This document shows, piece after piece, positions 1-64,000 of a stretch of DNA of 64,000 nt. The position numbers and the translations under genes are program-made. Position 1 is the first letter of the stretch. Each line of letters opens with the position of its first letter. The DNA comes from an uncultured Saprospiraceae bacterium. Its GTDB lineage: Bacteria; Bacteroidota; Bacteroidia; Chitinophagales; Saprospiraceae. Location of the stretch: assembly GCA_937981555.1 (NCBI GenBank), contig CALJOK010000077.1, positions 62,001 through 126,000 of the forward strand. Reading direction: 5' to 3'. The notes under the pieces are model-generated. The model made no database searches and was not told the origin of the DNA. It worked only from the letters and a program-made list of their open reading frames with translations.

Positions 1-726
1 ATTTGCACACGGATTTTCATTTGAGCTATAAGTTGTTAGACTTGGTTGTTGAAAGGAAATCTGTTCTTGTAAAAAAAATACAATCCGATCCAATAGTTCT
101 GGTTTCATATCCAGTCGAATCCAATCTTGATCAGTAGTAGTGATTATTTTTCCATATGCTGGATTTGATGGGCAAAAATAAAAGCCAAAATTCTTATTAT
201 CTCTTTCTAAAAAAGGAACAATATACTCATCACCACTTCCATAGGTTCCATACCAAAAAAAAGGAATGGAATCTTCATTCTCCATGAAAAAATTAGCTAT
301 TTGTACGGGGGCAAGATTTCCAGAGATTTCTCCTTCCCAGTTAAATGTACCACCTAGGTTATTAACTAATTGACTAAATGCTTGATTTCCAGAAGCTTGA
401 ATTTCGTATTCAGATTGAAGATAGACATGTCCACCTTGTTTGATAAATAATTCTATGGTTTGAAGTCGGTAAGAAGGAATATTAATGAGACCATTTGATA
501 TGATGAGTATATCAATATCGGCAAGATTAGAAATAGAGTCTAAAGTATTCTGTGATTTTATATTAGCTGGTAATTCTCTTGCAAGGAAAGCACCTTTCCA
601 TTTTTCATCCATATGTTGAACGGAGTAGGATTGACTCTCAATGATTACAATATTTTGACTTTTAACTTTAAAGATAAATAGTAGCAATATAGCTATTGTA
701 AAAAAGGTGCTTTTAGTTAAATTCAT
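1..726 (-). CDS. Secreted protein of unknown function, 3' end beyond the window
   Basis: An open frame of 242 codons runs from the ATG at 724-726 to the window edge with no stop, so the C-terminus is missing. The product opens with a hydrophobic signal peptide (about residues 1-22, ending near VKSQ). Next comes an alpha/beta-looking domain with IVIIESQSY, DIDILIISNG and FIKQGGHVYLQSE. The pattern of a beta strand, a helix and then 'GGxVxLxSE' recalls class I glutamine-amidotransferase-like (ThuA/DUF4350-type) folds, but I see no catalytic triad and do not assign a function. The sequence is still open at NENPCAN, where a repeat or sorting domain could follow. It lies downstream of, and on the same strand as, the hybrid kinase, but 419 bases and an inverted repeat separate them, so it is probably transcribed alone. 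Confidence 0.75.
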   Translation of the reverse strand, partial: MNLTKSTFFTIAILLLFIFKVKSQNIVIIESQSYSVQHMDEKWKGAFLARELPANIKSQNTLDSISNLADIDILIISNGLINIPSYRLQTIELFIKQGGHVYLQSEYEIQASGNQAFSQLVNNLGGTFNWEGEISGNLAPVQIANFFMENEDSIPFFWYGTYGSGDEYIVPFLERDNKNFGFYFCPSNPAYGKIITTTDQDWIRLDMKPELLDRIVFFLQEQISFQQPSLTTYSSNENPCAN

Positions 727-1145
727 TTTAGTTAGGTTATTGTGTCGTAGTACTTTTTGGGTATAGAAATATTAATTTGGTTAATGGTGGATTAACCAAT
801 TCAAAAACAGTTAGATTATTTATTAATGATAATGAAAGAGAAAGTAATTAGGATTTATAAAATAATGGAGATGACTAATCCAATTTTATAAATCCTAATT
901 GTTTGGTTAGATATTGATATTTGATATGGTTAGTTCCAATATTGTACCTTTAAAGAGAAAAGATATAAAGTATTGTTGGTCAGTATTTTATAAGGTATGA
1001 ATAAATATATGTGTTCTAAAAATGAGAAAAGGATTTTATTTATAGAATATTTATTATTCTAAAGAGTATAGATTTAAAAAGAAGTGAAGACATGATTTTT
1101 GACCGATTAAATTCGACGATTAGGATATATTTATTGTCTAGATTG
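727..1145. other. Gene-free stretch with one perfect inverted repeat
   Basis: No convincing gene is present. The main structure is a perfect 17-bp inverted repeat (847-863 and 883-899, 19-base loop). It lies between the end of the kinase gene and the start of the left-edge gene, so it could end kinase transcripts, although no long T run follows on the minus strand. Nothing else is recognisable. Confidence 0.5.
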
Positions 1146-2705
1146 TTAAACTGCTATCCATTTTAATACGGTTTTTTCTAAGTGAGAAAAAGAAAAAGGT
1201 TTAATAATAAAATCATTCATACCTGCTTCAAAAGCTTGTAGTTTTTTATCTTCAAATGTATTTCCGGTAAGTGCAATAATTGGAGCAGTAATTCCATTTC
1301 TGCGTAATTCGGAAGTGATCTGATATCCATTTTTACCTGGCATATTAATATCCATTAAAATTAGATCAAATTTTTCGTCTTCTATTTTTTGGATATCAAA
1401 GAATCCATTTGGTAAAATTTCGAAATTACATTCCCATGAATTAAGGATGTGTTGGATTAATCTTTTTCCCATTGGATCATCTTCAAAGACTAATATGTTT
1501 TTCCCTTTAATTATATCAATACTAGGTAAGTCATCTTTTTCGATTAACTGTTGATTTTCAGATGTGTTGACTTTGTATGGAATATCAATGATGAATGTTG
1601 TTCCTTTTCCTTCGACACTTTTGATATCTATTTTTCCACTATGTAACTCAACTAGTGATTGTACGATAGACAACCCAAGGCCTGTTCCTCCATACTTCGC
1701 AGCGATTTGGCTGTCAGCTTGTTTGTATTTATCAAATACGTATTGTAGTTTATTTTCAGGAATTCCAATTCCAGTATCGAATACTTCAAACCTGATCATA
1801 GATTGTTTTTGATCATTGAAATAAGAAGAAGTACGAATACCTATTTCCCCTTTTTGAGTAAACTTAAGTGCATTATTTGCAAGGTTACTTAATATTTGTT
1901 TGAGTCGCAATGCATCTCCAAAAATAGTATCAGTCGTAATATTATTTTCTAAAACAAAATTCACCGGCTTATCTTTTAAGAGCATATTAAATGCATCTTG
2001 GATTTCTGTAAGGACTTTATTTAAAGAATAATTTTCTTCATGCAAGGCCATATGTCCTCCATCCATTTTAGAAAAGTCTAAAATAGAATTAACCAATTTT
2101 CCTAAAAAATCGGCTGAAGTAAATAAAGGTTTTAAGTAATTCTGTTTAGCCGATTCATCTATATTTTCGGCTAATAAGAATGACATACCCATAATTGTAT
2201 TGATGGGAATTCTCACTTCATGACAAAGGTGAGCAAGTTGTTCTTTGATCATTTCATGCTCCTTCTTCAAATCTTCTAACTCACTTAAAGATTGAATTTG
2301 TTTTTCTTCCTTGATTGGGAAACTAACAATCGCACCTAGCCAACTGTTTTTAAATTCTTCATCATGAAATTCTGGAGTTATTGTTACTTGGTATTCCCAA
2401 TCATTATTTTCTTCAATAATAAATTCGAAGATAAATTTATCTTCTTTTTTTGGAGACCTTATTTTTTGTTGAAATTCTTCTGTAGATGTTTTTCCTAGAA
2501 AAGAAAAAATATTAGTTCTGTATAAGTCATAACCTTCTACGTTTAATATTTTTTTCATCTCATCATTAGCTAGATTAAAATAGCCACTCATACTCATTTG
2601 GAATAATCCAATGGGTGCATTCTGCATCAGGTTAATGTTTTTGCTCAGGTTGGATGGCAAAAAATATTGATTAATAGAAGATTGACTATTTTGCGGTGCT
2701 ACCAT
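1146..2705 (-). CDS. Soluble hybrid histidine kinase (PAS-like, HisKA, HATPase, receiver)
   Basis: This 519-residue protein reads as a cytoplasmic hybrid sensor kinase. Residues ~20-130 look like a PAS-type sensor (MQNAPIGLFQMSMSGYF). A short coiled coil (~135-158) leads to a HisKA domain with the phospho-acceptor His162 in LCHEVRIPINT. An HATPase_c domain follows, with N box (NLANNALKFT), G1 (DTGIGIP) and G2 (YGGTGLGLSIVQ) motifs. The C-terminal receiver (~400-519) has the acidic pair FEDD, the phospho-acceptor Asp452 in LMDINMPGKNG and the conserved Lys in IIKPF. There is no membrane helix or signal peptide, so the input is probably intracellular. No separate response regulator lies next to it, so the output partner is unknown. 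Confidence 0.93.
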   Translation of the reverse strand: MVAPQNSQSSINQYFLPSNLSKNINLMQNAPIGLFQMSMSGYFNLANDEMKKILNVEGYDLYRTNIFSFLGKTSTEEFQQKIRSPKKEDKFIFEFIIEENNDWEYQVTITPEFHDEEFKNSWLGAIVSFPIKEEKQIQSLSELEDLKKEHEMIKEQLAHLCHEVRIPINTIMGMSFLLAENIDESAKQNYLKPLFTSADFLGKLVNSILDFSKMDGGHMALHEENYSLNKVLTEIQDAFNMLLKDKPVNFVLENNITTDTIFGDALRLKQILSNLANNALKFTQKGEIGIRTSSYFNDQKQSMIRFEVFDTGIGIPENKLQYVFDKYKQADSQIAAKYGGTGLGLSIVQSLVELHSGKIDIKSVEGKGTTFIIDIPYKVNTSENQQLIEKDDLPSIDIIKGKNILVFEDDPMGKRLIQHILNSWECNFEILPNGFFDIQKIEDEKFDLILMDINMPGKNGYQITSELRRNGITAPIIALTGNTFEDKKLQAFEAGMNDFIIKPFSFSHLEKTVLKWIAV

Positions 2706-3298
2706 ATCAGAAATAATTTTAAATAATTCTTGAGACTAAGAATTTTAAATATACAGTTGCATCACTTTTAATAATTTCTTTGACCATGAGCTAATCAAAA
2801 GATTAATTGGTCATAATAAATATACATTGATCAGTAAAGACATAGACTATTCTTTACAATAAGATTTTTGTATAAAAAGATGAATTGTATATTTTCATAT
2901 TCTTGAAATAAAAAGCTTTTTGGGCTTAAGACATAGAGGTGTAATGTGACGAGTTAAAGTATTAACTAAGTCAAATACCAATATGATATTTCATTAAAGA
3001 ATGAAAATAGATGTGGTTAGCTATAAGTAAGGACTCAAATTTTTTTATAGGGTTGGGGAGTAGATAGATCGTGTGTGGCGTATTCTTCGATTATATAAGA
3101 CATGGATTATGCCATATTTTACTATTGGTCTAAATGAGAGGTTTTTAATCTAAAAAGGAACAAGATTATGAAGGAAAATAAGGTTTGTGAAATTTTCATA
3201 GCCCGAACTTTTAAGTTGAGCCTATGAAAATTTCACACTTTTTTAGATTTTTCGTCAAATTACTGTAGAGTAGTTCAATCTTATTAATTGATTACAGT
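2706..3298. other. Gene-free stretch between kinase and SGNH hydrolase
   Basis: About 590 bases without a convincing gene. Most is AT-rich and featureless. The only strong structure is the 15-bp perfect inverted repeat at 3187-3236, listed separately. The upstream region of the kinase lies at the left side; I could not fix a promoter there. Confidence 0.5.
3187..3236. terminator. Inverted repeat, probable terminator of the SGNH hydrolase gene
   Basis: Perfect 15-bp arms (3187-3201 and 3222-3236) flank a 20-base loop that itself contains a small AACTT/AAGTT hairpin. It sits about 60 bases past the stop of the SGNH gene on the minus strand. The T-rich flank is stronger on the plus side (ACTTTTTTAG), so it could act in both directions. 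Confidence 0.5.
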
Positions 3299-4093
3299 TT
3301 ATTTAAATGAAATTTCATCAAAAGTATTTAACCAAGTCTTTGCCATCAATTCTCCTCCACCTAAGGATGGATGAACACCATCAGCACACCAATAATCTAC
3401 TGGCGCAATTTTTAACGCATCATCAAATGTTTTTTGAAAAGGAACCCAATGAGCATTATAATCTGAAGCAATTTTTTTCGCAGCATTTTGATAAGCTATA
3501 AATGCAGGAAACCATTTTTCTTCGACAATAGCACTTCCTCCTTTGACCGCAAAGGGTTCACAAATTATCAATTTTACATTAGGTAATTCTTTTCGAGTTC
3601 GGTCAAGTAATTTCCTAAAATCCTCTTCGTAACTTTTAGCGGTACCTTTATAATTAAAATCCAAGGTATGCCAAAAATCATTTACACCAATCAAAATACT
3701 TAATACATCAGGACGAATCTGCAAACAATCTTCTTCCCAACGATTCGATAATTGAAAAACTTTATCTCCACTTATGCCTCGATTATAACATCGAATATTT
3801 GAAGTCGGATTACTTCCAAGTAATTCACTTACAGCTGGAAAAACGTAACTACCTCCTAATCCTCCCCAAGTATTATTAGCATAATATTGATCTCTTTTTC
3901 GCCCACCGTCGGTAACGGAATCGCCTTGGAAAAGTATGGTTAAATCTTTGGGTAATTCACGAGTCGTTTTTTCTTTTTTTGAAATAACAGATTGAGCTTG
4001 GAGATTTCCTAAACCTAAAACACCTACAGAGGCAACTGTTGTTTTTTTCAAAAATGATCTACGATCAGAAGGAGTTGATTTTTCGTTTTTCAT
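3299..4093 (-). CDS. Tat-exported SGNH/GDSL hydrolase
   Basis: 264 residues. The N-terminus SDRRSFLKKTTVASVGVLGL is a twin-arginine (Tat) signal, so the enzyme should be exported folded. The body carries all SGNH blocks: block I FQGDSVTDGG with nucleophile Ser59, block II NRGISGDKV with the oxyanion Gly, block III IGVNDFWH with the oxyanion Asn, and block V DGVHPS with Asp238 and His241 completing the catalytic triad. The family includes carbohydrate esterases such as acetylxylan and rhamnogalacturonan acetylesterases, arylesterases and lipases; the substrate cannot be told from sequence. The next gene, the aldehyde dehydrogenase, is co-directional upstream with a 59-base gap, but no functional link is obvious. 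Confidence 0.9.
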   Translation of the reverse strand: MKNEKSTPSDRRSFLKKTTVASVGVLGLGNLQAQSVISKKEKTTRELPKDLTILFQGDSVTDGGRKRDQYYANNTWGGLGGSYVFPAVSELLGSNPTSNIRCYNRGISGDKVFQLSNRWEEDCLQIRPDVLSILIGVNDFWHTLDFNYKGTAKSYEEDFRKLLDRTRKELPNVKLIICEPFAVKGGSAIVEEKWFPAFIAYQNAAKKIASDYNAHWVPFQKTFDDALKIAPVDYWCADGVHPSLGGGELMAKTWLNTFDEISFK

Positions 4094-4152
4094 GATTTTG
4101 TTTTTAAAAATAATATTTAGGCAGAGTCATAATTTTCTAAGGGGGGAAAAAA

Positions 4153-5607
4153 TCAAGAATATTTAATACACACATTTTTTGGTTCAGTAAAAAATTTCAT
4201 TGCCTCCAAACCACCTTCTCGACCGACACCTGAACTTTTGACTCCACCAAAAGGAGTTCGTAAATCACGAACCATCCAACAATTTACCCAAACGATTCCA
4301 GCCTCTAAATTCTCCGCCATTCGATTGGCTCTGGAAATATCTTTTGTCCAAACTGTGGCAGATAAACCATAATCCGTTCCATTAGCAAAACCTAGAACTT
4401 CTTCCTCCGTATCGAAAGGAGTGATAGTTACGACTGGTCCAAAAATCTCTTCCTGAATCGTCCGACAGTCTTGCGTCAAACCTTCGATGACCGCTGGACG
4501 AAGGAAATATCCATCAGCATATTCTCCTTTCATTTTGACTGGAGTACCGCCGCAAAGAATGGTTCCACCTTCCACTTCGGCAAGGGTAAGATAGCCCATT
4601 ACTTTTTCCATATGAGCCTTTGAAACGAGTGCGCCTAAATCAGTTACGGCTGAAAACGGATCACCTACTTTTAGAAATTGAGTTCGCTTGACGAGTTCAT
4701 CTCGAAATTTTTCATAGATCGCTCGCTCAATATAAATGCGTGAACCGCACAAACAAATTTGACCATTATTGGAAAAAGAAGATCGTAAAGTGGTCATCAT
4801 CATTTCATCAAAATCACAATCTGCGAAAATAATGTTGGGGTTTTTTCCACCCAATTCTAAGGAGAGTTTTTTAAACATCGGGCCAGCGGTGGAGATGATT
4901 TTTTTTCCAGTTTCAGTTCCACCTGTGAAAGAAATGGCTTTGATGCAAGGATGCTCGACCATGGCTTGACCTGTCTTAGCACCATGTCCGTGGACGATAT
5001 TTAAAACACCTTCTGGTAGACCCGCTTCGATGCACGCTTTCGATAACATGTAGGCAGTCATCGGAGTCATTTCTGACGGTTTGCCAATCACGCAATTTCC
5101 AGTTGCAAGAGCTGGAGCAATTTTCCAAGTGAATAAATACAAAGGTAAATTCCAAGGCGAAATACATCCGACTACACCTATTGGTTGGCGTAAAGTATAA
5201 TTGATTGCTTGGTTTGGCATCGAGTGAGACTCCGAAGAAAAATGTAAAAGTGAAGTTGCAAAAAATCTAATATTTTGATGCGCACGTGGAATGTCAACAC
5301 TTCGAGCCATGGCAAATGGTTTTCCAGAATCAATACTTTCTGCTTTGGCAAATTCCTCTAAATTTTGCTCGATGATGTCGGCAATCCGAGTTAAAATTCG
5401 AAATCGTTTGGTAGGTTCCATTCTTTTCCATTCAGGCAAAGCACGTTCTGCTGCCTCTAAAGCTTGCTGTACATCTTGCTCATCTGAGTCTGGGATGTGA
5501 GAATAAACTTGTCCAATCGCAGGATTATAATTGTCAAAATATTCACCTGAAACGGCTGGGACAAGTGCGCCATTGATATAATTTTTAATGTATTTATCTG
5601 GACTCAT
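4153..5607 (-). CDS. NAD-dependent aldehyde dehydrogenase, aminomuconate-semialdehyde type
   Basis: The 484-residue length fits a cytosolic ALDH subunit. Visible motifs are PWNLP with the oxyanion Asn153, the cofactor loops GKPSEMTP and FTGGTETGKK, the general base Glu251 in LELGGKNPN, and GQICLCGSR with catalytic Cys285. The C-terminal block GGVKSSGVGREGG followed by FFTEPKNVC resembles 2-aminomuconate and 2-hydroxymuconate semialdehyde dehydrogenases (human ALDH8A1-like), as does the ICLCxSRI sequence around the nucleophile. Known members oxidise 2-aminomuconate semialdehyde in tryptophan/kynurenine degradation. That role is an inference here, because no other kynurenine-pathway gene is in the window. 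GC content is slightly higher than its neighbours. Confidence 0.88.
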   Translation of the reverse strand: MSPDKYIKNYINGALVPAVSGEYFDNYNPAIGQVYSHIPDSDEQDVQQALEAAERALPEWKRMEPTKRFRILTRIADIIEQNLEEFAKAESIDSGKPFAMARSVDIPRAHQNIRFFATSLLHFSSESHSMPNQAINYTLRQPIGVVGCISPWNLPLYLFTWKIAPALATGNCVIGKPSEMTPMTAYMLSKACIEAGLPEGVLNIVHGHGAKTGQAMVEHPCIKAISFTGGTETGKKIISTAGPMFKKLSLELGGKNPNIIFADCDFDEMMMTTLRSSFSNNGQICLCGSRIYIERAIYEKFRDELVKRTQFLKVGDPFSAVTDLGALVSKAHMEKVMGYLTLAEVEGGTILCGGTPVKMKGEYADGYFLRPAVIEGLTQDCRTIQEEIFGPVVTITPFDTEEEVLGFANGTDYGLSATVWTKDISRANRMAENLEAGIVWVNCWMVRDLRTPFGGVKSSGVGREGGLEAMKFFTEPKNVCIKYS

Positions 5608-5655
5608 TTTGTATGAATGATTGGTTTTATGAAAATGTAAATGTCTTGTTATTTT

Positions 5656-6666
5656 TTAAAAAACACCAGCAGCTTCTTTATAAATTACTGCCAAAACTGT
5701 TTGTCCAACTGCTCGTAAAGTTTTTTTATCAATGACGTTCATATTGTCATCGTGAGTGTGCCAGTAATTTCCAAAACCACTTCGAGAAGCAGCAGGTCGA
5801 TTGATAATATCGATCATTGGAATGCTGGCAATCTCATTGACAAATTTATGATCATCAATTAATGGTCCTGAAGCTTGATCCACGAAGAAGTTTCCATAGC
5901 CCCGTTCTTGAGCAATTTTCCAAACTTTATTCATCACCTTCGGAGCATAAGTCATGGAGACTTCATCTTTTGTAAAACGAGCATTTTTTGAACCAGCCAT
6001 GTCAAGTAAAATTCCAAATTTTGGTTTGTACGGAGAGGTGTGTAAATTTTTTGCCCAATGCTGAGAACCAAGACACCATTCTGTTTCTTTGCCACCACTT
6101 GTTCCTTGATCTTCTGCATCAAATAAGATAATATCAATACCCATGTCAATTTTATTGAGACTAATCTGGCGAGCAATTTCGATTAACATTCCTACACCAC
6201 TTGCTCCATCATCCGCACCTAGTATAGCTTCTTTTTGTTTTTTCTCATTTGTATCTTGATCGCCAATATGTCGAGTGTCCCAATGTGCAGCAAGGATTAC
6301 TCGATGAGGATTGGTCGGATTGAATTGGGCAATGACATTAGTCGAGTTGAGCATTTTATTTTGGAATGATCGAACTTGAAAATTTTGCTCGATAACATCT
6401 GCCCCATAAGATTTGAACTTCTGAACGTACCAATTTTTAGTAGTAGTATGTGCTTTTGTATTAGGTTCTCTAGGTCCAAAATCCACTTGTCGTTTGGTGA
6501 AAAGATAAGCAGAGTCTCGATTGAACTTTGGAATGGCTACCGTTTTGGGTACTGGATTAGTAGGGGTAGTTATTGGCGTTTCAGGTTTTGGATCGGGAGT
6601 GCAACCATTGCATCCGAGAAAAAAAAGTATAGAAATAAAATAAAAAGGAGTTAATCGTTTTAACAT
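5656..6666 (-). CDS. M28-family lipoprotein, glutaminyl-peptide cyclotransferase-like
   Basis: 336 residues. The N-terminal hydrophobic segment ends in FFLGC, a plausible lipobox (Cys19), followed by a Pro/Thr-rich linker, so the enzyme is probably an envelope lipoprotein. The catalytic domain has the zinc-peptidase pattern AAHWDTR (His ligand), GADDGASG (bridging Asp), FDAEDQG (Glu), a DDHKF segment and YWHTHDDN (His ligand). The combination AAHWDTR, GADDGASG and YWHTHDDN is typical of glutaminyl cyclases, which convert N-terminal Gln to pyroglutamate, rather than of M28 aminopeptidases. T9SS and SPI-processed proteins of Bacteroidota often expose N-terminal Gln, which makes this role attractive, but it is an inference. 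A putative 39-residue reading frame lies just upstream. Confidence 0.85.
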   Translation of the reverse strand: MLKRLTPFYFISILFFLGCNGCTPDPKPETPITTPTNPVPKTVAIPKFNRDSAYLFTKRQVDFGPREPNTKAHTTTKNWYVQKFKSYGADVIEQNFQVRSFQNKMLNSTNVIAQFNPTNPHRVILAAHWDTRHIGDQDTNEKKQKEAILGADDGASGVGMLIEIARQISLNKIDMGIDIILFDAEDQGTSGGKETEWCLGSQHWAKNLHTSPYKPKFGILLDMAGSKNARFTKDEVSMTYAPKVMNKVWKIAQERGYGNFFVDQASGPLIDDHKFVNEIASIPMIDIINRPAASRSGFGNYWHTHDDNMNVIDKKTLRAVGQTVLAVIYKEAAGVF

Positions 6667-6704
6667 TCTAATTGGGTTTAATCTTTAAAATTTAAGTGAT
6701 AAAG

Positions 6705-6824
6705 TTAAACAAATAATTGAAGTTGAAAAGAGGATTTAGCCTTCACAACCTGTTCCAATAAAATAGCTTGAAAAATGAGTAGCAAAATTTGAAATCCCAT
6801 GATTTTTAAGTTGAAAATGCTCAT
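6705..6824 (-). CDS. Possible small membrane protein (39 aa)
   Basis: A short frame on the minus strand starts at the ATG at 6822-6824 and stops at 6705. It is preceded by GGAG six bases before the ATG, an unusually good Shine-Dalgarno for this genome. The peptide has one hydrophobic stretch (GFQILLLIFQAILLEQ) with basic residues on both sides, consistent with a single membrane helix. It ends 38 bases upstream of the M28 lipoprotein and could be co-transcribed with it. It could equally be chance coding in leader DNA; conservation is the deciding test. Confidence 0.25.
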   Translation of the reverse strand: MSIFNLKIMGFQILLLIFQAILLEQVVKAKSSFQLQLFV

Positions 6825-6864
6825 AATTATCTCCTTTTTTTGGTATTAAAAACTTCTTGAAAGA

Positions 6865-6895
6865 TTTGTAAAAACTACTAAAAAGCCTATCTTTG
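6865..6895 (+). promoter_or_regulatory. Bacteroidota-type promoter for rpsF operon
   Basis: TTTG at 6865-6868, a 19-base spacer and TATCTTTG at 6888-6895 match the TTTG-N19-21-TAnnTTTG consensus recognised by the primary sigma factor of this phylum. The rpsF start codon lies 51 bases downstream. Confidence 0.75.
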
Positions 6896-6946
6896 CAGCC
6901 GTTTTAAAAAATTATTATTATTTCACAAAAAAAATACTTCACGTAA

Positions 6947-7411
6947 ATGAGAAATTACGAAGTAAATTTCATCGTAGATTCAGTACTGTCGGGCGATGAA
7001 ATAAATGCGACAGCTCAAACTTATTTCGATATGTTGACTTCTAACGAATGCACTATCGTTGATAAAGGAGAAATGGGATTACGCCAGTTGGCTTACCCAA
7101 TCAAAGGACGCACCACAGGTGTGTATTTTTGTACAGAATTTCAAGTACCAAGTGGTGCTTTTCTTGCGCAACTCGAATTGGCACTTCGCCGAGATGAGCG
7201 CATCATGAGATTTTTATCTGTAAAATTAGACAAGTTCGGAGTTAAATATAACGACGACAAGCGTAACGGATTAATCGGAAAGAAAAAGGACAAAGTAAAA
7301 GCTGAAATCAAGAAGGAAGTAGCTGCTGAGAAAAAAGCTGCACCTAAGAAGGAGGCTGCACCTGCAAAACCTGCACCTGCTCCTGTTGCAAAAGCTGAAG
7401 AAGAAGAGTAA
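6947..7411 (+). CDS. rpsF: 30S ribosomal protein S6
   Basis: 154 residues. The first ~115 residues match S6: MRNYEVNFIVDSVLS, then KGEMGLRQLAYPIKGRTTG and the FLSVKLDKFG strand. S6 binds S18 and 16S rRNA in the central platform of the small subunit. The last ~40 residues form a low-complexity Lys/Ala/Pro/Glu tail (KKAAPKKEAAPAKPAPAP), a disordered extension common in this phylum. The gene opens the classic rpsF-rpsR-rplI cluster, and a strong Bacteroidota promoter lies 51 bases ahead. Confidence 0.97.
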   Translation: MRNYEVNFIVDSVLSGDEINATAQTYFDMLTSNECTIVDKGEMGLRQLAYPIKGRTTGVYFCTEFQVPSGAFLAQLELALRRDERIMRFLSVKLDKFGVKYNDDKRNGLIGKKKDKVKAEIKKEVAAEKKAAPKKEAAPAKPAPAPVAKAEEEE

Positions 7412-7455
7412 TCTTTTTACGATTAATTAATTTTCTAATTTTAAAATAAAAAATC

Positions 7456-7722
7456 ATGGCTTCTAGAGACGATATAAAATTTCTTAGTAACCCAAATATA
7501 GGTTCAGATAGAAGAAAATATTGCCGATTCAAAAAATTTGGAATCAAGCATATTGACTATAAAGATCCAGTCTTCTTGTTACAATTTATCAACGAGCAAG
7601 GAAAAATTCTTCCTCGACGAATTACTGGTAACTCTTTAAAATACCAACGAAAAATGGCAACAGCTGTAAAGCGTGCACGTCATTTGGCTATTTTACCGTA
7701 TGTAACGGATTTGTTAAAATAA
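7456..7722 (+). CDS. rpsR: 30S ribosomal protein S18
   Basis: 88 residues, normal S18 length. Recognisable parts are [16 protein letters not shown] near the N-terminus and the highly conserved [16 protein letters not shown] followed by [13 protein letters not shown], the rRNA- and S6-contacting core. It follows rpsF by 44 bases in the same operon. The single Cys (YCRF) is what remains of the S18 zinc-site region. Nothing unusual otherwise. Confidence 0.97.
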
Positions 7723-7730
7723 ATTTAGTA

Positions 7731-7754
7731 GGGGCAAACCCTTGTGGTTGCCCT
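7731..7754 (+). repeat. REP-like hairpin between rpsR and rplI
   Basis: GGGGCAAACC, the loop CTTGT and GGTTGCCC form a GC-rich hairpin with one bulged A in an otherwise AT-rich 78-base gap. There is no following T run, so it is not a standard terminator. The word resembles short dispersed palindromes seen in other bacterial genomes; no second copy was seen here. Confidence 0.45.
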
Positions 7755-7800
7755 TCAATGAATAAAACCTGACTAAGGTTTTCTTAAAAAATATTTCATC

Positions 7801-8244
7801 ATGGATATTATATTATTAGCAGATTTAGATAAAGTTGGGGACAAGCACGAAGTGGTAACTGTAAAGAATGGTTACGGTCGAAATTTCTTGATTCCTCAAG
7901 GGTTAGCATTAATTGCAAATGCTACCAACATGAAAAAATTGGATGATCTTAAAGCTAAAGAAGATGCTGTAGAGGCTGCAAAAGTTGATGTTTATAAAGA
8001 CATCGCTACTAAGTTGGAAGGTAAAACTTTGAAAATTGGAGCAAAAGCAGGTACTAGCGGAAAGATTTTTGGAAGTGTAACTACTATCCAAATCGTTCAA
8101 GCATTGAAAGAACAATTTGATGTAGAAATCTTGCGTAAAAGAGTTTCTCTTGAAGATATCAAGGAAGTTGGATCTTATACTGCAACGCTTAATTTACATC
8201 CTGAGGTTGTTGTTGCATTACCAATTGAAGTAGCTGCTGAATAA
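7801..8244 (+). CDS. rplI: 50S ribosomal protein L9
   Basis: 147 residues, normal L9 length. The N-terminal rRNA-binding domain contains MDIILLADLDKVGDKHEV and the signature KNGYGRNFLIPQGLA. A long connecting helix (about residues 40-75) leads to the C-terminal domain with GKIFGSVTT and the final strand LHPEVVVALPIEV. It is the last gene of the rpsF-rpsR-rplI operon and ends at a shared bidirectional terminator with the arginine operon. Confidence 0.97.
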   Translation: MDIILLADLDKVGDKHEVVTVKNGYGRNFLIPQGLALIANATNMKKLDDLKAKEDAVEAAKVDVYKDIATKLEGKTLKIGAKAGTSGKIFGSVTTIQIVQALKEQFDVEILRKRVSLEDIKEVGSYTATLNLHPEVVVALPIEVAAE

Positions 8245-8277
8245 TTCAGTCTGCTTTAATTTTTAGGATAAAAAAAG

Positions 8278-8308
8278 TCCGAGTCATTTTTATGACTCGG
8301 ATTTTTTT
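8278..8308. terminator. Bidirectional terminator between rplI and argH
   Basis: A perfect 10-bp stem (TCCGAGTCAT at 8278-8287, ATGACTCGGA at 8292-8301) with a four-base loop is flanked by T7 on the plus side and A6 (T6 on the minus strand) on the other. It can end both convergent operons. Confidence 0.9.
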
Positions 8309-8323
8309 ATGGAAAAAAGAATA

Positions 8324-9655
8324 TTAGGAAATCAATTTCGCAATTTGATTTTCGATTTTTTCAAAATCAAATTCCTGTAAAATTTGATTCATCTTCTCCT
8401 CAATCTGACTGTTACAAAGATTTCCTAAACTACCTTCATGTGTATGATGAATATTTTTATCATAAGTGAAGTTTCCATTTTCGATTTGCATTCCGACAAT
8501 TTTATAAGCATCTCGAAAAGGAGTTCCTTCCAAAACTAATCGATTCACTTCTTCTACGCTGTACAAATATTGATATTTTTTTTCTTCCAAAATATCTGCT
8601 CGAACTTCAATTTTTTCCAAAGCCAAAGTAGTAATGTTCAGACAATCCTTTAAATTTTGGATAGCTGGAAAAACAGTTTCCTTGAGTAACTGAAAGTCTC
8701 TATGGTAGCCCGTAATTAGATTGTTACAAATTGCCATAATTTGCTGAGGAAGGTTTTGAATTTGATTCGATTTAGCTCTAATGAGTTCGAAGACATCTGG
8801 ATTTTTTTTGTGAGGCATGATACTCGAACCTGTCGTGAACTCTTGTGGTAATTTTATAAAGTTGAAATTTTGGTTGGAAAAAAGACAAACGTCTGTTGCT
8901 AGTTTTCCTAAAGTATTGGCAATGGAAGCCATCGCAAAACTCAAAGTCAATTCCGTTTTCCCTCGACCCATTTGAGCATGAACGACATTATAATTCAAAT
9001 CTTTAAAACCTAAAATTTGAGTTGTCATAGTTCGATTCAATGGGAAAGAACTTCCGTAACCTGCTGCTGACCCCAAAGGATTTTGATTATTAATTTTATG
9101 AACAGAAAGTAGTAATTGTAAGTCATCAGTCAACGATTCAGCGAATGCACCAAACCATAAACCAAAAGATGAAACCATGGCTGTTTGAGTATGTGTATAA
9201 CCTGGCATTAAAATATTTTTATGTTGTTCACTTGCAATCTGGAGTTTTTCAAACAATGCTTTTACCAATTTTAAAATGCTCTGGATTTCCTCTCGGAAAA
9301 ATAAACGCAAGTCTACTAACACTTGGTCATTTCGAGAACGACCGCTGTGGATTTTTTTTCCAACGTCACCTAATTTTTCTGTGAGCATCCATTCGATTTG
9401 AGAATGAATATCTTCCATTCCGTCTTCGATTTGAAAGTTGCCATTTTCAATTTTTTGATAAATGCTTTTTAATTCAACTTGTAAGGTATGGAGTTCTTCT
9501 TTTTCTAAAAGACCAATTGATTCCAACATTTCGATATGTGCAAGTGAACCTTGTACATCGAATTTTGCTAAAAATAAATCTAGTTCTTTGTCCTTTCCAA
9601 TGGTGAAATTTTCGATGGTTTTGTCGAGTGTAAAATCTTTTTGCCAGAGTTTCAT
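8324..9655 (-). CDS. argH: Argininosuccinate lyase
   Basis: 443 residues. It cleaves argininosuccinate to arginine and fumarate, the last step of the pathway. The fumarase/lyase superfamily signature GSSIMPHKKNPD with the catalytic flexible-loop Ser is present, as are GRSRNDQV (substrate binding) and GYTHTQTA with the conserved His. The start codon overlaps the stop of the upstream deacylase by four bases, indicating translational coupling. It is the last gene of the eight-gene arginine operon. Confidence 0.97.
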   Translation of the reverse strand: MKLWQKDFTLDKTIENFTIGKDKELDLFLAKFDVQGSLAHIEMLESIGLLEKEELHTLQVELKSIYQKIENGNFQIEDGMEDIHSQIEWMLTEKLGDVGKKIHSGRSRNDQVLVDLRLFFREEIQSILKLVKALFEKLQIASEQHKNILMPGYTHTQTAMVSSFGLWFGAFAESLTDDLQLLLSVHKINNQNPLGSAAGYGSSFPLNRTMTTQILGFKDLNYNVVHAQMGRGKTELTLSFAMASIANTLGKLATDVCLFSNQNFNFIKLPQEFTTGSSIMPHKKNPDVFELIRAKSNQIQNLPQQIMAICNNLITGYHRDFQLLKETVFPAIQNLKDCLNITTLALEKIEVRADILEEKKYQYLYSVEEVNRLVLEGTPFRDAYKIVGMQIENGNFTYDKNIHHTHEGSLGNLCNSQIEEKMNQILQEFDFEKIENQIAKLIS

Positions 9656-10713
9656 AAAATTGTTTTTTCTAAAAGTTTAATATAAATATCAATGCCTTCT
9701 TCTATTTCTTTTAAATAAATAAATTCATCCGCCGTATGCGAACGAGCGGAATCACCACAACCAATTTTTAAAGTTGGAAAAGAAAGTAACGCCTGATCGG
9801 AGAGGGTAGGTGACCCAAAATAATTCAAGCCCAAACTCAAACCACTTTGTACCAAAGGATGTGTCAAAGGGATTCTGGAAGAATTTAATCGAAAGGAGCG
9901 AGCCTTAATTTCTGCTTTCAAATGTTTTTGTAAAATGGCAAAAACCAATTGGTTGGAATATTTTTCATTAGTCCGAACATCAATGACAAAGCTGCAGGCG
10001 TCTGGAACAACATTATGTTGAGTGCCTGAATTAATTTGAGTCACCGTCATTTTCGTTTTTCCCAACAAATCAGAAATCATTTTAAATTCATAATTCTTAA
10101 TCCATTTCAAATCTTCCAACACTTCGTAAATCGCATTGACACCTTCTTCTCTCGCGGCATGTCCTGCTTTTCCTTTTGCAATGCCATCGACGACCATCAA
10201 GCCTTTTTCAGCAATAGCCATTTTCATTTTTGTAGGTTCTCCTACGATGCCGAAATCTATTTTTCCAAAATCACCGATGACCGAAGCGATTCCATTTTTA
10301 CCTGAAATTTCTTCCTCCGCAGTTGCCGCAAGTATAATGTTATAATTCAGATTTTCTTTTGCATAAAAAAATAAAAATGTTGCAATCAAACTAACTAAGC
10401 AACCACCTGCATCATTGCTGCCCAGTCCAAATAGTTTTCCATTTTCCAATAAAGGCTTATGTGGATTTTTAGTCCAAGCTTTCACAGGTCGAACTGTATC
10501 GTGATGTGAGTTTAATAAAATTGTAGGAAGTGAATCATTCCAATATTTATTTTTAACCCAAACATTATTTCCTTTTCGGAAAGTAAGAACTGACCTTCTT
10601 TGAAAAAAATCTTGAATACTATTCGCTGTGTTTTTTTCCTCCTTTGAAAAAGATGGAATTGGAATTAACGTTTTTAAGAGTTCAATGGAGTCTGTTTTTA
10701 ATTTTGTTAACAT
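9652..10713 (-). CDS. M20-family N-acyl-ornithine/N-acyl-citrulline deacylase
   Basis: 353 residues. Zinc-peptidase M20 features are LNSHHDTVRP (metal His and Asp), GSNDAGGC (bridging Asp), AATAEEEISG (catalytic Glu pair), GEPTKMK and a late metal His in CGDSARSHTADEF. In a pathway that uses an N-acyl-ornithine carbamoyltransferase, this enzyme is expected to remove the acyl group from N-acyl-citrulline rather than from N-acyl-ornithine; that is inferred from family knowledge and operon position. It may be annotated ArgE, but the substrate makes that symbol imprecise. It overlaps argH by four bases and follows argB by 19 bases. Confidence 0.88.
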   Translation of the reverse strand: MLTKLKTDSIELLKTLIPIPSFSKEEKNTANSIQDFFQRRSVLTFRKGNNVWVKNKYWNDSLPTILLNSHHDTVRPVKAWTKNPHKPLLENGKLFGLGSNDAGGCLVSLIATFLFFYAKENLNYNIILAATAEEEISGKNGIASVIGDFGKIDFGIVGEPTKMKMAIAEKGLMVVDGIAKGKAGHAAREEGVNAIYEVLEDLKWIKNYEFKMISDLLGKTKMTVTQINSGTQHNVVPDACSFVIDVRTNEKYSNQLVFAILQKHLKAEIKARSFRLNSSRIPLTHPLVQSGLSLGLNYFGSPTLSDQALLSFPTLKIGCGDSARSHTADEFIYLKEIEEGIDIYIKLLEKTIL

Positions 10714-10732
10714 TGCTTTTACGGGGTATTGG

Positions 10733-11515
10733 TTAAAGTTGAATTAAAGTCCCATTTGTTTGATGAATTTTTTTAGCGCCGCAAATAAAGACCTTATCGA
10801 CTTTATTTTTTAGAGCAAAAAAAGCATTATCCATTTTTGGAATCATGCCATCGGAAATGATTCCAACCTGTTTATGTTTTTGATAATCTGTGAAATTAAT
10901 TTTTGGAAAAATCGAATCGTCATCTTCAGGATTTTCTAAAACACCATTTTTTTCAAAACAAAACTTCAATGTTGTTTTATAAAAAGGCGCAAATGCTGCG
11001 GCAAGCTCAGAAGCAATTGTATCGGCATTTGTATTGAGCAATTGACCATTTTTGTCATGGGTGATTGCACAGAAAACTGGCGTTACTTGATTGTTTAAAA
11101 GTTGCTTCAAAATGGAAGTTTCCACCAAATCAATATCACCTGCAAAACCATAATCGATATCTTTGACAATTCGTTTGTGTGACAGAATCGAATTTAAGTC
11201 AGCACCTGTCAACCCCAAAGCATTGCAAGGAATCGCTTGTAACCAACTCACAATTTTTTTATTGTAGAGTCCTGCGTAAACCATGGTTGCTATTTCTAAG
11301 GTTGCCAGGTCAGTCACCCTTCGTCCTTCAATCATTTGAGGAGCGATACCTAGTTTTTGACTCCAAGCAGAAGCTGCCTTCCCGCCTCCGTGGACTAAAA
11401 TTTTTGCTCCTTTTATTTTTGCAAACTGTGTTAGAACTGATTTTAATTTTTGTTCATCTTCAATAAGTTTACCTCCAATTTTAATTATGGAAAGAGATGG
11501 TTTTCTATTTTTCAT
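10733..11515 (-). CDS. argB: Acetylglutamate kinase
   Basis: 260 residues, typical of the amino-acid kinase fold. Recognisable elements are IIKIGGKLIEDE (phosphate-binding Lys/Gly loop), VHGGGKAAS (acyl-glutamate binding), EGRRVTD, GLTGADLN and the ATP-site segments NTNADTIASELA and SDGMIPKM. It phosphorylates N-acyl-glutamate, the second step of the pathway. No N-terminal helix of the hexameric, arginine-inhibited type is evident: the protein starts right before the first strand. The start overlaps the argF' stop by 11 bases, so translation is probably coupled. Confidence 0.95.
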   Translation of the reverse strand: MKNRKPSLSIIKIGGKLIEDEQKLKSVLTQFAKIKGAKILVHGGGKAASAWSQKLGIAPQMIEGRRVTDLATLEIATMVYAGLYNKKIVSWLQAIPCNALGLTGADLNSILSHKRIVKDIDYGFAGDIDLVETSILKQLLNNQVTPVFCAITHDKNGQLLNTNADTIASELAAAFAPFYKTTLKFCFEKNGVLENPEDDDSIFPKINFTDYQKHKQVGIISDGMIPKMDNAFFALKNKVDKVFICGAKKIHQTNGTLIQL

Positions 11516-12467
11516 ACCTCGTTTTTTTATTTTTTAATAAATTGAAAAGAACTGTTTGTGCTGCAAATGTTCGATTGTTAGCTTGTTCGATGACTAATGA
11601 ATTTGGATTATCCAAAATAGAATCATCGACCACAACATTTCTTCTGACGGGCAAGCAATGCATAAATTTCCCTTCGTTAGTCAATGCCATTTTCTCGGAA
11701 GTAACTTTCCAATTTTCATCTTGTGAAAGTATCTTTCCATAGTAATTAAATGAAGACCAATTTTTTGCATAAACAAAATCTGCATTTTCAAATGCTTTAT
11801 TTTGATCGTATTCTATAGTCGCATTTTTGGAAAAATCAGAAGATAGTTCATATCCCTCTGGATGAGTGACCGTCAAATCTACATCGACAAAATCCATCCA
11901 TTCACAAAATGAATTAGCGACAACTTGTGGCAACGCTTTTGGATGAGGTGTCCAAGTCAAAACAACTTTAGGTCGCTTTGTTTTTTTGTTTTCTTGGATG
12001 GTTAAAAGGTCTGCCAACGATTGCAATGGATGCAAAATGGCAGACTCTAAACTTAAAATCGGAACACTTGCGTGCTGTATAAATTTTTGTAAAATGAGAT
12101 CTGCATAATCTTTTTCACGATCAACTAAAGTTGGAAAACTTCGAACGGCTAACACATCGACAAACTGACTCATCACCGCAGCTGCTTCTTTTATGTGTTC
12201 GGCTTTGTTGCCATTCATGATGACTTCATCTTCAAATTCTAATTGCCAACCATCATTTACGTTGAGTGAAATAATATTCATCCCTAAATTTTGAGCTGCT
12301 TTTTGAGTACTCATTCTAGTACGTAAACTTGGATTGAAAAAAATCATTCCTAATGTTTTCCCTTTAGCAAAATTAGATTGAGATAAAGGATTTTTTTTGA
12401 AATCAAATGCTTGTTGAACAAGTTGTTCAACATTGGGAGCGTCGTGTATGGAGGTGAAATTTTTCAT
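11505..12467 (-). CDS. argF': N-acyl-ornithine carbamoyltransferase (acetyl- or succinyl-)
   Basis: 320 residues. The carbamoyl-phosphate loop reads NPSLRTRMST instead of the STRTR form of ordinary ornithine carbamoyltransferases, and the C-terminal motif is HCLPVRRNVVV. Both mark the N-acetyl/N-succinyl-ornithine branch known from Xanthomonas and Bacteroides. The middle section (LESAILHPLQSLADLLTI, THPEGYEL, DFVYAKNWSSF) resembles the Bacteroidota type. The product transfers a carbamoyl group to the acylated ornithine, so free ornithine is bypassed. I cannot tell from sequence alone whether the acyl group is acetyl or succinyl. It lies between argD (10-base gap) and argB (11-base overlap). 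Confidence 0.92.
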   Translation of the reverse strand: MKNFTSIHDAPNVEQLVQQAFDFKKNPLSQSNFAKGKTLGMIFFNPSLRTRMSTQKAAQNLGMNIISLNVNDGWQLEFEDEVIMNGNKAEHIKEAAAVMSQFVDVLAVRSFPTLVDREKDYADLILQKFIQHASVPILSLESAILHPLQSLADLLTIQENKKTKRPKVVLTWTPHPKALPQVVANSFCEWMDFVDVDLTVTHPEGYELSSDFSKNATIEYDQNKAFENADFVYAKNWSSFNYYGKILSQDENWKVTSEKMALTNEGKFMHCLPVRRNVVVDDSILDNPNSLVIEQANNRTFAAQTVLFNLLKNKKTRYEK

Positions 12468-12477
12468 TTTGTAATAT

Positions 12478-13629
12478 TTAAATGGATGACGGAATTGGAA
12501 TTAATTTTAGCGCAGTTTCTAATTTTTTAATAAAAATGATAATGTGTTCTTTTTGGATATTTAAAGGAGGTAAAATTCTCATCACATTTGGATTGGAAGA
12601 CGAACCCGTAAATATTTTTTCTTCAAAAAGTAAATGCTTTCGTAATTCCTTGATCGGGAAATCGAATTCTAATCCAATCATCAAACCACTTCCCCGCACT
12701 TCCGAAATACCTTCAATCGGTTTTAATTTTTCTAAAAAATATTTCCCTAACTCTTTTGAATGAGCGATTAGATTTTCTTTTTTCAAAATATCCAAAACGG
12801 CAATTCCTGCAGCGCAAGCCAGATGATTTCCTCCGAAAGTTGTTCCTAGTAAACCATATTTTGCTTCGAATTTTGGATGAATCAAAACACCTCCGATTGG
12901 AAAACCATTTCCCATTCCTTTGGCCATTGTGATAATGTCAGGAGTGATGTTAGATTTTTGGAATGCGAAAAACTCACCACTTCGACCATAACCAGATTGG
13001 ATTTCGTCAAGGATGAGAATTGCATTATATTTTTTGCAAAGCAATTCCAATGCTTCTAAAAACTCAGGCTTAGGAATTTCTACTCCACTGATTCCTTGAA
13101 TGCCTTCGATGATGACTGCGCAGACATCACCTCTCTTTAGAGAAGTTTCGACTGTTCTAATTTTATTAAGATCATGTAATTCATTTTCGAAAGTCTTATT
13201 GATTGGAGCTTGAATTTTTGCATTATCAGTCACGTTGACTGCAGCGGAAGTTCTTCCATGGAAACCTTTTTTGAAAGCAATGATTTTGGTTTTTCCATTT
13301 TGAAAAGAAGCTAACTTGAGTGCATTTTCGTTTGCTTCGGCACCTGAGTTGCAAAGGAATAAATTGTATGCATCGCAGTTGGAAAGCTCACCTAGTTTTT
13401 TTGCTAACTCAATTTGTAAATCGTTTTTTACGGAGTTAGAATAAAATCCTAAATCTTGTAATTGTGTTGTTACGCTTTTTACAAAATGAGGATGGCAATG
13501 CCCCACAGAAATGACTGCATGCCCTCCGTAAAAGTCTAAATATTTATTTCCTTGCTTATCGAAGATGTAACATCCTTCTCCTTTTACAGGATGAATATCG
13601 AAGAGAGGGTAGACGTCAAATAATTTCAT
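12478..13629 (-). CDS. argD: Acetylornithine aminotransferase
   Basis: 383 residues, fold-type I PLP aminotransferase of class III. Motifs are CNSGAEANENALKLA (phosphate site), GFHGRTSAAVNVT, ILDEIQSGYGRSGEFFA (Asp contacting the PLP nitrogen) and AKGMGNGFPIGG, which holds the Schiff-base Lys. It converts N-acyl-glutamate semialdehyde to N-acyl-ornithine. The gene follows argC by 28 bases and precedes argF' by 10. Confidence 0.95.
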   Translation of the reverse strand: MKLFDVYPLFDIHPVKGEGCYIFDKQGNKYLDFYGGHAVISVGHCHPHFVKSVTTQLQDLGFYSNSVKNDLQIELAKKLGELSNCDAYNLFLCNSGAEANENALKLASFQNGKTKIIAFKKGFHGRTSAAVNVTDNAKIQAPINKTFENELHDLNKIRTVETSLKRGDVCAVIIEGIQGISGVEIPKPEFLEALELLCKKYNAILILDEIQSGYGRSGEFFAFQKSNITPDIITMAKGMGNGFPIGGVLIHPKFEAKYGLLGTTFGGNHLACAAGIAVLDILKKENLIAHSKELGKYFLEKLKPIEGISEVRGSGLMIGLEFDFPIKELRKHLLFEEKIFTGSSSNPNVMRILPPLNIQKEHIIIFIKKLETALKLIPIPSSI

Positions 13630-13657
13630 GATTTTGTTTTTTTCTTTTTTGGAAAAT

Positions 13658-14623
13658 TTAAAATGCCATCGCTTTTAAATTCAAACCTTCTGCCTCTTCA
13701 AAGCCAAACATCAAATTCATATTTTGCACCGCTTGTCCCGAAGCACCTTTGATAAGATTATCGATCAAGCTGATGATGAAAACTTTGTCGCCCTCCTTTT
13801 TTACAAAAAGGATACACTTGTTAGTGTTGACAACTTGCTTGAGACTTGGGTTTTTTTGAGTGATAAAAACGAAAGGTTCATCTTTGTAAAATTTTTCAAA
13901 GAGTTGAATTAATTCACTTTCACTCAGATTAGTTTTAGTGTAAACTGAAGAAAAAATTCCTCTGGTGAAATTTCCACGAACTGGAATGAAATTAATTTCA
14001 CTTTGAAAATCGTTTTGTAATTGTTGGATGCTTTGACTTATTTCACCCAAATGTTGATGTGAAAATGGTTTGTAAATTGACACATTATTATTTCTCCAAC
14101 TGAAGTGAGTGGTGGAAGATGGATTATGTCCAGCACCTGTCGAACCAGTAATTGCATGCACGTGTATATCATGTTTTAATTTTTGAGATTTAGCCAAAGG
14201 CAGTAATGCCAATTGAATCGCGGTTGCAAAACAGCCACAGTTGGCGATGTGTGAACTACTTTGAATTTGTTTTTTATTTAATTCTGGTAAACCATAAAGG
14301 AATTCATTTCCTTCTTTTTTTAATCGGAAGTCAGAACTGAGGTCAATAATTTTCGTTTGCTTGGAGAAAATATTTTTTTCTAAAAATGTTTTAGAGTTTC
14401 CATGACCAGAACATAAAAACAATACATTTACATCTGTATTTATTTTTTGAGAAAAGGATAAATATGTCTCTCCCAAAAGATCTTGATGAATATCACTAAT
14501 CAATTTCTCATTCTGACTATTGCTGTGAATAAAATCAATTTCTACTTTTGGGTGATGGAGTAAAATTCGAATGAGTTCTCCAGCGGTATAACCTGCGCCT
14601 CCAATGATTCCTGTTTTTATCAT
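13658..14623 (-). CDS. argC: N-acetyl-gamma-glutamyl-phosphate reductase
   Basis: 321 residues. The N-terminal Rossmann motif GIIGGAGYTAGELIRILLHH binds NADP. IANCGCFATAIQLALLPL contains the active-site Cys (NCGCFAT). ITGSTGAGHNPSSTTHFSWR and the dimer-core segment VRGNFTRGIF are typical. It reduces N-acyl-glutamyl phosphate to the semialdehyde. Gene order argG-argC-argD with short gaps supports one transcript. Confidence 0.95.
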   Translation of the reverse strand: MIKTGIIGGAGYTAGELIRILLHHPKVEIDFIHSNSQNEKLISDIHQDLLGETYLSFSQKINTDVNVLFLCSGHGNSKTFLEKNIFSKQTKIIDLSSDFRLKKEGNEFLYGLPELNKKQIQSSSHIANCGCFATAIQLALLPLAKSQKLKHDIHVHAITGSTGAGHNPSSTTHFSWRNNNVSIYKPFSHQHLGEISQSIQQLQNDFQSEINFIPVRGNFTRGIFSSVYTKTNLSESELIQLFEKFYKDEPFVFITQKNPSLKQVVNTNKCILFVKKEGDKVFIISLIDNLIKGASGQAVQNMNLMFGFEEAEGLNLKAMAF

Positions 14624-14633
14624 GATTGTTTTT

Positions 14634-15845
14634 TTAAAATTGACTTAAAACTTCTGCTCCGTTTACTGCTCGATGAATCTTGGTAGCGTTACCTAATATT
14701 TTTGTAAAACCTCTTACATCTTCGCCAGACCAACCTTTATTCATTTCGCCATACGCTCCAAATTTTGCATTCATTAAATCAAAATCAGATTCAATTCCCA
14801 GGAGTTCAAAACGATAGGGGAGTAGTTTTACAAAAACTTTACCGCTGACATTTTGCTGAGTATCGGTTAGGAAATTTTCAATATTTCTCATCACGGGGTC
14901 GAGGAGTTGTCCTTCGTGAAGCAGCATTCCATACCAGTTAGCGAGTTGCTCTTTCCAATATTGTTGCCACTTGGTAAGAGTGTGCTTTTCGAGTAAGTGA
15001 TGAGCCTTGATGATGATAAGAGGAGCAGCAGCTTCGAAACCAACTCGACCTTTGATACCAATGATGGTATCGCCAACATGGGTATCTCTACCAATGGCAA
15101 ATGGTGCCGCAAGTTGTTGCAATGCTTGGATGGCTTGCACAGGATGAGTATATTTTTTTTCATTGATGCCGATGAGTTCCCCTTTTTCTAACAATAGTTC
15201 TACATTTTCAGAAAGACCATTTTTAAGTTGACTAGGAAAAGCAGATTCGGGGAGTGCTTGATGCGAAGTAAGTGTTTCACTTCCGCCAACACTTGTTCCC
15301 CAAAGTCCTTGGTTGATAGAATATTTTGCTTTTTCCCATGAGATGTCAATGCCATGTTTTTTTAAATATTCAATCTCTGCTTCTCTACTCAATTGGTTGT
15401 CTCGAATCGGTGTAATGATTTCAATATCATCACCGAGTAGATTAAAAACTAAATCGAACCTTACTTGATCATTGCCTGCTCCTGTGCTTCCATGAGCGAT
15501 TGTTTTTGCACCGATAAGTTGTGCGTGTTGAGCGACTCCGATTGCTTGGAACATTCTTTCGGCGCTGACAGAAAGTGGGTAGGTATTATTTTTTAGGACA
15601 TTTCCGAAGATGAGATAACGAACGCATTTCTCATAAAAAGTAGAAGTGTTATCTATGCAAGTAAAAGATTTTGCTCCAAGCAAGTATGCTTTTTCTTCGA
15701 CAGTTTTGATTTCCTCTTTTTCAAAGCCTCCTGTATTGACGAGGACCGCGTGGACTTCCATATTTCTTTCGATGGTCAAATATTTGACGCAAAAGGAAGT
15801 ATCCAAACCGCCGCTGTATGCTAAAACTACTTTTTGGTTTTTCAT
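14634..15845 (-). CDS. argG: Argininosuccinate synthase
   Basis: 403 residues, close to the usual length. The ATP-pyrophosphatase P-loop is VLAYSGGLDTSFCVKYL; later segments GSTGAGNDQVRFDL, SINQGLWGTSVGG and IKGRVGFEAAAPLI fit ArgG. It joins citrulline and aspartate. The gene is second in the operon, two bases after the GNAT gene and ten before argC. Its early position relative to argC is the usual Bacteroidota order. Confidence 0.96.
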   Translation of the reverse strand: MKNQKVVLAYSGGLDTSFCVKYLTIERNMEVHAVLVNTGGFEKEEIKTVEEKAYLLGAKSFTCIDNTSTFYEKCVRYLIFGNVLKNNTYPLSVSAERMFQAIGVAQHAQLIGAKTIAHGSTGAGNDQVRFDLVFNLLGDDIEIITPIRDNQLSREAEIEYLKKHGIDISWEKAKYSINQGLWGTSVGGSETLTSHQALPESAFPSQLKNGLSENVELLLEKGELIGINEKKYTHPVQAIQALQQLAAPFAIGRDTHVGDTIIGIKGRVGFEAAAPLIIIKAHHLLEKHTLTKWQQYWKEQLANWYGMLLHEGQLLDPVMRNIENFLTDTQQNVSGKVFVKLLPYRFELLGIESDFDLMNAKFGAYGEMNKGWSGEDVRGFTKILGNATKIHRAVNGAEVLSQF

Positions 15846-15847
15846 TT

Positions 15848-16426
15848 TTAAGATTGTTTTTTATCTGAAATTAAATAGGTTAAATCGTGTTCCATTTTAT
15901 TTTTAGATGGAGCGAGCATTCCTGTGCAAAGACACATTTTTCGATTGTTACGTGTGAGAATATCGAAGTTAGGGCAGCTTCCACAACTCTTCCAAAATGC
16001 ATCGTCTTGAGGTAACTCTGAAAAAGTTACAGGTTGATATCCTAAAGAAGAATTGATTTTCATTACAGGAAGACTCGTCGTGATTCCAAATACTTTTGCC
16101 GTAGGAAATTTATTTCTAGCGTGATGAAAAATGAGACTTTTTATTTTTCTTGCCAAACCATATCCTCTAAAGTCGGTCGCCACGATGAGTCCTGAATTGG
16201 CAACATATTTTCCATGTTCCCAAACTTCGATGTAACAAAAACCCACAAAGGTATTTTCTAACAAAGCAATTACGGCGTTCCCATTTTTAATTTTCTGTTT
16301 AATATATTTGGTATCTCTTTTTGCAATTCCAGTCCCTCTCAATTTGGCAGAGAGCTCAATTGTTTTGCAAATTTCTTTAGCGTATTTTAAATGTGCGTCC
16401 GTCGCAACTTGTATTTTGAAATCCAT
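15848..16426 (-). CDS. GNAT acyltransferase, probable N-acyl-glutamate synthase of the arginine operon
   Basis: 192 residues and first gene of the arginine operon. It is a GNAT fold with the acyl-CoA loop ATDFRGYGLARKIKSL (motif A, RGYGLA) at ~83-98. No ArgA or ArgJ homologue is otherwise present, and the operon needs an enzyme that makes N-acyl-glutamate, so this is the natural candidate. Bacteroidota are known to use a short GNAT for this step, distinct from classical ArgA. An unusual feature is a cysteine cluster near the C-terminus: Cys148 and Cys151 (CGSC) with Cys165 and Cys167 (CLC), which could bind a metal or a regulator. Whether the donor is acetyl- or succinyl-CoA is unknown. Confidence 0.82.
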   Translation of the reverse strand: MDFKIQVATDAHLKYAKEICKTIELSAKLRGTGIAKRDTKYIKQKIKNGNAVIALLENTFVGFCYIEVWEHGKYVANSGLIVATDFRGYGLARKIKSLIFHHARNKFPTAKVFGITTSLPVMKINSSLGYQPVTFSELPQDDAFWKSCGSCPNFDILTRNNRKMCLCTGMLAPSKNKMEHDLTYLISDKKQS

Positions 16427-16528
16427 TTTTTATAAATTTTTAAGGATAGACAATAGAATACCTAGCCGTCCGAGGGGCATTTGTTTTCATCTAAAAACAA
16501 AATCCGAACTGGTGAATGCGAATTGAGA

Positions 16529-16561
16529 AAAATGTAAATGTATTGTTACGAAACAAACAAA
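16529..16561 (-). promoter_or_regulatory. Possible promoter of the arginine operon
   Basis: On the minus strand, TTTG (16561-16558), a 21-base spacer and TACATTTT (16536-16529) match the Bacteroidota consensus except for the last base. It would leave a leader of roughly 100 bases before the GNAT start codon. No ArgR box could be identified by eye. Confidence 0.35.
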
Positions 16562-16650
16562 TTCAGATTACTCTAAATAGTTCCAATGTGAAAAATTGAT
16601 CTTTTTTGGAAAGAACGGTAGAAACAAAATTCTACCCGCAAAGGTATTAT

Positions 16651-16776
16651 ATGTTGAAATTGCGCCCGATAGGGCGGCGAGGACGAGGGAAAAAACAACG
16701 AGGTGCAAGCGCTGGAGCAGCACTTGGAAATGAAGAATTATATGTCGTTGTTTTTAACATGATGAATCAAATGTAA
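16651..16776 (+). CDS. Possible Arg-rich small protein (41 aa)
   Basis: An ATG-to-TAA frame of 42 codons, divergent from the arginine operon. The N-terminal half is strongly basic (RPIGRRGRGKKQR, five Arg and several Lys) and uses GC-rich codons (CGC, CGG, CCG, GGG) unlike its AT-rich surroundings; the C-terminal half is hydrophobic (ELYVVVF). It overlaps a CGCCC/GGGCG hairpin. It could be a small basic protein, a gene remnant or a structured RNA. It is on the wrong strand to be a leader peptide of the arginine operon. Confidence 0.25.
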   Translation: MLKLRPIGRRGRGKKQRGASAGAALGNEELYVVVFNMMNQM

Positions 16777-16965
16777 ACTAGCTTTTTGAGAAAAGCAAAA
16801 TTTTGGAATTTATACTAACACATGATAGTAAAATTTAATTTGGGTTTTTTTAAAAAATCATTATTTATAAAACGGATAAATTGAATTGTTGATAATATTT
16901 ATCATGTTGTATATATGATAATAGAGGTAAATTTTTTTTTAAGAAAATGAAATTTCTACAAAAAA

Positions 16966-16999
16966 CAAAAGCCTTACTGGTATTCCAGCAAGGCTTTTG
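16966..16999 (-). terminator. Terminator of the LEA-like gene
   Basis: 15-base arms (16966-16980 and 16985-16999) with one mismatch and a TATT loop lie just past the stop codon; on the minus strand they are followed by a T-rich run ending in TTTTTT. Confidence 0.8.
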
Positions 17000-17020
17000 A
17001 GTATTTTATGCACTTAAAGA

Positions 17021-17881
17021 TTATGCATTATCCGTTGCGTTGTCAATTACATCTTTTGCATCAGAAGCAAGATCACCTGCTTTGTCAACAACACTACCTG
17101 CAACATCTTTCGCTCCTTCAGCTAAATCGCCCGCTTTGTCAACGACATTACCTGCCGCATCTTTTGCACTTTCTACAACATTGCCAACAACGTTTTTCGC
17201 ACCATCGGCTAATTCACCCGCTTTACCTGCGACAGTACCTGCTGCATCTTTGGCACCTTCCACAACATTACCAGCAACATTTTTCGCACCATCAGCTAAG
17301 TCACCCGCTTTATCAGCTACAGCACCCGCTGCATCTTTAGCACCTTCAACTGCATTACCTGCGACGTTTTTAGCACCATCAGCTAAGTCACCTGCTTTAT
17401 CAGCTACAGCACCCGCTGCATCTTTAGCACTTTCAACCGCATTACCTGCGACGTTTTTTGCACCATCAACTAAGTCGCCCGCTTTATCAGCTACAGCACC
17501 TGCTGCATCTTTGGCACTATCTACAACATTACCCGCAACATTTTTCGCACCATCAGCTAAGTCACCTGCTTTATCTAAAGCAGTTGAACCCATACTTTTA
17601 GCACCTTCCACAACATTACCAGCTGTATCACTTGCTTTCTCCATAACATCACCTGCTACATCTTTTGCACTTTCTGCAAGGTCGCCAGCTTTATCTAAAA
17701 CAGTCCCCCCCATGTCCTTGGCACCTTCAGCAACATTACCCGCAACATCCATTGCGTCTTCAGCTAAGTCACTTGCTTTTTCCATAACATTGCCTGCAAC
17801 ATCAGCAGCACCTTCAGCAACATCCCCAACTGCATCTTTTGCAGAACCAAATAAACCTTTAATAAAATCGAAGAATCCCAT
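17021..17881 (-). CDS. LEA/apolipoprotein-like protein with 29-residue tandem repeats
   Basis: 286 residues, almost wholly Ala/Gly/Asp/Lys/Val repeats such as KAGDLADGAKNVAGNVVEGA. The unit is 29 residues (87 bases), with copies spaced exactly 87 bases apart at 17199, 17286, 17373, 17460 and 17547; flanking copies are more diverged. The pattern suits long amphipathic helices like group 3 LEA proteins, which are disordered in solution and protect membranes and proteins during drying, freezing or salt stress. That role is inferred. The N-terminus MGFFDFIKGLFGSAKDAVGD is an amphipathic segment rather than a signal peptide, so the protein is probably cytoplasmic. The repeats also open long frames on the opposite strand, which I do not regard as genes. 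Confidence 0.85.
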   Translation of the reverse strand: MGFFDFIKGLFGSAKDAVGDVAEGAADVAGNVMEKASDLAEDAMDVAGNVAEGAKDMGGTVLDKAGDLAESAKDVAGDVMEKASDTAGNVVEGAKSMGSTALDKAGDLADGAKNVAGNVVDSAKDAAGAVADKAGDLVDGAKNVAGNAVESAKDAAGAVADKAGDLADGAKNVAGNAVEGAKDAAGAVADKAGDLADGAKNVAGNVVEGAKDAAGTVAGKAGELADGAKNVVGNVVESAKDAAGNVVDKAGDLAEGAKDVAGSVVDKAGDLASDAKDVIDNATDNA

Positions 17882-18085
17882 GTTTGTTAAGTTTTTTTGT
17901 TAGAAAATAATGGCCTTTTATAAAGGCTGAACAATTTTTATTGATTTTAAAGATAAAAAACTTTCGCTAAAAAATTAATATATGTCTATAAACGAGACTA
18001 TTGCGTTTGATTAAAGTCACATATTGATGTTTTCCGTTCTACGTTATAATTTTGGTGGGACAATTTTTTGATCTTATTTTAGGGC

Positions 18086-18127
18086 AAAAAAAAATCCCAT
18101 GAAAGGTAATTACACCTTTACATGGGA
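18086..18127 (-). terminator. Terminator downstream of tRNA-Met
   Basis: The arms TCCCATG-AAAGGT and ACCTTT-A-CATGGGA (18095-18127, one bulged base) form a strong hairpin, followed on the minus strand by nine T (complement of 18086-18094). It lies ten bases beyond the tRNA 3' end. Confidence 0.88.
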
Positions 18128-18136
18128 AATTTTTTG

Positions 18137-18210
18137 TAGCGAGAGGGAGACTTGAACTCCCGACCTCGGGATTATGAATCACGCGCTCTAACCAGCTGAG
18201 CTACCTCGCC
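18137..18210 (-). tRNA. tRNA-Met (anticodon CAU)
   Basis: 74 bases fold as a cloverleaf on the minus strand: acceptor GGCGAGG/TCTCGCT with discriminator A, D arm GCTCAGCTGGTTAGAGC, anticodon loop TTCATAA, and T arm GGGAGTTCAAGTCTCCC. CCA is not encoded. The features fit an elongator Met tRNA rather than the initiator, since the acceptor has no 1-72 mismatch and the anticodon stem lacks the GGG/CCC signature; a lysidine-modified Ile2 tRNA is less likely but not excluded. The anticodon stem (CGTGA/TCCCG) has an odd T29-C41 mismatch. Confidence 0.93.
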
Positions 18211-18372
18211 ATAATGCGCTTTTGTTAAGCGGCTGCAAATATACTAGTTTTTACTTTTTAAAAACAACTTTTAAAAGATATTTTACATACAAAATTGACT
18301 ATTTTTTAGTTCGCAGATTTCAAGAGAATTTGTACTTTTAGCATCTTTAAAGTTCAGCAAAGAAATAAAAAA

Positions 18373-19566
18373 ATGAAGAACCACATATTTACGATTTTCA
18401 AAAAGGAAATGCTTGACATGTTGCGTGATCGGAGAACGGTAATTACGATGATCGTTATGCCGATTTTGTTGATGCCTGCGATTATTTCCTTGACTAGTTA
18501 TATTGCAAGTGATCGAATAAAAAAGGCACAAGCCAAGGATATTAAAATTGCTATCAATACTAATGATAATGGAGTTGACTTCGTCAAAAGATTTAAGCGT
18601 CAAAAAGATGTGCAAATCATAGAAGGGATTGATCAAAAGGATTTTGAACAACTTATTCGAGATGATAGTTTGGATTTAGCCATTGATATCAGCGCCGATT
18701 TTGATACTCAAATCAAAGATGGCAAAACGGCTGGAATCAAAGTGTTTTTTGATTCAACGGATGAAGGGTTGTTTATGAAACGATTGGAAAATACCATCGA
18801 GAGTTATAAAAAATCTGTGGTGAAAACTCGCTTAGATTCACTCGGTGGGGAAATGGCTTTAATTGAACCCATCGAATCTGTCGAACAAGATGTGTACACT
18901 CAAACAGAATCTTTTGGAAAAATGGTCGGTGGATTTTTGCCTTATATTTTTGTTTTGTTTTGTTTGATGGGAGCAATGTATCCTGCGATTGATTTATTTA
19001 CAGGAGAAAAAGAAAGAGGAACGATGGAAACTATATTGAGTGTTCCGGCGAGTCGATTGCAAATTTTATTAGGAAAAATGCTAGTCGTTGTGCTCTCTGG
19101 AGTCATCTCTGGAGTGTTGACCATTATCGGTTTATATTTAGCGTTGAAATTAAATCCAGATGTGCCAGGTTGGGTGATGACTATGGCCAATGAATTGTTA
19201 AGTCCAAAATCTTTAGGCTTAATTGTTTTGATGTTGATTCCATTGACTACATTCTTTGCAGGTATTTTGATTCCTGCAAGTATTTATGCCAAGTCTTTTA
19301 AGGAAGCACAAAGTCTAATTCAACCATTAATGTTTGTAGTCATCGTTCCATTAGTAATTGCGATGATGCCAGGTTTTGAATTGGATACTTTTACTGCTTT
19401 GATGCCTGTTGTAAATGTTGCTTTGGCTACCAAAGAAATTGTCGCAGGTACGATTGATTATGGATTATTAAGTTTGGTATTTGTCTCCCTTTTTGTTTTT
19501 GCAGGAATCGGAATTGCAGTTTGTGTGAGATGGTTTGGAGCAGAAGGGAATATTCTTAGAACTTAA
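18373..19566 (+). CDS. ABC-2 type transporter permease, NatB-like
   Basis: 397 residues. The N-terminus IFKKEMLDMLRDRRTVITM leads into a first membrane helix (MPILLMPAIISLTSYIA), then a large extracytoplasmic domain (~45-185). Five or more further helices follow, with the cytoplasmic coupling motif GEKERGTMETILSVPASR. This is the layout of NatB and related ABC-2 exporters, which move Na+, drugs or lipids. Substrate is unknown. No ATP-binding subunit is encoded next to it (a tRNA is upstream and an unrelated gene converges downstream), so its ATPase must lie elsewhere. The ATG follows a short AT-rich leader. Confidence 0.88.
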   Translation: MKNHIFTIFKKEMLDMLRDRRTVITMIVMPILLMPAIISLTSYIASDRIKKAQAKDIKIAINTNDNGVDFVKRFKRQKDVQIIEGIDQKDFEQLIRDDSLDLAIDISADFDTQIKDGKTAGIKVFFDSTDEGLFMKRLENTIESYKKSVVKTRLDSLGGEMALIEPIESVEQDVYTQTESFGKMVGGFLPYIFVLFCLMGAMYPAIDLFTGEKERGTMETILSVPASRLQILLGKMLVVVLSGVISGVLTIIGLYLALKLNPDVPGWVMTMANELLSPKSLGLIVLMLIPLTTFFAGILIPASIYAKSFKEAQSLIQPLMFVVIVPLVIAMMPGFELDTFTALMPVVNVALATKEIVAGTIDYGLLSLVFVSLFVFAGIGIAVCVRWFGAEGNILRT

Positions 19567-19584
19567 TTTTAATGATTAATGTAT

Positions 19585-19630
19585 AATGGTGAATGGTTAA
19601 TATCTCTTGGGATGTTAACCATTCATCATT
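19585..19630. terminator. Palindrome between convergent genes, probable bidirectional terminator
   Basis: AATGGTGAATGGTTAA (19585-19600) and TTAACCATTCATCATT (19615-19630) pair with one mismatch across a 14-base loop. It separates the ABC permease and the O-methyltransferase genes. The word ATGAATGGTTAA recalls the palindromes at 43.8 and 53.1 kb. Confidence 0.6.
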
Positions 19631-19642
19631 AATGGTTAACCG

Positions 19643-20278
19643 TTATTTCTTTCTAATCATCATAATGCCATCTCGAATTGGCAGTAGTACATTTTCCACT
19701 CGTTCATCTGCTTGCACTTTTTTATTAAATTCATCCAAGACTCGAGTATCGGTATTCTTTTTTTCTTCCACGACTTTTCCATCCCACAATACATTATCGA
19801 CCAACAAGAATCCACCTGTCTTTAATTTGTCAAAAAGTAAATCATAATATTGTGCGTATTCTCTTTTGGCAGCATCCAAAAAGATTAAATCAAATTGTAT
19901 TTCCAAGGTTGGAATAATTGCTTTAGCATCTCCAAGATGTAATTTGATTTTGTCCTCCAATTCTGCTCGTTTGACAAAATCACGAATGATGTATTCAAAT
20001 TCCTCATTCGCTTCAATTGTATGTAATATTCCATTTTCAGGTAATCCCTTCGCAAAACAAATCGCCGCATAACCTGTAAAAGTTCCTACTTCCAAAATTG
20101 CTTTTGGTTGAATCATCTGACTCAAAAAAGTAAACAGTTGACCTTGAACATGGCCTGATGCCATTTGAGGAGCCAACGTTTTGAGGTGAGTGGCACGTTC
20201 GAGTTCGTAGAGCACTTCCGAGGGAGGGGAAGTGTGTTGCTCGCAGTATTGATTAATTTTTTTTAGGGAAAAATGCAT
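19643..20278 (-). CDS. SAM-dependent O-methyltransferase, catechol/caffeoyl-CoA type
   Basis: 211 residues, standard for this small methyltransferase family. The SAM-binding motif is AILEVGTFTGYAAICFAKGL; HTIEANEEF holds the ribose-binding acid. FDLIFLDAAKREYAQYY contains the conserved Asp of the metal site, and FLLVDNVLWDGKV supplies the Asp-Asn pair that completes it. Members methylate catechol-like hydroxyls with a divalent metal. The natural substrate is unknown and no pathway gene is adjacent. The gene stands alone, convergent with the permease. Confidence 0.9.
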   Translation of the reverse strand: MHFSLKKINQYCEQHTSPPSEVLYELERATHLKTLAPQMASGHVQGQLFTFLSQMIQPKAILEVGTFTGYAAICFAKGLPENGILHTIEANEEFEYIIRDFVKRAELEDKIKLHLGDAKAIIPTLEIQFDLIFLDAAKREYAQYYDLLFDKLKTGGFLLVDNVLWDGKVVEEKKNTDTRVLDEFNKKVQADERVENVLLPIRDGIMMIRKK

Positions 20279-20468
20279 TAGTATTTTTTTTGTAAAAAAT
20301 GCAAAAGTAGTATTAAGTATTTTACTATTTATATTTAATTATTTTAAATATGTTTTTATCGTTATTCGATTCAAAATTACAAAACCTCCTTTCTAAATTT
20401 GAAAATCCAATTGTTCCTTTCTACCCTTTTTTGATTAATAACAATTATTCTAAATAAAATAGAAAGCT

Positions 20469-21254
20469 ATGAAAAAAATAATACTTCTTTCCTTGTTTGG
20501 TTTCCTGTCTTTAACTCAAACCAATAAAATATTTGGACAAATAATAGATGGAATCGTTTTAATTCCTTTTAGTACTCAACTAGTTTCTTCTAAAATCAAT
20601 GATAAAGTTTTTTCAGAAAATAAAAAGAGTGCTGGAGGTTCCTTCTATCCACAAATTCTTTTACAAAAAGAACTAAAACCTGCTATCAGTATTTTTACAG
20701 GAATAGGCTACGCTTACAATACCGAATCAGTATTAATATCAAAAAACGTTAAAATTTTTTCTGAATTGACGGATCTGAATTGGTCAAATTATCAAGGGGA
20801 TGATTGTATACTTCAGGTCAAAAAATTAAAGTATTTAGATGAATACTTAACCATTCCAATTGGGATTCGATTCTATTCAAGACCAAAGGATGAAAGGAAA
20901 TTTAAAATGACTTTTTCTACCAAACTTGAAGCTTCTTTTTTATTGAATTCTAAAGTAGATGTGAGTATAGTCAAAAAAGATATTGTCATCGGTGTTTTTG
21001 GCCCTAGTGATAATGATCAAAGAATAAGTAATACAACTTATGAGAAAGATGCTGAACAATATTTTGATAGTCAAACAAAGAAACCGTTATTAAATGTTCA
21101 ATTTGGATTAGGCTATGAGTGGAGAGGAGGTAGTCAATTTTCGCTTGGAACAGAATTGATATTTAATGCCTTTTTTATGGAGCATAAACCTGATTTGTTG
21201 AGTAGGAAAACCATGTTTGGAGCACACATACGATTAGGTTATGATTTCGAATAA
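20469..21254 (+). CDS. Outer-membrane beta-barrel protein, PorT-like
   Basis: 261 residues with a signal peptide (MKKIILLSLFGFLSLTQ, cleavage near IFGQ). Alternating hydrophobic strands and patterns such as SIFTGIGYAYNTES, YLTIPIGIRFYSRPKD and LLNVQFGLGYEWRGG suit an 8- to 10-stranded porin-like barrel, and the C-terminus ends in aromatic/charged strand sequence (HIRLGYDFE). No specific function. It converges with the GDPD gene with only eight bases between stops and no visible terminator. Confidence 0.75.
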   Translation: MKKIILLSLFGFLSLTQTNKIFGQIIDGIVLIPFSTQLVSSKINDKVFSENKKSAGGSFYPQILLQKELKPAISIFTGIGYAYNTESVLISKNVKIFSELTDLNWSNYQGDDCILQVKKLKYLDEYLTIPIGIRFYSRPKDERKFKMTFSTKLEASFLLNSKVDVSIVKKDIVIGVFGPSDNDQRISNTTYEKDAEQYFDSQTKKPLLNVQFGLGYEWRGGSQFSLGTELIFNAFFMEHKPDLLSRKTMFGAHIRLGYDFE

Positions 21255-21262
21255 AATATTTA

Positions 21263-22090
21263 TTATTTCAAAACCTTCACTAAATACTTCACTTTATCGG
21301 TTTGCATAAAATCAGGACTCTTTTCTATCGCATCTAAATTTTCATTTTTTGTCAATAGTCCAAACAGACTTATTCGTAATCCTGCAGCATGAGCTTCCTT
21401 GATTTGTTCAGCGGTGACAGTTGTCGTTGGCATAATCATTCCATAGTATCCCATTGATTTCGTATAATCAAACCCTTTTTCAAATTCTTCCAAAAAGAAC
21501 AATTTTAAATCAGGGCGAAGCTCTTGCAATTTTTCCAGATAAGGTTTTCTACGACTTTCAATAAAAACATTTTCGGACATATCATGCTGATCAAGAATTT
21601 TGATCAATGCATTCCAATGTCTTAAAATATAACTATCAGGATGGTCTGATTCATGCAATTTAAAATCTAGAGAAAATATAAATTCTTTTTTGTCTTTAAT
21701 GTTTTCAAAAAGCTGATCTAATGACAATATCCGATACTCTGCATAAGGAGGATTTTTGTAAATCGCTTGATTTATTTCTGACCAATTTTTTTCATAAATC
21801 ATTCCTTCAAGATCAGTTTGTTCTTCCAATGTTTTGTCATGAAAAAGAACTAGAACAGAATCTTTGGTCATTTGAATATCCATTTCTACGCCTCCTGTCC
21901 CGAGAGACAATGCACTTTGAATAGACTCAAAAGTGTTGATAGGAAATTGTGAAGCGATGCCCATTCCTGCATGTCCCATTGGAGTTATTTTATTTCCATT
22001 GAGATTTTCAATCTGCGAAAGGTCAACTTTATTTTTTCCACAAGAAATAAAAAGAGCTATTGTAATTAACGTGATGAAAAAAGATTTCAT
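21263..22090 (-). CDS. Glycerophosphodiester phosphodiesterase-like lipoprotein with altered active site
   Basis: 275 residues. The N-terminus ends in LFISC (lipobox Cys17), so it is an envelope lipoprotein. The GDPD TIM barrel is recognised by MGHAGMG (His40), FESIQSALSLGTGGVEMDIQ (Glu69, Asp71), KDSVLVLFHDKTLEEQTD (His84) and the later FSLDFKLHE. The usual HRG is HAG here, so the conserved Arg is Ala41, and the PENT motif reads PINT. Catalytic His, metal acids and the second His remain, so activity is possible but unproven. Start and upstream stop overlap by four bases, coupling it to the small envelope protein gene. Confidence 0.85.
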   Translation of the reverse strand: MKSFFITLITIALFISCGKNKVDLSQIENLNGNKITPMGHAGMGIASQFPINTFESIQSALSLGTGGVEMDIQMTKDSVLVLFHDKTLEEQTDLEGMIYEKNWSEINQAIYKNPPYAEYRILSLDQLFENIKDKKEFIFSLDFKLHESDHPDSYILRHWNALIKILDQHDMSENVFIESRRKPYLEKLQELRPDLKLFFLEEFEKGFDYTKSMGYYGMIMPTTTVTAEQIKEAHAAGLRISLFGLLTKNENLDAIEKSPDFMQTDKVKYLVKVLK

Positions 22091-22620
22091 GATTTATTTT
22101 TTTCGAAAAAAGAATACCCAAAGCTTAAACTTCCCCAATTTCTAAATCTAGCATAATGTTCAAAAAGTGGCGTGTACGATAATTGAACGGAGAAAGGTTT
22201 TCCTGTCTTTTGAAAACGATAACCTAAGATAAAATTAGCACTCAAAGAGTTATGTCGCATTTTAGAATTAAAATTATCCGACGCTTGAACGATACTCGAA
22301 ATAGTTTGACCAATTCCTAAAATGGCATGATGGCTTTTATATCCCAAACCTGCTTGAAGACTAAGTGGAAAAAATAAATCAGGATTTATTTTTCGCTCAA
22401 AGTCTTTGAATCGATAAAATGAAAAACCTGCGCGATAAGAAATAAAAAAATATTTTTTGGAAAAAAAAGTACGCTCATAATTTAATGAACCATAACCTCC
22501 AATTCCTCCTGCATCCAAAACAATAGTATGTTTTGGAAAAGTGGTTGTCTGGCTTTTTAGCGCAAAAGGCAAAGCCAATAAAAGCAAGAAAAAGAATAAT
22601 ATTTTTTTTAATGGAAGCAT
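22087..22620 (-). CDS. Small outer-membrane/secreted protein of unknown function
   Basis: 177 residues with a clear signal peptide (LKKILFFFLLLLALPFALKS). The mature part alternates strand-like segments (VLDAGGIGGYGSLNYERTFF, LFFPLSLQAGLGY, HNSLSANFILGYRF, SFGYSFFEK), suggesting a small beta-barrel. I recognise no family. It is the middle gene of a three-gene operon; its start overlaps the transporter stop by one base and its stop overlaps the GDPD start by four. Confidence 0.7.
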   Translation of the reverse strand: MLPLKKILFFFLLLLALPFALKSQTTTFPKHTIVLDAGGIGGYGSLNYERTFFSKKYFFISYRAGFSFYRFKDFERKINPDLFFPLSLQAGLGYKSHHAILGIGQTISSIVQASDNFNSKMRHNSLSANFILGYRFQKTGKPFSVQLSYTPLFEHYARFRNWGSLSFGYSFFEKNKS

Positions 22621-23501
22621 TAATTTTTATTTTCTTTCAAAAAAGGAGACAAGAAAACTGCACCTAAAATTATCAAAACACCGAGGTAAAAACCTGCCGA
22701 TAATTTTTCATCCAAAAAAAAGTAAGCGATCAAAATCCCATAAACAGGTTCTAAGTTATAAGTTAACATCGATGTGAAAGCGGACAAATGTTTCAACGCA
22801 TGAAGCGAAAGTACGTAGGCCAAAGTGGTACAAACCAATGCCAAAAGAATTAAGAAAAGCCAATCCCAACCAACTGGAAGAAACGCAACATTTTCATCAA
22901 AATGAAAAATGAATGGTAAAAGTAAACTAACAAATAACCACCCGCTACTCATTTCCAAAAAAGTAATATCCTTTGGGTCAGCTTCATCAATAATCATTTT
23001 ATTCCAAACTGAAAATACTGCAGCAAGAAAGGCAGAAATTAATCCAACGAGAATTCCCAACCACATATCTGAACTCACATTTCCAACTACCAATGCCATT
23101 CCTGGGATGACTAAAATTCCAAGCAATAGATCCTTTTTTTGAAATTTAGTTTTTAAAACAATTGGCTCAATGACTGCGGTAAAAAATGCAACCGTTGCCA
23201 TACAAATTAAAGTGACGGATGAGTTGCCCGATAGTTTTACAGAACCAAAAAAACAAATCCAATGCAAGGCAACGATTGCACCAATGACCATGTATTGCCA
23301 TAAATATCGTTTAGGTATTTTTCTCAACGATTTTCCAAAATTGATGAGAAAGAATAAACTAATCGAAGTGAATAAAACTCGCCACCAAACAATCGAGATT
23401 GCAGGAATAGAAATTAATTTATCATTTCCCAAAATGGCCGTAAAGCCAAAAAGTAGAACTGCGAAATGAAGTTGTAAATATGCTTTTCGAGTTGGATTCA
23501 T
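22620..23501 (-). CDS. DMT-superfamily (EamA) transporter
   Basis: 293 residues with about ten hydrophobic helices in two EamA halves; the first runs from about residue 8 (LQLHFAVLLFGFTAILG) to ~140, the second from ~145. Conserved features are WWRVLFTS and the second-half segment TTLAYVLSLHALKHLSAFT followed by NLEPVYGI, both typical of drug/metabolite exporters. The substrate is unknown. It is the first gene of an operon with the small envelope protein and the GDPD lipoprotein. Its start lies beside the large palindrome at 23529-23691. Confidence 0.87.
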   Translation of the reverse strand: MNPTRKAYLQLHFAVLLFGFTAILGNDKLISIPAISIVWWRVLFTSISLFFLINFGKSLRKIPKRYLWQYMVIGAIVALHWICFFGSVKLSGNSSVTLICMATVAFFTAVIEPIVLKTKFQKKDLLLGILVIPGMALVVGNVSSDMWLGILVGLISAFLAAVFSVWNKMIIDEADPKDITFLEMSSGWLFVSLLLPFIFHFDENVAFLPVGWDWLFLILLALVCTTLAYVLSLHALKHLSAFTSMLTYNLEPVYGILIAYFFLDEKLSAGFYLGVLIILGAVFLSPFLKENKN

Positions 23502-23528
23502 TCAACAATATTGGTAATTCGTTGTTCA

Positions 23529-23691
23529 AGCCTTTATTCTATGGAATTTTGAATAATAAAAATTAGTCTTTTATTTTCACCCTTCGTCACGTACTCATCT
23601 TAATCCCTAAGGGGATTAGATTCCGTGCGTTTCTTGATTGAAAACAAAATCCAAAATTTTTCTTCATTCAAAATTTCATAGAATAAAGGCT
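23529..23691. repeat. Long imperfect palindrome (MITE-like) between divergent genes
   Basis: Outer arms of 26 bases (23529-23554 and 23666-23691) match with a single mismatch. The interior continues as a weaker palindrome centred on the perfect repeat TAATCCC-TAAG-GGGATTA (23601-23618). Total length is 163 bases. No clear target-site duplication was seen. It occupies nearly the whole gap between the DMT transporter and the peroxiredoxin gene. Confidence 0.75.
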
Positions 23692-23700
23692 ACATATTTT

Positions 23701-23708
23701 TATATTTG
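23701..23708 (+). promoter_or_regulatory. -7 promoter box of the peroxiredoxin gene
   Basis: TATATTTG matches TAnnTTTG 58 bases before the start codon, directly beside the palindrome. A convincing -33 box at the right distance was not found. Confidence 0.45.
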
Positions 23709-23766
23709 CGCAAGATTAGATAAAAAAATTAGAATAATATTTTTTAATAAAAAAAATAAAAATAAA

Positions 23767-24237
23767 ATGGAAATTAATGTAGGCAGCAAAGCACCAAACT
23801 TTACTTTAAGAAATACTGAAAAAGCAGAAGTATCACTAGAAACTTACAAAGGTAAAAATGTAGTATTGTTATTTTTTCCTTTGGCGTTTACAGGTGTTTG
23901 TACAACTGAATTATGTACGATGCGAGATGATATTGCTACGTATTCAGGATTGAATGCAGAGGTTTTAGCAGTTTCAGTTGATTCATTATTTACTTTGGAG
24001 CAATTCAAAAAAGCAGAAAATTATAATTTTCAATTGCTTTCTGATTTTAACAAAAATGTATCACGAGCTTATGGCTCATTGTACGAAGATTTTGTTTTAG
24101 ACATGAAAGGTGTGTCGAAACGTGCTGCATTCGTTATTGATAAAGAAGGAATGATTCAGTATGCAGAAGTGTTGGAGTCAGCTGGTGATTTGCCGAACTT
24201 TGAAGCGGTAAAAGCTGCATTGGCAAAGTTGAACTAA
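23767..24237 (+). CDS. Peroxiredoxin (AhpC/TSA family)
   Basis: 156 residues from the ATG at 23767; an in-frame ATG further upstream would add 43 residues unlike any peroxiredoxin, so I reject it. The core PLAFTGVCTTELC holds peroxidatic Cys45 and a second Cys50 four residues later. This spacing is that of PrxQ/BCP enzymes with an intra-helix disulfide, while the surrounding LLFFPLAFTG is more like AhpE. It reduces peroxides using thiol donors. It is single, with its own promoter and terminator. Confidence 0.92.
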   Translation: MEINVGSKAPNFTLRNTEKAEVSLETYKGKNVVLLFFPLAFTGVCTTELCTMRDDIATYSGLNAEVLAVSVDSLFTLEQFKKAENYNFQLLSDFNKNVSRAYGSLYEDFVLDMKGVSKRAAFVIDKEGMIQYAEVLESAGDLPNFEAVKAALAKLN

Positions 24238-24259
24238 TTGGTTAATCTAATTAACTAAG

Positions 24260-24301
24260 AAAAAGCTGAACGATTTTGCAAAAAAAGTCGTTCAGCTTTT
24301 T
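24260..24301 (+). terminator. Terminator of the peroxiredoxin gene
   Basis: Perfect 14-base arms (24260-24273 and 24288-24301) with a 14-base loop; the right arm ends in a T run. Confidence 0.88.
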
Positions 24302-24335
24302 GTATTTTTTATGACGGGAAAATTGTAAAAATCAC

Positions 24336-24367
24336 TTGCTTTTTCTCATTATAATTTCTTATATTTG
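24336..24367 (+). promoter_or_regulatory. Promoter of clpS
   Basis: TTG (24336-24338), 21 bases, then TATATTTG (24360-24367) fit the Bacteroidota promoter consensus, 34 bases ahead of the clpS start codon. Confidence 0.65.
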
Positions 24368-24401
24368 AAATGCTTTTTTTTGGAATCAAATAATTAGTCA
24401 A

Positions 24402-24704
24402 ATGATAAAATTTCATACTCAAGAAGAGACAGATGTAGATGTGTTGGAAGAGGTTTTAGAGGAAATTGGAAATCAATCACAATTGGTTGTCTATAATGAT
24501 GATCATAATACGTTTGATTGGGTGATTGATTGTTTCGTTGATGTTCTTCGACATAGCCCTGAGCAAGCAGAGCAATGTGCGATGTTGATTCATTTCAAAG
24601 GAAAAGCAATTGTGAAAACGGCTACGTTCAATGAACTAAGACCTAAAAAAGATGCTTTGATTGACAAGGGGCTTTCAGCTGTAATTGAAGAAATTCCAGC
24701 GTAA
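24402..24704 (+). CDS. clpS: ATP-dependent Clp protease adaptor ClpS
   Basis: 100 residues. ClpS delivers N-degron substrates to ClpAP. The signature VVYNDDHNTFDWVIDCFVDV (substrate-pocket Asn-Asp-Asp and following helix) and HSPEQAEQCAMLIHFKGKA (pocket His) are clear. The N-terminal tail is about 25 residues and acidic. No clpA is in the window. It has its own promoter and terminator. Confidence 0.93.
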   Translation: MIKFHTQEETDVDVLEEVLEEIGNQSQLVVYNDDHNTFDWVIDCFVDVLRHSPEQAEQCAMLIHFKGKAIVKTATFNELRPKKDALIDKGLSAVIEEIPA

Positions 24705-24729
24705 GTTTTTTTTAATAAAAAATAAAGAT

Positions 24730-24764
24730 AGGATTCAACGGTAGACGTTGGATCCTTTTTTTTT
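24730..24764 (+). terminator. Terminator of clpS
   Basis: AGGATTCAACG (24730-24740) and CGTTGGATCCT (24746-24756) pair with one mismatch, followed by a T9 run. Confidence 0.88.
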
Positions 24765-24770
24765 GGAAAA

Positions 24771-24846
24771 AGGAGTTAGGTGAGAGGTTAGTCGTTAAAA
24801 AAATCTCCAAAAAAGGCTATGTAAATCCCTGATTTTCAATAAATTA
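24771..24846. repeat. Partial copy of the palindromic repeat at 56.2 kb
   Basis: Positions 24771-24797 match the reverse complement of the right arm at 56.3 kb in all but about five of 27 bases (AGGAGTTAGGTGAGAGGTTA). The sequence AATCCCTGATTTT at 24834-24846 matches AATCCCTGACTTTT at 56275-56288. This copy lacks the second full arm. Confidence 0.6.
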
Positions 24847-24945
24847 GCTATTCATATAAATGTCCTTGTATTTTGTGGAAGTATTTTGGAAAAAAACAAT
24901 ACATTTACAAATCTTTTTTCTCAAAAAAATAAAACCACCGTATAG

Positions 24946-25812
24946 ATGAGACTCTTGCTAGGTATTCTGATATTTGGATTGTGGGCATCTTTTGCACGTT
25001 ATAAATATGTGTGCGAGATCAAGAACCATTGCGCCCCACAAGAAGTTGTCGTAGAACCAACTGCTCCTGAGCGTCTTAACAATCTCAACCTTTCTTTTGG
25101 TGATGAAAATATTTTGGAAGGATACAATCAATTCTTTTTCAAACAAGGTATTCCTCAGCCTACCACGGACTCTAGTAATTTAGCATTTCTCGATGAAATT
25201 GTTTCTTACATGATTGATCATGAGGAGAAGAAGTTAAAAATCACCGGACGATTTTTGGAAAGTGAAAGTGATATTCAAGTTAACTTTGATGATAATTTAG
25301 GAATTGCTCGAGCTAAGGCAATTGAGAAGATGTTGATAGATTTAGGAATTCCAGGGGATCGAATTTCATTGGACTATGCAATGGTTCAGGGAGACGAGTT
25401 GACTGAACCAATCGTTTTTGAAATATTGGAAACGTCTGATACCGAATTAGCAGATGTACAATTCACCTTTAATAATATGACTTTTTTGGAATCTAATTTT
25501 GAAAGTGATTCTGATGAGTTTAATCCAGGAGATGCATTTTTAAGTTATGCCGATTCGATGAAAACTTTCTTTGAATTGAATCCTGACAAAACTTTAAGAA
25601 TTATTGGTCATACAGATCAGACAGGAGGAGATGTTTATAATAAAGATTTGGGATATCGAAGAGCGAATAGTGCTAAAGGATATATTGCTAATCAAGTAGG
25701 CATTCAAACTGAAGTCAAGATTGAATCTAAAGGGGAGAAAGAACCAATGGCAACAAATAAAACGAAAGAAGGTCGGGCAAAAAACCGAAGAATAAACTTA
25801 ATTATAGAATAA
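24946..25812 (+). CDS. Double OmpA-domain envelope protein
   Basis: 288 residues. One hydrophobic N-terminal segment (MRLLLGILIFGLWASFARY) acts as an anchor or signal. Two OmpA-like halves follow. The first (~55-160; KLKITGRFLESESD, ARAKAIEKMLIDLGIPGDRI) is degenerate and lacks the usual Asp/Arg pair. The second (~165-288) is canonical: LRIIGHTDQTGGDVYNKDLG, RRANSAKGYI and GRAKNRRINLIIE, with the peptidoglycan-binding Asp and Arg positions. It probably ties the membrane to the cell wall. It lies 21 bases upstream of the coiled-coil protein gene, suggesting a two-gene unit. Confidence 0.85.
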   Translation: MRLLLGILIFGLWASFARYKYVCEIKNHCAPQEVVVEPTAPERLNNLNLSFGDENILEGYNQFFFKQGIPQPTTDSSNLAFLDEIVSYMIDHEEKKLKITGRFLESESDIQVNFDDNLGIARAKAIEKMLIDLGIPGDRISLDYAMVQGDELTEPIVFEILETSDTELADVQFTFNNMTFLESNFESDSDEFNPGDAFLSYADSMKTFFELNPDKTLRIIGHTDQTGGDVYNKDLGYRRANSAKGYIANQVGIQTEVKIESKGEKEPMATNKTKEGRAKNRRINLIIE

Positions 25813-25833
25813 CCTGAAACACTCAATATAATC

Positions 25834-26880
25834 ATGGAATATTTAAAAACATTTTGGACAGACCTTTTTACTGCAATGAATACGGAAGACAGTATTGCCG
25901 TATTGGTTTTCTTAGGCGTATCTTTTTTGTTAGGACTTTTGTTTGGAGCTTGGTCGAGAGCAGGCAAAATCAGAAGATTGAAACGAGAATTGGCAGACAA
26001 AGAGATGGGACTAAAATCGCTTCGCACTCAATATGATTTGTTGGTAGAGCAGTTTGAGAAAAAAGAAGATGATTTAAAAATTGCAGATGCTCGTGCGAAC
26101 GAAATGTCTGAAGATATCACTCGTTTGACGAATGAGCGAACGCACTTTCAAACTGAATTAAGATCAGCTCGGGAACAATTGGAAAGACTGCAAGAAGAGA
26201 ATCTTAACTATGTTAATCAATTAGAAGGAATAGGAGAAGGCGGTGTAATTATAGATCCAAACACAGTTGTGGATACATCATCAGGTGGAAATGGATTGAA
26301 TGATTCTACGACAAGCATAACTGATGAAGTGCAAAATGATCGGTTATCTATGATTGAAGAAAAGTTGGAAAAATTAGTTTTGGAAAATGCTAACTTGAAA
26401 GAAGAAATGGTTAATCTTGAACGAACTGCCTTGAGTTCTAATCCAGTTATCGTTGGAGGAGGAGTAATTGGTGGTTCTGGTTCTACAGGAATTGATATTG
26501 AAACGGGAGAAGAAGTTTTAGATTTAAGTGAGGTGCCAGTTGATGAAATTCCGGATACTTTTGATCAAGAAGTGTTGGAAGAAGACTATGGAGAAATGTC
26601 ACCTCAAGAAAGAGGAGAGCGAGCAAAAGCAAAAATAGGAGCGCTACTAGGAACAAAAATTCCAAGAGCAAATATTTCTGAAAAAGATGATTTGAAAAAA
26701 ATAGAAGGCATTGGTCCTTTTATTGAAATGAAACTAAATGATGTTGGTATTTATACTTTCGAACAAGTGAGTATGTTGAATGAGGAATCAATTAGTTTAA
26801 TTACAGATGCCATTCAGTTTTTTCCAGGAAGAATCGAGAAGGATGATTGGGTGGGACAAGCTGCAAGTTATATGGGTTAA
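25834..26880 (+). CDS. Membrane-anchored coiled-coil protein with C-terminal helix-hairpin-helix-like domain
   Basis: 348 residues. One membrane helix lies near the N-terminus (SIAVLVFLGVSFLLGLLFG, ~18-36), followed by a long coiled coil (~45-135, heptad-rich REL/EQL/ERLQEEN). A low-complexity Gly/Ser/Asp/Thr linker contains a second short coiled coil. The C-terminal domain (~285-348) reads DDLKKIEGIGPFIEMKLNDV...GIYTFEQVSMLNEE, the pattern of helix-hairpin-helix/H3TH modules otherwise found in nucleic-acid-binding or ribosomal-protein-associated proteins. The domain may serve protein contacts here. It pairs with the double-OmpA protein; function is unknown. Confidence 0.8.
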   Translation: MEYLKTFWTDLFTAMNTEDSIAVLVFLGVSFLLGLLFGAWSRAGKIRRLKRELADKEMGLKSLRTQYDLLVEQFEKKEDDLKIADARANEMSEDITRLTNERTHFQTELRSAREQLERLQEENLNYVNQLEGIGEGGVIIDPNTVVDTSSGGNGLNDSTTSITDEVQNDRLSMIEEKLEKLVLENANLKEEMVNLERTALSSNPVIVGGGVIGGSGSTGIDIETGEEVLDLSEVPVDEIPDTFDQEVLEEDYGEMSPQERGERAKAKIGALLGTKIPRANISEKDDLKKIEGIGPFIEMKLNDVGIYTFEQVSMLNEESISLITDAIQFFPGRIEKDDWVGQAASYMG

Positions 26881-26978
26881 AAATTATTTTATCTAAGTAT
26901 ACAATTACCAAATTGAAAGCATAAAACGAAAAACAAAAGGGTTGTTCCTGAAAATGGAGCAACATAACCATGATTTAC

Positions 26979-27012
26979 AAAGCGAATTGTCGAAAGGCAG
27001 TTCGCTTTTTTT
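26979..27012 (+). terminator. Terminator after the OmpA/coiled-coil pair
   Basis: AAAGCGAATTG and CAGTTCGCTTT pair with one mismatch across an eight-base loop and are followed by seven T. Confidence 0.85.
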
Positions 27013-27067
27013 ATGCCTCACTATCAATCCATTTCCTAAAAAGGAGCTGGATTGATAGTGAGGCATA
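27012..27067. repeat. Perfect 20-bp inverted repeat
   Basis: Arms 27012-27031 (TATGCCTCACTATCAATCCA) and 27048-27067 are perfect complements. The 16-base spacer itself contains TCCT-AAAA-AGGA. It follows a normal terminator directly and has no T run, so it is not the terminator itself. Confidence 0.8.
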
Positions 27068-27413
27068 TATTCTACAAAGTAAAATAAAGGCAGAATTTAA
27101 TTCTAATTATTTTTTTAAACTACAAATTTTTGTCTGTTTGAAATATATTTCCTAACTTCATCGTACTACTTATTCACAGTAGACAAAACTATATTTTTTT
27201 ATTTTTTAACCACGGAATAAAAAATCACCTTTCTAAAATGGACAACAACTTTGAACAAATATGTCGGTATTGAAATAGGCGATTAGCATTTGCTAGTCGC
27301 CTGTTTTGTACAATATCCCAACTTGATAAGTTATCACACATCAAGCTACCGTTCAAAATCAAACCTTCCTTTTTTTAGGTCTACTTCTATTCCTACAAAA
27401 ACTCAACTTACCT

Positions 27414-29540
27414 ATGGCTTACGATACGAAGAATATACGGAACGTAGTTCTGCTCGGACATCCAGGGTGCGGTAAAACCACCTTTGCAGAAACCATGCTT
27501 TTTGAATCAGGTGCGATCAAACGTAGAGGTACAGTAGAAGATCAAAACACAATATCTGATTACACTTTCATCGAAATGGAAAGAGGGAACTCAATTTTCA
27601 GTTCGTTGATGCATGCAAAATGGAGAGATTGTAAAATCAATATTATCGATACACCAGGATTCGATGATTTCATCGGAGAAGTTATTTCAAGTTTGAAAGT
27701 AGCTGATACTGCTTTGATGATCTTGAATGCTAGGGGAGGAGTTGAAGTAGGAACAGAGTTGATGTGGGAATATATTGAAAAATTTAAAACGCCTGCCATG
27801 TTTGTTATCAATCAATTAGATCATGATAAAGCCGATTATGACACCACATTAGAACAAGCTCAACAACGATTTGGAAATAAAGTAATTCCAGTTCAATTTC
27901 CTTTGCACACTGGCATTGGATTGAATTCCATTGTCGATTGTTTGCGTATGACAATGTATGTTTTCCCAGATGGAGGAGGCAAACCCGAAAAACAACCTAT
28001 TCCAGATACCGTAATGGAAAAAGCTCAAGAAATTCATAATCAATTAGTTGAAGCAGCTGCCGAAAATGAGGAAGGATTGATGGAGAAATTTTTTGAAGAA
28101 GGAAATTTAAATGAATCTGATTTGGCAAAAGGCTTAACCATCGCTTTGGCAAATCAAAGTATTTATCCAGTCTTTTGTTGTTCCGCTACTCGAAATATGG
28201 GGAGTGGTAGAATCATGGGATTTATCAATGATATTGCTCCATCACCAGCAGATCGACCAGAAGCGATATTAGAAAATGGAGATACTTTAAAATGTGATTC
28301 GAATGGCGAACCTGCTGTTTTTATTTATAAAACGATGTCAGAACCACGAGTCGGAACAGTATCTTATTTCAAAGTTTATTCTGGTAAATTATCAGGTGGA
28401 ACAGAGTTGCATAATACTCGAACTCGAAATGGAGAACGCTTTGGACAATTATATGAAGTGAATGGAAAATCAAGAGATGCGGTTGGCGGGTTGGCGGCAG
28501 GTGACATTGGTGTTACCGTAAAATTAAAAGAAGCATTGACGAATGATACATTGGGAGGAAAAGGAATGAAAAAACGAATTGACCCAATTCATTTTCCAGA
28601 ACCTCGAATTCGTACTGCAGTAAATCCACCAAGCAAAGCTGATATGGAAAAACTAGTTAAAGCTTTGCATCAAATAGCTGCGGAAGATCCAACTTTAATA
28701 GTAGAACAATCTGCAACTTTAAAACAAACGATCATTCACGGTCAAGGGCAATTGCACTTAGATATCACGAAGTATCGAATCGAAAAAGTAAATAATATTT
28801 CGATGGAATTTGTTCGACCAAAAATTTCTTATCGAGAAACGATTACCAAAGAAGCAAGTAACGTTTATCGGCATAAAAAACAAAGTGGAGGTTCAGGGCA
28901 GTTTGGGGAAGTCCATATGCGCATCGAACCATATCATGAAGGTATGACAGATCCAGCAGGATTAAATGTTAGAAAAAAAGAAGAAGAAGAATTGCCTTGG
29001 GGTGGAAAATTAATATTCCTTTGGTGTATCGTCGGAGGTTCAATAGATGCGAAATATTCCAATGCTATCAAGAAGGGCGTAATGTCAAAAATGGAAGAAG
29101 GGCCACTCACCGGCTCCTATTGTCAAGATATTCGAGTATCTATTTACGATGGAAAAATGCACCCAGTAGATTCTAACGATATGGCATTTATGTTGGCTGC
29201 GACTAACGCATTTAAAAATTCATTTAACGAAGCTCGACCTCAATTACTCGAACCAATTTACGAAGTAGAAGTACTTTGTTCAGGTGATGTGCTAGGTGAT
29301 GTGATGGGAGATTTGCAAACACGACGCGCCATGATTTTGGGGATGGATGCCGAAGGTCATTATCAAAAAATAAAAGCAAAAGTACCGATTGCGGAAATGT
29401 ATCAGTACTCTTCGACCTTACGATCGATTACTCAAGGCCGTGCAAAATTCACTCGAAAATTTTGTGAATACATGGCGGTGACGCCTGATGTTCAGAAAGA
29501 ATTGGTGAATGCGTATCAAGCGGAATTACAAGAGGCGTAA
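27414..29540 (+). CDS. Elongation factor G paralogue with altered GTPase motifs
   Basis: 708 residues covering all EF-G domains: GTPase domain ~1-280, domain II (GTVSYFKVYSGKLSGGTELH), III (VEQSATLKQTIIHGQGQLHL), IV (GGSGQFGEVHMRIEPY) and V (LGDVMGDLQTRRAMILGMDA). G1 is intact (GHPGCGKTT, 15-23). Switch I RGITI is RGNSI (57-61). G3 DTPGH is DTPGF (79-83), so the catalytic His is Phe83. G4 NKxD is NQLD (133-136). Bacteroidota often carry such a second EF-G; one in Bacteroides thetaiotaomicron has been reported to work without GTP hydrolysis. Residue changes suggest slow or absent hydrolysis here; that is an inference. The gene stands alone, not in a str operon. Confidence 0.92.
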   Translation: MAYDTKNIRNVVLLGHPGCGKTTFAETMLFESGAIKRRGTVEDQNTISDYTFIEMERGNSIFSSLMHAKWRDCKINIIDTPGFDDFIGEVISSLKVADTALMILNARGGVEVGTELMWEYIEKFKTPAMFVINQLDHDKADYDTTLEQAQQRFGNKVIPVQFPLHTGIGLNSIVDCLRMTMYVFPDGGGKPEKQPIPDTVMEKAQEIHNQLVEAAAENEEGLMEKFFEEGNLNESDLAKGLTIALANQSIYPVFCCSATRNMGSGRIMGFINDIAPSPADRPEAILENGDTLKCDSNGEPAVFIYKTMSEPRVGTVSYFKVYSGKLSGGTELHNTRTRNGERFGQLYEVNGKSRDAVGGLAAGDIGVTVKLKEALTNDTLGGKGMKKRIDPIHFPEPRIRTAVNPPSKADMEKLVKALHQIAAEDPTLIVEQSATLKQTIIHGQGQLHLDITKYRIEKVNNISMEFVRPKISYRETITKEASNVYRHKKQSGGSGQFGEVHMRIEPYHEGMTDPAGLNVRKKEEEELPWGGKLIFLWCIVGGSIDAKYSNAIKKGVMSKMEEGPLTGSYCQDIRVSIYDGKMHPVDSNDMAFMLAATNAFKNSFNEARPQLLEPIYEVEVLCSGDVLGDVMGDLQTRRAMILGMDAEGHYQKIKAKVPIAEMYQYSSTLRSITQGRAKFTRKFCEYMAVTPDVQKELVNAYQAELQEA

Positions 29541-29998
29541 ATTTATTTAAAAGTAAGAATGCATTGATAAATGTATTGCTGAAAAAACAAACGGCACTCG
29601 AAATATCGAGTGCCGTTTGCGTTTATTTATGCTTTTGTAAAAGCATTGTGTATTTTTTTTGGGTTCCCTTACTATTTAACACAACAATATTTAAACAAAA
29701 CTCACCTACTATTTTAAGAAGATGCCATTAACCGATGATTAATTATTGCTGCTCATTAAATAACTCTTAATGAAAAAATAATATATGTATTACTAATATC
29801 ATTGACTACGTTTATATTATTTACCAACCAAATTAAAAGGGAAAGATTATGACCTTTTGATAAAAAAATGACAGTCTTTTTAAAACTCGAACATATATAA
29901 TTTATTCACCACACTTAAGTTAGAAAGCTGATGAAATAGGAGTATATTACTAGATAAAATAGGACAAAGAAAACGTAATTTTAAAAATACACCCCCTG
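29541..29998. other. Intergenic region between EF-G paralogue and TPR kinase
   Basis: Apart from the hairpin repeat at 29589-29660, this is AT-rich sequence without an identifiable gene. The kinase leader (from ~29800) contains no promoter I could fix. Confidence 0.5.
29589..29660 (+). repeat. Terminator-bearing repeat, copy 1
   Basis: AAACGGCACTCGA-AATA-TCGAGTGCCGTTT (29589-29618) is a perfect 13-bp hairpin 48 bases past the EF-G stop. Similarity to positions 39939-40019 continues beyond the hairpin (TGCCGTTTG, TTTTGTAA, AG, TTGT, T runs ending GG), so the unit is about 70 bases, not just a stem. Confidence 0.75.
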
Positions 29999-32035
29999 AT
30001 GAAACCCCTAAGACTATTTGTTTTAATATTTTTTTATTTGAACATCTTGCCTTGCTTATCAGCTCAATCAATTGATAGTTTAAAGTTAGATCTCGCTAAT
30101 GAGATTGCTAACAATACACCACTTCAACTCCATTTACTTCGTCAAATTTCTACTTTTTACCAATCTGTTGATATGGATAGTTCACAATATTATGCAGAGG
30201 TTTTGTTGTTAAAAGCAGCAGAGTTTGAAAGTGAAGTTGACATGGCCAAAGGCTACAATAGTTTGGCTAATATTTATAATCTCAAAGGAGAATATAAAAA
30301 AGCGATTGAACCAATTGATAAAAGTATAGCTCTTTGTCAGGAGTTGGATATTTCTAGAGGTGTTTCCTCAGGACTCTTTTTGAAAGCAAATATTTTGCAA
30401 AACCTACATCACTATGCCGAGGCGGAAAAAAAATATTTTGAAAGTTTAGAAATAGCAGAGACTAATAATGACTCCATGATGATTGGGTACATTTTTCAAA
30501 ATGTGGGAATCAATAAGGATTTTCAAGGACATTACGATGAAGCTATTCAGTATTATTTTGATGCTATAAAAATATTTTCTTCCATAGGAGAACAACTTGG
30601 GCTTGCTCAATTATATACTAATATAGGAACGATTTATCAAATCACCGAACAAAAAGAAAAATGCATAGAGTATTATAAGAAGGCCATTCAAATCAAAAAA
30701 GAATTAGGAACTATTAGTGACTTAGCGATAACTTATGAAAATTTGGCAACCGTTTACGTCAAATATGAAGAGTTGGATAAAGGAACATCAGCAATTGATT
30801 CTGCTTTATATTATAGTGAGATCTCAAATTCTAAGGGGTCACTACCTTATATTTATTTTGTAAAAGGAGATATATTGTCCAAACAAAAACGGACTGAAGG
30901 AGCTTTAGAAATGTATAAAAAAGGAGTTGAACTATCCAAAGAGTTGGATGATCCTTATCGCATCTCGATTGGAAATACTAGTATTGGAAAATCTTATGCT
31001 GCACTAGGACGACATCAAAAAGCGATAGACTATTATGAAGATGTTTTGCAATATGTGAAAGGTATCGAAAATTTTAAGCTAGAGAAAGATGTGTTGGTGC
31101 AATATATCGAATCCTTAAAGAAAACCGATCAATATCAAAAAGCAACGGAACATTACGAGCGAGTATTAGTACTCAATGATTCTCTTTTTTCTCAGCAAAC
31201 AATTGAATCTATTAATGAAGTAGAAACAAGATTTCAAACGGAGCAAAAAGAAACAGAAAATAAATTATTAAAGACAGAGAAGACCGTTCAAGCTTCGACT
31301 ATTAAAAGTCAACAAGAAACTTTAATTGCTAGCATATTAGGAATTAGTTTGTTAGCGGTGATTACTTTTCTTTTTTATAGACAAAGTAGTGATCGGAAGA
31401 AGACAAATAAATTATTGCAGGGGAAAAATGAAAAAATAGAAACACTACATAAGGAATTGAGTCATCGAGTCAAAAATAATCTGGCTTTTGTCTCAGGGCT
31501 ATTGCGGATGCAAGGTAGGCGATTAGTAAATGTAGAGGCGAAGCAGGCTGTAAAGGATGGGGAATCTCGTATCGAAGCAATGGCACTTTTGCATCAAAAA
31601 CTATATACAAATGAGGAGGAGACAATGATTGATTTGGGAGAATATCTAGATCAAATCTGTACCAACTTAAAACGTATTTACCCTTTGGAAGGAGAGGCTC
31701 CAAAAATAAAATTACGAACAGGAAGTATTAAAATTGATGGAGAAAAATCAGTTAGGATTGGTTTGATTATAAATGAATTAGTTACTAACTCATTTAAATA
31801 TGCCTTTGAAAATACAGCCAATCCACAAATTGATATTGCGGTTAATAAAGTAGATGAAGAATATTTAAATTTAACTTATCGAGATAATGGAATTGGTTTG
31901 CCAACTGAGTTGGATATTAAAAAATCTAAATCATTAGGATTGAAATTAGTTCATATGTTGACAGAACAATTAAAAGGAAAAGTGGAAATGGAAAACAAAG
32001 AGGGAGCTTTTTTTCAAATAGATTTTCAATACTAA
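29999..32035 (+). CDS. TPR-domain sensor histidine kinase (HisKA_2 type)
   Basis: 678 residues: signal peptide (LRLFVLIFFYLNILPCLSAQ), about seven TPR units (~35-400; e.g. AKGYNSLANIYNLKGEYKKA), a coiled-coil linker and one membrane helix (LIASILGISLLAVITFLFY). The kinase core follows. The dimerisation domain reads LSHRVKNNLAFVSGLLRMQG with phospho-acceptor His489, and HATPase has NELVTNSFKYAF, YRDNGIGLP and SLGLKLVHML. This is the HisKA_2/HWE-related class. TPRs lie in the periplasm and probably bind a protein or peptide signal. The LytTR regulator starts 17 bases after its stop, so the pair is a two-component system. Confidence 0.93.
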   Translation: MKPLRLFVLIFFYLNILPCLSAQSIDSLKLDLANEIANNTPLQLHLLRQISTFYQSVDMDSSQYYAEVLLLKAAEFESEVDMAKGYNSLANIYNLKGEYKKAIEPIDKSIALCQELDISRGVSSGLFLKANILQNLHHYAEAEKKYFESLEIAETNNDSMMIGYIFQNVGINKDFQGHYDEAIQYYFDAIKIFSSIGEQLGLAQLYTNIGTIYQITEQKEKCIEYYKKAIQIKKELGTISDLAITYENLATVYVKYEELDKGTSAIDSALYYSEISNSKGSLPYIYFVKGDILSKQKRTEGALEMYKKGVELSKELDDPYRISIGNTSIGKSYAALGRHQKAIDYYEDVLQYVKGIENFKLEKDVLVQYIESLKKTDQYQKATEHYERVLVLNDSLFSQQTIESINEVETRFQTEQKETENKLLKTEKTVQASTIKSQQETLIASILGISLLAVITFLFYRQSSDRKKTNKLLQGKNEKIETLHKELSHRVKNNLAFVSGLLRMQGRRLVNVEAKQAVKDGESRIEAMALLHQKLYTNEEETMIDLGEYLDQICTNLKRIYPLEGEAPKIKLRTGSIKIDGEKSVRIGLIINELVTNSFKYAFENTANPQIDIAVNKVDEEYLNLTYRDNGIGLPTELDIKKSKSLGLKLVHMLTEQLKGKVEMENKEGAFFQIDFQY

Positions 32036-32052
32036 AAAATCGGTTGTTAAAA

Positions 32053-32832
32053 ATGGAAGCTTTAAAAATTTTAATTATAGAAGATGATGTTTTTTTGGGA
32101 ACAGAACTAGAAGAGCAATTGCTTGAATTTGGTTATACGATTACAGAGCGAGTGCGGGATAGTAAGTCTGCAATTATTGCTTTTCGAAGACGGTTACCAG
32201 ATATAGTTTTATGTGATATTAATTTGGAGGATAGTGAATTAGATGGTATCGATTTAGTCAAAGTATTCAATACAATTGCCAAAGTACCTATTATTTTTTT
32301 GACAGCTTTTGGTGATGCTAAAACAGTTGCTAGGGCAAAAGAAGTAAACCCTGCTTATTATTTAATAAAGCCCTGCAACCCAAATCAATTACAGATTTCC
32401 TTGGATTTTGCTATAGCGAATTTTATGAATAAAGAAGAGGCTGAGTTAGAACATTCTTTGAAGTTACAGGAAGCAACTACTCCTTCCTTACATGTAGGCG
32501 CAGATTATTTTTTCCTGAAAGATGGACATAAATATGTGCGCGTTAAGGTAGAAGATATTCTATGGGTGGAAGCATTAGGAGCTAATGTGAAAATAATTAC
32601 GGAACCTTCGGTTTTTACCTTGTCTGCTAATCTGAGTAGTTTTTCAAAACAAGTACCACATGATTTTTTGGTACGAGTTCATCGTTCTTATATGATTAAT
32701 ATTCATAGGATAGAATCCTTTTATGGTAATCGTATTTATATTCAAAAAAATGGCAAGCAACAAGAAATTCCTATTGGGAAAACCTATCGAGAAGGTTTTC
32801 AAAAGTTATTTATCAAATTGGCCTCGGATTAA
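32053..32832 (+). CDS. LytTR-family response regulator
   Basis: 259 residues from the ATG at 32053; a TTG nine bases earlier could also open the frame but adds only three residues. The receiver has acidic LIIEDDVF, phospho-acceptor Asp55 in VLCDINLEDSELDG, Thr in PIIFLTAFGD and Lys in YLIKPC. The LytTR DNA-binding domain (~155-259) contains VEDILWVEALGANVKI, LSSFSKQVPHDFLVRVHRSY and IPIGKTYREGFQKL. It is the likely partner of the TPR kinase directly upstream. Target genes are unknown. Confidence 0.95.
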   Translation: MEALKILIIEDDVFLGTELEEQLLEFGYTITERVRDSKSAIIAFRRRLPDIVLCDINLEDSELDGIDLVKVFNTIAKVPIIFLTAFGDAKTVARAKEVNPAYYLIKPCNPNQLQISLDFAIANFMNKEEAELEHSLKLQEATTPSLHVGADYFFLKDGHKYVRVKVEDILWVEALGANVKIITEPSVFTLSANLSSFSKQVPHDFLVRVHRSYMINIHRIESFYGNRIYIQKNGKQQEIPIGKTYREGFQKLFIKLASD

Positions 32833-32983
32833 TAATACATGATAATTTCCCTTGATATGGAAAATCCTTCTCTTCATAAGTTTTCTCTTTTCGTTGACTC
32901 TTTTTATTTCATAATCATGTTTAGCATCCGTATATTTATATTAATCGAAAGCTGAAAAATTTCGATTAATAACTAACACATGC

Positions 32984-33094
32984 ATGTCTCTAATTAAAAT
33001 TATTAAAGGCATTAGTAAAATTACTTTTGCTGGTGTCTTTTTTTATGATTATTATTTGCGCCGCCTTTTAAAAAATAAACCATCTACAAATTAA
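32984..33094 (+). CDS. Possible cationic, hydrophobic small peptide (36 aa)
   Basis: ATG to TAA, 37 codons. The peptide begins MSLIKIIKGISKITFAGVFF and ends in a basic tail (LRRLLKNKPSTN): an amphipathic or membrane-seeking composition with net positive charge. It starts 14 bases after an 11-bp inverted repeat and its stop lies inside a strong terminator, as expected of a tiny transcription unit. TATATTTA at 32931-32938 is a weak -7 candidate. It might be a toxin-like or bacteriocin-like peptide, or chance. Confidence 0.3.
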   Translation: MSLIKIIKGISKITFAGVFFYDYYLRRLLKNKPSTN

Positions 33095-33111
33095 TGCAGA
33101 TGGTTTATTTT
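33072..33111. terminator. Bidirectional terminator between LytTR regulator and OmpA gene
   Basis: Perfect 14-bp arms (33072-33085 and 33098-33111) around a 12-base loop, A/T-rich at both feet. It lies between convergent genes. Confidence 0.75.
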
Positions 33112-33209
33112 CAGGATCAATATTTTAAAATAGAAATTATCTGATTGTGATTAGGAGATTACTTGTCTAAAACTAACTCACTTAGTTTTTTTAATACACG
33201 AATCCACGA

Positions 33210-34655
33210 TTAATTTTCTCTGATAAATAAATGTATTTCCGCTCTTCGAGCATTTGCTGGATCAGTTGAAGTCGTATCAATTCCGAGTGGTTCTAAGATT
33301 AATCGATTGGGGCGAATTCCCAGATTGATCAAAGTATTTCTTACATTTTCAGCACGCTGCTGAGAGAGTTTTTGATTGACTTCAAAGCTTCCAGTATTGC
33401 TAGCGAATGCTTTGATCGTAATATCCACTTGCTGATGAATAGAAAGTTGATTAGCTAAATTTTGGATTTTACTTTTTTCTGATGAAGTCATTTTAGCTGA
33501 CCCATTTTGAAAATAGATATTTTGTTGACGACGAGTTTTGACAAAAGTACGAAGTGCTTCAGTCACTTTAGGTGTTTCGATTTTTTCGGGTGCAGGTTTT
33601 GCTAGCTCCACTTTTTCTGGTGAAGAGGTATGAGCATGACTGTTTAACTGCTTTTCCATTTTCAAAAGTTGTGCTTGAATTAGACTAAGTTGAGTACTAG
33701 AGTCTGTTACTTTTGGAGTTTCTATTTTAGCAATTTGATTAATTTTTGCTTCGAGTTCTTTTACTTTATTTTCCAACAAAGTTACTTGAGCGGAGTTATT
33801 AAAAACAGGTGAACTATTGTTAGTATTTGGAACAAACTTAACTGCTTCGAGTGATTGCACTCTTACTCGGATCTCAGATAATTCTTGGTTAAATAAGGAA
33901 AGGGTATTTAAGTCAGTTCCATTATTGTCACCTGATGAATTTTTGGCCAATTGAAGAAAAGCAATTTGTTGTTTTTCCAATTCCTTCAGACGTACTTCCA
34001 ATTTTTCTACCTCGTTAGCATACTCCTTCTCTGAAGATTTTAAATCATTTTTTTGATCCTTTTCCAAATCCTCCATTTTAGTTTTCAATCGTTCCACGGC
34101 ACGTTGCAGGTATTCAGTTTCTCTTTCTTGAGCAGCCAATTCATTTTCCAAACCTTTTAATTTGAATTGCAAATCAATATTTCGATTAGCTAAATTACTA
34201 TCTTCCTTAACTGATTTTTCATAATATTTATTCGTCAAGCGTTCATTTTCTTTTTGTTGCGTTTTGAGTTGTGCATCCAATGCCTCCATTTCTTTCATCA
34301 ACTTTTGTTTGATTGATTCTAGTTCTCCAGCATTGGATTGATCATCTTTTTGTTGAAGAATAATGGTAGCATATAATTTTTCTAATTCCTCTTTTTTCTC
34401 ACTTGCACGAGATGGTGCAGATGTAGGTATAGCTACCGGAGGAGTTGTAGGGTTAGGAGCAGATGAATAATTTTTATTAGGAGGAGGAATTGCATAATAG
34501 TACCTTTTGGCCATTCTTTTCTTCTTGGCTTTGAGAATAGTTTCGACTAGGCTTTGATATTCAGCAGCAGTCATTTTGATGGTACTCGATTGTTGAGCTG
34601 ATGCAAGATTGATAGAAAAGAATAAAAATCCTATGATTAGATTTAAGGTTTTCAT
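33210..34655 (-). CDS. Secreted coiled-coil protein with C-terminal OmpA domain
   Basis: 481 residues from the ATG at 34653-34655, which gives a proper signal peptide (MKTLNLIIGFLFFSINLASA); a further upstream in-frame ATG would add 30 residues ahead of it and overlap the preceding terminator. After the signal comes IKMTAAEYQSLVETILKAKKK, a short motif shared with the next protein. A Tyr/Pro patch, long coiled coils (~85-240 and ~300-360) and a C-terminal OmpA-like domain (~390-481; DITIKAFASNTGSFEVNQKL, LSQQRAENVRNTL, RRAEIHLFI) follow. It probably links outer membrane and peptidoglycan. It lies downstream of the barrel protein gene, separated by 90 bases with a terminator. Confidence 0.85.
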   Translation of the reverse strand: MKTLNLIIGFLFFSINLASAQQSSTIKMTAAEYQSLVETILKAKKKRMAKRYYYAIPPPNKNYSSAPNPTTPPVAIPTSAPSRASEKKEELEKLYATIILQQKDDQSNAGELESIKQKLMKEMEALDAQLKTQQKENERLTNKYYEKSVKEDSNLANRNIDLQFKLKGLENELAAQERETEYLQRAVERLKTKMEDLEKDQKNDLKSSEKEYANEVEKLEVRLKELEKQQIAFLQLAKNSSGDNNGTDLNTLSLFNQELSEIRVRVQSLEAVKFVPNTNNSSPVFNNSAQVTLLENKVKELEAKINQIAKIETPKVTDSSTQLSLIQAQLLKMEKQLNSHAHTSSPEKVELAKPAPEKIETPKVTEALRTFVKTRRQQNIYFQNGSAKMTSSEKSKIQNLANQLSIHQQVDITIKAFASNTGSFEVNQKLSQQRAENVRNTLINLGIRPNRLILEPLGIDTTSTDPANARRAEIHLFIREN

Positions 34656-34669
34656 AAAATCGTTTTTTA

Positions 34670-34716
34670 AAAAAAATAGAAGAAAAGGAGCCAGAAGGAA
34701 ATCCTCCTCCTGACTC
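34670..34716 (-). terminator. Terminator between the two envelope genes
   Basis: Arms 34688-34699 and 34705-34716 (GAGCCAGAAGGA/TCCTCCTGACTC) pair with two mismatches, followed on the minus strand by a T-rich run (complement of 34670-34687). It may reduce read-through into the OmpA gene. Confidence 0.65.
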
Positions 34717-34745
34717 AATTTTAAAAGTTGGAATCTCTTTAACAA

Positions 34746-36860
34746 TTAGTTTTTAGAATCAACCTTCTTTTTTCTTTGCCACCATCTTCTTTTCTTTTTC
34801 CCATCAAATAATTTAACGGTCTCTACAGTTTCCTCTTCTTTTTTATCTCCTTCAACTGCTTCCAATCTTTCGATAAGTTTAGCAACTTCTGCATTATTTT
34901 TATTCAATTTTTGATCTAATTGATACATTAATGCAAGTAACTTAGTCTCTGTTTCAGAACGACCTTCTGCATCAACTTTTACAGTAGCAGCAGGAGCTAA
35001 ATCAGGAGAGACAGAAGTAGGCGCAGCCGGAGCAACAGTAGTTGACTCGCTTAATAATCTTTCCAAGCGATCCATTCTTCTAAGTAATTCAGTATTGTCC
35101 TGACGAGGTGCAGGAGTTGAATATTCTCGCATCTCTACATTGTTGTATGGAGCGGGTTGTGAATACATAGGTGAAGGGCCACTTGCACTTTCTAAAATTT
35201 CTTCAATTAAATTTTCAAACTCAGCAGGTGACATTCTGATTTCACTTCCAGAAGGAGTGATCGTCACATTTTGATTGCCTAGCGTTGAATTAGGTAAAGG
35301 AGCATTGTTAGCGTATGTCGTTGGCGTTGTATTAGTTGGCGCAACTACTACAGGTGAAGGATCAACGGTAGGTTGAATAATGATCGGAGTCGTTTCGACA
35401 ATAGGTTCGTCAATTTTTTCTAACTCTTCCACGATCTCTTCGACCTTTTGTTTTTCCTCTTTAAGGATAGCAGCTTTTTCCAAATCTTGCTCTGCGTATG
35501 CTTGAATTAATGCTTCTTCTAGATCTAGAATTTTCTGATCATATTGAACATGTAGTTCAGCAACTTTGGTATCATTAGCTTCTTGCTGTAACATTAATTG
35601 CTCATTGATTTGATCTTGAATAATGTCTTTTGGATTTTTATCTTTTTTTCCAAAATTCAATTTGATCCCAGCGCTGTAAAACCAAGAAGTTTGAATTTCC
35701 TCAGGTGCAGCCAAATTATCAACTGGTGAGCCAGAAGTAATGATTGCTCTTGCACTACCGAATATTTTGAAGTTCTTAGTTAAAGGAATTAATAAACCAG
35801 CACCACCCATTGCAAATCCAGTATCATCTCCTCCTTGTAATGAAACGCCCATAGAGTCAGTATCGATTGCTTTTTTTCCAACGTAACCATCATTCACATC
35901 TAACTTCCCACCACCGATCATCAAGAAAGGAACCATTCCTCCTCCTGTGTTAAGTCGCATTCGCATCTCTCCACCGTACATTGAAATATCATCAAATTTG
36001 GTAAACGAATCATCTTGGAGTCCTCTCCAGTAAAAACCATTAAGACCAATATAAGGTCCAAGGTCAAATCCTGCACTTGCTCCAACCATATTAGTATTAC
36101 GATAAACGAGTTTGTCATTGAAATTCATTTGACCAGCTACTGCTTCCAAGCCAATATTCAATCCACCTGATCCTCTTGTAAATGAATCAAAGTAAGCTCG
36201 ATCCAAATCAGACATTTGACCTGGCTTCCGACCTCCTAAATAAAATTGTAAAGATGCTCCAGCAGACCAGTTGGTCAAGTCTTCCATTTGGAAAGAGTTG
36301 CCTACTTCGTTCAAGTCAATTTTATCTTGATCGCTTAATAAGTGAGCGCCAGCGTTATATCGGTAAGCAGTATTTCTTCCCTCCAAAGTAAGGGTCATTC
36401 GATCTGCAATTCCAAGTTTTAAACCAAGTCCACCGGTCAAATAGATTTGTTCTCTTTCCAATGAATTATCCAGTTCTATTTTTTGAACTCCTGTACCTAA
36501 TAATACAAAAGGAAGTAAACGTCCTCTACTAATATTGGCTTTAATTTCACCGCCCCATCGAGTCAATTTGACATCGGAGGAGTTAAAAGTATTAGCATCA
36601 TAGGAAGCTAAACCAAAATCTTCAAAATCATTTTTTAAATCTAACCCTTGAAGATAAGAAGCACGAACTTCAAAAAATTCACCAAATCCTATTCCTAATT
36701 TTCCACCGACTAAGAAGCCATCTTCTAACCCTGCTTTGTCATTCCAGAATACATATTCTCCTGCTGGAGAAACGGTGTAACTGATACCTGCAACTTGTGC
36801 GAATCCTATTTGATATAAAAGAATAAAAAATAAAATCGCTTTTAAACGAATTGATGTCAT
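34746..36860 (-). CDS. Outer-membrane beta-barrel protein with coiled-coil C-terminal half
   Basis: 704 residues. The signal peptide is MTSIRLKAILFFILLYQIGF (cleavage near AQ). Residues ~20-410 are two barrel-like sections with paired strands: FEVRASYLQGLDLK, FVLLGTGVQKIELD and GLGLKLGIADRMTLTLEGRN in the first, then FDLGPYIGLNGFYWRGLQDD and MVPFLMIGGGKLDV. The C-terminal part has coiled coil (~430-490), a Thr/Pro linker (TPIIIQPTVDPSPVVVAPTN), the motif IRMSPAEFENLIEEILESAS and a final coiled coil with a Lys/Arg/Trp tail (KKRRWWQRKKK). The SPAEF motif matches TAAEY in the next protein. Function is unknown; probably an envelope scaffold. Confidence 0.8.
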   Translation of the reverse strand: MTSIRLKAILFFILLYQIGFAQVAGISYTVSPAGEYVFWNDKAGLEDGFLVGGKLGIGFGEFFEVRASYLQGLDLKNDFEDFGLASYDANTFNSSDVKLTRWGGEIKANISRGRLLPFVLLGTGVQKIELDNSLEREQIYLTGGLGLKLGIADRMTLTLEGRNTAYRYNAGAHLLSDQDKIDLNEVGNSFQMEDLTNWSAGASLQFYLGGRKPGQMSDLDRAYFDSFTRGSGGLNIGLEAVAGQMNFNDKLVYRNTNMVGASAGFDLGPYIGLNGFYWRGLQDDSFTKFDDISMYGGEMRMRLNTGGGMVPFLMIGGGKLDVNDGYVGKKAIDTDSMGVSLQGGDDTGFAMGGAGLLIPLTKNFKIFGSARAIITSGSPVDNLAAPEEIQTSWFYSAGIKLNFGKKDKNPKDIIQDQINEQLMLQQEANDTKVAELHVQYDQKILDLEEALIQAYAEQDLEKAAILKEEKQKVEEIVEELEKIDEPIVETTPIIIQPTVDPSPVVVAPTNTTPTTYANNAPLPNSTLGNQNVTITPSGSEIRMSPAEFENLIEEILESASGPSPMYSQPAPYNNVEMREYSTPAPRQDNTELLRRMDRLERLLSESTTVAPAAPTSVSPDLAPAATVKVDAEGRSETETKLLALMYQLDQKLNKNNAEVAKLIERLEAVEGDKKEEETVETVKLFDGKKKRRWWQRKKKVDSKN

Positions 36861-37305
36861 GATAAATGTTTTGTGTTATATAATAAGTTTGATATATGAA
36901 ATAGAGCCAATAGGCTAATTCCATTGAATTATTCTATTCAAAAATTTAAATTGTTTTTTCAGAAATGGTTAAGATTGTTTCAAAGGGGAGAAATGTTATT
37001 CTTTTCAGAGGCGATTCATAATATGCTTGTTTTGAGTTTGCATGTTAGTTAAGACTCTAAAATTAAGAAAGGTAACAGGATTTTGATTTTTAAATATTGG
37101 ATTTAGTACGATGAAACAGAAGCTGATCTAAAAACTAAAAGGAAAGCTAATCAGTACGGGAGAACTTTGCACTTTAAAAGTAAAAGAAGAAATTTTAATC
37201 GATTTAAAATTTATTTATAAGTTCCGATTTTTACAATTTTTGAGAAGATTAAAATTCAATATTTGTATTGATATAGTATATTAATAACATGTAAAATAAA
37301 GAAAC
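36861..37305. other. Intergenic region upstream of the RiPP-like gene
   Basis: About 445 bases with no gene I can support. It must contain the leader of the large barrel gene on the minus strand and the promoter of the small peptide gene on the plus strand. TTTG (37239) and AATATTTG (37258-37265) are present but the spacer is only 15 bases, so this promoter is doubtful. Confidence 0.45.
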
Positions 37306-37419
37306 ATGGAAAAGAAATCAATAAAAGAAGTATCTAAAAAAATGAAAGCTTTGACAAAAGACAAAAAGAAAAATGTAAAAGGCGGCGGTGGCGGATTTAC
37401 AGATTTAGTTATTTGTTAA
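37306..37419 (+). CDS. Putative RiPP precursor peptide of the Bacteroidota GG-leader type
   Basis: 37 residues. The leader (~1-25) is Lys-rich and helical (MEKKSIKEVSKKMKALTKDK). It ends in a run of five glycines (KGGGGG), followed by a seven-residue core FTDLVIC with a C-terminal Cys. This layout (short Lys/Leu leader, Gly-Gly cleavage site, tiny core) is that of 'natural product precursor, GG-Bacteroidetes family' peptides, whose leaders are cut by C39-type exporters after GG. No maturation enzyme, peptidase-transporter or second precursor lies in the window, so modification is unproven. It is upstream of, and on the same strand as, the broken T9SS gene. Confidence 0.55.
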   Translation: MEKKSIKEVSKKMKALTKDKKKNVKGGGGGFTDLVIC

Positions 37420-37561
37420 CAATTATTGCTTTCCTATAAACGATGGTGGTGAAGTAATTAAAATATCTTCTGGATTATTGTTTTGCTTTTGCAATATTAA
37501 TTTTCTTTGATGTTTTAAATATTTATTTCACTCCATTTTTTCCCAGCTAACACGATACTTT

Positions 37562-39004
37562 ATGTCAAAATTATCTTTAACTTTTTTATTTATACTAATT
37601 ACGGTCTCATTAAATGCTCAGTTTTTATGGCAACAGAACTATCCAAATTTGATAGAAGAGGATCATGTATTAAAATCTCATATTGCCACTTCAGATGGTA
37701 ACTATCTTATTTTTGGATCGCAAAAAATAACTCCCGGATTAGATCCAAGGTTCCTCCAAAAAATAGACGATCAAGGAAATTTACTTTGGAAAAAAGTTAT
37801 TGATTCTATTTCTTATGGTGTTCTAACAGGATTATGTTCAACCTTAGATGGTAACTTTATGACTTCAAGTGCGACAACATTTGATGCAAAAATGATCAAG
37901 GTTACTCCTGATGGAGAAATTATATGGACCGTAGAGCACGAAGATTTAGGGAGAGGAAATACGCCGAGTGGTAATCAAATAACTAACACAGGCGAAGGCG
38001 GTTTTCTTTTAACAGGTAGTGAAATCCAAAATAACAATAACCTGGCAATCATGGTTTTAAAGACAGATTCTCAAGGGGAAGAAATTTGGAAAAATAAATA
38101 CTTTGCTACCAACAATCAGAGTAGTCAAGAATATGGAACGACGATTTTTGAGATAGCGGATGGTAGTATTTTAGTTGCAGGAGTAAGTACTACTACGAAT
38201 GATATGCTCCTTTTGAAATTAGATAAAGATGGAAATCATCTTTGGAGCCAAATTTATGATTACTCTGATTCCTTTGAAGTACCAACTCAAATTGAATTAT
38301 CTCCTGATGGAAATGGATTTTATATTTTAGGGATGGGAAATAATTTAACGCTGAATAAACCTACATTATTAAAAATAGATTTTGATGGAAATGCTGAATG
38401 GCAGAAAAATTACGGACAAGGAACTACAGCTGAACTATCAACAACAATGACTTTTACTTCAGATTGTAACATGGTACTTACGCACGGTGAAGATAGCAAT
38501 CAAGCGGTAGCTAGTTTACTAGTTAAGTTAGATTATGATGGAAATGAATTATGTACCTATTTGTTGGATCAAGGAGAGGATACTGATTTCCGACCGCTAG
38601 CCATTAGTGAAAAACCTAATGAAGAATTGATTGTGATGGGTACGATTAAGGAGTGCGAAACATGTATCACTAAAATTTTTTCTTTAGGAACGACTAGTAT
38701 ATGCGAAAGTTTAAACTGCCTGTCATCCGTTTCTAATCAATCAGCTTTATTTTCTATCTCTATTTATCCTAACCCAAACAATGGAATTATAAATATAGAA
38801 TCAGAGCTTATTAATTCAGGGATTTTATATTTTGACGTTTACAATATGACTGGTTCAAGAATAAAATCATCTCAATAAATTATTAATGATCTTGATTCTT
38901 CACAAACAATGATACTTGATCTTAGCTCTTTTCCAAAAGGACTTTATTATTTAAAAACTCATTTCGAGGATGAATTTCAAACCTTTAAAATATTGGTTCA
39001 ATAA
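37562..39004 (+). pseudogene. T9SS-secreted protein interrupted by an in-frame TAA in its sorting domain
   Basis: A frame of 481 codons, counting the final stop, is broken only by TAA at 38876-38878. The first part (438 residues) has a signal peptide (LSLTFLFILITVSLNAQ) and a repeated beta-propeller-like section with recurring D-x-x-G-N-x-L/W units (DDQGNLLWKK, DKDGNHLWSQ, DFDGNAEWQKN). The sorting domain begins at SIYPNPNNGIINIESE. After the stop, the same frame continues for 41 codons as ILDLSSFPKGLYYLKT...FKILVQ, exactly the second half of a T9SS type A domain. Stopping early would remove the end of the signal needed for secretion. Most likely a recent nonsense mutation or a base error; read-through is possible. 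Confidence 0.85.
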
Positions 39005-39031
39005 TAGAGTTAAACAAACTTAATCATTGTT

Positions 39032-39844
39032 CTATTCTTCATTTAATTGGAAATTATAAAAATCGGAATTCCCTAATTTTACTTTATTAAAATGCCCTGG
39101 AGTTATTTGAGCATAACGAGTAAACTGCTTGATAAAATGAGCTTGATCGTTGTATCCAGCTTGGTATGCGATATCTGTTAAGTTTTTAAATTGATTAGAT
39201 TTTATTAACTCTACCGCAAAATTGAATTGTTGAATCATAGAATATTCTTTCGGTCCCATTCCTAAACCTTTTAGAAATATTTTTCTTAATCCTCTTTTAG
39301 AAATATTAAAATGATTTGATAAAACTTCTACGGAAATATTTCCATTACTCTTTTTTATTAACTCTGTGGCGAAATGAATTTTATTTGGAAATACTTTTTT
39401 AGGCTTGTGGTTTTTTAAAATAAATGATTCTAACAAACTAAATCGAGCCTCTGTATTTGGTGAAGTATTCATTTGTTCCCAGGTTAATTCAATTTTAGAT
39501 TTTGAATAAAAATCTTCGAGGTCTAGAATTGAATCAACTACTTTAAAAGGATTTTCATTGGTTATCAAGTGACTGAAAATAGGATTGAGTTGAGCTCCGA
39601 TAGCATGAATTTTTCCTGTTGGTTGTGCACTAATTCTGTTAGTACAAATACATGATATAATTGCTTTGGAATTCCCAATGAGCCCATTAAAAGAAATACC
39701 ACCTGAAAGAAAGAAAACAATATTGATATTTCCATTTGGCAAGAGTACAAAATTAGAAGATTTAGGATCGTGATGAACTTCGTAAAAGAAATCTATTAAA
39801 GAATTAATTGATTGAGTTGTGGGAACCTTAATCGTAGTTATCAT
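39032..39844 (-). CDS. AraC-family transcriptional regulator
   Basis: 270 residues. The N-terminal ~150 residues resemble the DUF6597-type ligand/effector domain found in AraC proteins (NFVLLPNGNINIVFFLSGG, KIHAIGAQLNPIFSH). The C-terminal double helix-turn-helix (~165-265) includes ISVEVLSNHFNISKRGLRKI and LTDIAYQAGYNDQAHFIKQF followed by RYAQITPGHF. Target and ligand are unknown. It is monocistronic and convergent with the broken T9SS gene. Confidence 0.92.
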   Translation of the reverse strand: MITTIKVPTTQSINSLIDFFYEVHHDPKSSNFVLLPNGNINIVFFLSGGISFNGLIGNSKAIISCICTNRISAQPTGKIHAIGAQLNPIFSHLITNENPFKVVDSILDLEDFYSKSKIELTWEQMNTSPNTEARFSLLESFILKNHKPKKVFPNKIHFATELIKKSNGNISVEVLSNHFNISKRGLRKIFLKGLGMGPKEYSMIQQFNFAVELIKSNQFKNLTDIAYQAGYNDQAHFIKQFTRYAQITPGHFNKVKLGNSDFYNFQLNEE

Positions 39845-39931
39845 ATTTTATGGTTAAATGGGTGATACCTTCATTTACCTATAGTACAATATACAATAAA
39901 AGGTGACGGGAGAAGTACTTTTTTTTTAATT

Positions 39932-40019
39932 CAAAAAAAAACGACACCCGAAGATTCGAGTGCCGTTTGAGTTTGATTACGGTTTTTGTTTTTTGTAAGA
40001 GTGTTGTTTAGTCTTTTTT
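39932..40019. repeat. Terminator-bearing repeat, copy 2
   Basis: AAACGACACCCGA (39939-39951) and TCGAGTGCCGTTT (39956-39968) form a hairpin with two G-U-compatible mismatches. On the minus strand a T9 run follows, so it can end the TonB-like transcript. The left arm seen on the minus strand (AAACGGCACTCGAA) is identical over 14 bases to copy 1, and plus-strand similarity continues to ~40019. Confidence 0.72.
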
Positions 40020-40022
40020 GGA

Positions 40023-40862
40023 TTATCTTCCTGCGCCGGTAAAAACATAGGTCATTTTCCCACATTGTTTTTTTGGAGCAGAGTAGTCTTTGGCAAATTT
40101 ATATTTAGTAGTTAAGTCCACCGCTTTTCTGATTACGGCAAAATCTTTAATTGTAGATGCTTCTGTATCAGGTTTTGAATAAATCACTTGCCCACGTTGG
40201 TTGATACATAATTCGATTACGATCGTACCTGAAAGTCTCGTGATTTTTTTCACGTCCGCTCGGTAAATTACTTTTCTATTAAAGATTCCAGATCCTGCAT
40301 TTTCTCCAAAACCAGTTCCACTATCTGCATTTCCACTACTAGAAGTTTCGTTATCATTTCCAACTTCAGAGGCAGTCCCAGCTTCTTCTACATCGCCATC
40401 ACCACTTCCAGGATTTTCTACTTCTTCCACCTCCGCAGGAGCTTCTTCAATAACTGGTTCATCCACTACTGGTTCTTCCGCTACTTCAGTTGTTTCTTTT
40501 GGAGTCTCCAATGCTGGTTCAGGTTCAGGAGTCGTCAATATTTTTTTAGCAGGAGCAGGCTTTACTTTAGGTACTTCCTTTTTGACAGGCTTCTCCACTT
40601 TCTTTTTTCGCTTCTCGACCTTCTTTGCTTTTTTCTTTGGACTCTTTACATTGGAAGAACTTTCTTGTTGGGAAAAATCTACCGTGATAAAACTCATCTC
40701 TTCTTTCGGCAAGGGATCAGGACTCATCATACTTCCCATAAATGGTAACAAACCTAAAACTATCAATGCCACGTGAAAATAAAAAGTGATTAATAAGCCT
40801 CTCTTCTTATTTTTTTTCTCTTCTTCTTCTTCTTCTTGGTAAGCGTAAGCTGGTGCATTCAT
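40023..40862 (-). CDS. TonB-like energy transducer
   Basis: 279 residues. A cytoplasmic acidic/basic start (YQEEEEEEKKNKKR) precedes one membrane helix (LLITFYFHVALIVLGLLPFM, ~27-46). A long periplasmic Lys/Pro/Glu-rich region (KKKVEKPVKKEVPKVKPAPA; EPVVDEPVIEEAPAEVEEVE) and a Gly/Ser linker come next. The C-terminal domain (~200-279; LSGTIVIELCINQRGQVIYS) matches the TonB/TolA beta-alpha fold. Such proteins transmit inner-membrane energy to outer-membrane transporters. No exbB/exbD or receptor gene is adjacent, so its receptor is unknown. Confidence 0.85.
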   Translation of the reverse strand: MNAPAYAYQEEEEEEKKNKKRGLLITFYFHVALIVLGLLPFMGSMMSPDPLPKEEMSFITVDFSQQESSSNVKSPKKKAKKVEKRKKKVEKPVKKEVPKVKPAPAKKILTTPEPEPALETPKETTEVAEEPVVDEPVIEEAPAEVEEVENPGSGDGDVEEAGTASEVGNDNETSSSGNADSGTGFGENAGSGIFNRKVIYRADVKKITRLSGTIVIELCINQRGQVIYSKPDTEASTIKDFAVIRKAVDLTTKYKFAKDYSAPKKQCGKMTYVFTGAGR

Positions 40863-41261
40863 ATTCGTCAGTAATTTTTAATTCAAAATATAGGGTAGTA
40901 GATTTAACGCCCTTTGTATAAAACAATATTGCAGTCTTTTAAAGGAAAATACCGTTAAGGCACTCTTAATATTATATAAGATTTTCTTAAAGTATTAGTC
41001 TATACTTTGATTTGGAAAGAAAAAGGAGGGAAAAGGTTAATCTTAGATTATACTATTCTGCTTATTACTGAGTGGTAAGTTAGAGAATAACTGATAAGTT
41101 GATTCTCATGTATTCTCGCTATTTATACCTATCAGATACTATTTGACATACCACTTAGGTAGTGCGATGGAACGCGGATGACGCGGATTGAGCAGATTAA
41201 TGCGGATTTAATATATTATGATCGTCAAATTTGCTAAAACCCGCTCGATCCGCGTTCCATT
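40863..41261. other. Intergenic region with a GCGGAT-rich palindromic element
   Basis: About 400 bases without a gene. The left part is the AT-rich leader of the TonB-like gene. The right end holds the palindrome at 41167-41260. Nothing else is recognisable. Confidence 0.5.
41167..41260. repeat. GC-rich palindromic repeat at the 3' end of the peroxidase gene
   Basis: ATGGAACGCGGAT (41167-41179) and its complement (41248-41260) are perfect 13-base arms. Between them GCGGAT recurs (GACGCGGATTGAGCAGATTA, then ATGCGGATTT), unlike the surrounding AT-rich DNA. It ends one base before the stop codon of the peroxidase gene. The word resembles short repeats found in other genomes; no second copy was seen here. 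Confidence 0.65.
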
Positions 41262-42338
41262 TCATTCCTTAGTAGTAAAAGGGTTGCTAAAATCAGGATT
41301 ATTCAAAAATACAGAGTCCGTTAAAGTGTGTAAAAATAGGATGATATTTTCTTTTTCATGCTCCGTTAAATTTAATCTAGTTCGGTAACTATTTTCCATT
41401 TTAGCATCTAAATTATAACTATGATTAACACCATGAGTATAAAAATCTAAAACTTCCTCTAGTGATCGAAATCGTCCATCGTGCATATACGGAGATGTTA
41501 TGCCTACATTTCTCAAGGAAGGAATTCTGAATAATCCAATATCTGAAAGTTTGGTCGTAATATTTCCTTTGCCTTGGTCAATGTATTCGCTCGGAGTTAT
41601 AAAATTATCTAATCCGTTATTACTAAACCCTGCGGTGGTTCCTAATGCATTTGCATCTGTGGTATGGCAATGCAAACAATTCCCTTTAGTTTGATCATTG
41701 ATTAAATTAAATCCTTCAAATTCTTGAGGTGTAAAAAAGGCATCACCTCTTAAGACCTGATCATACTTTGAATTGTTTGAAATAAGTGTTCGTTCAAATT
41801 GAGCAATCGCTTTTGAAATAGTAAGACTATCTATTTTTTGATGCTCAAATGCTGCAGCAAATTTTGGCAGATAAAAGCTATTCTTTTTAATTCGCCGAGC
41901 TGCTTGATCCCAGTTTAAATCCATTTCATCATGAGACCTAACTGGATGAAATACTTGTTCCTCCAGAGTATTTACTTTTCCATCCCAAAAAAAACTATCA
42001 TACCATTGAAGATTAAATAAAGGCATCGTATTCCTCTGCATCAAATTTCCATTGATGCCCTTGCTAAATGCTTTAGGAGAATCTGAAAAAGCTTTCTCTT
42101 GCTTATGACAACTTCCACATGATAGTGTACTGTCTTTACTTAATATAGGATCATAAAAAAGAAACCTTCCAAGTTCAACTCCTTCTACTGTCGGAGGATT
42201 ATTGGTTGGAATCATTTTAGGGAAATGAAATAAAACAGGATATTTATAAAGTGTTGGATCTGTTTTTTTTTCAAATCCTAAAAAGAAGATGGAAAAAATA
42301 AAAATGACACTTATAAAAATCTTAGAATTACGAATCAT
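41262..42338 (-). CDS. Di-haem cytochrome c peroxidase (MauG/CcpA family)
   Basis: 358 residues with an N-terminal membrane anchor or signal (IFISVIFIFSIFFLGFE). Two haem c sites are present: CGSCH at 74-78 and CLHCH at 221-225. FSDSPKAFSKGINGN and MPLFNLQWYDSFFWDGKVNT follow the first site, and the C-terminal SPYMHDGRFRSLEEVLDFYT is typical of CcpA/MauG. Known members reduce hydrogen peroxide or oxidise protein residues. It follows a T9SS-secreted protein by seven bases in an operon, so the partner may be its substrate or a neighbour in the envelope; that is an inference. Confidence 0.92.
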   Translation of the reverse strand: MIRNSKIFISVIFIFSIFFLGFEKKTDPTLYKYPVLFHFPKMIPTNNPPTVEGVELGRFLFYDPILSKDSTLSCGSCHKQEKAFSDSPKAFSKGINGNLMQRNTMPLFNLQWYDSFFWDGKVNTLEEQVFHPVRSHDEMDLNWDQAARRIKKNSFYLPKFAAAFEHQKIDSLTISKAIAQFERTLISNNSKYDQVLRGDAFFTPQEFEGFNLINDQTKGNCLHCHTTDANALGTTAGFSNNGLDNFITPSEYIDQGKGNITTKLSDIGLFRIPSLRNVGITSPYMHDGRFRSLEEVLDFYTHGVNHSYNLDAKMENSYRTRLNLTEHEKENIILFLHTLTDSVFLNNPDFSNPFTTKE

Positions 42339-42345
42339 TTGACAG

Positions 42346-43260
42346 CTACTTTTGAAGTATTATTTTAGCGACTTTGCTTTCTTTATTAGTTTTGATATTT
42401 AAATAATAAAGTCCATTTGGGTAGTTACTTATATCTATAAAAAACTTAGTTGGAATCATTTCCCAATTTTCTAAAACGCTACCATTAGAATCTAGTAGTT
42501 CCATCTTTTCAATAATATGATATTCATTTATTTTTTTTGTTGAAATTTCCACTCGACCTGAAGTTGGGTTAGGAGCTACTACTAAGTATTCATCTTGCTC
42601 TACTTCATTGACGGTATGTATAATGGTAATATGCACTAAAAGATTATCCATCATCCACCCTTCATTATTATTGTCAATTGAATCACTAACGAAAGTGTGC
42701 TTGACCATAATACTATCATTATTGTTTAACCAAGTCATATCATAACAAAGCCAAATGTCTTTCCATGTACTATCTAAACCAGTAAAAGCTTGCTCGCCTG
42801 TTAAAAGTGTATCCAGATTACTTTCGTTATATCCATAGAAATTATAAACATAAGGATTGTCAAATGCGCTTTGCCAAGTAGTTCCTCCATCAACTGAAAA
42901 TTCAATCATCCCACCATCTTTTCCAAAATCCATATCGAGTTTTTGTTTCCATTGAATGGCCAAAACTCCCCAAGTCGTCCAAGGTGTTATGGTGTATTGA
43001 AAAGAGGAAGTATTGTTAGAGGGATAATAATTAATAGTATCTGTGATAATTACATTAGGTGCGGTAGCAGCGCTATCAAAAATAATTTTTTGAGGTGAAC
43101 CAATATGCCAAATATTCAAACTGGATGTATCAATATCAATATTGATTACTGCGATATCATTGGTGTCAGCACTCTCAAAATATTGATAGAATTCATATTG
43201 GCCGAAGGTAAATAAAGGAAAGATAAATGTGAATAGGTAAGTAGTGAATTGAGCTTTCAT
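42346..43260 (-). CDS. T9SS-secreted protein of unknown function
   Basis: 304 residues. Signal peptide FTTYLFTFIFPLFTFGQ; central beta-rich section (~20-220) resembling a jelly-roll or carbohydrate-binding fold (MIEFSVDGGTTWQSAFDNPY, CYDMTWLNNNDSIMVKH, EGWMMDNLLVHI); C-terminal T9SS type A domain from VVAPNPTSGRVEIS to GLYYLNIKTNKESKVAKIIL. The WQSAF and sorting-domain segments show it is exported and anchored at the surface or released. No catalytic motif. It is the first gene of a two-gene unit with the cytochrome c peroxidase. Confidence 0.85.
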   Translation of the reverse strand: MKAQFTTYLFTFIFPLFTFGQYEFYQYFESADTNDIAVINIDIDTSSLNIWHIGSPQKIIFDSAATAPNVIITDTINYYPSNNTSSFQYTITPWTTWGVLAIQWKQKLDMDFGKDGGMIEFSVDGGTTWQSAFDNPYVYNFYGYNESNLDTLLTGEQAFTGLDSTWKDIWLCYDMTWLNNNDSIMVKHTFVSDSIDNNNEGWMMDNLLVHITIIHTVNEVEQDEYLVVAPNPTSGRVEISTKKINEYHIIEKMELLDSNGSVLENWEMIPTKFFIDISNYPNGLYYLNIKTNKESKVAKIILQK

Positions 43261-43526
43261 ATTCGTTTTGTTTTATTATAAAAAAATGTAATCTAAAGTA
43301 AGTTTTATAAAGGAAGAAAAAATTTAAAAAATTTGCTTTGTTAGCTAGGCTGCACATTTTAATATTCAATCTTGCCTGTGCTGTGTTTCTTTTCTAAAAA
43401 GAGGAAACTAATTTTTTTATGGAAAAGGAATACTACAAGGAAAGGGTAAATTTTTTATTTAAAATAAAGGATCGTAAAGTGCTGATTATTAAGATATTAT
43501 AAAGGGAGGTGTTTTTTATTAATAAA

Positions 43527-43580
43527 TTTACAACAAATTGTTTAATTTAAATTTGCTTATTTGAAACAAATTGTTGTAAA
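43527..43580. repeat. Inverted repeat
   Basis: TTTACAACAAATTGTTT (43527-43543) and AAACAAATTGTTGTAAA (43564-43580) are complementary except for one position. AT-only composition; a possible protein-binding site or element end. Confidence 0.6.
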
Positions 43581-43632
43581 TTTGTTTCAGCTAGAAAGAA
43601 CAACATACCATGTCCTCGGTTTTTTTAAATCT

Positions 43633-43709
43633 TTTTAGGAAAAGAGAGCCACTTACGTGAATTAAAATTGGATTCATTACACTATGAATTTGCTCTCTTT
43701 TTCCTAAAA
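43633..43709. repeat. Inverted repeat with long loop
   Basis: TTTTAGGAAAAGAGAGC (43633-43649) and GCTCTCTTTTTCCTAAAA (43692-43709) pair with one bulged base. The 42-base loop contains CACTTACGTG. Confidence 0.6.
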
Positions 43710-43767
43710 TTAAAAACGGAAGATGAGGTAAAAAATTAAACATACTTTTTAAAAGAGTGATTAATTT

Positions 43768-43871
43768 TTAGTGATAAACTATAAGTGATGAATGATGAGT
43801 TTCCCATGATTTGTTTAAAAAAAACAATCGTCAAAAAACTCATCACTTATCACTCGTAGCTCATCATTAAG
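43768..43871. repeat. ATGATGAGT palindromic repeat, copy 1
   Basis: AGTGATGAATGATGAGTT (about 43782-43800) and AACTCATCACTTATCACT (about 43838-43855) pair with two mismatches. CTCATCATTAAG continues to the right. The right arm (reverse strand GAGTGATAAGTGATGAGTTTT) is 18/21 identical to the left arm at 53.06 kb. Confidence 0.6.
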
Positions 43872-43922
43872 AAATCGTCACTTCTAAAACATGGATTACT
43901 TAATCAAAAAAAAAGAAACACG

Positions 43923-44777
43923 ATGCTTCAAAGATTTATTCCCCTCACTTTCGACAAGCAGCAGGTCTTTACACAAACTTCAGAATGGGCAAAACGTAAT
44001 TGGATTAAAATGTTCGGTTTAGTTTTAATCGCTTATGTATTGGTACATAAAGATTTAAACTTGCAATTAAACTTAAATGGAACGACTCCAAATGCGTATC
44101 AAGCTTCTGCATTGCCACTCGGCGAACCTTCAATGCCAACTGCAATGAATACTTCATACTCCTACGCAGAAGAAGAAAAAACAAAACCAACTGAAACTAC
44201 TCCAAAAAGAAAAAAGAAGAAAACACCTTCCTCTTCTAAAAAAAACAAAGACGATAATATCTCCAACACTTATTCCAATATGACTTATTCTTTTGGGAAA
44301 AATGAATCAGGTAAGAGTAAAACTTCTAAAAGAAAGAAACAGGAAGCTTATGTCAATCGGTTTGTAGATGTGGCGCAAAAGGAAATGAGAAAATATGGGA
44401 TTCCTGCAAGCATCACACTTGCGCAAGGTTTAATTGAAACCAACGCAGGAGATAGTCGGTTGGCAAAACAGAACAACAATCATTTTGGAATGAAATGTTT
44501 TTCGAAAAAATGTGGGAAAGGACATTGCGCTAATTTCACAGATGACTCACACAAAGATTTTTTCCGAAAATATAAATCCTCTTGGGAAAGTTACCGGGCA
44601 CACAGCCAACTTTTGATGGGGAAACGATACCGACATTTGAAAAAATTAGGAAGCGAAAATTATAAAGATTGGGCAAGAGGATTAAAAAAAGCAGGATACG
44701 CTACGGATAAACGATACGCAGAAAAATTGATTAATATAATAGACGAATTGAAACTTTACCAGTTCGACAATGAGTAA
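43923..44777 (+). CDS. Membrane-anchored glucosaminidase (GH73-like)
   Basis: 284 residues. One helix near the N-terminus (MFGLVLIAYVLVHKD, ~30-44) anchors the protein, followed by a basic low-complexity region (TPKRKKKKTPSSSKKNKDD). The catalytic domain (~135-284) has the GH73/FlgJ signature ITLAQGLIETNAGDSRLAK with the catalytic Glu, NNHFGMKCF, YKSSWESYRAHSQLL and GLKKAGYATDKRYAEKLINI. It should cut the N-acetylglucosamine linkage in peptidoglycan for growth or separation. Cys residues in CFSKKCGKGHC may bridge. The gene is monocistronic. Confidence 0.92.
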   Translation: MLQRFIPLTFDKQQVFTQTSEWAKRNWIKMFGLVLIAYVLVHKDLNLQLNLNGTTPNAYQASALPLGEPSMPTAMNTSYSYAEEEKTKPTETTPKRKKKKTPSSSKKNKDDNISNTYSNMTYSFGKNESGKSKTSKRKKQEAYVNRFVDVAQKEMRKYGIPASITLAQGLIETNAGDSRLAKQNNNHFGMKCFSKKCGKGHCANFTDDSHKDFFRKYKSSWESYRAHSQLLMGKRYRHLKKLGSENYKDWARGLKKAGYATDKRYAEKLINIIDELKLYQFDNE

Positions 44778-44868
44778 ACTACCCTTAATTGATCATGAAA
44801 ATGGAATGTTGAAATTTTAATTTTTTGTTATAACACCACTCATTGAAGAACTAGCTTTGTTTCGTTTA

Positions 44869-44902
44869 AAAGAAGGTCTTGTATATTTACGAGGCCTTCT
44901 TT
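44869..44902 (+). terminator. Terminator of the glucosaminidase gene
   Basis: AAAGAAGGTCTTG (44869-44881) and CGAGGCCTTCTTT (44890-44902) pair with two G-U positions, followed by T-rich sequence. It also faces the convergent protease gene. Confidence 0.75.
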
Positions 44903-44924
44903 CTTTTCTCACATGTTGATTTTT

Positions 44925-47900
44925 TTATAAAACCTTGATGAAACGTTTAACAAAAAATTGCCCTTCAATTTGTACTCTCGCATAATACATTCCTTGTGCC
45001 AAATCTGAAATATTTAACCGCTGAGTAAATAATCCATTCGCTTCTTGTATTTCAAAATTGGAAACGATCATTCCTCGTGTATCAATAATTTCGAGAGGAA
45101 CTGATGAGTGATTCAAGGCAGGCATTTCAAATAAAATAAATTCATTCGAAGGATTAGGATAAGCATTGATGAAGAAATTATTTTTCAAATCATCCGTACC
45201 TGTCAAGATGATTAAAGTTTGTTGCGTTTCATTTTTCCCACAAATATTACTCACAGTAAGTTTGGCAATATAAGCATCACCAGGTTGATATTGATGAGTA
45301 GGATTAGGGAGTGAACTAGTAGTGCCATCACCAAATTCCCAAAAATAAATATCCCCGAAAAGAGAATGATTTGTAAATGTGGCCAAATTATTAGTAATCG
45401 AATAATCAAAATCGGCGACAGGGTCATCTATAATAAGAATTTCCGTTTCAGCCATATCGTACCCTAAACCATTGAGCACTCGAAGCGAAACATGGTAAGT
45501 TCCAGTTTCAGTAAAAGTAACAACATGCGGTCCATATTCATCACTTGTAGGAGGGTTCGCTGCTGCTCCAAAATTCCAAAAGAATTCATTCTCTACATTT
45601 GAATTGGTCAAGAAAGTAATTGCTTCCTCACCCACGCAAAATGTATTGGTAGTTTCATGAGGATAAAAAATAAGAGAAGCATTAGGGAAAGATTCGCGTT
45701 CGTAAACTAAAAAATTATCCAAAAATAAATTATTTCCAAAACCATTTACATTCACGAAACGAATGGCTACCGAACTACCGATATAATCACTTAAGTCAAT
45801 TTTTGCTGTTTTCCAATGATAACTTTTTTGTGGAAACCACGCAGAAATTTGATCAGGAACGGTGGCTAATTCTTCGCCATCTTTTTCAAAAAGTACCTCC
45901 TCAAAATGCGCTCCGCAATCAGTCGAAAGAATTACTTCGAGTCCATCTGCAAAATTATTATTGAACTGAGCATATGACCAATCGAATCTTAAAAACGGTT
46001 CTTGTGCTTCCGTCAAATCAATCACCACAGAATGCAATTCGTCTTTTTCACCAAGGGCGTTATAACTATGGTTATTCATGAAAATTGCTTGTGTTGGTTT
46101 TCCGTCCCGACCGACGGTTGGGGTACTTTTCCATGAGGCAGCATTGTCATTATTTTGAGCAGCCCATTTTTCCAAATCTAAAATTGCACTATCAAAATTA
46201 TCTCCAAACGGAATTGATTCTCCTTTTGAAATTTCAATATATTCACTTTTAGTAATTTGGGTAAACCCATAATTGTTAGTGACAATCAAAGTAATATTGT
46301 AAATGCCTTCCTCATTAAAAACCACAGTTGGATTAGCACTTGAAGCAGAAGTTCCATCGACATATGTAATGGTATTTGGAGAAAAATTCCATTCCCACAT
46401 AGTCGGAACATTGATAGAATTATCAATGAGTTGAACTTTTTGTTGAGGGCAAGTGAATAATTTATCGGCTTTAAAGTTTGGATAAGGTGCCGATTGCGCA
46501 TCAAACAATGCAATATTATCAATGGCAATATCTGTTAAAAAATCATCACCAGTTACTCCTCTAAATCTGATATTAATAATTTTATTGGAAAAAGCGGATA
46601 AGTCTATTTCTGTTTCTTTCCAGTCATTTCCTTGTTCTCCTGAAAATGTAGGAGTAATGTTATAAAACCAATTTGATCCATCAAAAACATCAATATGCAA
46701 TCTTCCCGTATTCGCTCCTTTCATATGATACCAAAAACTGAAAACAGGTTGAACTACATTGGAAAGATAAAAGCAAGGACTCAATAAATAAGCACTTTGG
46801 TCTGTACATCCGCGTGAGCCTTCTAGGTAAAGATATTTACCATTGATGGTATTTGTGTTTTGATCAAAGTCAGGACCAGTTCCCACAGTCGGAGTAGAGC
46901 CTTGATGCACTAACCAATCCGTATCGTCACTTACATGATTTGGATCGTTATACCAACCTGATCCTAAAATGCAAGGTGCATCACAAACTGCCTCTGGATC
47001 ACAATTTTGCAGATTGTCAAAGTTTTGGAAATAAGGAACTGTCGATGAAGTACTCGGCACAACTTTTAATTCAAAAGTCATAGAGTCATTAAAAATTGCT
47101 TGATCATTGATTAAAGAAGTCCATACTTTCAATTGATGATCGCCAATCGTTGCTGGTGGAATTTTTTGATTAAAAATATAATTAATCGTGACTCCTGGAG
47201 GAATCGAACTATTGTACATTTCAGAAATAATCGGCAAATTATCAAACTGATAAGAAACAGGAATATTCGATTGTAAGGCATTTCCTGAGTTGGTAATATT
47301 GATACTTACGGTCATTGGATTTTGGAAACAACTCTGCATAACCGAGTTAGAAGGAGTGGCAATATTGACAATACTAATATCTGTTCCCAAATCACAATTT
47401 AATAAATCTGTTCCATCGCTAATTGCCAAAGATCGCCTTCCTTCTAATCCATTTTCTCCAATGGCAGCAACAGCGTACCAGTTTTCTTCCGAAGGATTAT
47501 CAATTGGGACTTCGAAAAATGGCATCTCAGAGGAAGAGTAAACTTCCATAAATTTTTCTCCTAATTTATAAATCAGATAAGTGTTGGCATTTGCAACAGG
47601 TTCCCATTCTATTCGAACCATGTCAGGACAAACTTCAGCGATGTGCACATTTTGAGGAACATCATAAATGGAAAAAGATGCTAAGCAAAGACTTTCTTCA
47701 CCAGCTCTCTTAATTCTGATTTTAGCTTGGTTACAAGCTACAGTTGGAACTTGCCAAAGTGTACTTCTTTTTTCACCACTAACTAAGTCAACTAAGTTCC
47801 AGGTAAGACCATTGTTATAACTTATTTCGATTTCGAAATTCCCAAAATTCCCAAATGCATCCCAATGGATTTTTTCAGTTTCCCCTGCGACTAATTTTTC

Positions 47901-49805
47901 TCCTCCAAGTGGATAAGTGAGTGTAATGTCATTTTGAACAAATTCATAAACTAAAAAATATGGTTGCGTTTCTTGCGAGATAATTGAACCTTCTACAAAG
48001 AAAGAATACAATCCACTTTCAGGTAAATCAATCGTCACTTGTTCCACATTATTCAAATTGTCGATACCTCGAACTGCAGGTAAGTTCAATAGATTGGAAT
48101 CAGGCGAACTATTTAAGACCCAAGGTAAATGACTTTGATTGGAATTATTTTCAATTCTTAAATCCAAATCATTAACCAAAGAAGGCGAACTAATAGTCGA
48201 ACCTTCGAAGTCATTCCAATACAACATCACTCTCAATTGTTGTGTCCCTTCAGGAACAGAAACAAAATAAGAATGAGTATTTGAATGTCCTACAACTCCT
48301 TCAAAATATTGCTCGTTTTGCAAAACATTCAACGCACGTCTCGCATTGATTCTGCCAAAACCATAAGAGAAATCAGGTCCTGAATTTCCCAAATCATCTG
48401 CTGTGTTTAGAACAATAGATTTAATCAATGCAGAATTTGGAAATGTATTAGGATGTTGGTCCTCAAAGGCGTCATAGAGTTGAGCAAGCACTCCCGCTAC
48501 TCCTGGTGCAGCAGCAGAACTTCCATTTGCTGTAGCATAAGTATTGTTAGGTTGAGTTGAAAATTGAGCATCGCCATTGGCAGAAATGTCTGGTTTTATT
48601 CTCCCATCATTGGCTGGTCCACGACTACTTGTGGAGGACAGTTGATCATCAGCATTAACATTGGCAACTGTCAAAACATTCTTTCCCATTTTTACTCCAC
48701 CTGTAATATTTCCCCAACCTTCGCCAGCACCATAACCGCAATCTTCATTGCCAGTATTCCCTGCAGAAAAAACATGCATAAGGGAAGTATTATTTTTAAC
48801 TTGATAATCTGCTAACTGCGCTAAGTAAGTATAACCTCGATTGCAACCATCGCTATAAGATGTCGAAGTGATTACAACATCTCGATTGTTATAAAGTGTT
48901 GTGGCTCTTTTAACCGCTTCAAATTCATGAAACATATGTATTTCGGCATGACTTGCCGTTCCCTCCATTCGAGGATCTAAATTTCCAGCTCCTGCTAAAA
49001 TTCCCGCAACCATTTCTCCATGACTTCCTTCGAAATCTCCTTGCACGTCATCTTGATTTGTTCTATTTTTAAAATCAATATGTGACTCAATCATTCCATC
49101 ATCACCAATCGCAACATTAATTCCTTCTCCATTGAATTGAGGATAACCTGCAATTTGAGGGGTAAGTGAATTTGAACGATGAATGTTTTTTCCAGGAATA
49201 TATTCAGGTAAGTTTTGCAAGTCTGCAGGGGAGATGAAAAATGTAATCGGAAAATTTGCCACTTCAGGTAAATTTGAATTATTGCAAATTACCACCGCAT
49301 TCACTTCATGGAAAAATTCGTAAACTTCAATGTTTTTATTTTGTAAAAATTGTTGAATAAAAGTAGCAGAGAGGTTTGGGTAATATTGTAGAAATACTTT
49401 TTCATCTGAAAAAATAGAAGGAGTAATTTTCTGATTCGCTGCTAATTTTGAAATGCTTCTAATATTTAGATCGCGTAATTTTTCTTCAGAAAAATCTGAA
49501 GGAATAGACGCTACATAAGTTCGATGAGGAAGATAATCGAAAAGTTGAATTCCTGTTTTTTCGATTGTTCTTTTTTCTAATTCAGTTGGAATTTCAAAAA
49601 ATTGGATGAGACGATAAAATTGATTTTGAATAATTTCATCACGAGCAATTTCAGGAGAAGACAAAAAAGAATTGAAATTTTCCACAGGAGTTTGCGTACC
49701 AGTCACGAGGAGTTGGTCAAAATTTCCAATGTGCTTTTGGGCAAAAGTTAGATTACCCAAACACATCAAAACCACCAAAAATGTAAACGTTTTTGTTTGG
49801 TTCAT
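44925..49805 (-). CDS. Large T9SS-secreted subtilisin-like serine protease
   Basis: 1626 residues. After a signal peptide (FTFLVVLMCLGNLTFAQ), an N-terminal propeptide-like part runs to ~215. The S8 domain (~215-500) has Asp235 (VAIGDDGMIES), His262 (GSHGEMVAG), oxyanion Asn350 (FSAGNTGN) and Ser430 (NGSSAAAPG), so the triad is complete. A P-domain-like/jelly-roll section, a fibronectin-like region, CARDB-like segments, two MAM/concanavalin-like sections (FSFWYHMKGANTGRLHIDVF and FDWSYAQFNNNFADGL) and two PKD domains (FEFG/FWEFGDGTTSSLPNP) follow. A type A sorting domain (YPNPSNEFILFEMP) closes the protein. Likely cell-surface or extracellular digestion. Single gene. Confidence 0.94.
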   Translation of the reverse strand: MNQTKTFTFLVVLMCLGNLTFAQKHIGNFDQLLVTGTQTPVENFNSFLSSPEIARDEIIQNQFYRLIQFFEIPTELEKRTIEKTGIQLFDYLPHRTYVASIPSDFSEEKLRDLNIRSISKLAANQKITPSIFSDEKVFLQYYPNLSATFIQQFLQNKNIEVYEFFHEVNAVVICNNSNLPEVANFPITFFISPADLQNLPEYIPGKNIHRSNSLTPQIAGYPQFNGEGINVAIGDDGMIESHIDFKNRTNQDDVQGDFEGSHGEMVAGILAGAGNLDPRMEGTASHAEIHMFHEFEAVKRATTLYNNRDVVITSTSYSDGCNRGYTYLAQLADYQVKNNTSLMHVFSAGNTGNEDCGYGAGEGWGNITGGVKMGKNVLTVANVNADDQLSSTSSRGPANDGRIKPDISANGDAQFSTQPNNTYATANGSSAAAPGVAGVLAQLYDAFEDQHPNTFPNSALIKSIVLNTADDLGNSGPDFSYGFGRINARRALNVLQNEQYFEGVVGHSNTHSYFVSVPEGTQQLRVMLYWNDFEGSTISSPSLVNDLDLRIENNSNQSHLPWVLNSSPDSNLLNLPAVRGIDNLNNVEQVTIDLPESGLYSFFVEGSIISQETQPYFLVYEFVQNDITLTYPLGGEKLVAGETEKIHWDAFGNFGNFEIEISYNNGLTWNLVDLVSGEKRSTLWQVPTVACNQAKIRIKRAGEESLCLASFSIYDVPQNVHIAEVCPDMVRIEWEPVANANTYLIYKLGEKFMEVYSSSEMPFFEVPIDNPSEENWYAVAAIGENGLEGRRSLAISDGTDLLNCDLGTDISIVNIATPSNSVMQSCFQNPMTVSINITNSGNALQSNIPVSYQFDNLPIISEMYNSSIPPGVTINYIFNQKIPPATIGDHQLKVWTSLINDQAIFNDSMTFELKVVPSTSSTVPYFQNFDNLQNCDPEAVCDAPCILGSGWYNDPNHVSDDTDWLVHQGSTPTVGTGPDFDQNTNTINGKYLYLEGSRGCTDQSAYLLSPCFYLSNVVQPVFSFWYHMKGANTGRLHIDVFDGSNWFYNITPTFSGEQGNDWKETEIDLSAFSNKIINIRFRGVTGDDFLTDIAIDNIALFDAQSAPYPNFKADKLFTCPQQKVQLIDNSINVPTMWEWNFSPNTITYVDGTSASSANPTVVFNEEGIYNITLIVTNNYGFTQITKSEYIEISKGESIPFGDNFDSAILDLEKWAAQNNDNAASWKSTPTVGRDGKPTQAIFMNNHSYNALGEKDELHSVVIDLTEAQEPFLRFDWSYAQFNNNFADGLEVILSTDCGAHFEEVLFEKDGEELATVPDQISAWFPQKSYHWKTAKIDLSDYIGSSVAIRFVNVNGFGNNLFLDNFLVYERESFPNASLIFYPHETTNTFCVGEEAITFLTNSNVENEFFWNFGAAANPPTSDEYGPHVVTFTETGTYHVSLRVLNGLGYDMAETEILIIDDPVADFDYSITNNLATFTNHSLFGDIYFWEFGDGTTSSLPNPTHQYQPGDAYIAKLTVSNICGKNETQQTLIILTGTDDLKNNFFINAYPNPSNEFILFEMPALNHSSVPLEIIDTRGMIVSNFEIQEANGLFTQRLNISDLAQGMYYARVQIEGQFFVKRFIKVL

Positions 49806-49950
49806 AGTCGAATATGTTATATCGAGAGGTGCCGCAGAAGTGGAAAATTCGATATGAAGATAAAACTAAATGCTTTATTTTCAAAGGGTTTTAGAATTGA
49901 GGAGAAAAAAACAATAGGATCGGTTAATATAGCATGATCAAAAACCACTA

Positions 49951-50502
49951 TTAATCTTCTTTGTTGTCAGCATTTATATCCCAACAATCATCAAAAATTG
50001 AGCAGTAAATAATGTCATATTTAAAGGTCAAATTTCGAATCAAATCCATGCTGTTTTTAAATTTTTTATAAGTGATCTTAATGGCAACAATCTTTTCTTT
50101 TGGTGAAATAAAAAAGCCATTTGGACTAGAAAGTGAGAGTCCATAATCTGCCTCTTCTGGAAATATTTTATCTAATTCATTTTTAATTTCCACAAGAGAA
50201 TTGACTGGTTTTTTATTTAAAGTCAACGTAGCAGATTTGATTTTAGCAGGACCAATTCCTTTATTTTCTATTTCATAAATAAACTCACCACCATCTCCAA
50301 ATGAGTATCGTAAGTCTTGAACAAGATACGGGAAAACCGAAGTTTTCTGTTGAGATTGCATAATCATTTGTTGCTCTCGCATAATATTAGCTTCATAAAT
50401 TGAAACACATAATGCACCCAAACTTACGACCAAAGCAATGAACGAGGTCACCTCTGCACGAGAGAATATTGGAAAAAATTGCCTTGGTTCATTATTGTTC
50501 AT
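49951..50502 (-). CDS. Small membrane-anchored protein of unknown function
   Basis: 183 residues. A cytoplasmic N-terminus (MNNNEPRQFFPIFSRAEV) precedes one membrane helix (TSFIALVVSLGALCVSIYEA), a short coiled coil and a soluble beta-rich domain (SVFPYLVQDLRYSFGDGGEF, GIGPAKIKSATLTLNKKP). This combination of one helix plus a beta domain with 'ENKGIGPAKI' occurs in many uncharacterised bacterial proteins. No role can be assigned. It lies 24 bases downstream of the lipoprotein gene, probably one transcript. Confidence 0.75.
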   Translation of the reverse strand: MNNNEPRQFFPIFSRAEVTSFIALVVSLGALCVSIYEANIMREQQMIMQSQQKTSVFPYLVQDLRYSFGDGGEFIYEIENKGIGPAKIKSATLTLNKKPVNSLVEIKNELDKIFPEEADYGLSLSSPNGFFISPKEKIVAIKITYKKFKNSMDLIRNLTFKYDIIYCSIFDDCWDINADNKED

Positions 50503-50526
50503 GTTGTTATTTTTTTGAAATTAAAA

Positions 50527-51294
50527 TTACTGCACTTCAAAACTTTTATCCATAATCAGATTCACCCAATTATCATTACTCACTCCCATCAAAGTGAAAT
50601 GGTAAGTCGAATCAATTTGTAAAGGTTTTACTTGTCCAGGTCTCGTCACATTAAAAACCACGTTGTCTAAATTATAATATTGGAAAAATAAATCATTGGT
50701 ATAAGTGCCTGAAAGAGCATTGTTATTTTCATCACTAATCACTTGAAAATAAATAAAATTATCATCTGCTGTTCCATCTTGCCAATTGAAAATGGGTTCT
50801 ACAGAATTACTCAAATCTACTTGACATAATTCAGGAGCATATTGTGTTGGTTTCTCAAAATATTTTAATCGAATTGGCTTGCAATACCAAAGTGTATCAT
50901 TCGCTGTAAAAGAAACGCATGCCCAAACATCCTGCTCTGGTTTTGGTAGAAAAAAGCGTCGTAAGAATCCATTGAACAAAGGTTCATGCGAGGCATCTTT
51001 TTCCAAAAATAAACTTAAGTCGTTAGGATCATCATCGCTATTTTCCGTTTCGTAATATTTAAAATCATTAGCATTTAATTCCGGATAATAGAAAACACTC
51101 AACGGAAAACTCTCCTCATCCAAAAAGCCTTCTTGCCCACCTGCTGCACAAGCCACTAATTCATTGAAAGGAGTCAAGTTTGGTTGGTCCTCTATAACAG
51201 ATTGAAGCGTACTTGGGAGATTTAAGGCATCATCCTTTTTACATGAAAAGAATAAAAGAGAGGCAAGTAGGAGATATAAAAAGTAGTTTTTCAT
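50527..51294 (-). CDS. Lipoprotein of unknown function
   Basis: 255 residues. The N-terminus YLLLASLLFFSCKKDD is a classic lipobox (Cys at ~18) followed by Lys-Lys-Asp-Asp. The mature protein is acidic and beta-rich, with no domain I recognise (CAAGGQEGFLDEESFPLSVF, VWACVSFTANDTLWYCKPIR, FNWQDGTADDNFIYFQVISD). The strand pattern in the second half (VEPIFNWQ...NFIYFQVIS...YHFTLMGVS) suggests an Ig-like fold. It is co-directional with the small membrane protein gene. Confidence 0.75.
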   Translation of the reverse strand: MKNYFLYLLLASLLFFSCKKDDALNLPSTLQSVIEDQPNLTPFNELVACAAGGQEGFLDEESFPLSVFYYPELNANDFKYYETENSDDDPNDLSLFLEKDASHEPLFNGFLRRFFLPKPEQDVWACVSFTANDTLWYCKPIRLKYFEKPTQYAPELCQVDLSNSVEPIFNWQDGTADDNFIYFQVISDENNNALSGTYTNDLFFQYYNLDNVVFNVTRPGQVKPLQIDSTYHFTLMGVSNDNWVNLIMDKSFEVQ

Positions 51295-51592
51295 AAAAAT
51301 GATATTGAGATATAAAACCTTGATTATCAGCTAAATAGGAGTAAGCCGGCTAATGGGCTAGAAAATTTTTTGGATTTTCTGTCTCCAAACAATAAAAAAA
51401 CAAAAAAAAATGAAGAAATACACTCTTCTGAGGCAGCATTTTTTTGCCATAATAGGTCTTGTCAAAGTAATCTCTCTCATCCCTCCAAAAAAGGGAAGTT
51501 ACAGAAAACTAAGAAAGGTATGTGAGAATTGAGTGAATTGTTAAAATTGACTCAATTCTCTATATTTCTTAGAAAAATAATATAGACTTAAT
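51295..51592. other. Divergent intergenic region
   Basis: About 300 bases between two divergent envelope genes. It holds an 11-bp perfect inverted repeat (51524-51534 GAGAATTGAGT and 51550-51560), 33 bases before the start of the next gene, a possible operator for either gene. No gene seen. Confidence 0.5.
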
Positions 51593-52942
51593 ATGAAACG
51601 ATTTTTTTACATAGGATTATTCAGTTGTTTATTGGTTGCGTGCAATCCGGATAAAGATATTTTCACACCTAATCCAATTTTCTCAGAAGGATTTGTGACT
51701 ACAAGTATTTCAGGACAAGTTTTGGATGCAACGAATCAACCGGTGGAAGGTGCGATAATAACTTTAGACCTATTGGATCGAACGAGTGATGTGAATGGGT
51801 TTTTCAATTTTAGTAATGTTCAAGTTGATGCTAAGCGAGCAATTTTGAACGTGAATAAAGATGGATTTTTTGAAGGAGGTCGAGTTGTTTTTCCAACAAA
51901 AGAAAGCAATGCTCCGCTGAAAATTCGATTATTAGAAAAAACGATTATTGGTAGTTTTGCTGGTTCTGCAGGAGGAGAAATTGACTTGCCAGATGGAGTG
52001 ATTTTAGATATTCCAACTGATGCAGTTTTAAGTCAAGATGGAACTGGATTTCCTGATGAAGTACAAATTTCTGCCTATTCTTTAAATCCGGAATATTTAG
52101 AAGGTTTACAAAATATGCCAACTGATTTAAAAGGAGAGACAAGTTCAGAAAAAGAAAAATTATTAGAATCTTTTGGAATCTTTCTTTTTGATTGTAGAGA
52201 TATAGATAATCAAAAGCTAACGATTGTTCCAGGTAAAAAAGTAACGATCAAGTTTCCAATTTCAAATGGAGTTGGATCACAAGCACCTTCGGCACTTGGT
52301 CTATGGTATTTTGATATAACTGAGAATACTTGGAAAGAGGAAGGGACAGCCAATCTGGAAAATGGAAATTATGTAGCGGAAGTTGGAAAAACTGGTTTTT
52401 GGAATATTGCAATTCCTCATGATTTTATTTCTGTAAAAGGAGTTTTGGAAAATCAAAATGATGAAGTTTTGAGCAATATGCCTTTTAGCATAGAGATCGA
52501 AAATGGAGGAGTCTTGGGATTTGGTTATGCAGATGAGGATGGAAAATTCAATGCGAATGTTCCGAAGAATTTAGCCTCAAAAATTAAAGTATTAGACGAG
52601 TGCAATGATATTGATTATACGACAACAATAGGAGCGTTGAATATCGACTCTCAAATTAGTAATGTTAAAATTAATAATAGCGGTGATTTTTCCCATATTT
52701 CTGGGACGCTATTAAAATGCGATGGCAACATAGTCCAAACTGGATACATAATATTAAGCGTGAATACTAAGACCTATTTTTTCCCTTTTTCTGAAGGTGT
52801 TTTTCAAGGCGACATTAACGCCTGCGATATAACTTCAGCAACGTTGGTGGCTTATGATGTGGAAAATTCAAAACAGAGTGAACCATTGCAATTAGAAATA
52901 ATTGCGAGTACTGAAACGGGAGAAATTAGTGTATGTTTTTAA
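51593..52942 (+). CDS. Lipoprotein with carboxypeptidase-regulatory-like domains
   Basis: 449 residues. Lipobox CLLVAC near residue 17 marks a lipoprotein. Residues ~35-100 form a carboxypeptidase-regulatory-like beta sandwich (SGQVLDATNQPVEGAIITLD, SDVNGFFNFSNV). A larger section with GSFAGSAGGEIDLPDGVILD, VTIKFPISNGVG and LGLWYFDITENTWKEEGTAN matches the ZU5/UPA-like pattern seen in bacterial surface lipoproteins. A second regulatory-like repeat (VKGVLENQNDEVLSNMPFSI, GYADEDGKFNANVP) follows. Probably a surface adhesin or substrate-holding lipoprotein; function is unknown. Single gene. Confidence 0.8.
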   Translation: MKRFFYIGLFSCLLVACNPDKDIFTPNPIFSEGFVTTSISGQVLDATNQPVEGAIITLDLLDRTSDVNGFFNFSNVQVDAKRAILNVNKDGFFEGGRVVFPTKESNAPLKIRLLEKTIIGSFAGSAGGEIDLPDGVILDIPTDAVLSQDGTGFPDEVQISAYSLNPEYLEGLQNMPTDLKGETSSEKEKLLESFGIFLFDCRDIDNQKLTIVPGKKVTIKFPISNGVGSQAPSALGLWYFDITENTWKEEGTANLENGNYVAEVGKTGFWNIAIPHDFISVKGVLENQNDEVLSNMPFSIEIENGGVLGFGYADEDGKFNANVPKNLASKIKVLDECNDIDYTTTIGALNIDSQISNVKINNSGDFSHISGTLLKCDGNIVQTGYIILSVNTKTYFFPFSEGVFQGDINACDITSATLVAYDVENSKQSEPLQLEIIASTETGEISVCF

Positions 52943-53061
52943 TTTAAAAAGGTAGAAATACTTTTAAAAATTTTGAAAACGGGACAAAAAAAATCAGGGT
53001 ATAGAAAAGTTCTTTGTCAATTTGAAGAGTTCTTTGAGAAGAGTTTTTTTTAGTGATAAGA

Positions 53062-53123
53062 TATGAGTGATAAGTATTGAGTTTTATAACTCATTATTCA
53101 TTACTTCTAACTTATCACTCATA
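53062..53123. repeat. ATGATGAGT palindromic repeat, copy 2
   Basis: TATGAGTGATAAG (53062-53074) and CTTATCACTCATA (53111-53123) are perfect complements; GAGTT-TTAT-AACTC forms an inner hairpin. The left arm is 18/21 identical to the 43.8 kb copy. Confidence 0.65.
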
Positions 53124-53248
53124 GAAAACGCCAATTCTGACAACAGCAATTTTCAGAATGACTTCTACTCAAAGATTCAAAAGCTGGTAAAAAATATAAT
53201 TCATTTAGCGATGAATTATACCCTGATTACCGTCCCAATTTTAAAATG

Positions 53249-53290
53249 CGTAAGTCGAATCTTAAGCAGATTCTGACTTACGTGTTTTTT
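53249..53290 (+). terminator. Hairpin with T run upstream of the sigma gene
   Basis: CGTAAGTC-GAATCT (53249-53262) and AGATTCTGACTTACG (53268-53282) pair with one bulge and are followed by TGTTTTTT. No supported gene lies immediately upstream, so it ends either read-through from the lipoprotein gene or an unseen small RNA. Confidence 0.6.
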
Positions 53291-53477
53291 AGTTTAGCCT
53301 ATTTTTAATCAAATAAAATTAAAATCAGAACCTTGGGTTTTGAGATTTTTTTCTTAATTTTAAGAAAGCTACTTAACTGTCTTTTTTTTAATTAGAAAAA
53401 TCTCACCCAGATTCCTTTTTTTAGATTGCATTAAACAAACACTTTGCCGTGAAAGCGGTAGGCTAAAATATTCACAC

Positions 53478-54014
53478 TTGGATCAAAAAGAACTCATAGC
53501 TGGATGCATCCGCGGAGATAGGCAATGTCAAAAGACATTGTTCCAACAATACTCAGGTAAGTTGTTGGCGGTATGCGTACGATACACCCGCCATAGAATG
53601 GAGGCGGAAGATGTATTGCAGGATGCGTTCATAAAAATATTTAAGAACTTAGAAAAGTTCGAAGGCAAGGGATCTTTTGAAGGATGGATGCGTAGAATAG
53701 TAGTGAATACTGCTTTGAAAAATTATAATAAGAGTAGTTTCAAAAAAGAAAAGATAGGTTTAGAAGATTACCAGGAAGGTTCAATGGAACCAGATGTGAT
53801 CGCATCATTGTACAAAGAAGAATTACTGAAAGTGATAGAAGAATTACCAAATGGATATCGAGTCGTTTTTAATTTATATGTAATAGAAGGATTTAGTCAT
53901 AGAGAAATTGCTCAAGAGTTAGAAATACAAGAAAGTACTTCTCGCTCTCAATTAGTAAAAGCAAGAAAGATGTTGCAATCTAAAATAACTCAAATAATGA
54001 GAATAGTAGCATGA
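53478..54014 (+). CDS. ECF RNA polymerase sigma factor
   Basis: 178 residues from a TTG codon at 53478. The first ATG (codon 41) would remove most of region 2, and no in-frame ATG or GTG precedes the TTG, so TTG is the best start. Region 2 spans DQKELIAGCIRGDRQCQKTL to the -10 contact VLQDAFIKIFKNLEKFEGKG. Region 4 reads LPNGYRVVFNLYVIEGFSHR with EIAQELEIQESTSRSQLVKA as the helix-turn-helix. Its stop overlaps the start of the next gene by four bases, which fits a sigma/anti-sigma pair. The N-terminal domain lacks any extra sensor. Confidence 0.93.
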   Translation: MDQKELIAGCIRGDRQCQKTLFQQYSGKLLAVCVRYTRHRMEAEDVLQDAFIKIFKNLEKFEGKGSFEGWMRRIVVNTALKNYNKSSFKKEKIGLEDYQEGSMEPDVIASLYKEELLKVIEELPNGYRVVFNLYVIEGFSHREIAQELEIQESTSRSQLVKARKMLQSKITQIMRIVA

Positions 54015-55579
54015 AAAAGCACCAACAAACAGATCGAATCATAAAGGAAAAAGTGGAACAATATTCCATGGAAGCTCCTATGCATTTATTTGCAGGGATT
54101 GCAGATGCATTGGATGCAGATGCAGCACCTACTCCTGCACCAAAGAAAAATGTTTGGAGAAACGGAGTTTGGTTTTTAGCATTGTTAGCTTTAGTTGTTG
54201 GCGGGGGCGGAGTTTGGTTTTTGACTTCAGATGATAATTCATCTAATGAAACTGAATCTGAAATGTCGCTTACTTTAAATAGTAATGATGTAAAAACTAA
54301 TTTTGCAGAAAAGGGAGACATAGATAATGCAAGAATTACAACAATAGATGAAGAAACTGCAATCTCAAATAATGAAGTAAGTAATTCAATAATAAGTAAT
54401 AGTGAAATTGCTAATGAAAGAATCGAAGCTAAGAATTCTAATTTAAACGGTTCAACTATTTCTTCTCTTGAGAAAAGGCAGGTTGGAAAAACTAGTTTAG
54501 GAGCTAAGGTAAATTCAAATTCAATTGAAAACGCTACATTTAAAGATGCTTCTTTCGAAACGACAACACCTGAAAATATTTTAACTCAAAAAGGTGGAAC
54601 GTCAGAATCAAAAGTGAATACTTCTTCCAATTCATCGAATAACTCTTCGAATTCTATTCTTCCAAATGAAGAAACTAGCATAATCGAAATAAATGCAGCT
54701 TTGGATGAACAACCAATTGCGGCAGCAAATGGCAAAGATATTTCTGCTACAAAATTGGCTAAGGAAGTTTACAATTTGCCAAACCTAACTCAATTGGCGA
54801 ACAGTTCAATTGACCATTCTACTCCATATCGATTAGCAGTAGAACCAGCATGTGGATTAAAACCAGATGGTTCGAGAGTTAAGTTTACTACGTCTATTGA
54901 TGCATTCTTCTCACCTGATTATGCTAACCAAATGTTGGAATATAAATCAGAAGATTTCAAAGAGCATGCTCAATTAAGAACAGATACAGAAAAACCTTAT
55001 TACTCATTTAATACAGGAGTAAGAGTAAATTTTTTAACAGAATTTGGATGGGCAATTCGAACAGGATTAGTTTACACGCAAATTAATGAACTGTTAGAAA
55101 CTCAATATACGGAGATAGTAACTACACTCGATGGAGATGGAAATGTAATCGGAATAACTGAAGGAACTCGAGAGGTGAATATCAGAAACAAGTATAAGAT
55201 GATTGATATTCCAGTTGTTTTTGGTTACGAAGTTCCGATGAAAAAATTTGACTTGAATGTCAATGGAGGAGTTTATATGAACTTGATGTCAAAGCAAAGT
55301 GGTGCTTTCTTTTCTCCAGTCGAAGATCGAGTTGTTTATTTTACAGAAGGACATCCTGATGATTATGATATTTTTAAAAATAATATTGGATTAAGTATTT
55401 TTATGGGACTCGGATTTAATCTTGATTTGACTAGTGCATTTAATGCTGATAAAAAAATTCAATTGATTGTAGAGCCACATGCTCGTTTCTACCCAAAATC
55501 ATTTGCATTAGATAATTATATTTTAAATCAAAAATATTTCTCAACAGGTGTGATGATTGGATTGAGGAGAGATTTGTAA
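54011..55579 (+). CDS. Probable dual-membrane-spanning anti-sigma protein with outer-membrane barrel
   Basis: 522 residues. The cytoplasmic N-terminus (~1-48, KKHQQTDRIIKEKVEQYSME) is the expected sigma-binding part. One membrane helix follows (~52-71, GVWFLALLALVVGGGGVWFL). A long Ser/Asn/Thr-rich linker (~72-275) probably crosses the periplasm. The C-terminal ~240 residues form a PorT-like beta-barrel (YSFNTGVRVNFLTEFGWAIR, MIDIPVVFGYEVPMKKFDLN, VEPHARFYPKSF). This is the layout of Dma proteins reported in Bacteroides thetaiotaomicron, where an ECF sigma factor pairs with an anti-sigma spanning both membranes. The four-base overlap with the sigma gene supports that. The signal is unknown. 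Confidence 0.85.
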   Translation: MKKHQQTDRIIKEKVEQYSMEAPMHLFAGIADALDADAAPTPAPKKNVWRNGVWFLALLALVVGGGGVWFLTSDDNSSNETESEMSLTLNSNDVKTNFAEKGDIDNARITTIDEETAISNNEVSNSIISNSEIANERIEAKNSNLNGSTISSLEKRQVGKTSLGAKVNSNSIENATFKDASFETTTPENILTQKGGTSESKVNTSSNSSNNSSNSILPNEETSIIEINAALDEQPIAAANGKDISATKLAKEVYNLPNLTQLANSSIDHSTPYRLAVEPACGLKPDGSRVKFTTSIDAFFSPDYANQMLEYKSEDFKEHAQLRTDTEKPYYSFNTGVRVNFLTEFGWAIRTGLVYTQINELLETQYTEIVTTLDGDGNVIGITEGTREVNIRNKYKMIDIPVVFGYEVPMKKFDLNVNGGVYMNLMSKQSGAFFSPVEDRVVYFTEGHPDDYDIFKNNIGLSIFMGLGFNLDLTSAFNADKKIQLIVEPHARFYPKSFALDNYILNQKYFSTGVMIGLRRDL

Positions 55580-55623
55580 ACCTCCTATTCCCTAAAGGGG
55601 AAGTATAAAATGCGTAGTGTTTT

Positions 55624-55667
55624 AAAGACAAAAGCCATCTTGAATTTTCAAGATGGCTTTTGTCTTT
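55624..55667. terminator. Strong bidirectional terminator
   Basis: Perfect 20-bp arms (55624-55643 and 55648-55667) with an ATTT loop end the sigma/anti-sigma operon and serve the convergent deaminase gene. Confidence 0.92.
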
Positions 55668-55704
55668 TTAGATGATTAGTGATTCGGTCACTCATTTAAC
55701 CTTA

Positions 55705-56151
55705 TCAGTTTCTCTTTTTCTCAAAAAAAGAAGTCATCAATTCTGCACATTCTTGGTGAGAAATTCCAAACTCTACTTTTGTCTTCGGATGCAACATTCT
55801 TTTTCCGTAGATCATAAAACCATTTTTATCATCATTCGCGCCGTAAACTATTTTCCCAAATTGCGCCCAACCAGCAGCACCTGCGCACATTGGACAAGGT
55901 TCCAAGGTCACATATAAGGTGCAATCATGCAAATACTTATTCCCTAAGTGATCTGCTGCCGCGGTAATCGCCAGCATTTCTGCATGAGCAGTTACATCAT
56001 TCAATAATTGAGTTTGATTGTGCGCCCTTGCAATAATTTGATTTTCGCAAACTACCACAGCACCTACAGGGATTTCTCCTTTTTCAAAAGCTTTATTTGC
56101 TTCTAAAATGGCTTGTTTCATAAAATGAATATCAGAATGTACGCTGAGCAT
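55705..56151 (-). CDS. tadA: tRNA adenosine deaminase-like (TadA family)
   Basis: 148 residues. The zinc-deaminase motifs are HAE at 56-58 (His56 ligand, Glu58 acid/base) and PCPMC at 85-89 (Cys86, Cys89). IPVGAVVVCENQIIARAHNQ, TLYVTLEPCPMC and KIVYGANDDKNGF are typical. TadA converts A34 to inosine in tRNA-Arg(ACG). Guanine or cytosine deaminases share the fold, but the WAQFGKIVYGANDDKNG segment fits TadA. The start may be at Met1 or at Met11, a usual TadA position. A large palindrome lies just upstream. Confidence 0.88.
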   Translation of the reverse strand: MLSVHSDIHFMKQAILEANKAFEKGEIPVGAVVVCENQIIARAHNQTQLLNDVTAHAEMLAITAAADHLGNKYLHDCTLYVTLEPCPMCAGAAGWAQFGKIVYGANDDKNGFMIYGKRMLHPKTKVEFGISHQECAELMTSFFEKKRN

Positions 56152-56172
56152 ATATTTTATTTTTTTGAGAAT

Positions 56173-56321
56173 TCAGGTGAGAGGTTCGTCGCTACACGCT
56201 CGGTTAGGAATCAGGGGCTTCCTGTTATTCCGATAATCAAAATATTAAGATCAAAAAAAGTGGGATTGCAAAAAAATCCCTGACTTTTGACCGAGCATGT
56301 AGCGACGAATCTCTCACCTGA
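56173..56321. repeat. Large palindromic element with 32-base inverted ends
   Basis: TCAGGTGAGAGGTTCGTCGC... (56173-56204) and its complement (56290-56321) differ at two of 32 positions; weaker pairing (TCAGGG/CCCTGA) continues inside. Total 149 bases, no coding capacity, more GC-rich at the ends than the surrounding DNA. A partial relative is at 24771-24846. It lies between the divergent tadA-like and guaB genes. Confidence 0.8.
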
Positions 56322-56427
56322 CTCCTAATTATCTACAAAAGACCTAAAAACCTTTCAATCGGCAAAACATTTTTGGATAAATACGTGTTCATAATTTCTT
56401 TTTTTTAAAAAAATTCTAACTTTGCGC

Positions 56428-57930
56428 ATGGAATTACAAAAAACAGTCAGTCAGACGATACAATCTTATCAGGATAAATTTACAGAAGAGTCTCTCACCT
56501 TCGATGATGTCCTGCTCGTTCCCCGATATTCAGAAGTTTTACCTCGAGAAGTTGATATTTCAACGCAACTGACGCGTAACCTTCGATTAAACATTCCAAT
56601 AGTTTCTGCTGCCATGGATACCGTGACCGACAATAAGTTGGCCATTGCAATCGCACGTCAGGGTGGAATCGGAATGATTCATAAAAATATGTCTATCGAA
56701 GCGCAAGCAGAACAAGTGCGAAGTGTAAAACGATCAGAAAGTGGAATGATCATCGATCCAGTTACATTGGGTGCAGATGCTAAAATCGGAGATGCTTTGG
56801 CATTGATGAAAAAATATAAAATTGGTGGAATCCCAATTGTTGATGAGAACAATATTTTAACTGGAATTTTGACAAATCGAGATTTACGTTTTGAAACTAG
56901 AGTGAATCGACCAGTTAAAGATTTGATGACTTCTGAGAATTTGATCGTTGCTCCAATTGGAACTGATCTCAAGCAAGCAACTCAAATTTTACAAAAGCAT
57001 AAAATCGAAAAATTACCCGTCGTCGATGACTTTGGGAAACTAGCAGGATTGATTACTTATAAAGATATCATGAAGGTGGAGGATTATCCAAACTCATGTA
57101 AAGATGCTTACGGCCGATTAGTGGTTGGTGCAGCAGTTGGAGTGACTCATGATATTATGGAAAGAGTAGATGCACTTGTCAATGTTAGTGTGGATGTAAT
57201 TACTGTAGATACTGCTCATGGACATTCAAGAGGCGTTTTGGATGCAATCCGTTTGGTCAAACAAAAGTATCCAGACTTGCAAGTGATTGGTGGAAATGTG
57301 GCAACAGGTGCAGGTGCATTGGCGCTCGTGGAAGCAGGTGTGGATGGTGTAAAAGTAGGAGTTGGTCCAGGAAGTATTTGTACTACCCGAATTGTGGCAG
57401 GTGTCGGAGTTCCTCAACTCTCAGCAATCTTTAATGCAGCTACTGCGATCAAACATACTGGTGTGCCGATTATAGGAGATGGAGGAATTCGCTTCACAGG
57501 TGATATTGCAAAAGCAGTTGCCGCGGGTGCTGATACTATTATGGCAGGTTCTCTTTTTGCAGGGGTAGAAGAAGCACCTGGAGAAACGATTATTTTTGAT
57601 GGTAGAAAGTTTAAAGTATATCGAGGAATGGGTTCTTTGGGAGCGATGGAATTAGGTTCGAAAGATCGCTACTTCCAAGATGTTGAAGATGATATTAAGA
57701 AATTAGTTCCAGAAGGAATCGAAGGTCGAGTACCGTTCAAAGGTTCGTTGGCAGAGGTGATGGTTCAATACATTGGAGGACTTCGAGCAGGAATGGGATA
57801 CTGTGGAGCGAACACAATTAGAGAAATGCAGACTTCAAGTTTTGTAAAAATAACTGCTGCCGGTGTTAATGAAAGTCATCCACACGATGTGGTGATTACA
57901 AAAGAAGCACCTAACTATAGCAGACGATAA
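56428..57930 (+). CDS. guaB: Inosine-5'-monophosphate dehydrogenase
   Basis: 500 residues from the ATG at 56428; a TTG six bases earlier could add two residues. It oxidises IMP to XMP in GMP synthesis. [20 protein letters not shown] opens the barrel. Two CBS repeats ([40 protein letters not shown]) lie between barrel halves. [20 protein letters not shown] and [20 protein letters not shown] contain the NAD/IMP sites and catalytic Cys318. The flap is [28 protein letters not shown] (56417-56424) ends four bases before the ATG, so the message may be leaderless. Confidence 0.96.
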
Positions 57931-57938
57931 AATTATAA

Positions 57939-57971
57939 ATCCGTGGCACGGTTTCAAATCGTGTCACGGAT
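57939..57971 (+). promoter_or_regulatory. Hairpin between guaB and glycosylase gene
   Basis: ATCCGTGGCACG (57939-57950) and CGTGTCACGGAT (57960-57971) pair with one mismatch in the 54-base gap. There is no T run, so it may modulate or process read-through rather than terminate. Confidence 0.45.
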
Positions 57972-57984
57972 AATTCTTACCTCA

Positions 57985-58590
57985 ATGAAACTCCCCCAAT
58001 CATTCTACCTTCGAGAAGATGTTGTCCAAATCAGTAAAGACCTTCTAGGGAAATATCTCGTCACCAATTTTGAGCAAAAAATTACTGTTGGAAAAATCGT
58101 AGAAACGGAAGCTTACCGAGCACCCGATGACAAGGCTTGCCATGCCTATGGCAATAAATTGACGAATCGAACAAAAACAATGTTTGGAAAAGGAGGCACT
58201 TCCTATGTTTATTTATGTTATGGAATTCATCATCTATTTAATGTTGTAACTGCCCCTAAAGGAATCGCTCATGCCATTTTAATTCGAGGGATTGAGCCTG
58301 TAGGAAATGTAAATGTAATGTTACAAAGACGAAGCTTTGAGAAACTCAAATATAATCTCACCGCAGGACCAGGAACTTTAACTAAAGCATTAGGCATTTC
58401 GACCAACCAAAATGGAGTGAGTCTTACGGATAAAAAAAGTCCAATTTGGATTGAAGATCGAGGCGATGTCATTTTGGAAAAAAATATCATTGCTAGCCCA
58501 AGAGTAGGTGTTGCTTATGCAGAGGAATGTGCTTTATGGGATTGGCGATTTCGAGTCAAAGATTCGAAATGGACGAGTCGAGCGAAGTAA
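57985..58590 (+). CDS. DNA-3-methyladenine glycosylase (AAG/MPG family)
   Basis: 201 residues from the ATG at 57985 (a GTG start 42 bases upstream would read through the hairpin and is less likely). Features are DLLGKYLVTN, KIVETEAYRAPDDKACHAYG (active-site Glu of AAG), the helix-bottom segment GTSYVYLCYGIHHLFNVVTA with the intercalating Tyr, HAILIRGIEPV and LTAGPGTLTKALGI. The enzyme excises alkylated purines. It is 54 bases downstream of guaB, probably one transcript; no other repair gene is adjacent. Confidence 0.92.
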   Translation: MKLPQSFYLREDVVQISKDLLGKYLVTNFEQKITVGKIVETEAYRAPDDKACHAYGNKLTNRTKTMFGKGGTSYVYLCYGIHHLFNVVTAPKGIAHAILIRGIEPVGNVNVMLQRRSFEKLKYNLTAGPGTLTKALGISTNQNGVSLTDKKSPIWIEDRGDVILEKNIIASPRVGVAYAEECALWDWRFRVKDSKWTSRAK

Positions 58591-58637
58591 AAAATAAATT
58601 TTACATTAGCTATTATTTTAAAGCTAAAACAATAAAA

Positions 58638-59891
58638 ATGAAACGTTACGCTACTCTATTATTTTTAATCCTTCCTTTTATATCTTTTTCTCAAAGCAAA
58701 AATAACTTTCAACCGGGTTGGGTCGTAACTCTTCAGCAAGATACTTTGGAAGGATTTATCGATGATCAAAAATGGGAAAGGACTCCAACTACAATTTATT
58801 TTAAGGAAAGCCAAGGTTCAGAAATCAAAACATTTTCAATATCAGATATCTCATCCTTCAAACTTAAATTTCGAAATTTTTATAGAAGCAAATCAATAGA
58901 AATGGACATGCTTCCTCGAGCAAAAGGGAGTCTTGGAAAAAACAAGGAGTCGCTATTTGAAAGTAAGAAAGTGTTTTTGGAACTGTTGGCTGATGAAGAG
59001 TTGCCTCTTTACTATTATCAAGATCAAAACTTAAAAGAACATTTTTTTATTGATGATAATGGAAGGATAGTTCCACTTTTATACGTGAAATATAAAGGTA
59101 AACTTAATAGAGTCAAAGAGAAAAAAACATTTATTAGTCAAATGGAAACTTTATTGGAAGACTGCGAAGAAGTTTACTCAATGATTTCAGAGGTAGAATA
59201 TACTCGAAAATCTATGTTGAGAATGATAAGAGCGTATAATGTATGTGAGCCTAATGAAGAAATTCTTTTTGATGAAATTGATTATGATTGGTTCAAATTT
59301 GGTGTCAATTTAAGTACGACTTTAACTCATTTAACTTTTAACGGACATAACTCTTCTTACACAGAAATATTGAATTTTAAACCTGCGTTCAATTATGGAA
59401 TAGGAATTTCTTTCGATTTTTTAGTGCCAAATTTTAACCCTAAAATAGCATTTCGAAATGATTTGATTTATAAACCTTATCAAAGAAAAGCAAGTGGGAA
59501 AGTAGTTTTTGAAAAAGATGAATGGTGGCAGGAACTTGATTCAAAATTGGATTTTTCTCATTTGAGATGGCAAACGATGGTTCAATATAAATTGAAAGAA
59601 ACTTATAACTCTACATTTATACTTGCTGGTTTAGTCAACAGTTTTACACTTAGTAACAAAAGTAATACGCATGTAATTACGCAGTTTTATAGTGCACTTA
59701 CTGAAGAAGATATTCCTCCTATTCTAGATTTCCAATGGTATGAATTTGGATTTGTAGGAGGATTTGGATACATGCACAATAGATATATTTTTGATGTGAA
59801 ATATGAAGTTGGAAATGGTATAGGGAAAGGAAAAGGATTGAAAACATCAACTCATATTTTGTATCTTTCAGTTAAATATTATTTGAATTAA
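58638..59891 (+). CDS. Secreted outer-membrane-type protein of unknown function
   Basis: 417 residues from the ATG at 58638, which gives a clean signal peptide (YATLLFLILPFISFSQ); upstream in-frame codons overlap the glycosylase gene and are rejected. The N-terminal part (~20-215) has GWVVTLQQDTLEGFIDDQKW and YYYQDQNLKEHFFIDDNGR, a domain common in unnamed Bacteroidota surface proteins. The C-terminal part (~230-417; FKFGVNLSTTLTHLTFNG, NYGIGISFDFLVPN, YILYLSVKYYLN-like end) is barrel-like. No function is known. The DUF4177 gene follows by 10 bases. Confidence 0.75.
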   Translation: MKRYATLLFLILPFISFSQSKNNFQPGWVVTLQQDTLEGFIDDQKWERTPTTIYFKESQGSEIKTFSISDISSFKLKFRNFYRSKSIEMDMLPRAKGSLGKNKESLFESKKVFLELLADEELPLYYYQDQNLKEHFFIDDNGRIVPLLYVKYKGKLNRVKEKKTFISQMETLLEDCEEVYSMISEVEYTRKSMLRMIRAYNVCEPNEEILFDEIDYDWFKFGVNLSTTLTHLTFNGHNSSYTEILNFKPAFNYGIGISFDFLVPNFNPKIAFRNDLIYKPYQRKASGKVVFEKDEWWQELDSKLDFSHLRWQTMVQYKLKETYNSTFILAGLVNSFTLSNKSNTHVITQFYSALTEEDIPPILDFQWYEFGFVGGFGYMHNRYIFDVKYEVGNGIGKGKGLKTSTHILYLSVKYYLN

Positions 59892-59901
59892 AAAACTACC
59901 A

Positions 59902-60099
59902 ATGCAAAAATTTGAATATAAGACAATCAAGATGAAACCTAAACGATCTGGGTTTAGTCAAAAATTAGAAGATGAAAACTTAGTGGAGGAAATGAATATA
60001 TTAGGTGAGAAGGGATGGGAATTAGTTACATCAATAGATAATAAAATAGGAGGATCTTCTGTCTCAATTGTTCTAATCTTTAAAAGAATTTTAGAGTGA
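59902..60099 (+). CDS. DUF4177 small protein
   Basis: 65 residues. The pattern FEYKTIKM...ENLVEEMNILGEKGWELVTS...VLIFKRIL is that of DUF4177, a small cytoplasmic domain of two strands, helix and strands found across Bacteria, function unknown. It ends the two-gene unit with the upstream surface protein and is followed by a strong terminator. Confidence 0.85.
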   Translation: MQKFEYKTIKMKPKRSGFSQKLEDENLVEEMNILGEKGWELVTSIDNKIGGSSVSIVLIFKRILE

Positions 60100-60130
60100 T
60101 AGAAGTGTCATAAAAGAATGCATTTAAGAA

Positions 60131-60170
60131 AAAAACCAAAAACTTAGATTTAAGTTTTTGGTTTTTTTTG
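60131..60170. terminator. Bidirectional terminator after DUF4177 gene
   Basis: AAAAACCAAAAACTTA (60131-60146) and TAAGTTTTTGGTTTTT (60151-60166) are perfect 16-base arms with a GATT loop and a T run. The gene on the right is convergent. Confidence 0.9.
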
Positions 60171-60191
60171 GATCAATAGGTATGCCTTCAA

Positions 60192-61046
60192 TTATTTCTC
60201 CGCCATTTTTTTATCCGTACCGTTCGCATACATGATGTTTTTCCAAACTTCTCCACGCATCAACGTTCGTAATTTTTCAGGATTTAATTCTGCCCACATT
60301 GCTTCAATATCTTTGTCAGGATGAGCATCTTGCCAAACATTAGCAGGAGTAGCTTTGGCCATTTGAGACATACTATCATAAGAATCAAAAGTCATAAAAT
60401 CATACTCATATTCTGAACCATACGGCATTGCTCGACTAAGGAAATGCCAATTTTTCCGATAGCCTTGTTTTACAGATATTTTATGTGCTGGTTGAAAAGT
60501 GTTTAATTCCATTCGCATATATTCATTATACTTATCGGGTTTACTTTGCATTCTATTAGCGACAATTACTTTGGCTGCCTCGTTCATATCAGAATCCGCA
60601 GAAGAAAGTAATCGGAATGCTTCATTCCAAACTAAGTCTCTCGAATCTTCCGTTCTCTTTCCCAACTTGGTTAAATCCAAACTAGGATGAATTTTTTTCA
60701 TACGTGCTTCATATCCAATCCAAGAGTTCTCAAGCTGTTCAATATTTGCATATACGTTGATCGTTACGAAATCATATTCGGTATTTTTTCCACTAGGAAA
60801 AGCAACATCATAGACCGCCCAGAAAACCATTCTTCCATTTTTGATTTCTTGATCCATGTAAGGTTTCCAGATTTCCTTTTCCATTTTTGCGTAATCACCA
60901 TTCTTACTTTTCATGTAGGAGAAAACCACTATTGGATCTTCTTTTTCTGAATTTTCATTTTGAGCATGTAGTGTTGAAAGATTAGGGGAAATTAATCCTA
61001 GTAGGAATAGGCAAATTCCTATTGCTTTGAAGTGGAGTGTTTTCAT
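60192..61046 (-). CDS. Secreted protein with two similar halves, unknown function
   Basis: 284 residues with a signal peptide (AIGICLFLLGLISPNLSTLHAQ). Two regions resemble each other. The first (~40-120) has SYMKSKNGDYAKMEKEIWKP, FWAVYDVAFPSG and YDFVTINVYANIEQLENSW. The second (~160-240) has NRMQSKPDKYNEYMRMEL, WHFLSRAMPYGS and YDFMTFDSYDSMSQM. Each half looks like a dimeric alpha/beta (ferredoxin-like/ABM) unit, so the protein may form a pseudo-dimer that binds a small molecule. This is inferred from shape only. It stands alone. Confidence 0.75.
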   Translation of the reverse strand: MKTLHFKAIGICLFLLGLISPNLSTLHAQNENSEKEDPIVVFSYMKSKNGDYAKMEKEIWKPYMDQEIKNGRMVFWAVYDVAFPSGKNTEYDFVTINVYANIEQLENSWIGYEARMKKIHPSLDLTKLGKRTEDSRDLVWNEAFRLLSSADSDMNEAAKVIVANRMQSKPDKYNEYMRMELNTFQPAHKISVKQGYRKNWHFLSRAMPYGSEYEYDFMTFDSYDSMSQMAKATPANVWQDAHPDKDIEAMWAELNPEKLRTLMRGEVWKNIMYANGTDKKMAEK

Positions 61047-61242
61047 GGTAGTTTTTTTATTCCTACTTGAAATTAGTTAAGTAGAAGGGGTGAATAAATT
61101 TTTAAAAAGAATGATTTTAAAAATTGAAGATAGAATTCACAAGAGCGAAATGCAGTTTTTTGCATTGCAATATAGATAAAATAAAGAATATTAAGTTGTT
61201 TTTATTTTTTTATTTGAAATTTTATTTCTTGGTGTAAGAAAA

Positions 61243-61272
61243 AAACTGAGCATTGGGGCCAATACTCAGTTT
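61243..61272. terminator. Terminator of the WG-repeat gene
   Basis: AAACTGAGCATTGG (61243-61256) and CCAATACTCAGTTT (61259-61272) pair with one mismatch; on the minus strand a T run follows. It lies 64 bases past the WG-repeat stop. Confidence 0.8.
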
Positions 61273-61335
61273 GCAATAAAATATATATGGTTCTTTTCAC
61301 AATTCACATCTTTGACAAAAAAAATGAATGCAATT

Positions 61336-63324
61336 TTAATCATTATATGGATCCATGAGTCCGAGAGGGTAATAAATTATTTTTCTCCAGAATTGTGCAG
61401 GGTTAACTTTACCGTCAAATTCATTACTATATAAAGTAATTGAATCTTTGTCTTTGAAATCTTTTTTATACAAAAGTTCGGCTCTCAATTTTGTTTGAAA
61501 TCCCCCATCATATTTTGGAATAGTAAATTCCCAAATATGATCTTCTGGTAAAAATAAAGAATGATAACTATTTCCACACCAACTACTTGGCAAATATTCA
61601 ATGTCTCTCCAGTTTCCTTCTTTATCTTTTGCTTGGATTTTGAGATATAGTCTACTGTCTTGAGCATCAAAATAAATTGTATCAGAAGTGGTGTTGACAA
61701 CAAATAATTTTATGCCGTTAATTCCTTCTGCAAATTTTCCATTCTCCTTTGTATTTACAACCACGCTTAATTTATCGGTTTTAAAATCTTTTGACTTCTT
61801 TATCTTTTTAAAATTATTTACAGCTTTTCCCCAGCCTCCAACTCCGGATAATTCCTTTTTTATTGGAGATGAAGCGTAAAAATATCCTCGATTCATATGG
61901 TCTATATTGAGATCAAAAAGTAGGTCAGAGTTGATTTCCTTTACTTGCCAAACATATATTCCTTTTCGATTAATATATCCAAGGCGATTTTTTTCTTTTA
62001 CATGGAAAATTTTACCAGATAACTCTTCTAAATTTATTTCATGAAATCTAGGTTCTACAATCAAATCATGAGTAGTATCCCAAAATCCATATTGGTAGGA
62101 GTAGCTTTCATTTTCTAGACTAATATCTTCGTCAAAAAAAATAGTACTACCTCTTCGATAAGTTCTATCATAATCAAAAGAAAATATTCTTGGCTGAATG
62201 ACGAATGTTCCAGTTGTATCTATCGCACCCAAACCTTCCTCAGTAAGAACAAATTCAATCCCTCCTTGAAAAAAACTTTCAGGGTCAGGATTATAATTAT
62301 CAAACAAAATTTCTTCAAATGGTTTACTGATAATTTGACCTTGCTTATTGATCAAAAACCAATTGTCATTTGCATCTTGAACAAATGCTCGGTTATTTTT
62401 AAACGGAGTAATTTCATCCCAGTCTTTGTTCGAAAAAATAATTTCCCCATTAGGATTAATCACACCTTTGTAATCATATCTTTTTGAGGAAGACCAAACT
62501 TTTACTGTATCGTGATCAACGGAAGGAATTGAAATTGTAGCAAGCCCTTCTGAGAAGTTTTCATTTCCATAATCTAAATTCCATGTTTGTCTACTTAGGT
62601 TGAGTGTTAATTTTCCATCTAAGTTTATCATACATTTAACTTCTATTCCGAGTAAGATAAATTCTGCTTTAGTGAAATCTGAATTGAAATCAGAAATTTT
62701 TGAGTATTTTCCGAAAGGAACTATAAAATGTCCACTCACATCAATTACACCAACTTCAAATGTTGGATCTGTTTCATCATCGTCTGGAAAAGGTGTATGA
62801 TTTTGCCCCAAAACGATAGCTCGATTTCTAGAAAATGGATTTATTCTTTTATGAAGAGTATCAACAATCATTTCACCTTTTCGATTGATGACACCAAATC
62901 TTTCGCTCTTTGATTTTACAATAGAAATATCATTATCATTAAAACCATGAATCATTTGGAAGTTATGTTCAAAAGTTAGATTTCCTTTCTTATCAATGAA
63001 ATATGGTTTTTCATCAATGAAGACTTTGGCTTGGCCTTTTTCAAAAGAATAAGCTACATCAAATTGGGGGTGAATAACGAACTTACCTTGTTTATTAATG
63101 AAGCCATAAGTGCCATCTTTTCTAGCAGGAGCTAATCCTTCAGAAAACTGACCAACGGAATAAAATTGAGGTTGAATTATTTCTTTTCCGGTATCATCAA
63201 TAAAGCCCCAAAGCCCATTTTCAATAATTGGATAAAGGGTTTTCGACATTTCTTTTGACTCCGAAGAAATAGAATTATAGGAAGTTAAAATAAAAAGAAG
63301 TAGAATGCAGGAGGTGATTTTCAT
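61336..63324 (-). CDS. Secreted WG-repeat protein
   Basis: 662 residues. The signal peptide is SCILLLFILTSYNSISS. WG/KWG repeats fill residues ~30-490: NGLWGFIDDTGKEIIQPQFY, DGTYGFINKQGKFVIHPQFD, then more diverged units (GVINRKGEMIVDTLH, GAIDTTGTFVIQPR, LGYINRKGIYVWQV). These repeats form a beta-rich scaffold thought to mediate protein contacts. The C-terminal ~130 residues (KLSVVVNTKENGKFAEG, LYLKIQAKDKEGNWRDIEYL, LFLPEDHIWEFTIPKYDGG) form an unrecognised Ig-like domain. Function unknown. Confidence 0.9.
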   Translation of the reverse strand: MKITSCILLLFILTSYNSISSESKEMSKTLYPIIENGLWGFIDDTGKEIIQPQFYSVGQFSEGLAPARKDGTYGFINKQGKFVIHPQFDVAYSFEKGQAKVFIDEKPYFIDKKGNLTFEHNFQMIHGFNDNDISIVKSKSERFGVINRKGEMIVDTLHKRINPFSRNRAIVLGQNHTPFPDDDETDPTFEVGVIDVSGHFIVPFGKYSKISDFNSDFTKAEFILLGIEVKCMINLDGKLTLNLSRQTWNLDYGNENFSEGLATISIPSVDHDTVKVWSSSKRYDYKGVINPNGEIIFSNKDWDEITPFKNNRAFVQDANDNWFLINKQGQIISKPFEEILFDNYNPDPESFFQGGIEFVLTEEGLGAIDTTGTFVIQPRIFSFDYDRTYRRGSTIFFDEDISLENESYSYQYGFWDTTHDLIVEPRFHEINLEELSGKIFHVKEKNRLGYINRKGIYVWQVKEINSDLLFDLNIDHMNRGYFYASSPIKKELSGVGGWGKAVNNFKKIKKSKDFKTDKLSVVVNTKENGKFAEGINGIKLFVVNTTSDTIYFDAQDSRLYLKIQAKDKEGNWRDIEYLPSSWCGNSYHSLFLPEDHIWEFTIPKYDGGFQTKLRAELLYKKDFKDKDSITLYSNEFDGKVNPAQFWRKIIYYPLGLMDPYND

Positions 63325-63448
63325 AATTTTAAATTTTTCATAAGCAAGTATATTTACATACTTCTATAGACGCTTGATGATTAAAATATGGTTGCAGATA
63401 AAGTTAGTTTTTTCATCATACAAAATCGACCCTTAGAAGAATGGAAAA

Positions 63449-64000
63449 CTATTTTTCCTCCTCAATCAAAAAACCCAATTGCTCCAGATCTTTATAAAAG
63501 TCAGGATAGGACTTCACCACCACCATTGGTTTTTCAATTTGTACTTTCCCTAACAAAGCCAAAGGCGCAAACGCCATCGCCATACGATGATCTTCATAGG
63601 TTTCGAAAGTTGGGTTATCTACAATAGTTTTTCCTTCTGTCATGTAAAAAGTCTTATCTGACTTTTTCGAAAATTTAGGAGGTAGTTTAGAAAAGAAAAC
63701 TTGCACTTTTTGCAATTCATTTTGCAGCGCAGCAATTCGATCAGTCTCTTTAATACTCAAAGTATCAAGTCCAGTAAAAAGTCCAGTTGTTCCTAGTCCA
63801 CCACAAATCACAGCTAAAGTTTGAGCAATATCAGGGCATTCTAAAAAATCATATTCGAACATTTGAGTCGAATCATTTCCTGATTTTTTTAAATGAATTC
63901 CGTTGTCATTAAAAGTAGAGGTGATACCAAATTGCTCTGCCATCTTTACAATTGCGGCATCGCCTTGAGTACTTTTTTCAAATAAACCATTCAATTGCAA
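63449..64000 (-). CDS. aroA: 3-phosphoshikimate 1-carboxyvinyltransferase, C-terminal part only
   Basis: 183 codons to the window edge; the N-terminal half is missing because the start lies beyond position 64000. EPSP synthase joins PEP and shikimate-3-phosphate. The C-terminal domain is recognised by CPDIAQTLAVICGG, LSIKETDRIAALQNELQKVQ (conserved KxTDR), and YEDHRMAMAFAPLAL (catalytic DHRMAM-type region), ending in VVVKSYPDFYKDLEQLGF. These parts bind both substrates. It is on the minus strand, downstream of unseen sequence. Confidence 0.93.
   Translation of the reverse strand: MQLNGLFEKSTQGDAAIVKMAEQFGITSTFNDNGIHLKKSGNDSTQMFEYDFLECPDIAQTLAVICGGLGTTGLFTGLDTLSIKETDRIAALQNELQKVQVFFSKLPPKFSKKSDKTFYMTEGKTIVDNPTFETYEDHRMAMAFAPLALLGKVQIEKPMVVVKSYPDFYKDLEQLGFLIEEEK

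Follow-up and report, generated by a model that had tools for sequence, protein, structure and literature searches.

A GG-leader micropeptide gene in a Saprospiraceae genome, a candidate precursor of a short secreted peptide

What does a 37-codon reading frame with a lysine-rich first half, a run of five glycines and a short tail ending in cysteine encode, if it encodes anything? The preliminary description of this locus took it for the precursor of a modified natural product (RiPP), lacking its enzymes and exporter nearby. Here, we ask whether the open reading frame (ORF) is more than a chance product, and what its peptide might do. The window, i.e. the whole 64,000-nucleotide stretch analysed, belongs to contig C77 of the 7.25-Mb genome (97% complete) of an uncultured Saprospiraceae bacterium, referred to below as the own genome.

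The micropeptide gene and its surroundings

The 37-aa ORF was confirmed, with an ATG start, a TAA stop and the translation MEKKSIKEVSKKMKALTKDKKKNVKGGGGGFTDLVIC. It stands alone, flanked on one side by an OMP-like gene on the minus strand and on the other by a secreted-protein gene on the plus strand, and the following features are referred to below.

37306–37419, plus strand: GG-leader micropeptide gene, 37 aa plus stop
37306–37386, plus strand: leader, residues 1–27, with a K-G-G end, placed by the register with relatives
37381–37395, plus strand: five-glycine run, codons GGC GGC GGT GGC GGA, read from the sequence
37387–37416, plus strand: probable core GGGFTDLVIC, placed by the register with relatives
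37396–37416, plus strand: alternative core FTDLVIC, if the cut falls after the last glycine
37562–38878, plus strand: secreted-protein gene downstream of the micropeptide ORF, on the same strand, with matches to a DUF5122 beta-propeller and a Por sorting tail, both below cut-off
34746–36860, minus strand: divergent gene upstream of the micropeptide ORF, OMP-like in our reading, with no Pfam match above cut-off

Among five genus genomes, the OMP-like gene had matches in the own genome only. In the secreted-protein gene, an in-frame stop interrupts the sorting tail and the frame resumes in an ORF at 38909–39004 (whole span 37562–39004, plus strand). The secreted protein was considered as a partner of the micropeptide and rejected: in the sole similar layout noticed (locus L137), the secreted protein has no significant similarity to it. 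Elsewhere in the window, a repetitive ORF at 17040–17900 (plus strand) has a start rich in Ser, Thr, Pro and Ala.

Known families gave no name to the peptide. The preliminary description had proposed a search with a TIGR04149-like model, and no NCBIfam family matched at E≤10. Neither Pfam nor PHROGs provided a usable match (the best PHROG, of unknown function, had an E of 0.089), and plasmids gave none at E≤1. A 33-base piece of the GG/core DNA had no identical copy in viral contigs, and a tRNA was the sole Rfam match at gathering threshold within the 64-kb window.

The ORF was then compared with the 374 ATG ORFs of 20–120 aa in the window. Leave-one-out models, built without the window ORF, placed it first of the 374 (27.9 bits, E 3e-8) and none of 5000 shuffles reached it (one of four runs scored 4999), although these models are partly circular because their members had been found by similarity to the window ORF. 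Within the own genome, the best other match of the window peptide was MKKVVKNSIKNFTKNVKALSKIENKKIKGGITNTDLGVI on C12, not significant alone (E 0.155), and the second was a GG peptide on C49. The position of the C12 GG-leader gene is kept in four genus genomes (own included), where it adjoins a gene of 509–514 aa and one of 1176 aa, the latter presumably dnaE-like. A profile of only these four syntenic C12-type peptides again ranked the window ORF first of 374 (19.7 bits, E 1e-5), and its score was matched by none of 10,000 full shuffles and none of 10,000 leader-only shuffles. Nine sets from the own genome, that of C12 among them, were tried as profiles; across these, the window ORF ranked first in six, second in one, 22nd with C45 and 284th with C63.

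A stricter model gave a weaker result. When built from nine distant members located by position rather than by similarity, it scored the window ORF at 6.0 bits (third rank, E 0.35), a value that 86 of the 4999 full shuffles and 272 of the 5000 leader shuffles reached or passed. An earlier model had ranked the ORF first at 10.8 bits, and one full shuffle and 77 leader shuffles, out of 5000 each, did as well, but this model was not independent because the profile search itself had supplied some of its members, and the result weakened after the rebuild. A direct orthologue of the window copy was found in none of four congeners, one of them only 66% complete. Relatives with a conserved start, leader and GG, whose absence the preliminary description had named as evidence against the gene, were found both in the own genome and in congeners. 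Altogether, the window ORF is very probably a real GG-leader gene, near the C12 type and with an outlying core. In this much, the preliminary description holds, and the layout of the gene is ordinary.

The leader ends in GG. In the available excerpts of PMC7018657, substrates of peptidase-containing transporters (PCATs) have three or four hydrophobic residues among positions −4, −7, −12 and −15. With a cut after G27, the window leader presents M at −15, L at −12, K at −7 and V at −4, so three of the four positions are hydrophobic and the −7 is Lys. In 19 relatives, position −12 is I, L or V throughout, and, counting Ala as hydrophobic, −4 is hydrophobic in 18, −15 in 12 and −7 in four. The preliminary description put the boundary behind the fifth glycine, with FTDLVIC as the core; cutting there would break the register with the relatives, therefore the leader probably ends at G27, after the second glycine, and the core is probably GGGFTDLVIC. 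In the alignment of all 20 peptides, this core has its D-L in the same column as the relatives' cores, while a D-[ILVM] motif arises in 23% of shuffles of the window core. Being Gly-rich and having one Cys, the window core is an outlier among its relatives.

Related peptides and their TPR-like neighbours

A profile built from the window peptide and six others had matches at E≤1 in 137 of 298 genomes of the family, and many of the weak ones are expected to be noise. Among the better matches, many join a GG leader to a short acidic-aliphatic core (e.g. ITNTDLGVI, TVSEDIIII, IVVEEDILL, IIIEDVRGL, IVIEDLHDG and VIVVDIIAPL), and some of these lie in tandem; in other GG peptides, the core is longer or of another kind. 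The members of the 20-peptide alignment were hand-picked for short cores, so that core length is not a result; left out were the longer-core own peptides of C45, C64, C106, C1 and C49, the second of C80 and others, some with Cys. Of the 19 short cores so chosen, none contains Cys and 16 have x-D-[ILVM]-x; 2000 shuffled sets gave 9.3 on average and 18 at most. The own genome encodes at least ten GG peptides, the window's included. The latter fits the family in its leader and D column, with only 6.0 bits in the strict model and a core set apart by its Gly and Cys.

Two other kinds of GG peptide were seen along the way. Peptides with repeated IGNDDIEAG-type cores occur in the own genome and congeners (L116 2814–2948, L117 5473–5646, L120, L122, L123 and L124); the L116 copy adjoins a phage-integrase gene and several lie beside a recurring gene of about 215–240 aa, so that they look mobile-element-borne. 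Further, at G002:C333, L075 4772–5326, one identical GG peptide with the core GPDKCPPPFDR is encoded by three tandem genes.

Many peptide genes of the relatives adjoin a gene of about 460–520 aa, and four such proteins scanned with Pfam had no match above cut-off. These neighbours form two groups, famA, mostly convergent with the peptide gene and close by, and famB, mostly divergent from it; the two could not be related to each other, and the idea that both are one family was rejected (hhalign probability 0.9%). A famA or famB match lay within 1.5 kb in 21 of 48 peptide loci and in none of 64 background windows, counts to be read with the sample in mind: the loci are those tested of the best 51 profile rows (E≤0.0145, three without a fetched locus), several flanks end at contig ends, four of the 21 positives represent a single set of orthologues, the famA/famB models derive from genes already noticed next to peptides, and the background was drawn from the window itself and 11 genus loci, not from random genomes. 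The chance expectation is about 0.4 of 48, given 225 famA/famB genes in about 112 Mb (25 genomes). In the own genome, which has 16 famA and three famB matches, peptides lie beside famA at C80, C45 and C63, those of C63 and C45 being convergent with it at 3 and 61 bp, respectively, and beside famB at C12 and C1. No famA or famB match was found among the genes of the window. The famA group is expanded in some genomes, with 35 matches in each of two others among the 25 searched, besides the 16 of the own genome.

Reverse scans of famA and famB copies, made with a GG-peptide pattern of our own that may miss or overcall, led us to reject the idea that each such gene has a peptide beside it. Around 43 famA copies, two convincing peptides were found (C45 and C63), and the scan of these plus one famB copy, which included 14 own-genome famA copies besides that of C80, gave four pattern calls. 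For famB genes found with famB, calls were obtained upstream in 8 of 77 and downstream in 4 of 74, compared to 25 of 1540 for shuffled upstream sequence; five upstream and two downstream were judged genuine by eye, i.e. about 7 of 77 with a family-like peptide. Four of these seven loci (L285, L286, L309 and L353) were already known from the peptide search, and the L304 peptide is a close relative of that of L309. Two family members, with the cores IMAIDIDGL and LVVTDVLAF, were thus found via famB genes, with no peptide query. The link from famA/famB genes back to peptides is loose. At L253, a small convergent ORF lies 2 bp past a famA gene (3604–5079); its peptide ends in IVVEDLVVN, a core of the family type, with no GG.

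One protein of each group was modelled with AlphaFold, and both models were all-helical (pLDDT 83 each). Foldseek returned weak matches, mainly to TPR proteins, with best E values of 2e-3 (famB) and 2e-2 (famA), none below 1e-3, and query TM scores of 0.18–0.38. Peptide receptors were among them (AimR at rank 6 and Rap at rank 13 for famB, RapF at rank 21 for famA), together with many eukaryotic TPR proteins. The predicted models are compatible with a putative peptide-binding solenoid.

Export, modification and competing explanations

The preliminary description had proposed a genome-wide check for peptidase-containing ABC transporters. Three C39 peptidases were detected in the own genome, two of them full C39-ABC exporters with HlyD: that of C75 also has a TolC-like gene, and that of C37 has HlyD as its neighbour. 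The third is a lone 173-aa protein (L067 9054–9572), lipoprotein-like by appearance. None is on the contig of the window, so the earlier statement that no C39 exporter lies beside the ORF is correct, and the designation 'orphan' applies to the window and not to the genome, because the latter encodes these peptidases and exporters. The parallel check for RiPP enzymes was negative: the own genome, at 97% completeness, yielded no LanB match, no LanC-like match and a single SPASM match, at 22.4 bits below its cut-off of 27. With two C39-ABC exporters and no LanB, LanC-like or above-cut-off SPASM protein, the genome therefore offers a candidate export route and no modification route among the classes searched. 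LanB-type matches are present in the four congeners, each of which has a C39 match within about 1.5 kb of the LanB-type match (L080, L083, G002:C237 and G003:C45); the C39 frame of G003 holds stops.

Quite possibly, then, the window ORF encodes a secreted peptide precursor, C39-exported and probably unmodified, whose product would serve in signalling. The Lys-rich leader, with hydrophobic residues at −15, −12 and −4 and then GG, would direct the precursor to the C39-ABC exporter of C75 or C37, which would cut after G27 and release the ten-residue GGGFTDLVIC, probably unmodified. By analogy, the released peptide might act as a short signal, and its sensor would be a TPR-type protein whose gene lies elsewhere. 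A signal role is suggested because the acidic-aliphatic cores of the relatives often share D-[ILVM] and often adjoin a TPR-like protein. What the sequences show directly is the ORF, the likeness of its leader to others, the exporters of the genome and the relatives, many of them with TPR-like genes alongside; that the window peptide is expressed, exported, cut, left unmodified and read as a signal by a receptor is inferred. Counted against the signal reading are the lack of famA/famB in the window and of an orthologue in the congeners, the outlier core, the Lys at −7 and the weak strict model, together with the loose reverse link, the frequency of the motif in core shuffles and the lack of any Foldseek E below 1e-3. 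Broader, and doubtful, is the proposal of a Saprospiraceae peptide-signalling system in which dispersed GG micropeptides would give rise to roughly nine-residue pheromones, exported by C39 transporters and received by famA/famB proteins, with the window gene as a solitary sender.

Two rivals stand out, a relic copy and a RiPP made by an enzyme class other than LanB, LanC-like or SPASM. A relic or unexpressed copy, i.e. a decaying duplicate of the C12 type whose glycine run perhaps grew by slippage, would be in line with the missing orthologue in four congeners, the lack of a TPR-like partner, the outlier core, the stop in the neighbouring secreted-protein gene and the weak strict model. It is nevertheless unlikely, given that start, hydrophobic leader pattern and GG are intact and that D-L is retained in the core column of the family. 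The reading of the preliminary description, a RiPP precursor served by modifying enzymes elsewhere, was not supported and appears rather improbable: among the classes searched, the own genome has no LanB or LanC-like match and its SPASM match is below cut-off, the window peptide matches no NCBIfam family and the 19 chosen cores of its relatives are devoid of Cys. What speaks for it is the presence of Cys, Thr and Asp in the window core and of LanB-type matches in the four congeners, though not in the own genome; further, in the excerpts of PMC10352776, Bacteroidales RiPP clusters commonly combine GG precursors with PCATs.

The remaining two explanations concern function. That the peptide never leaves the cell and instead binds a cytoplasmic TPR-like protein would agree with the frequent adjacency of relatives to a TPR-like gene, with the convergent pairs of C63 and C45 and with the GG-less ORF of L253, which has a core of the family type; the GG and the −12/−4 pattern are, however, kept across the aligned family, which makes an intracellular ligand improbable. 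Less probable again is an antimicrobial, i.e. a class II-like bacteriocin or microcin using the C39 exporter, as the window core of 7–10 residues is far below the length of class II bacteriocins, and no immunity-like gene was recognised among five scanned neighbours. In favour of an antimicrobial, the export layout is the one that the available part of PMC10352776 gives for bacteroidetocins and colicin V.

Comparison with known systems

GG peptides as such are already known. As far as the excerpts of PMC7018657 go, the streptococcal GG peptides and PCAT substrates share with the window peptide the GG leader end, the hydrophobic −15, −12 and −4 and C39-ABC exporters in the genome; they differ from it in that the window peptide has Lys at −7, a Gram-negative host, no adjacent exporter and a core of about 10 residues. 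The small GG-motif proteins EbfG1–4 of Synechococcus elongatus require a C39 peptidase transporter for efficient secretion and have a demonstrated biofilm role, in the accessible portion of PMC4997328; they belong to another phylum, and the window peptide is known here from sequence alone. The layout also resembles the NCBIfam GG leaders TIGR04149, leader_Chryseo and TIGR01847, but the window peptide matches none of them at E≤10; the own-genome GG peptide of C49 comes close to leader_Chryseo (23.0 bits, cut-off 23.5) and reaches 20.9 bits with TIGR04149 (cut-off 25).

The more interesting result is the family around the window gene, with its short Asp-bearing cores and TPR-like neighbours. In an open-licence literature search of limited extent, we found no paper that describes GG micropeptides of Saprospiraceae in pairs with TPR-like genes. 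Comparable are the Bacteroidales RiPP clusters BGC2 and BGC9, which combine GG precursors with tetratricopeptide-like genes; according to the excerpts of PMC10352776, such domains are known from other systems to bind pheromones, and its authors propose that some of the clusters serve in signalling. Those clusters contain modifying enzymes, whereas none was recognised beside the peptide–TPR pairs found here, whose neighbours are identified only in part. The relatives, with a short propeptide gene adjoining that of a TPR-like protein of about 500 aa, resemble the RRNPP quorum-sensing systems of Firmicutes, as these are presented in the excerpts of PMC10075063, a study that ran RRNPP_detector on Firmicutes and viruses. 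They differ in their Bacteroidota host, their GG leader, their weak fold matches and the candidate status of their receptors, and the window copy, with no TPR-like gene beside it, does not have the RRNPP-type adjacency of propeptide and TPR receptor genes. Should the pairs indeed signal, peptide signalling through intracellular receptors would extend to a Gram-negative phylum.
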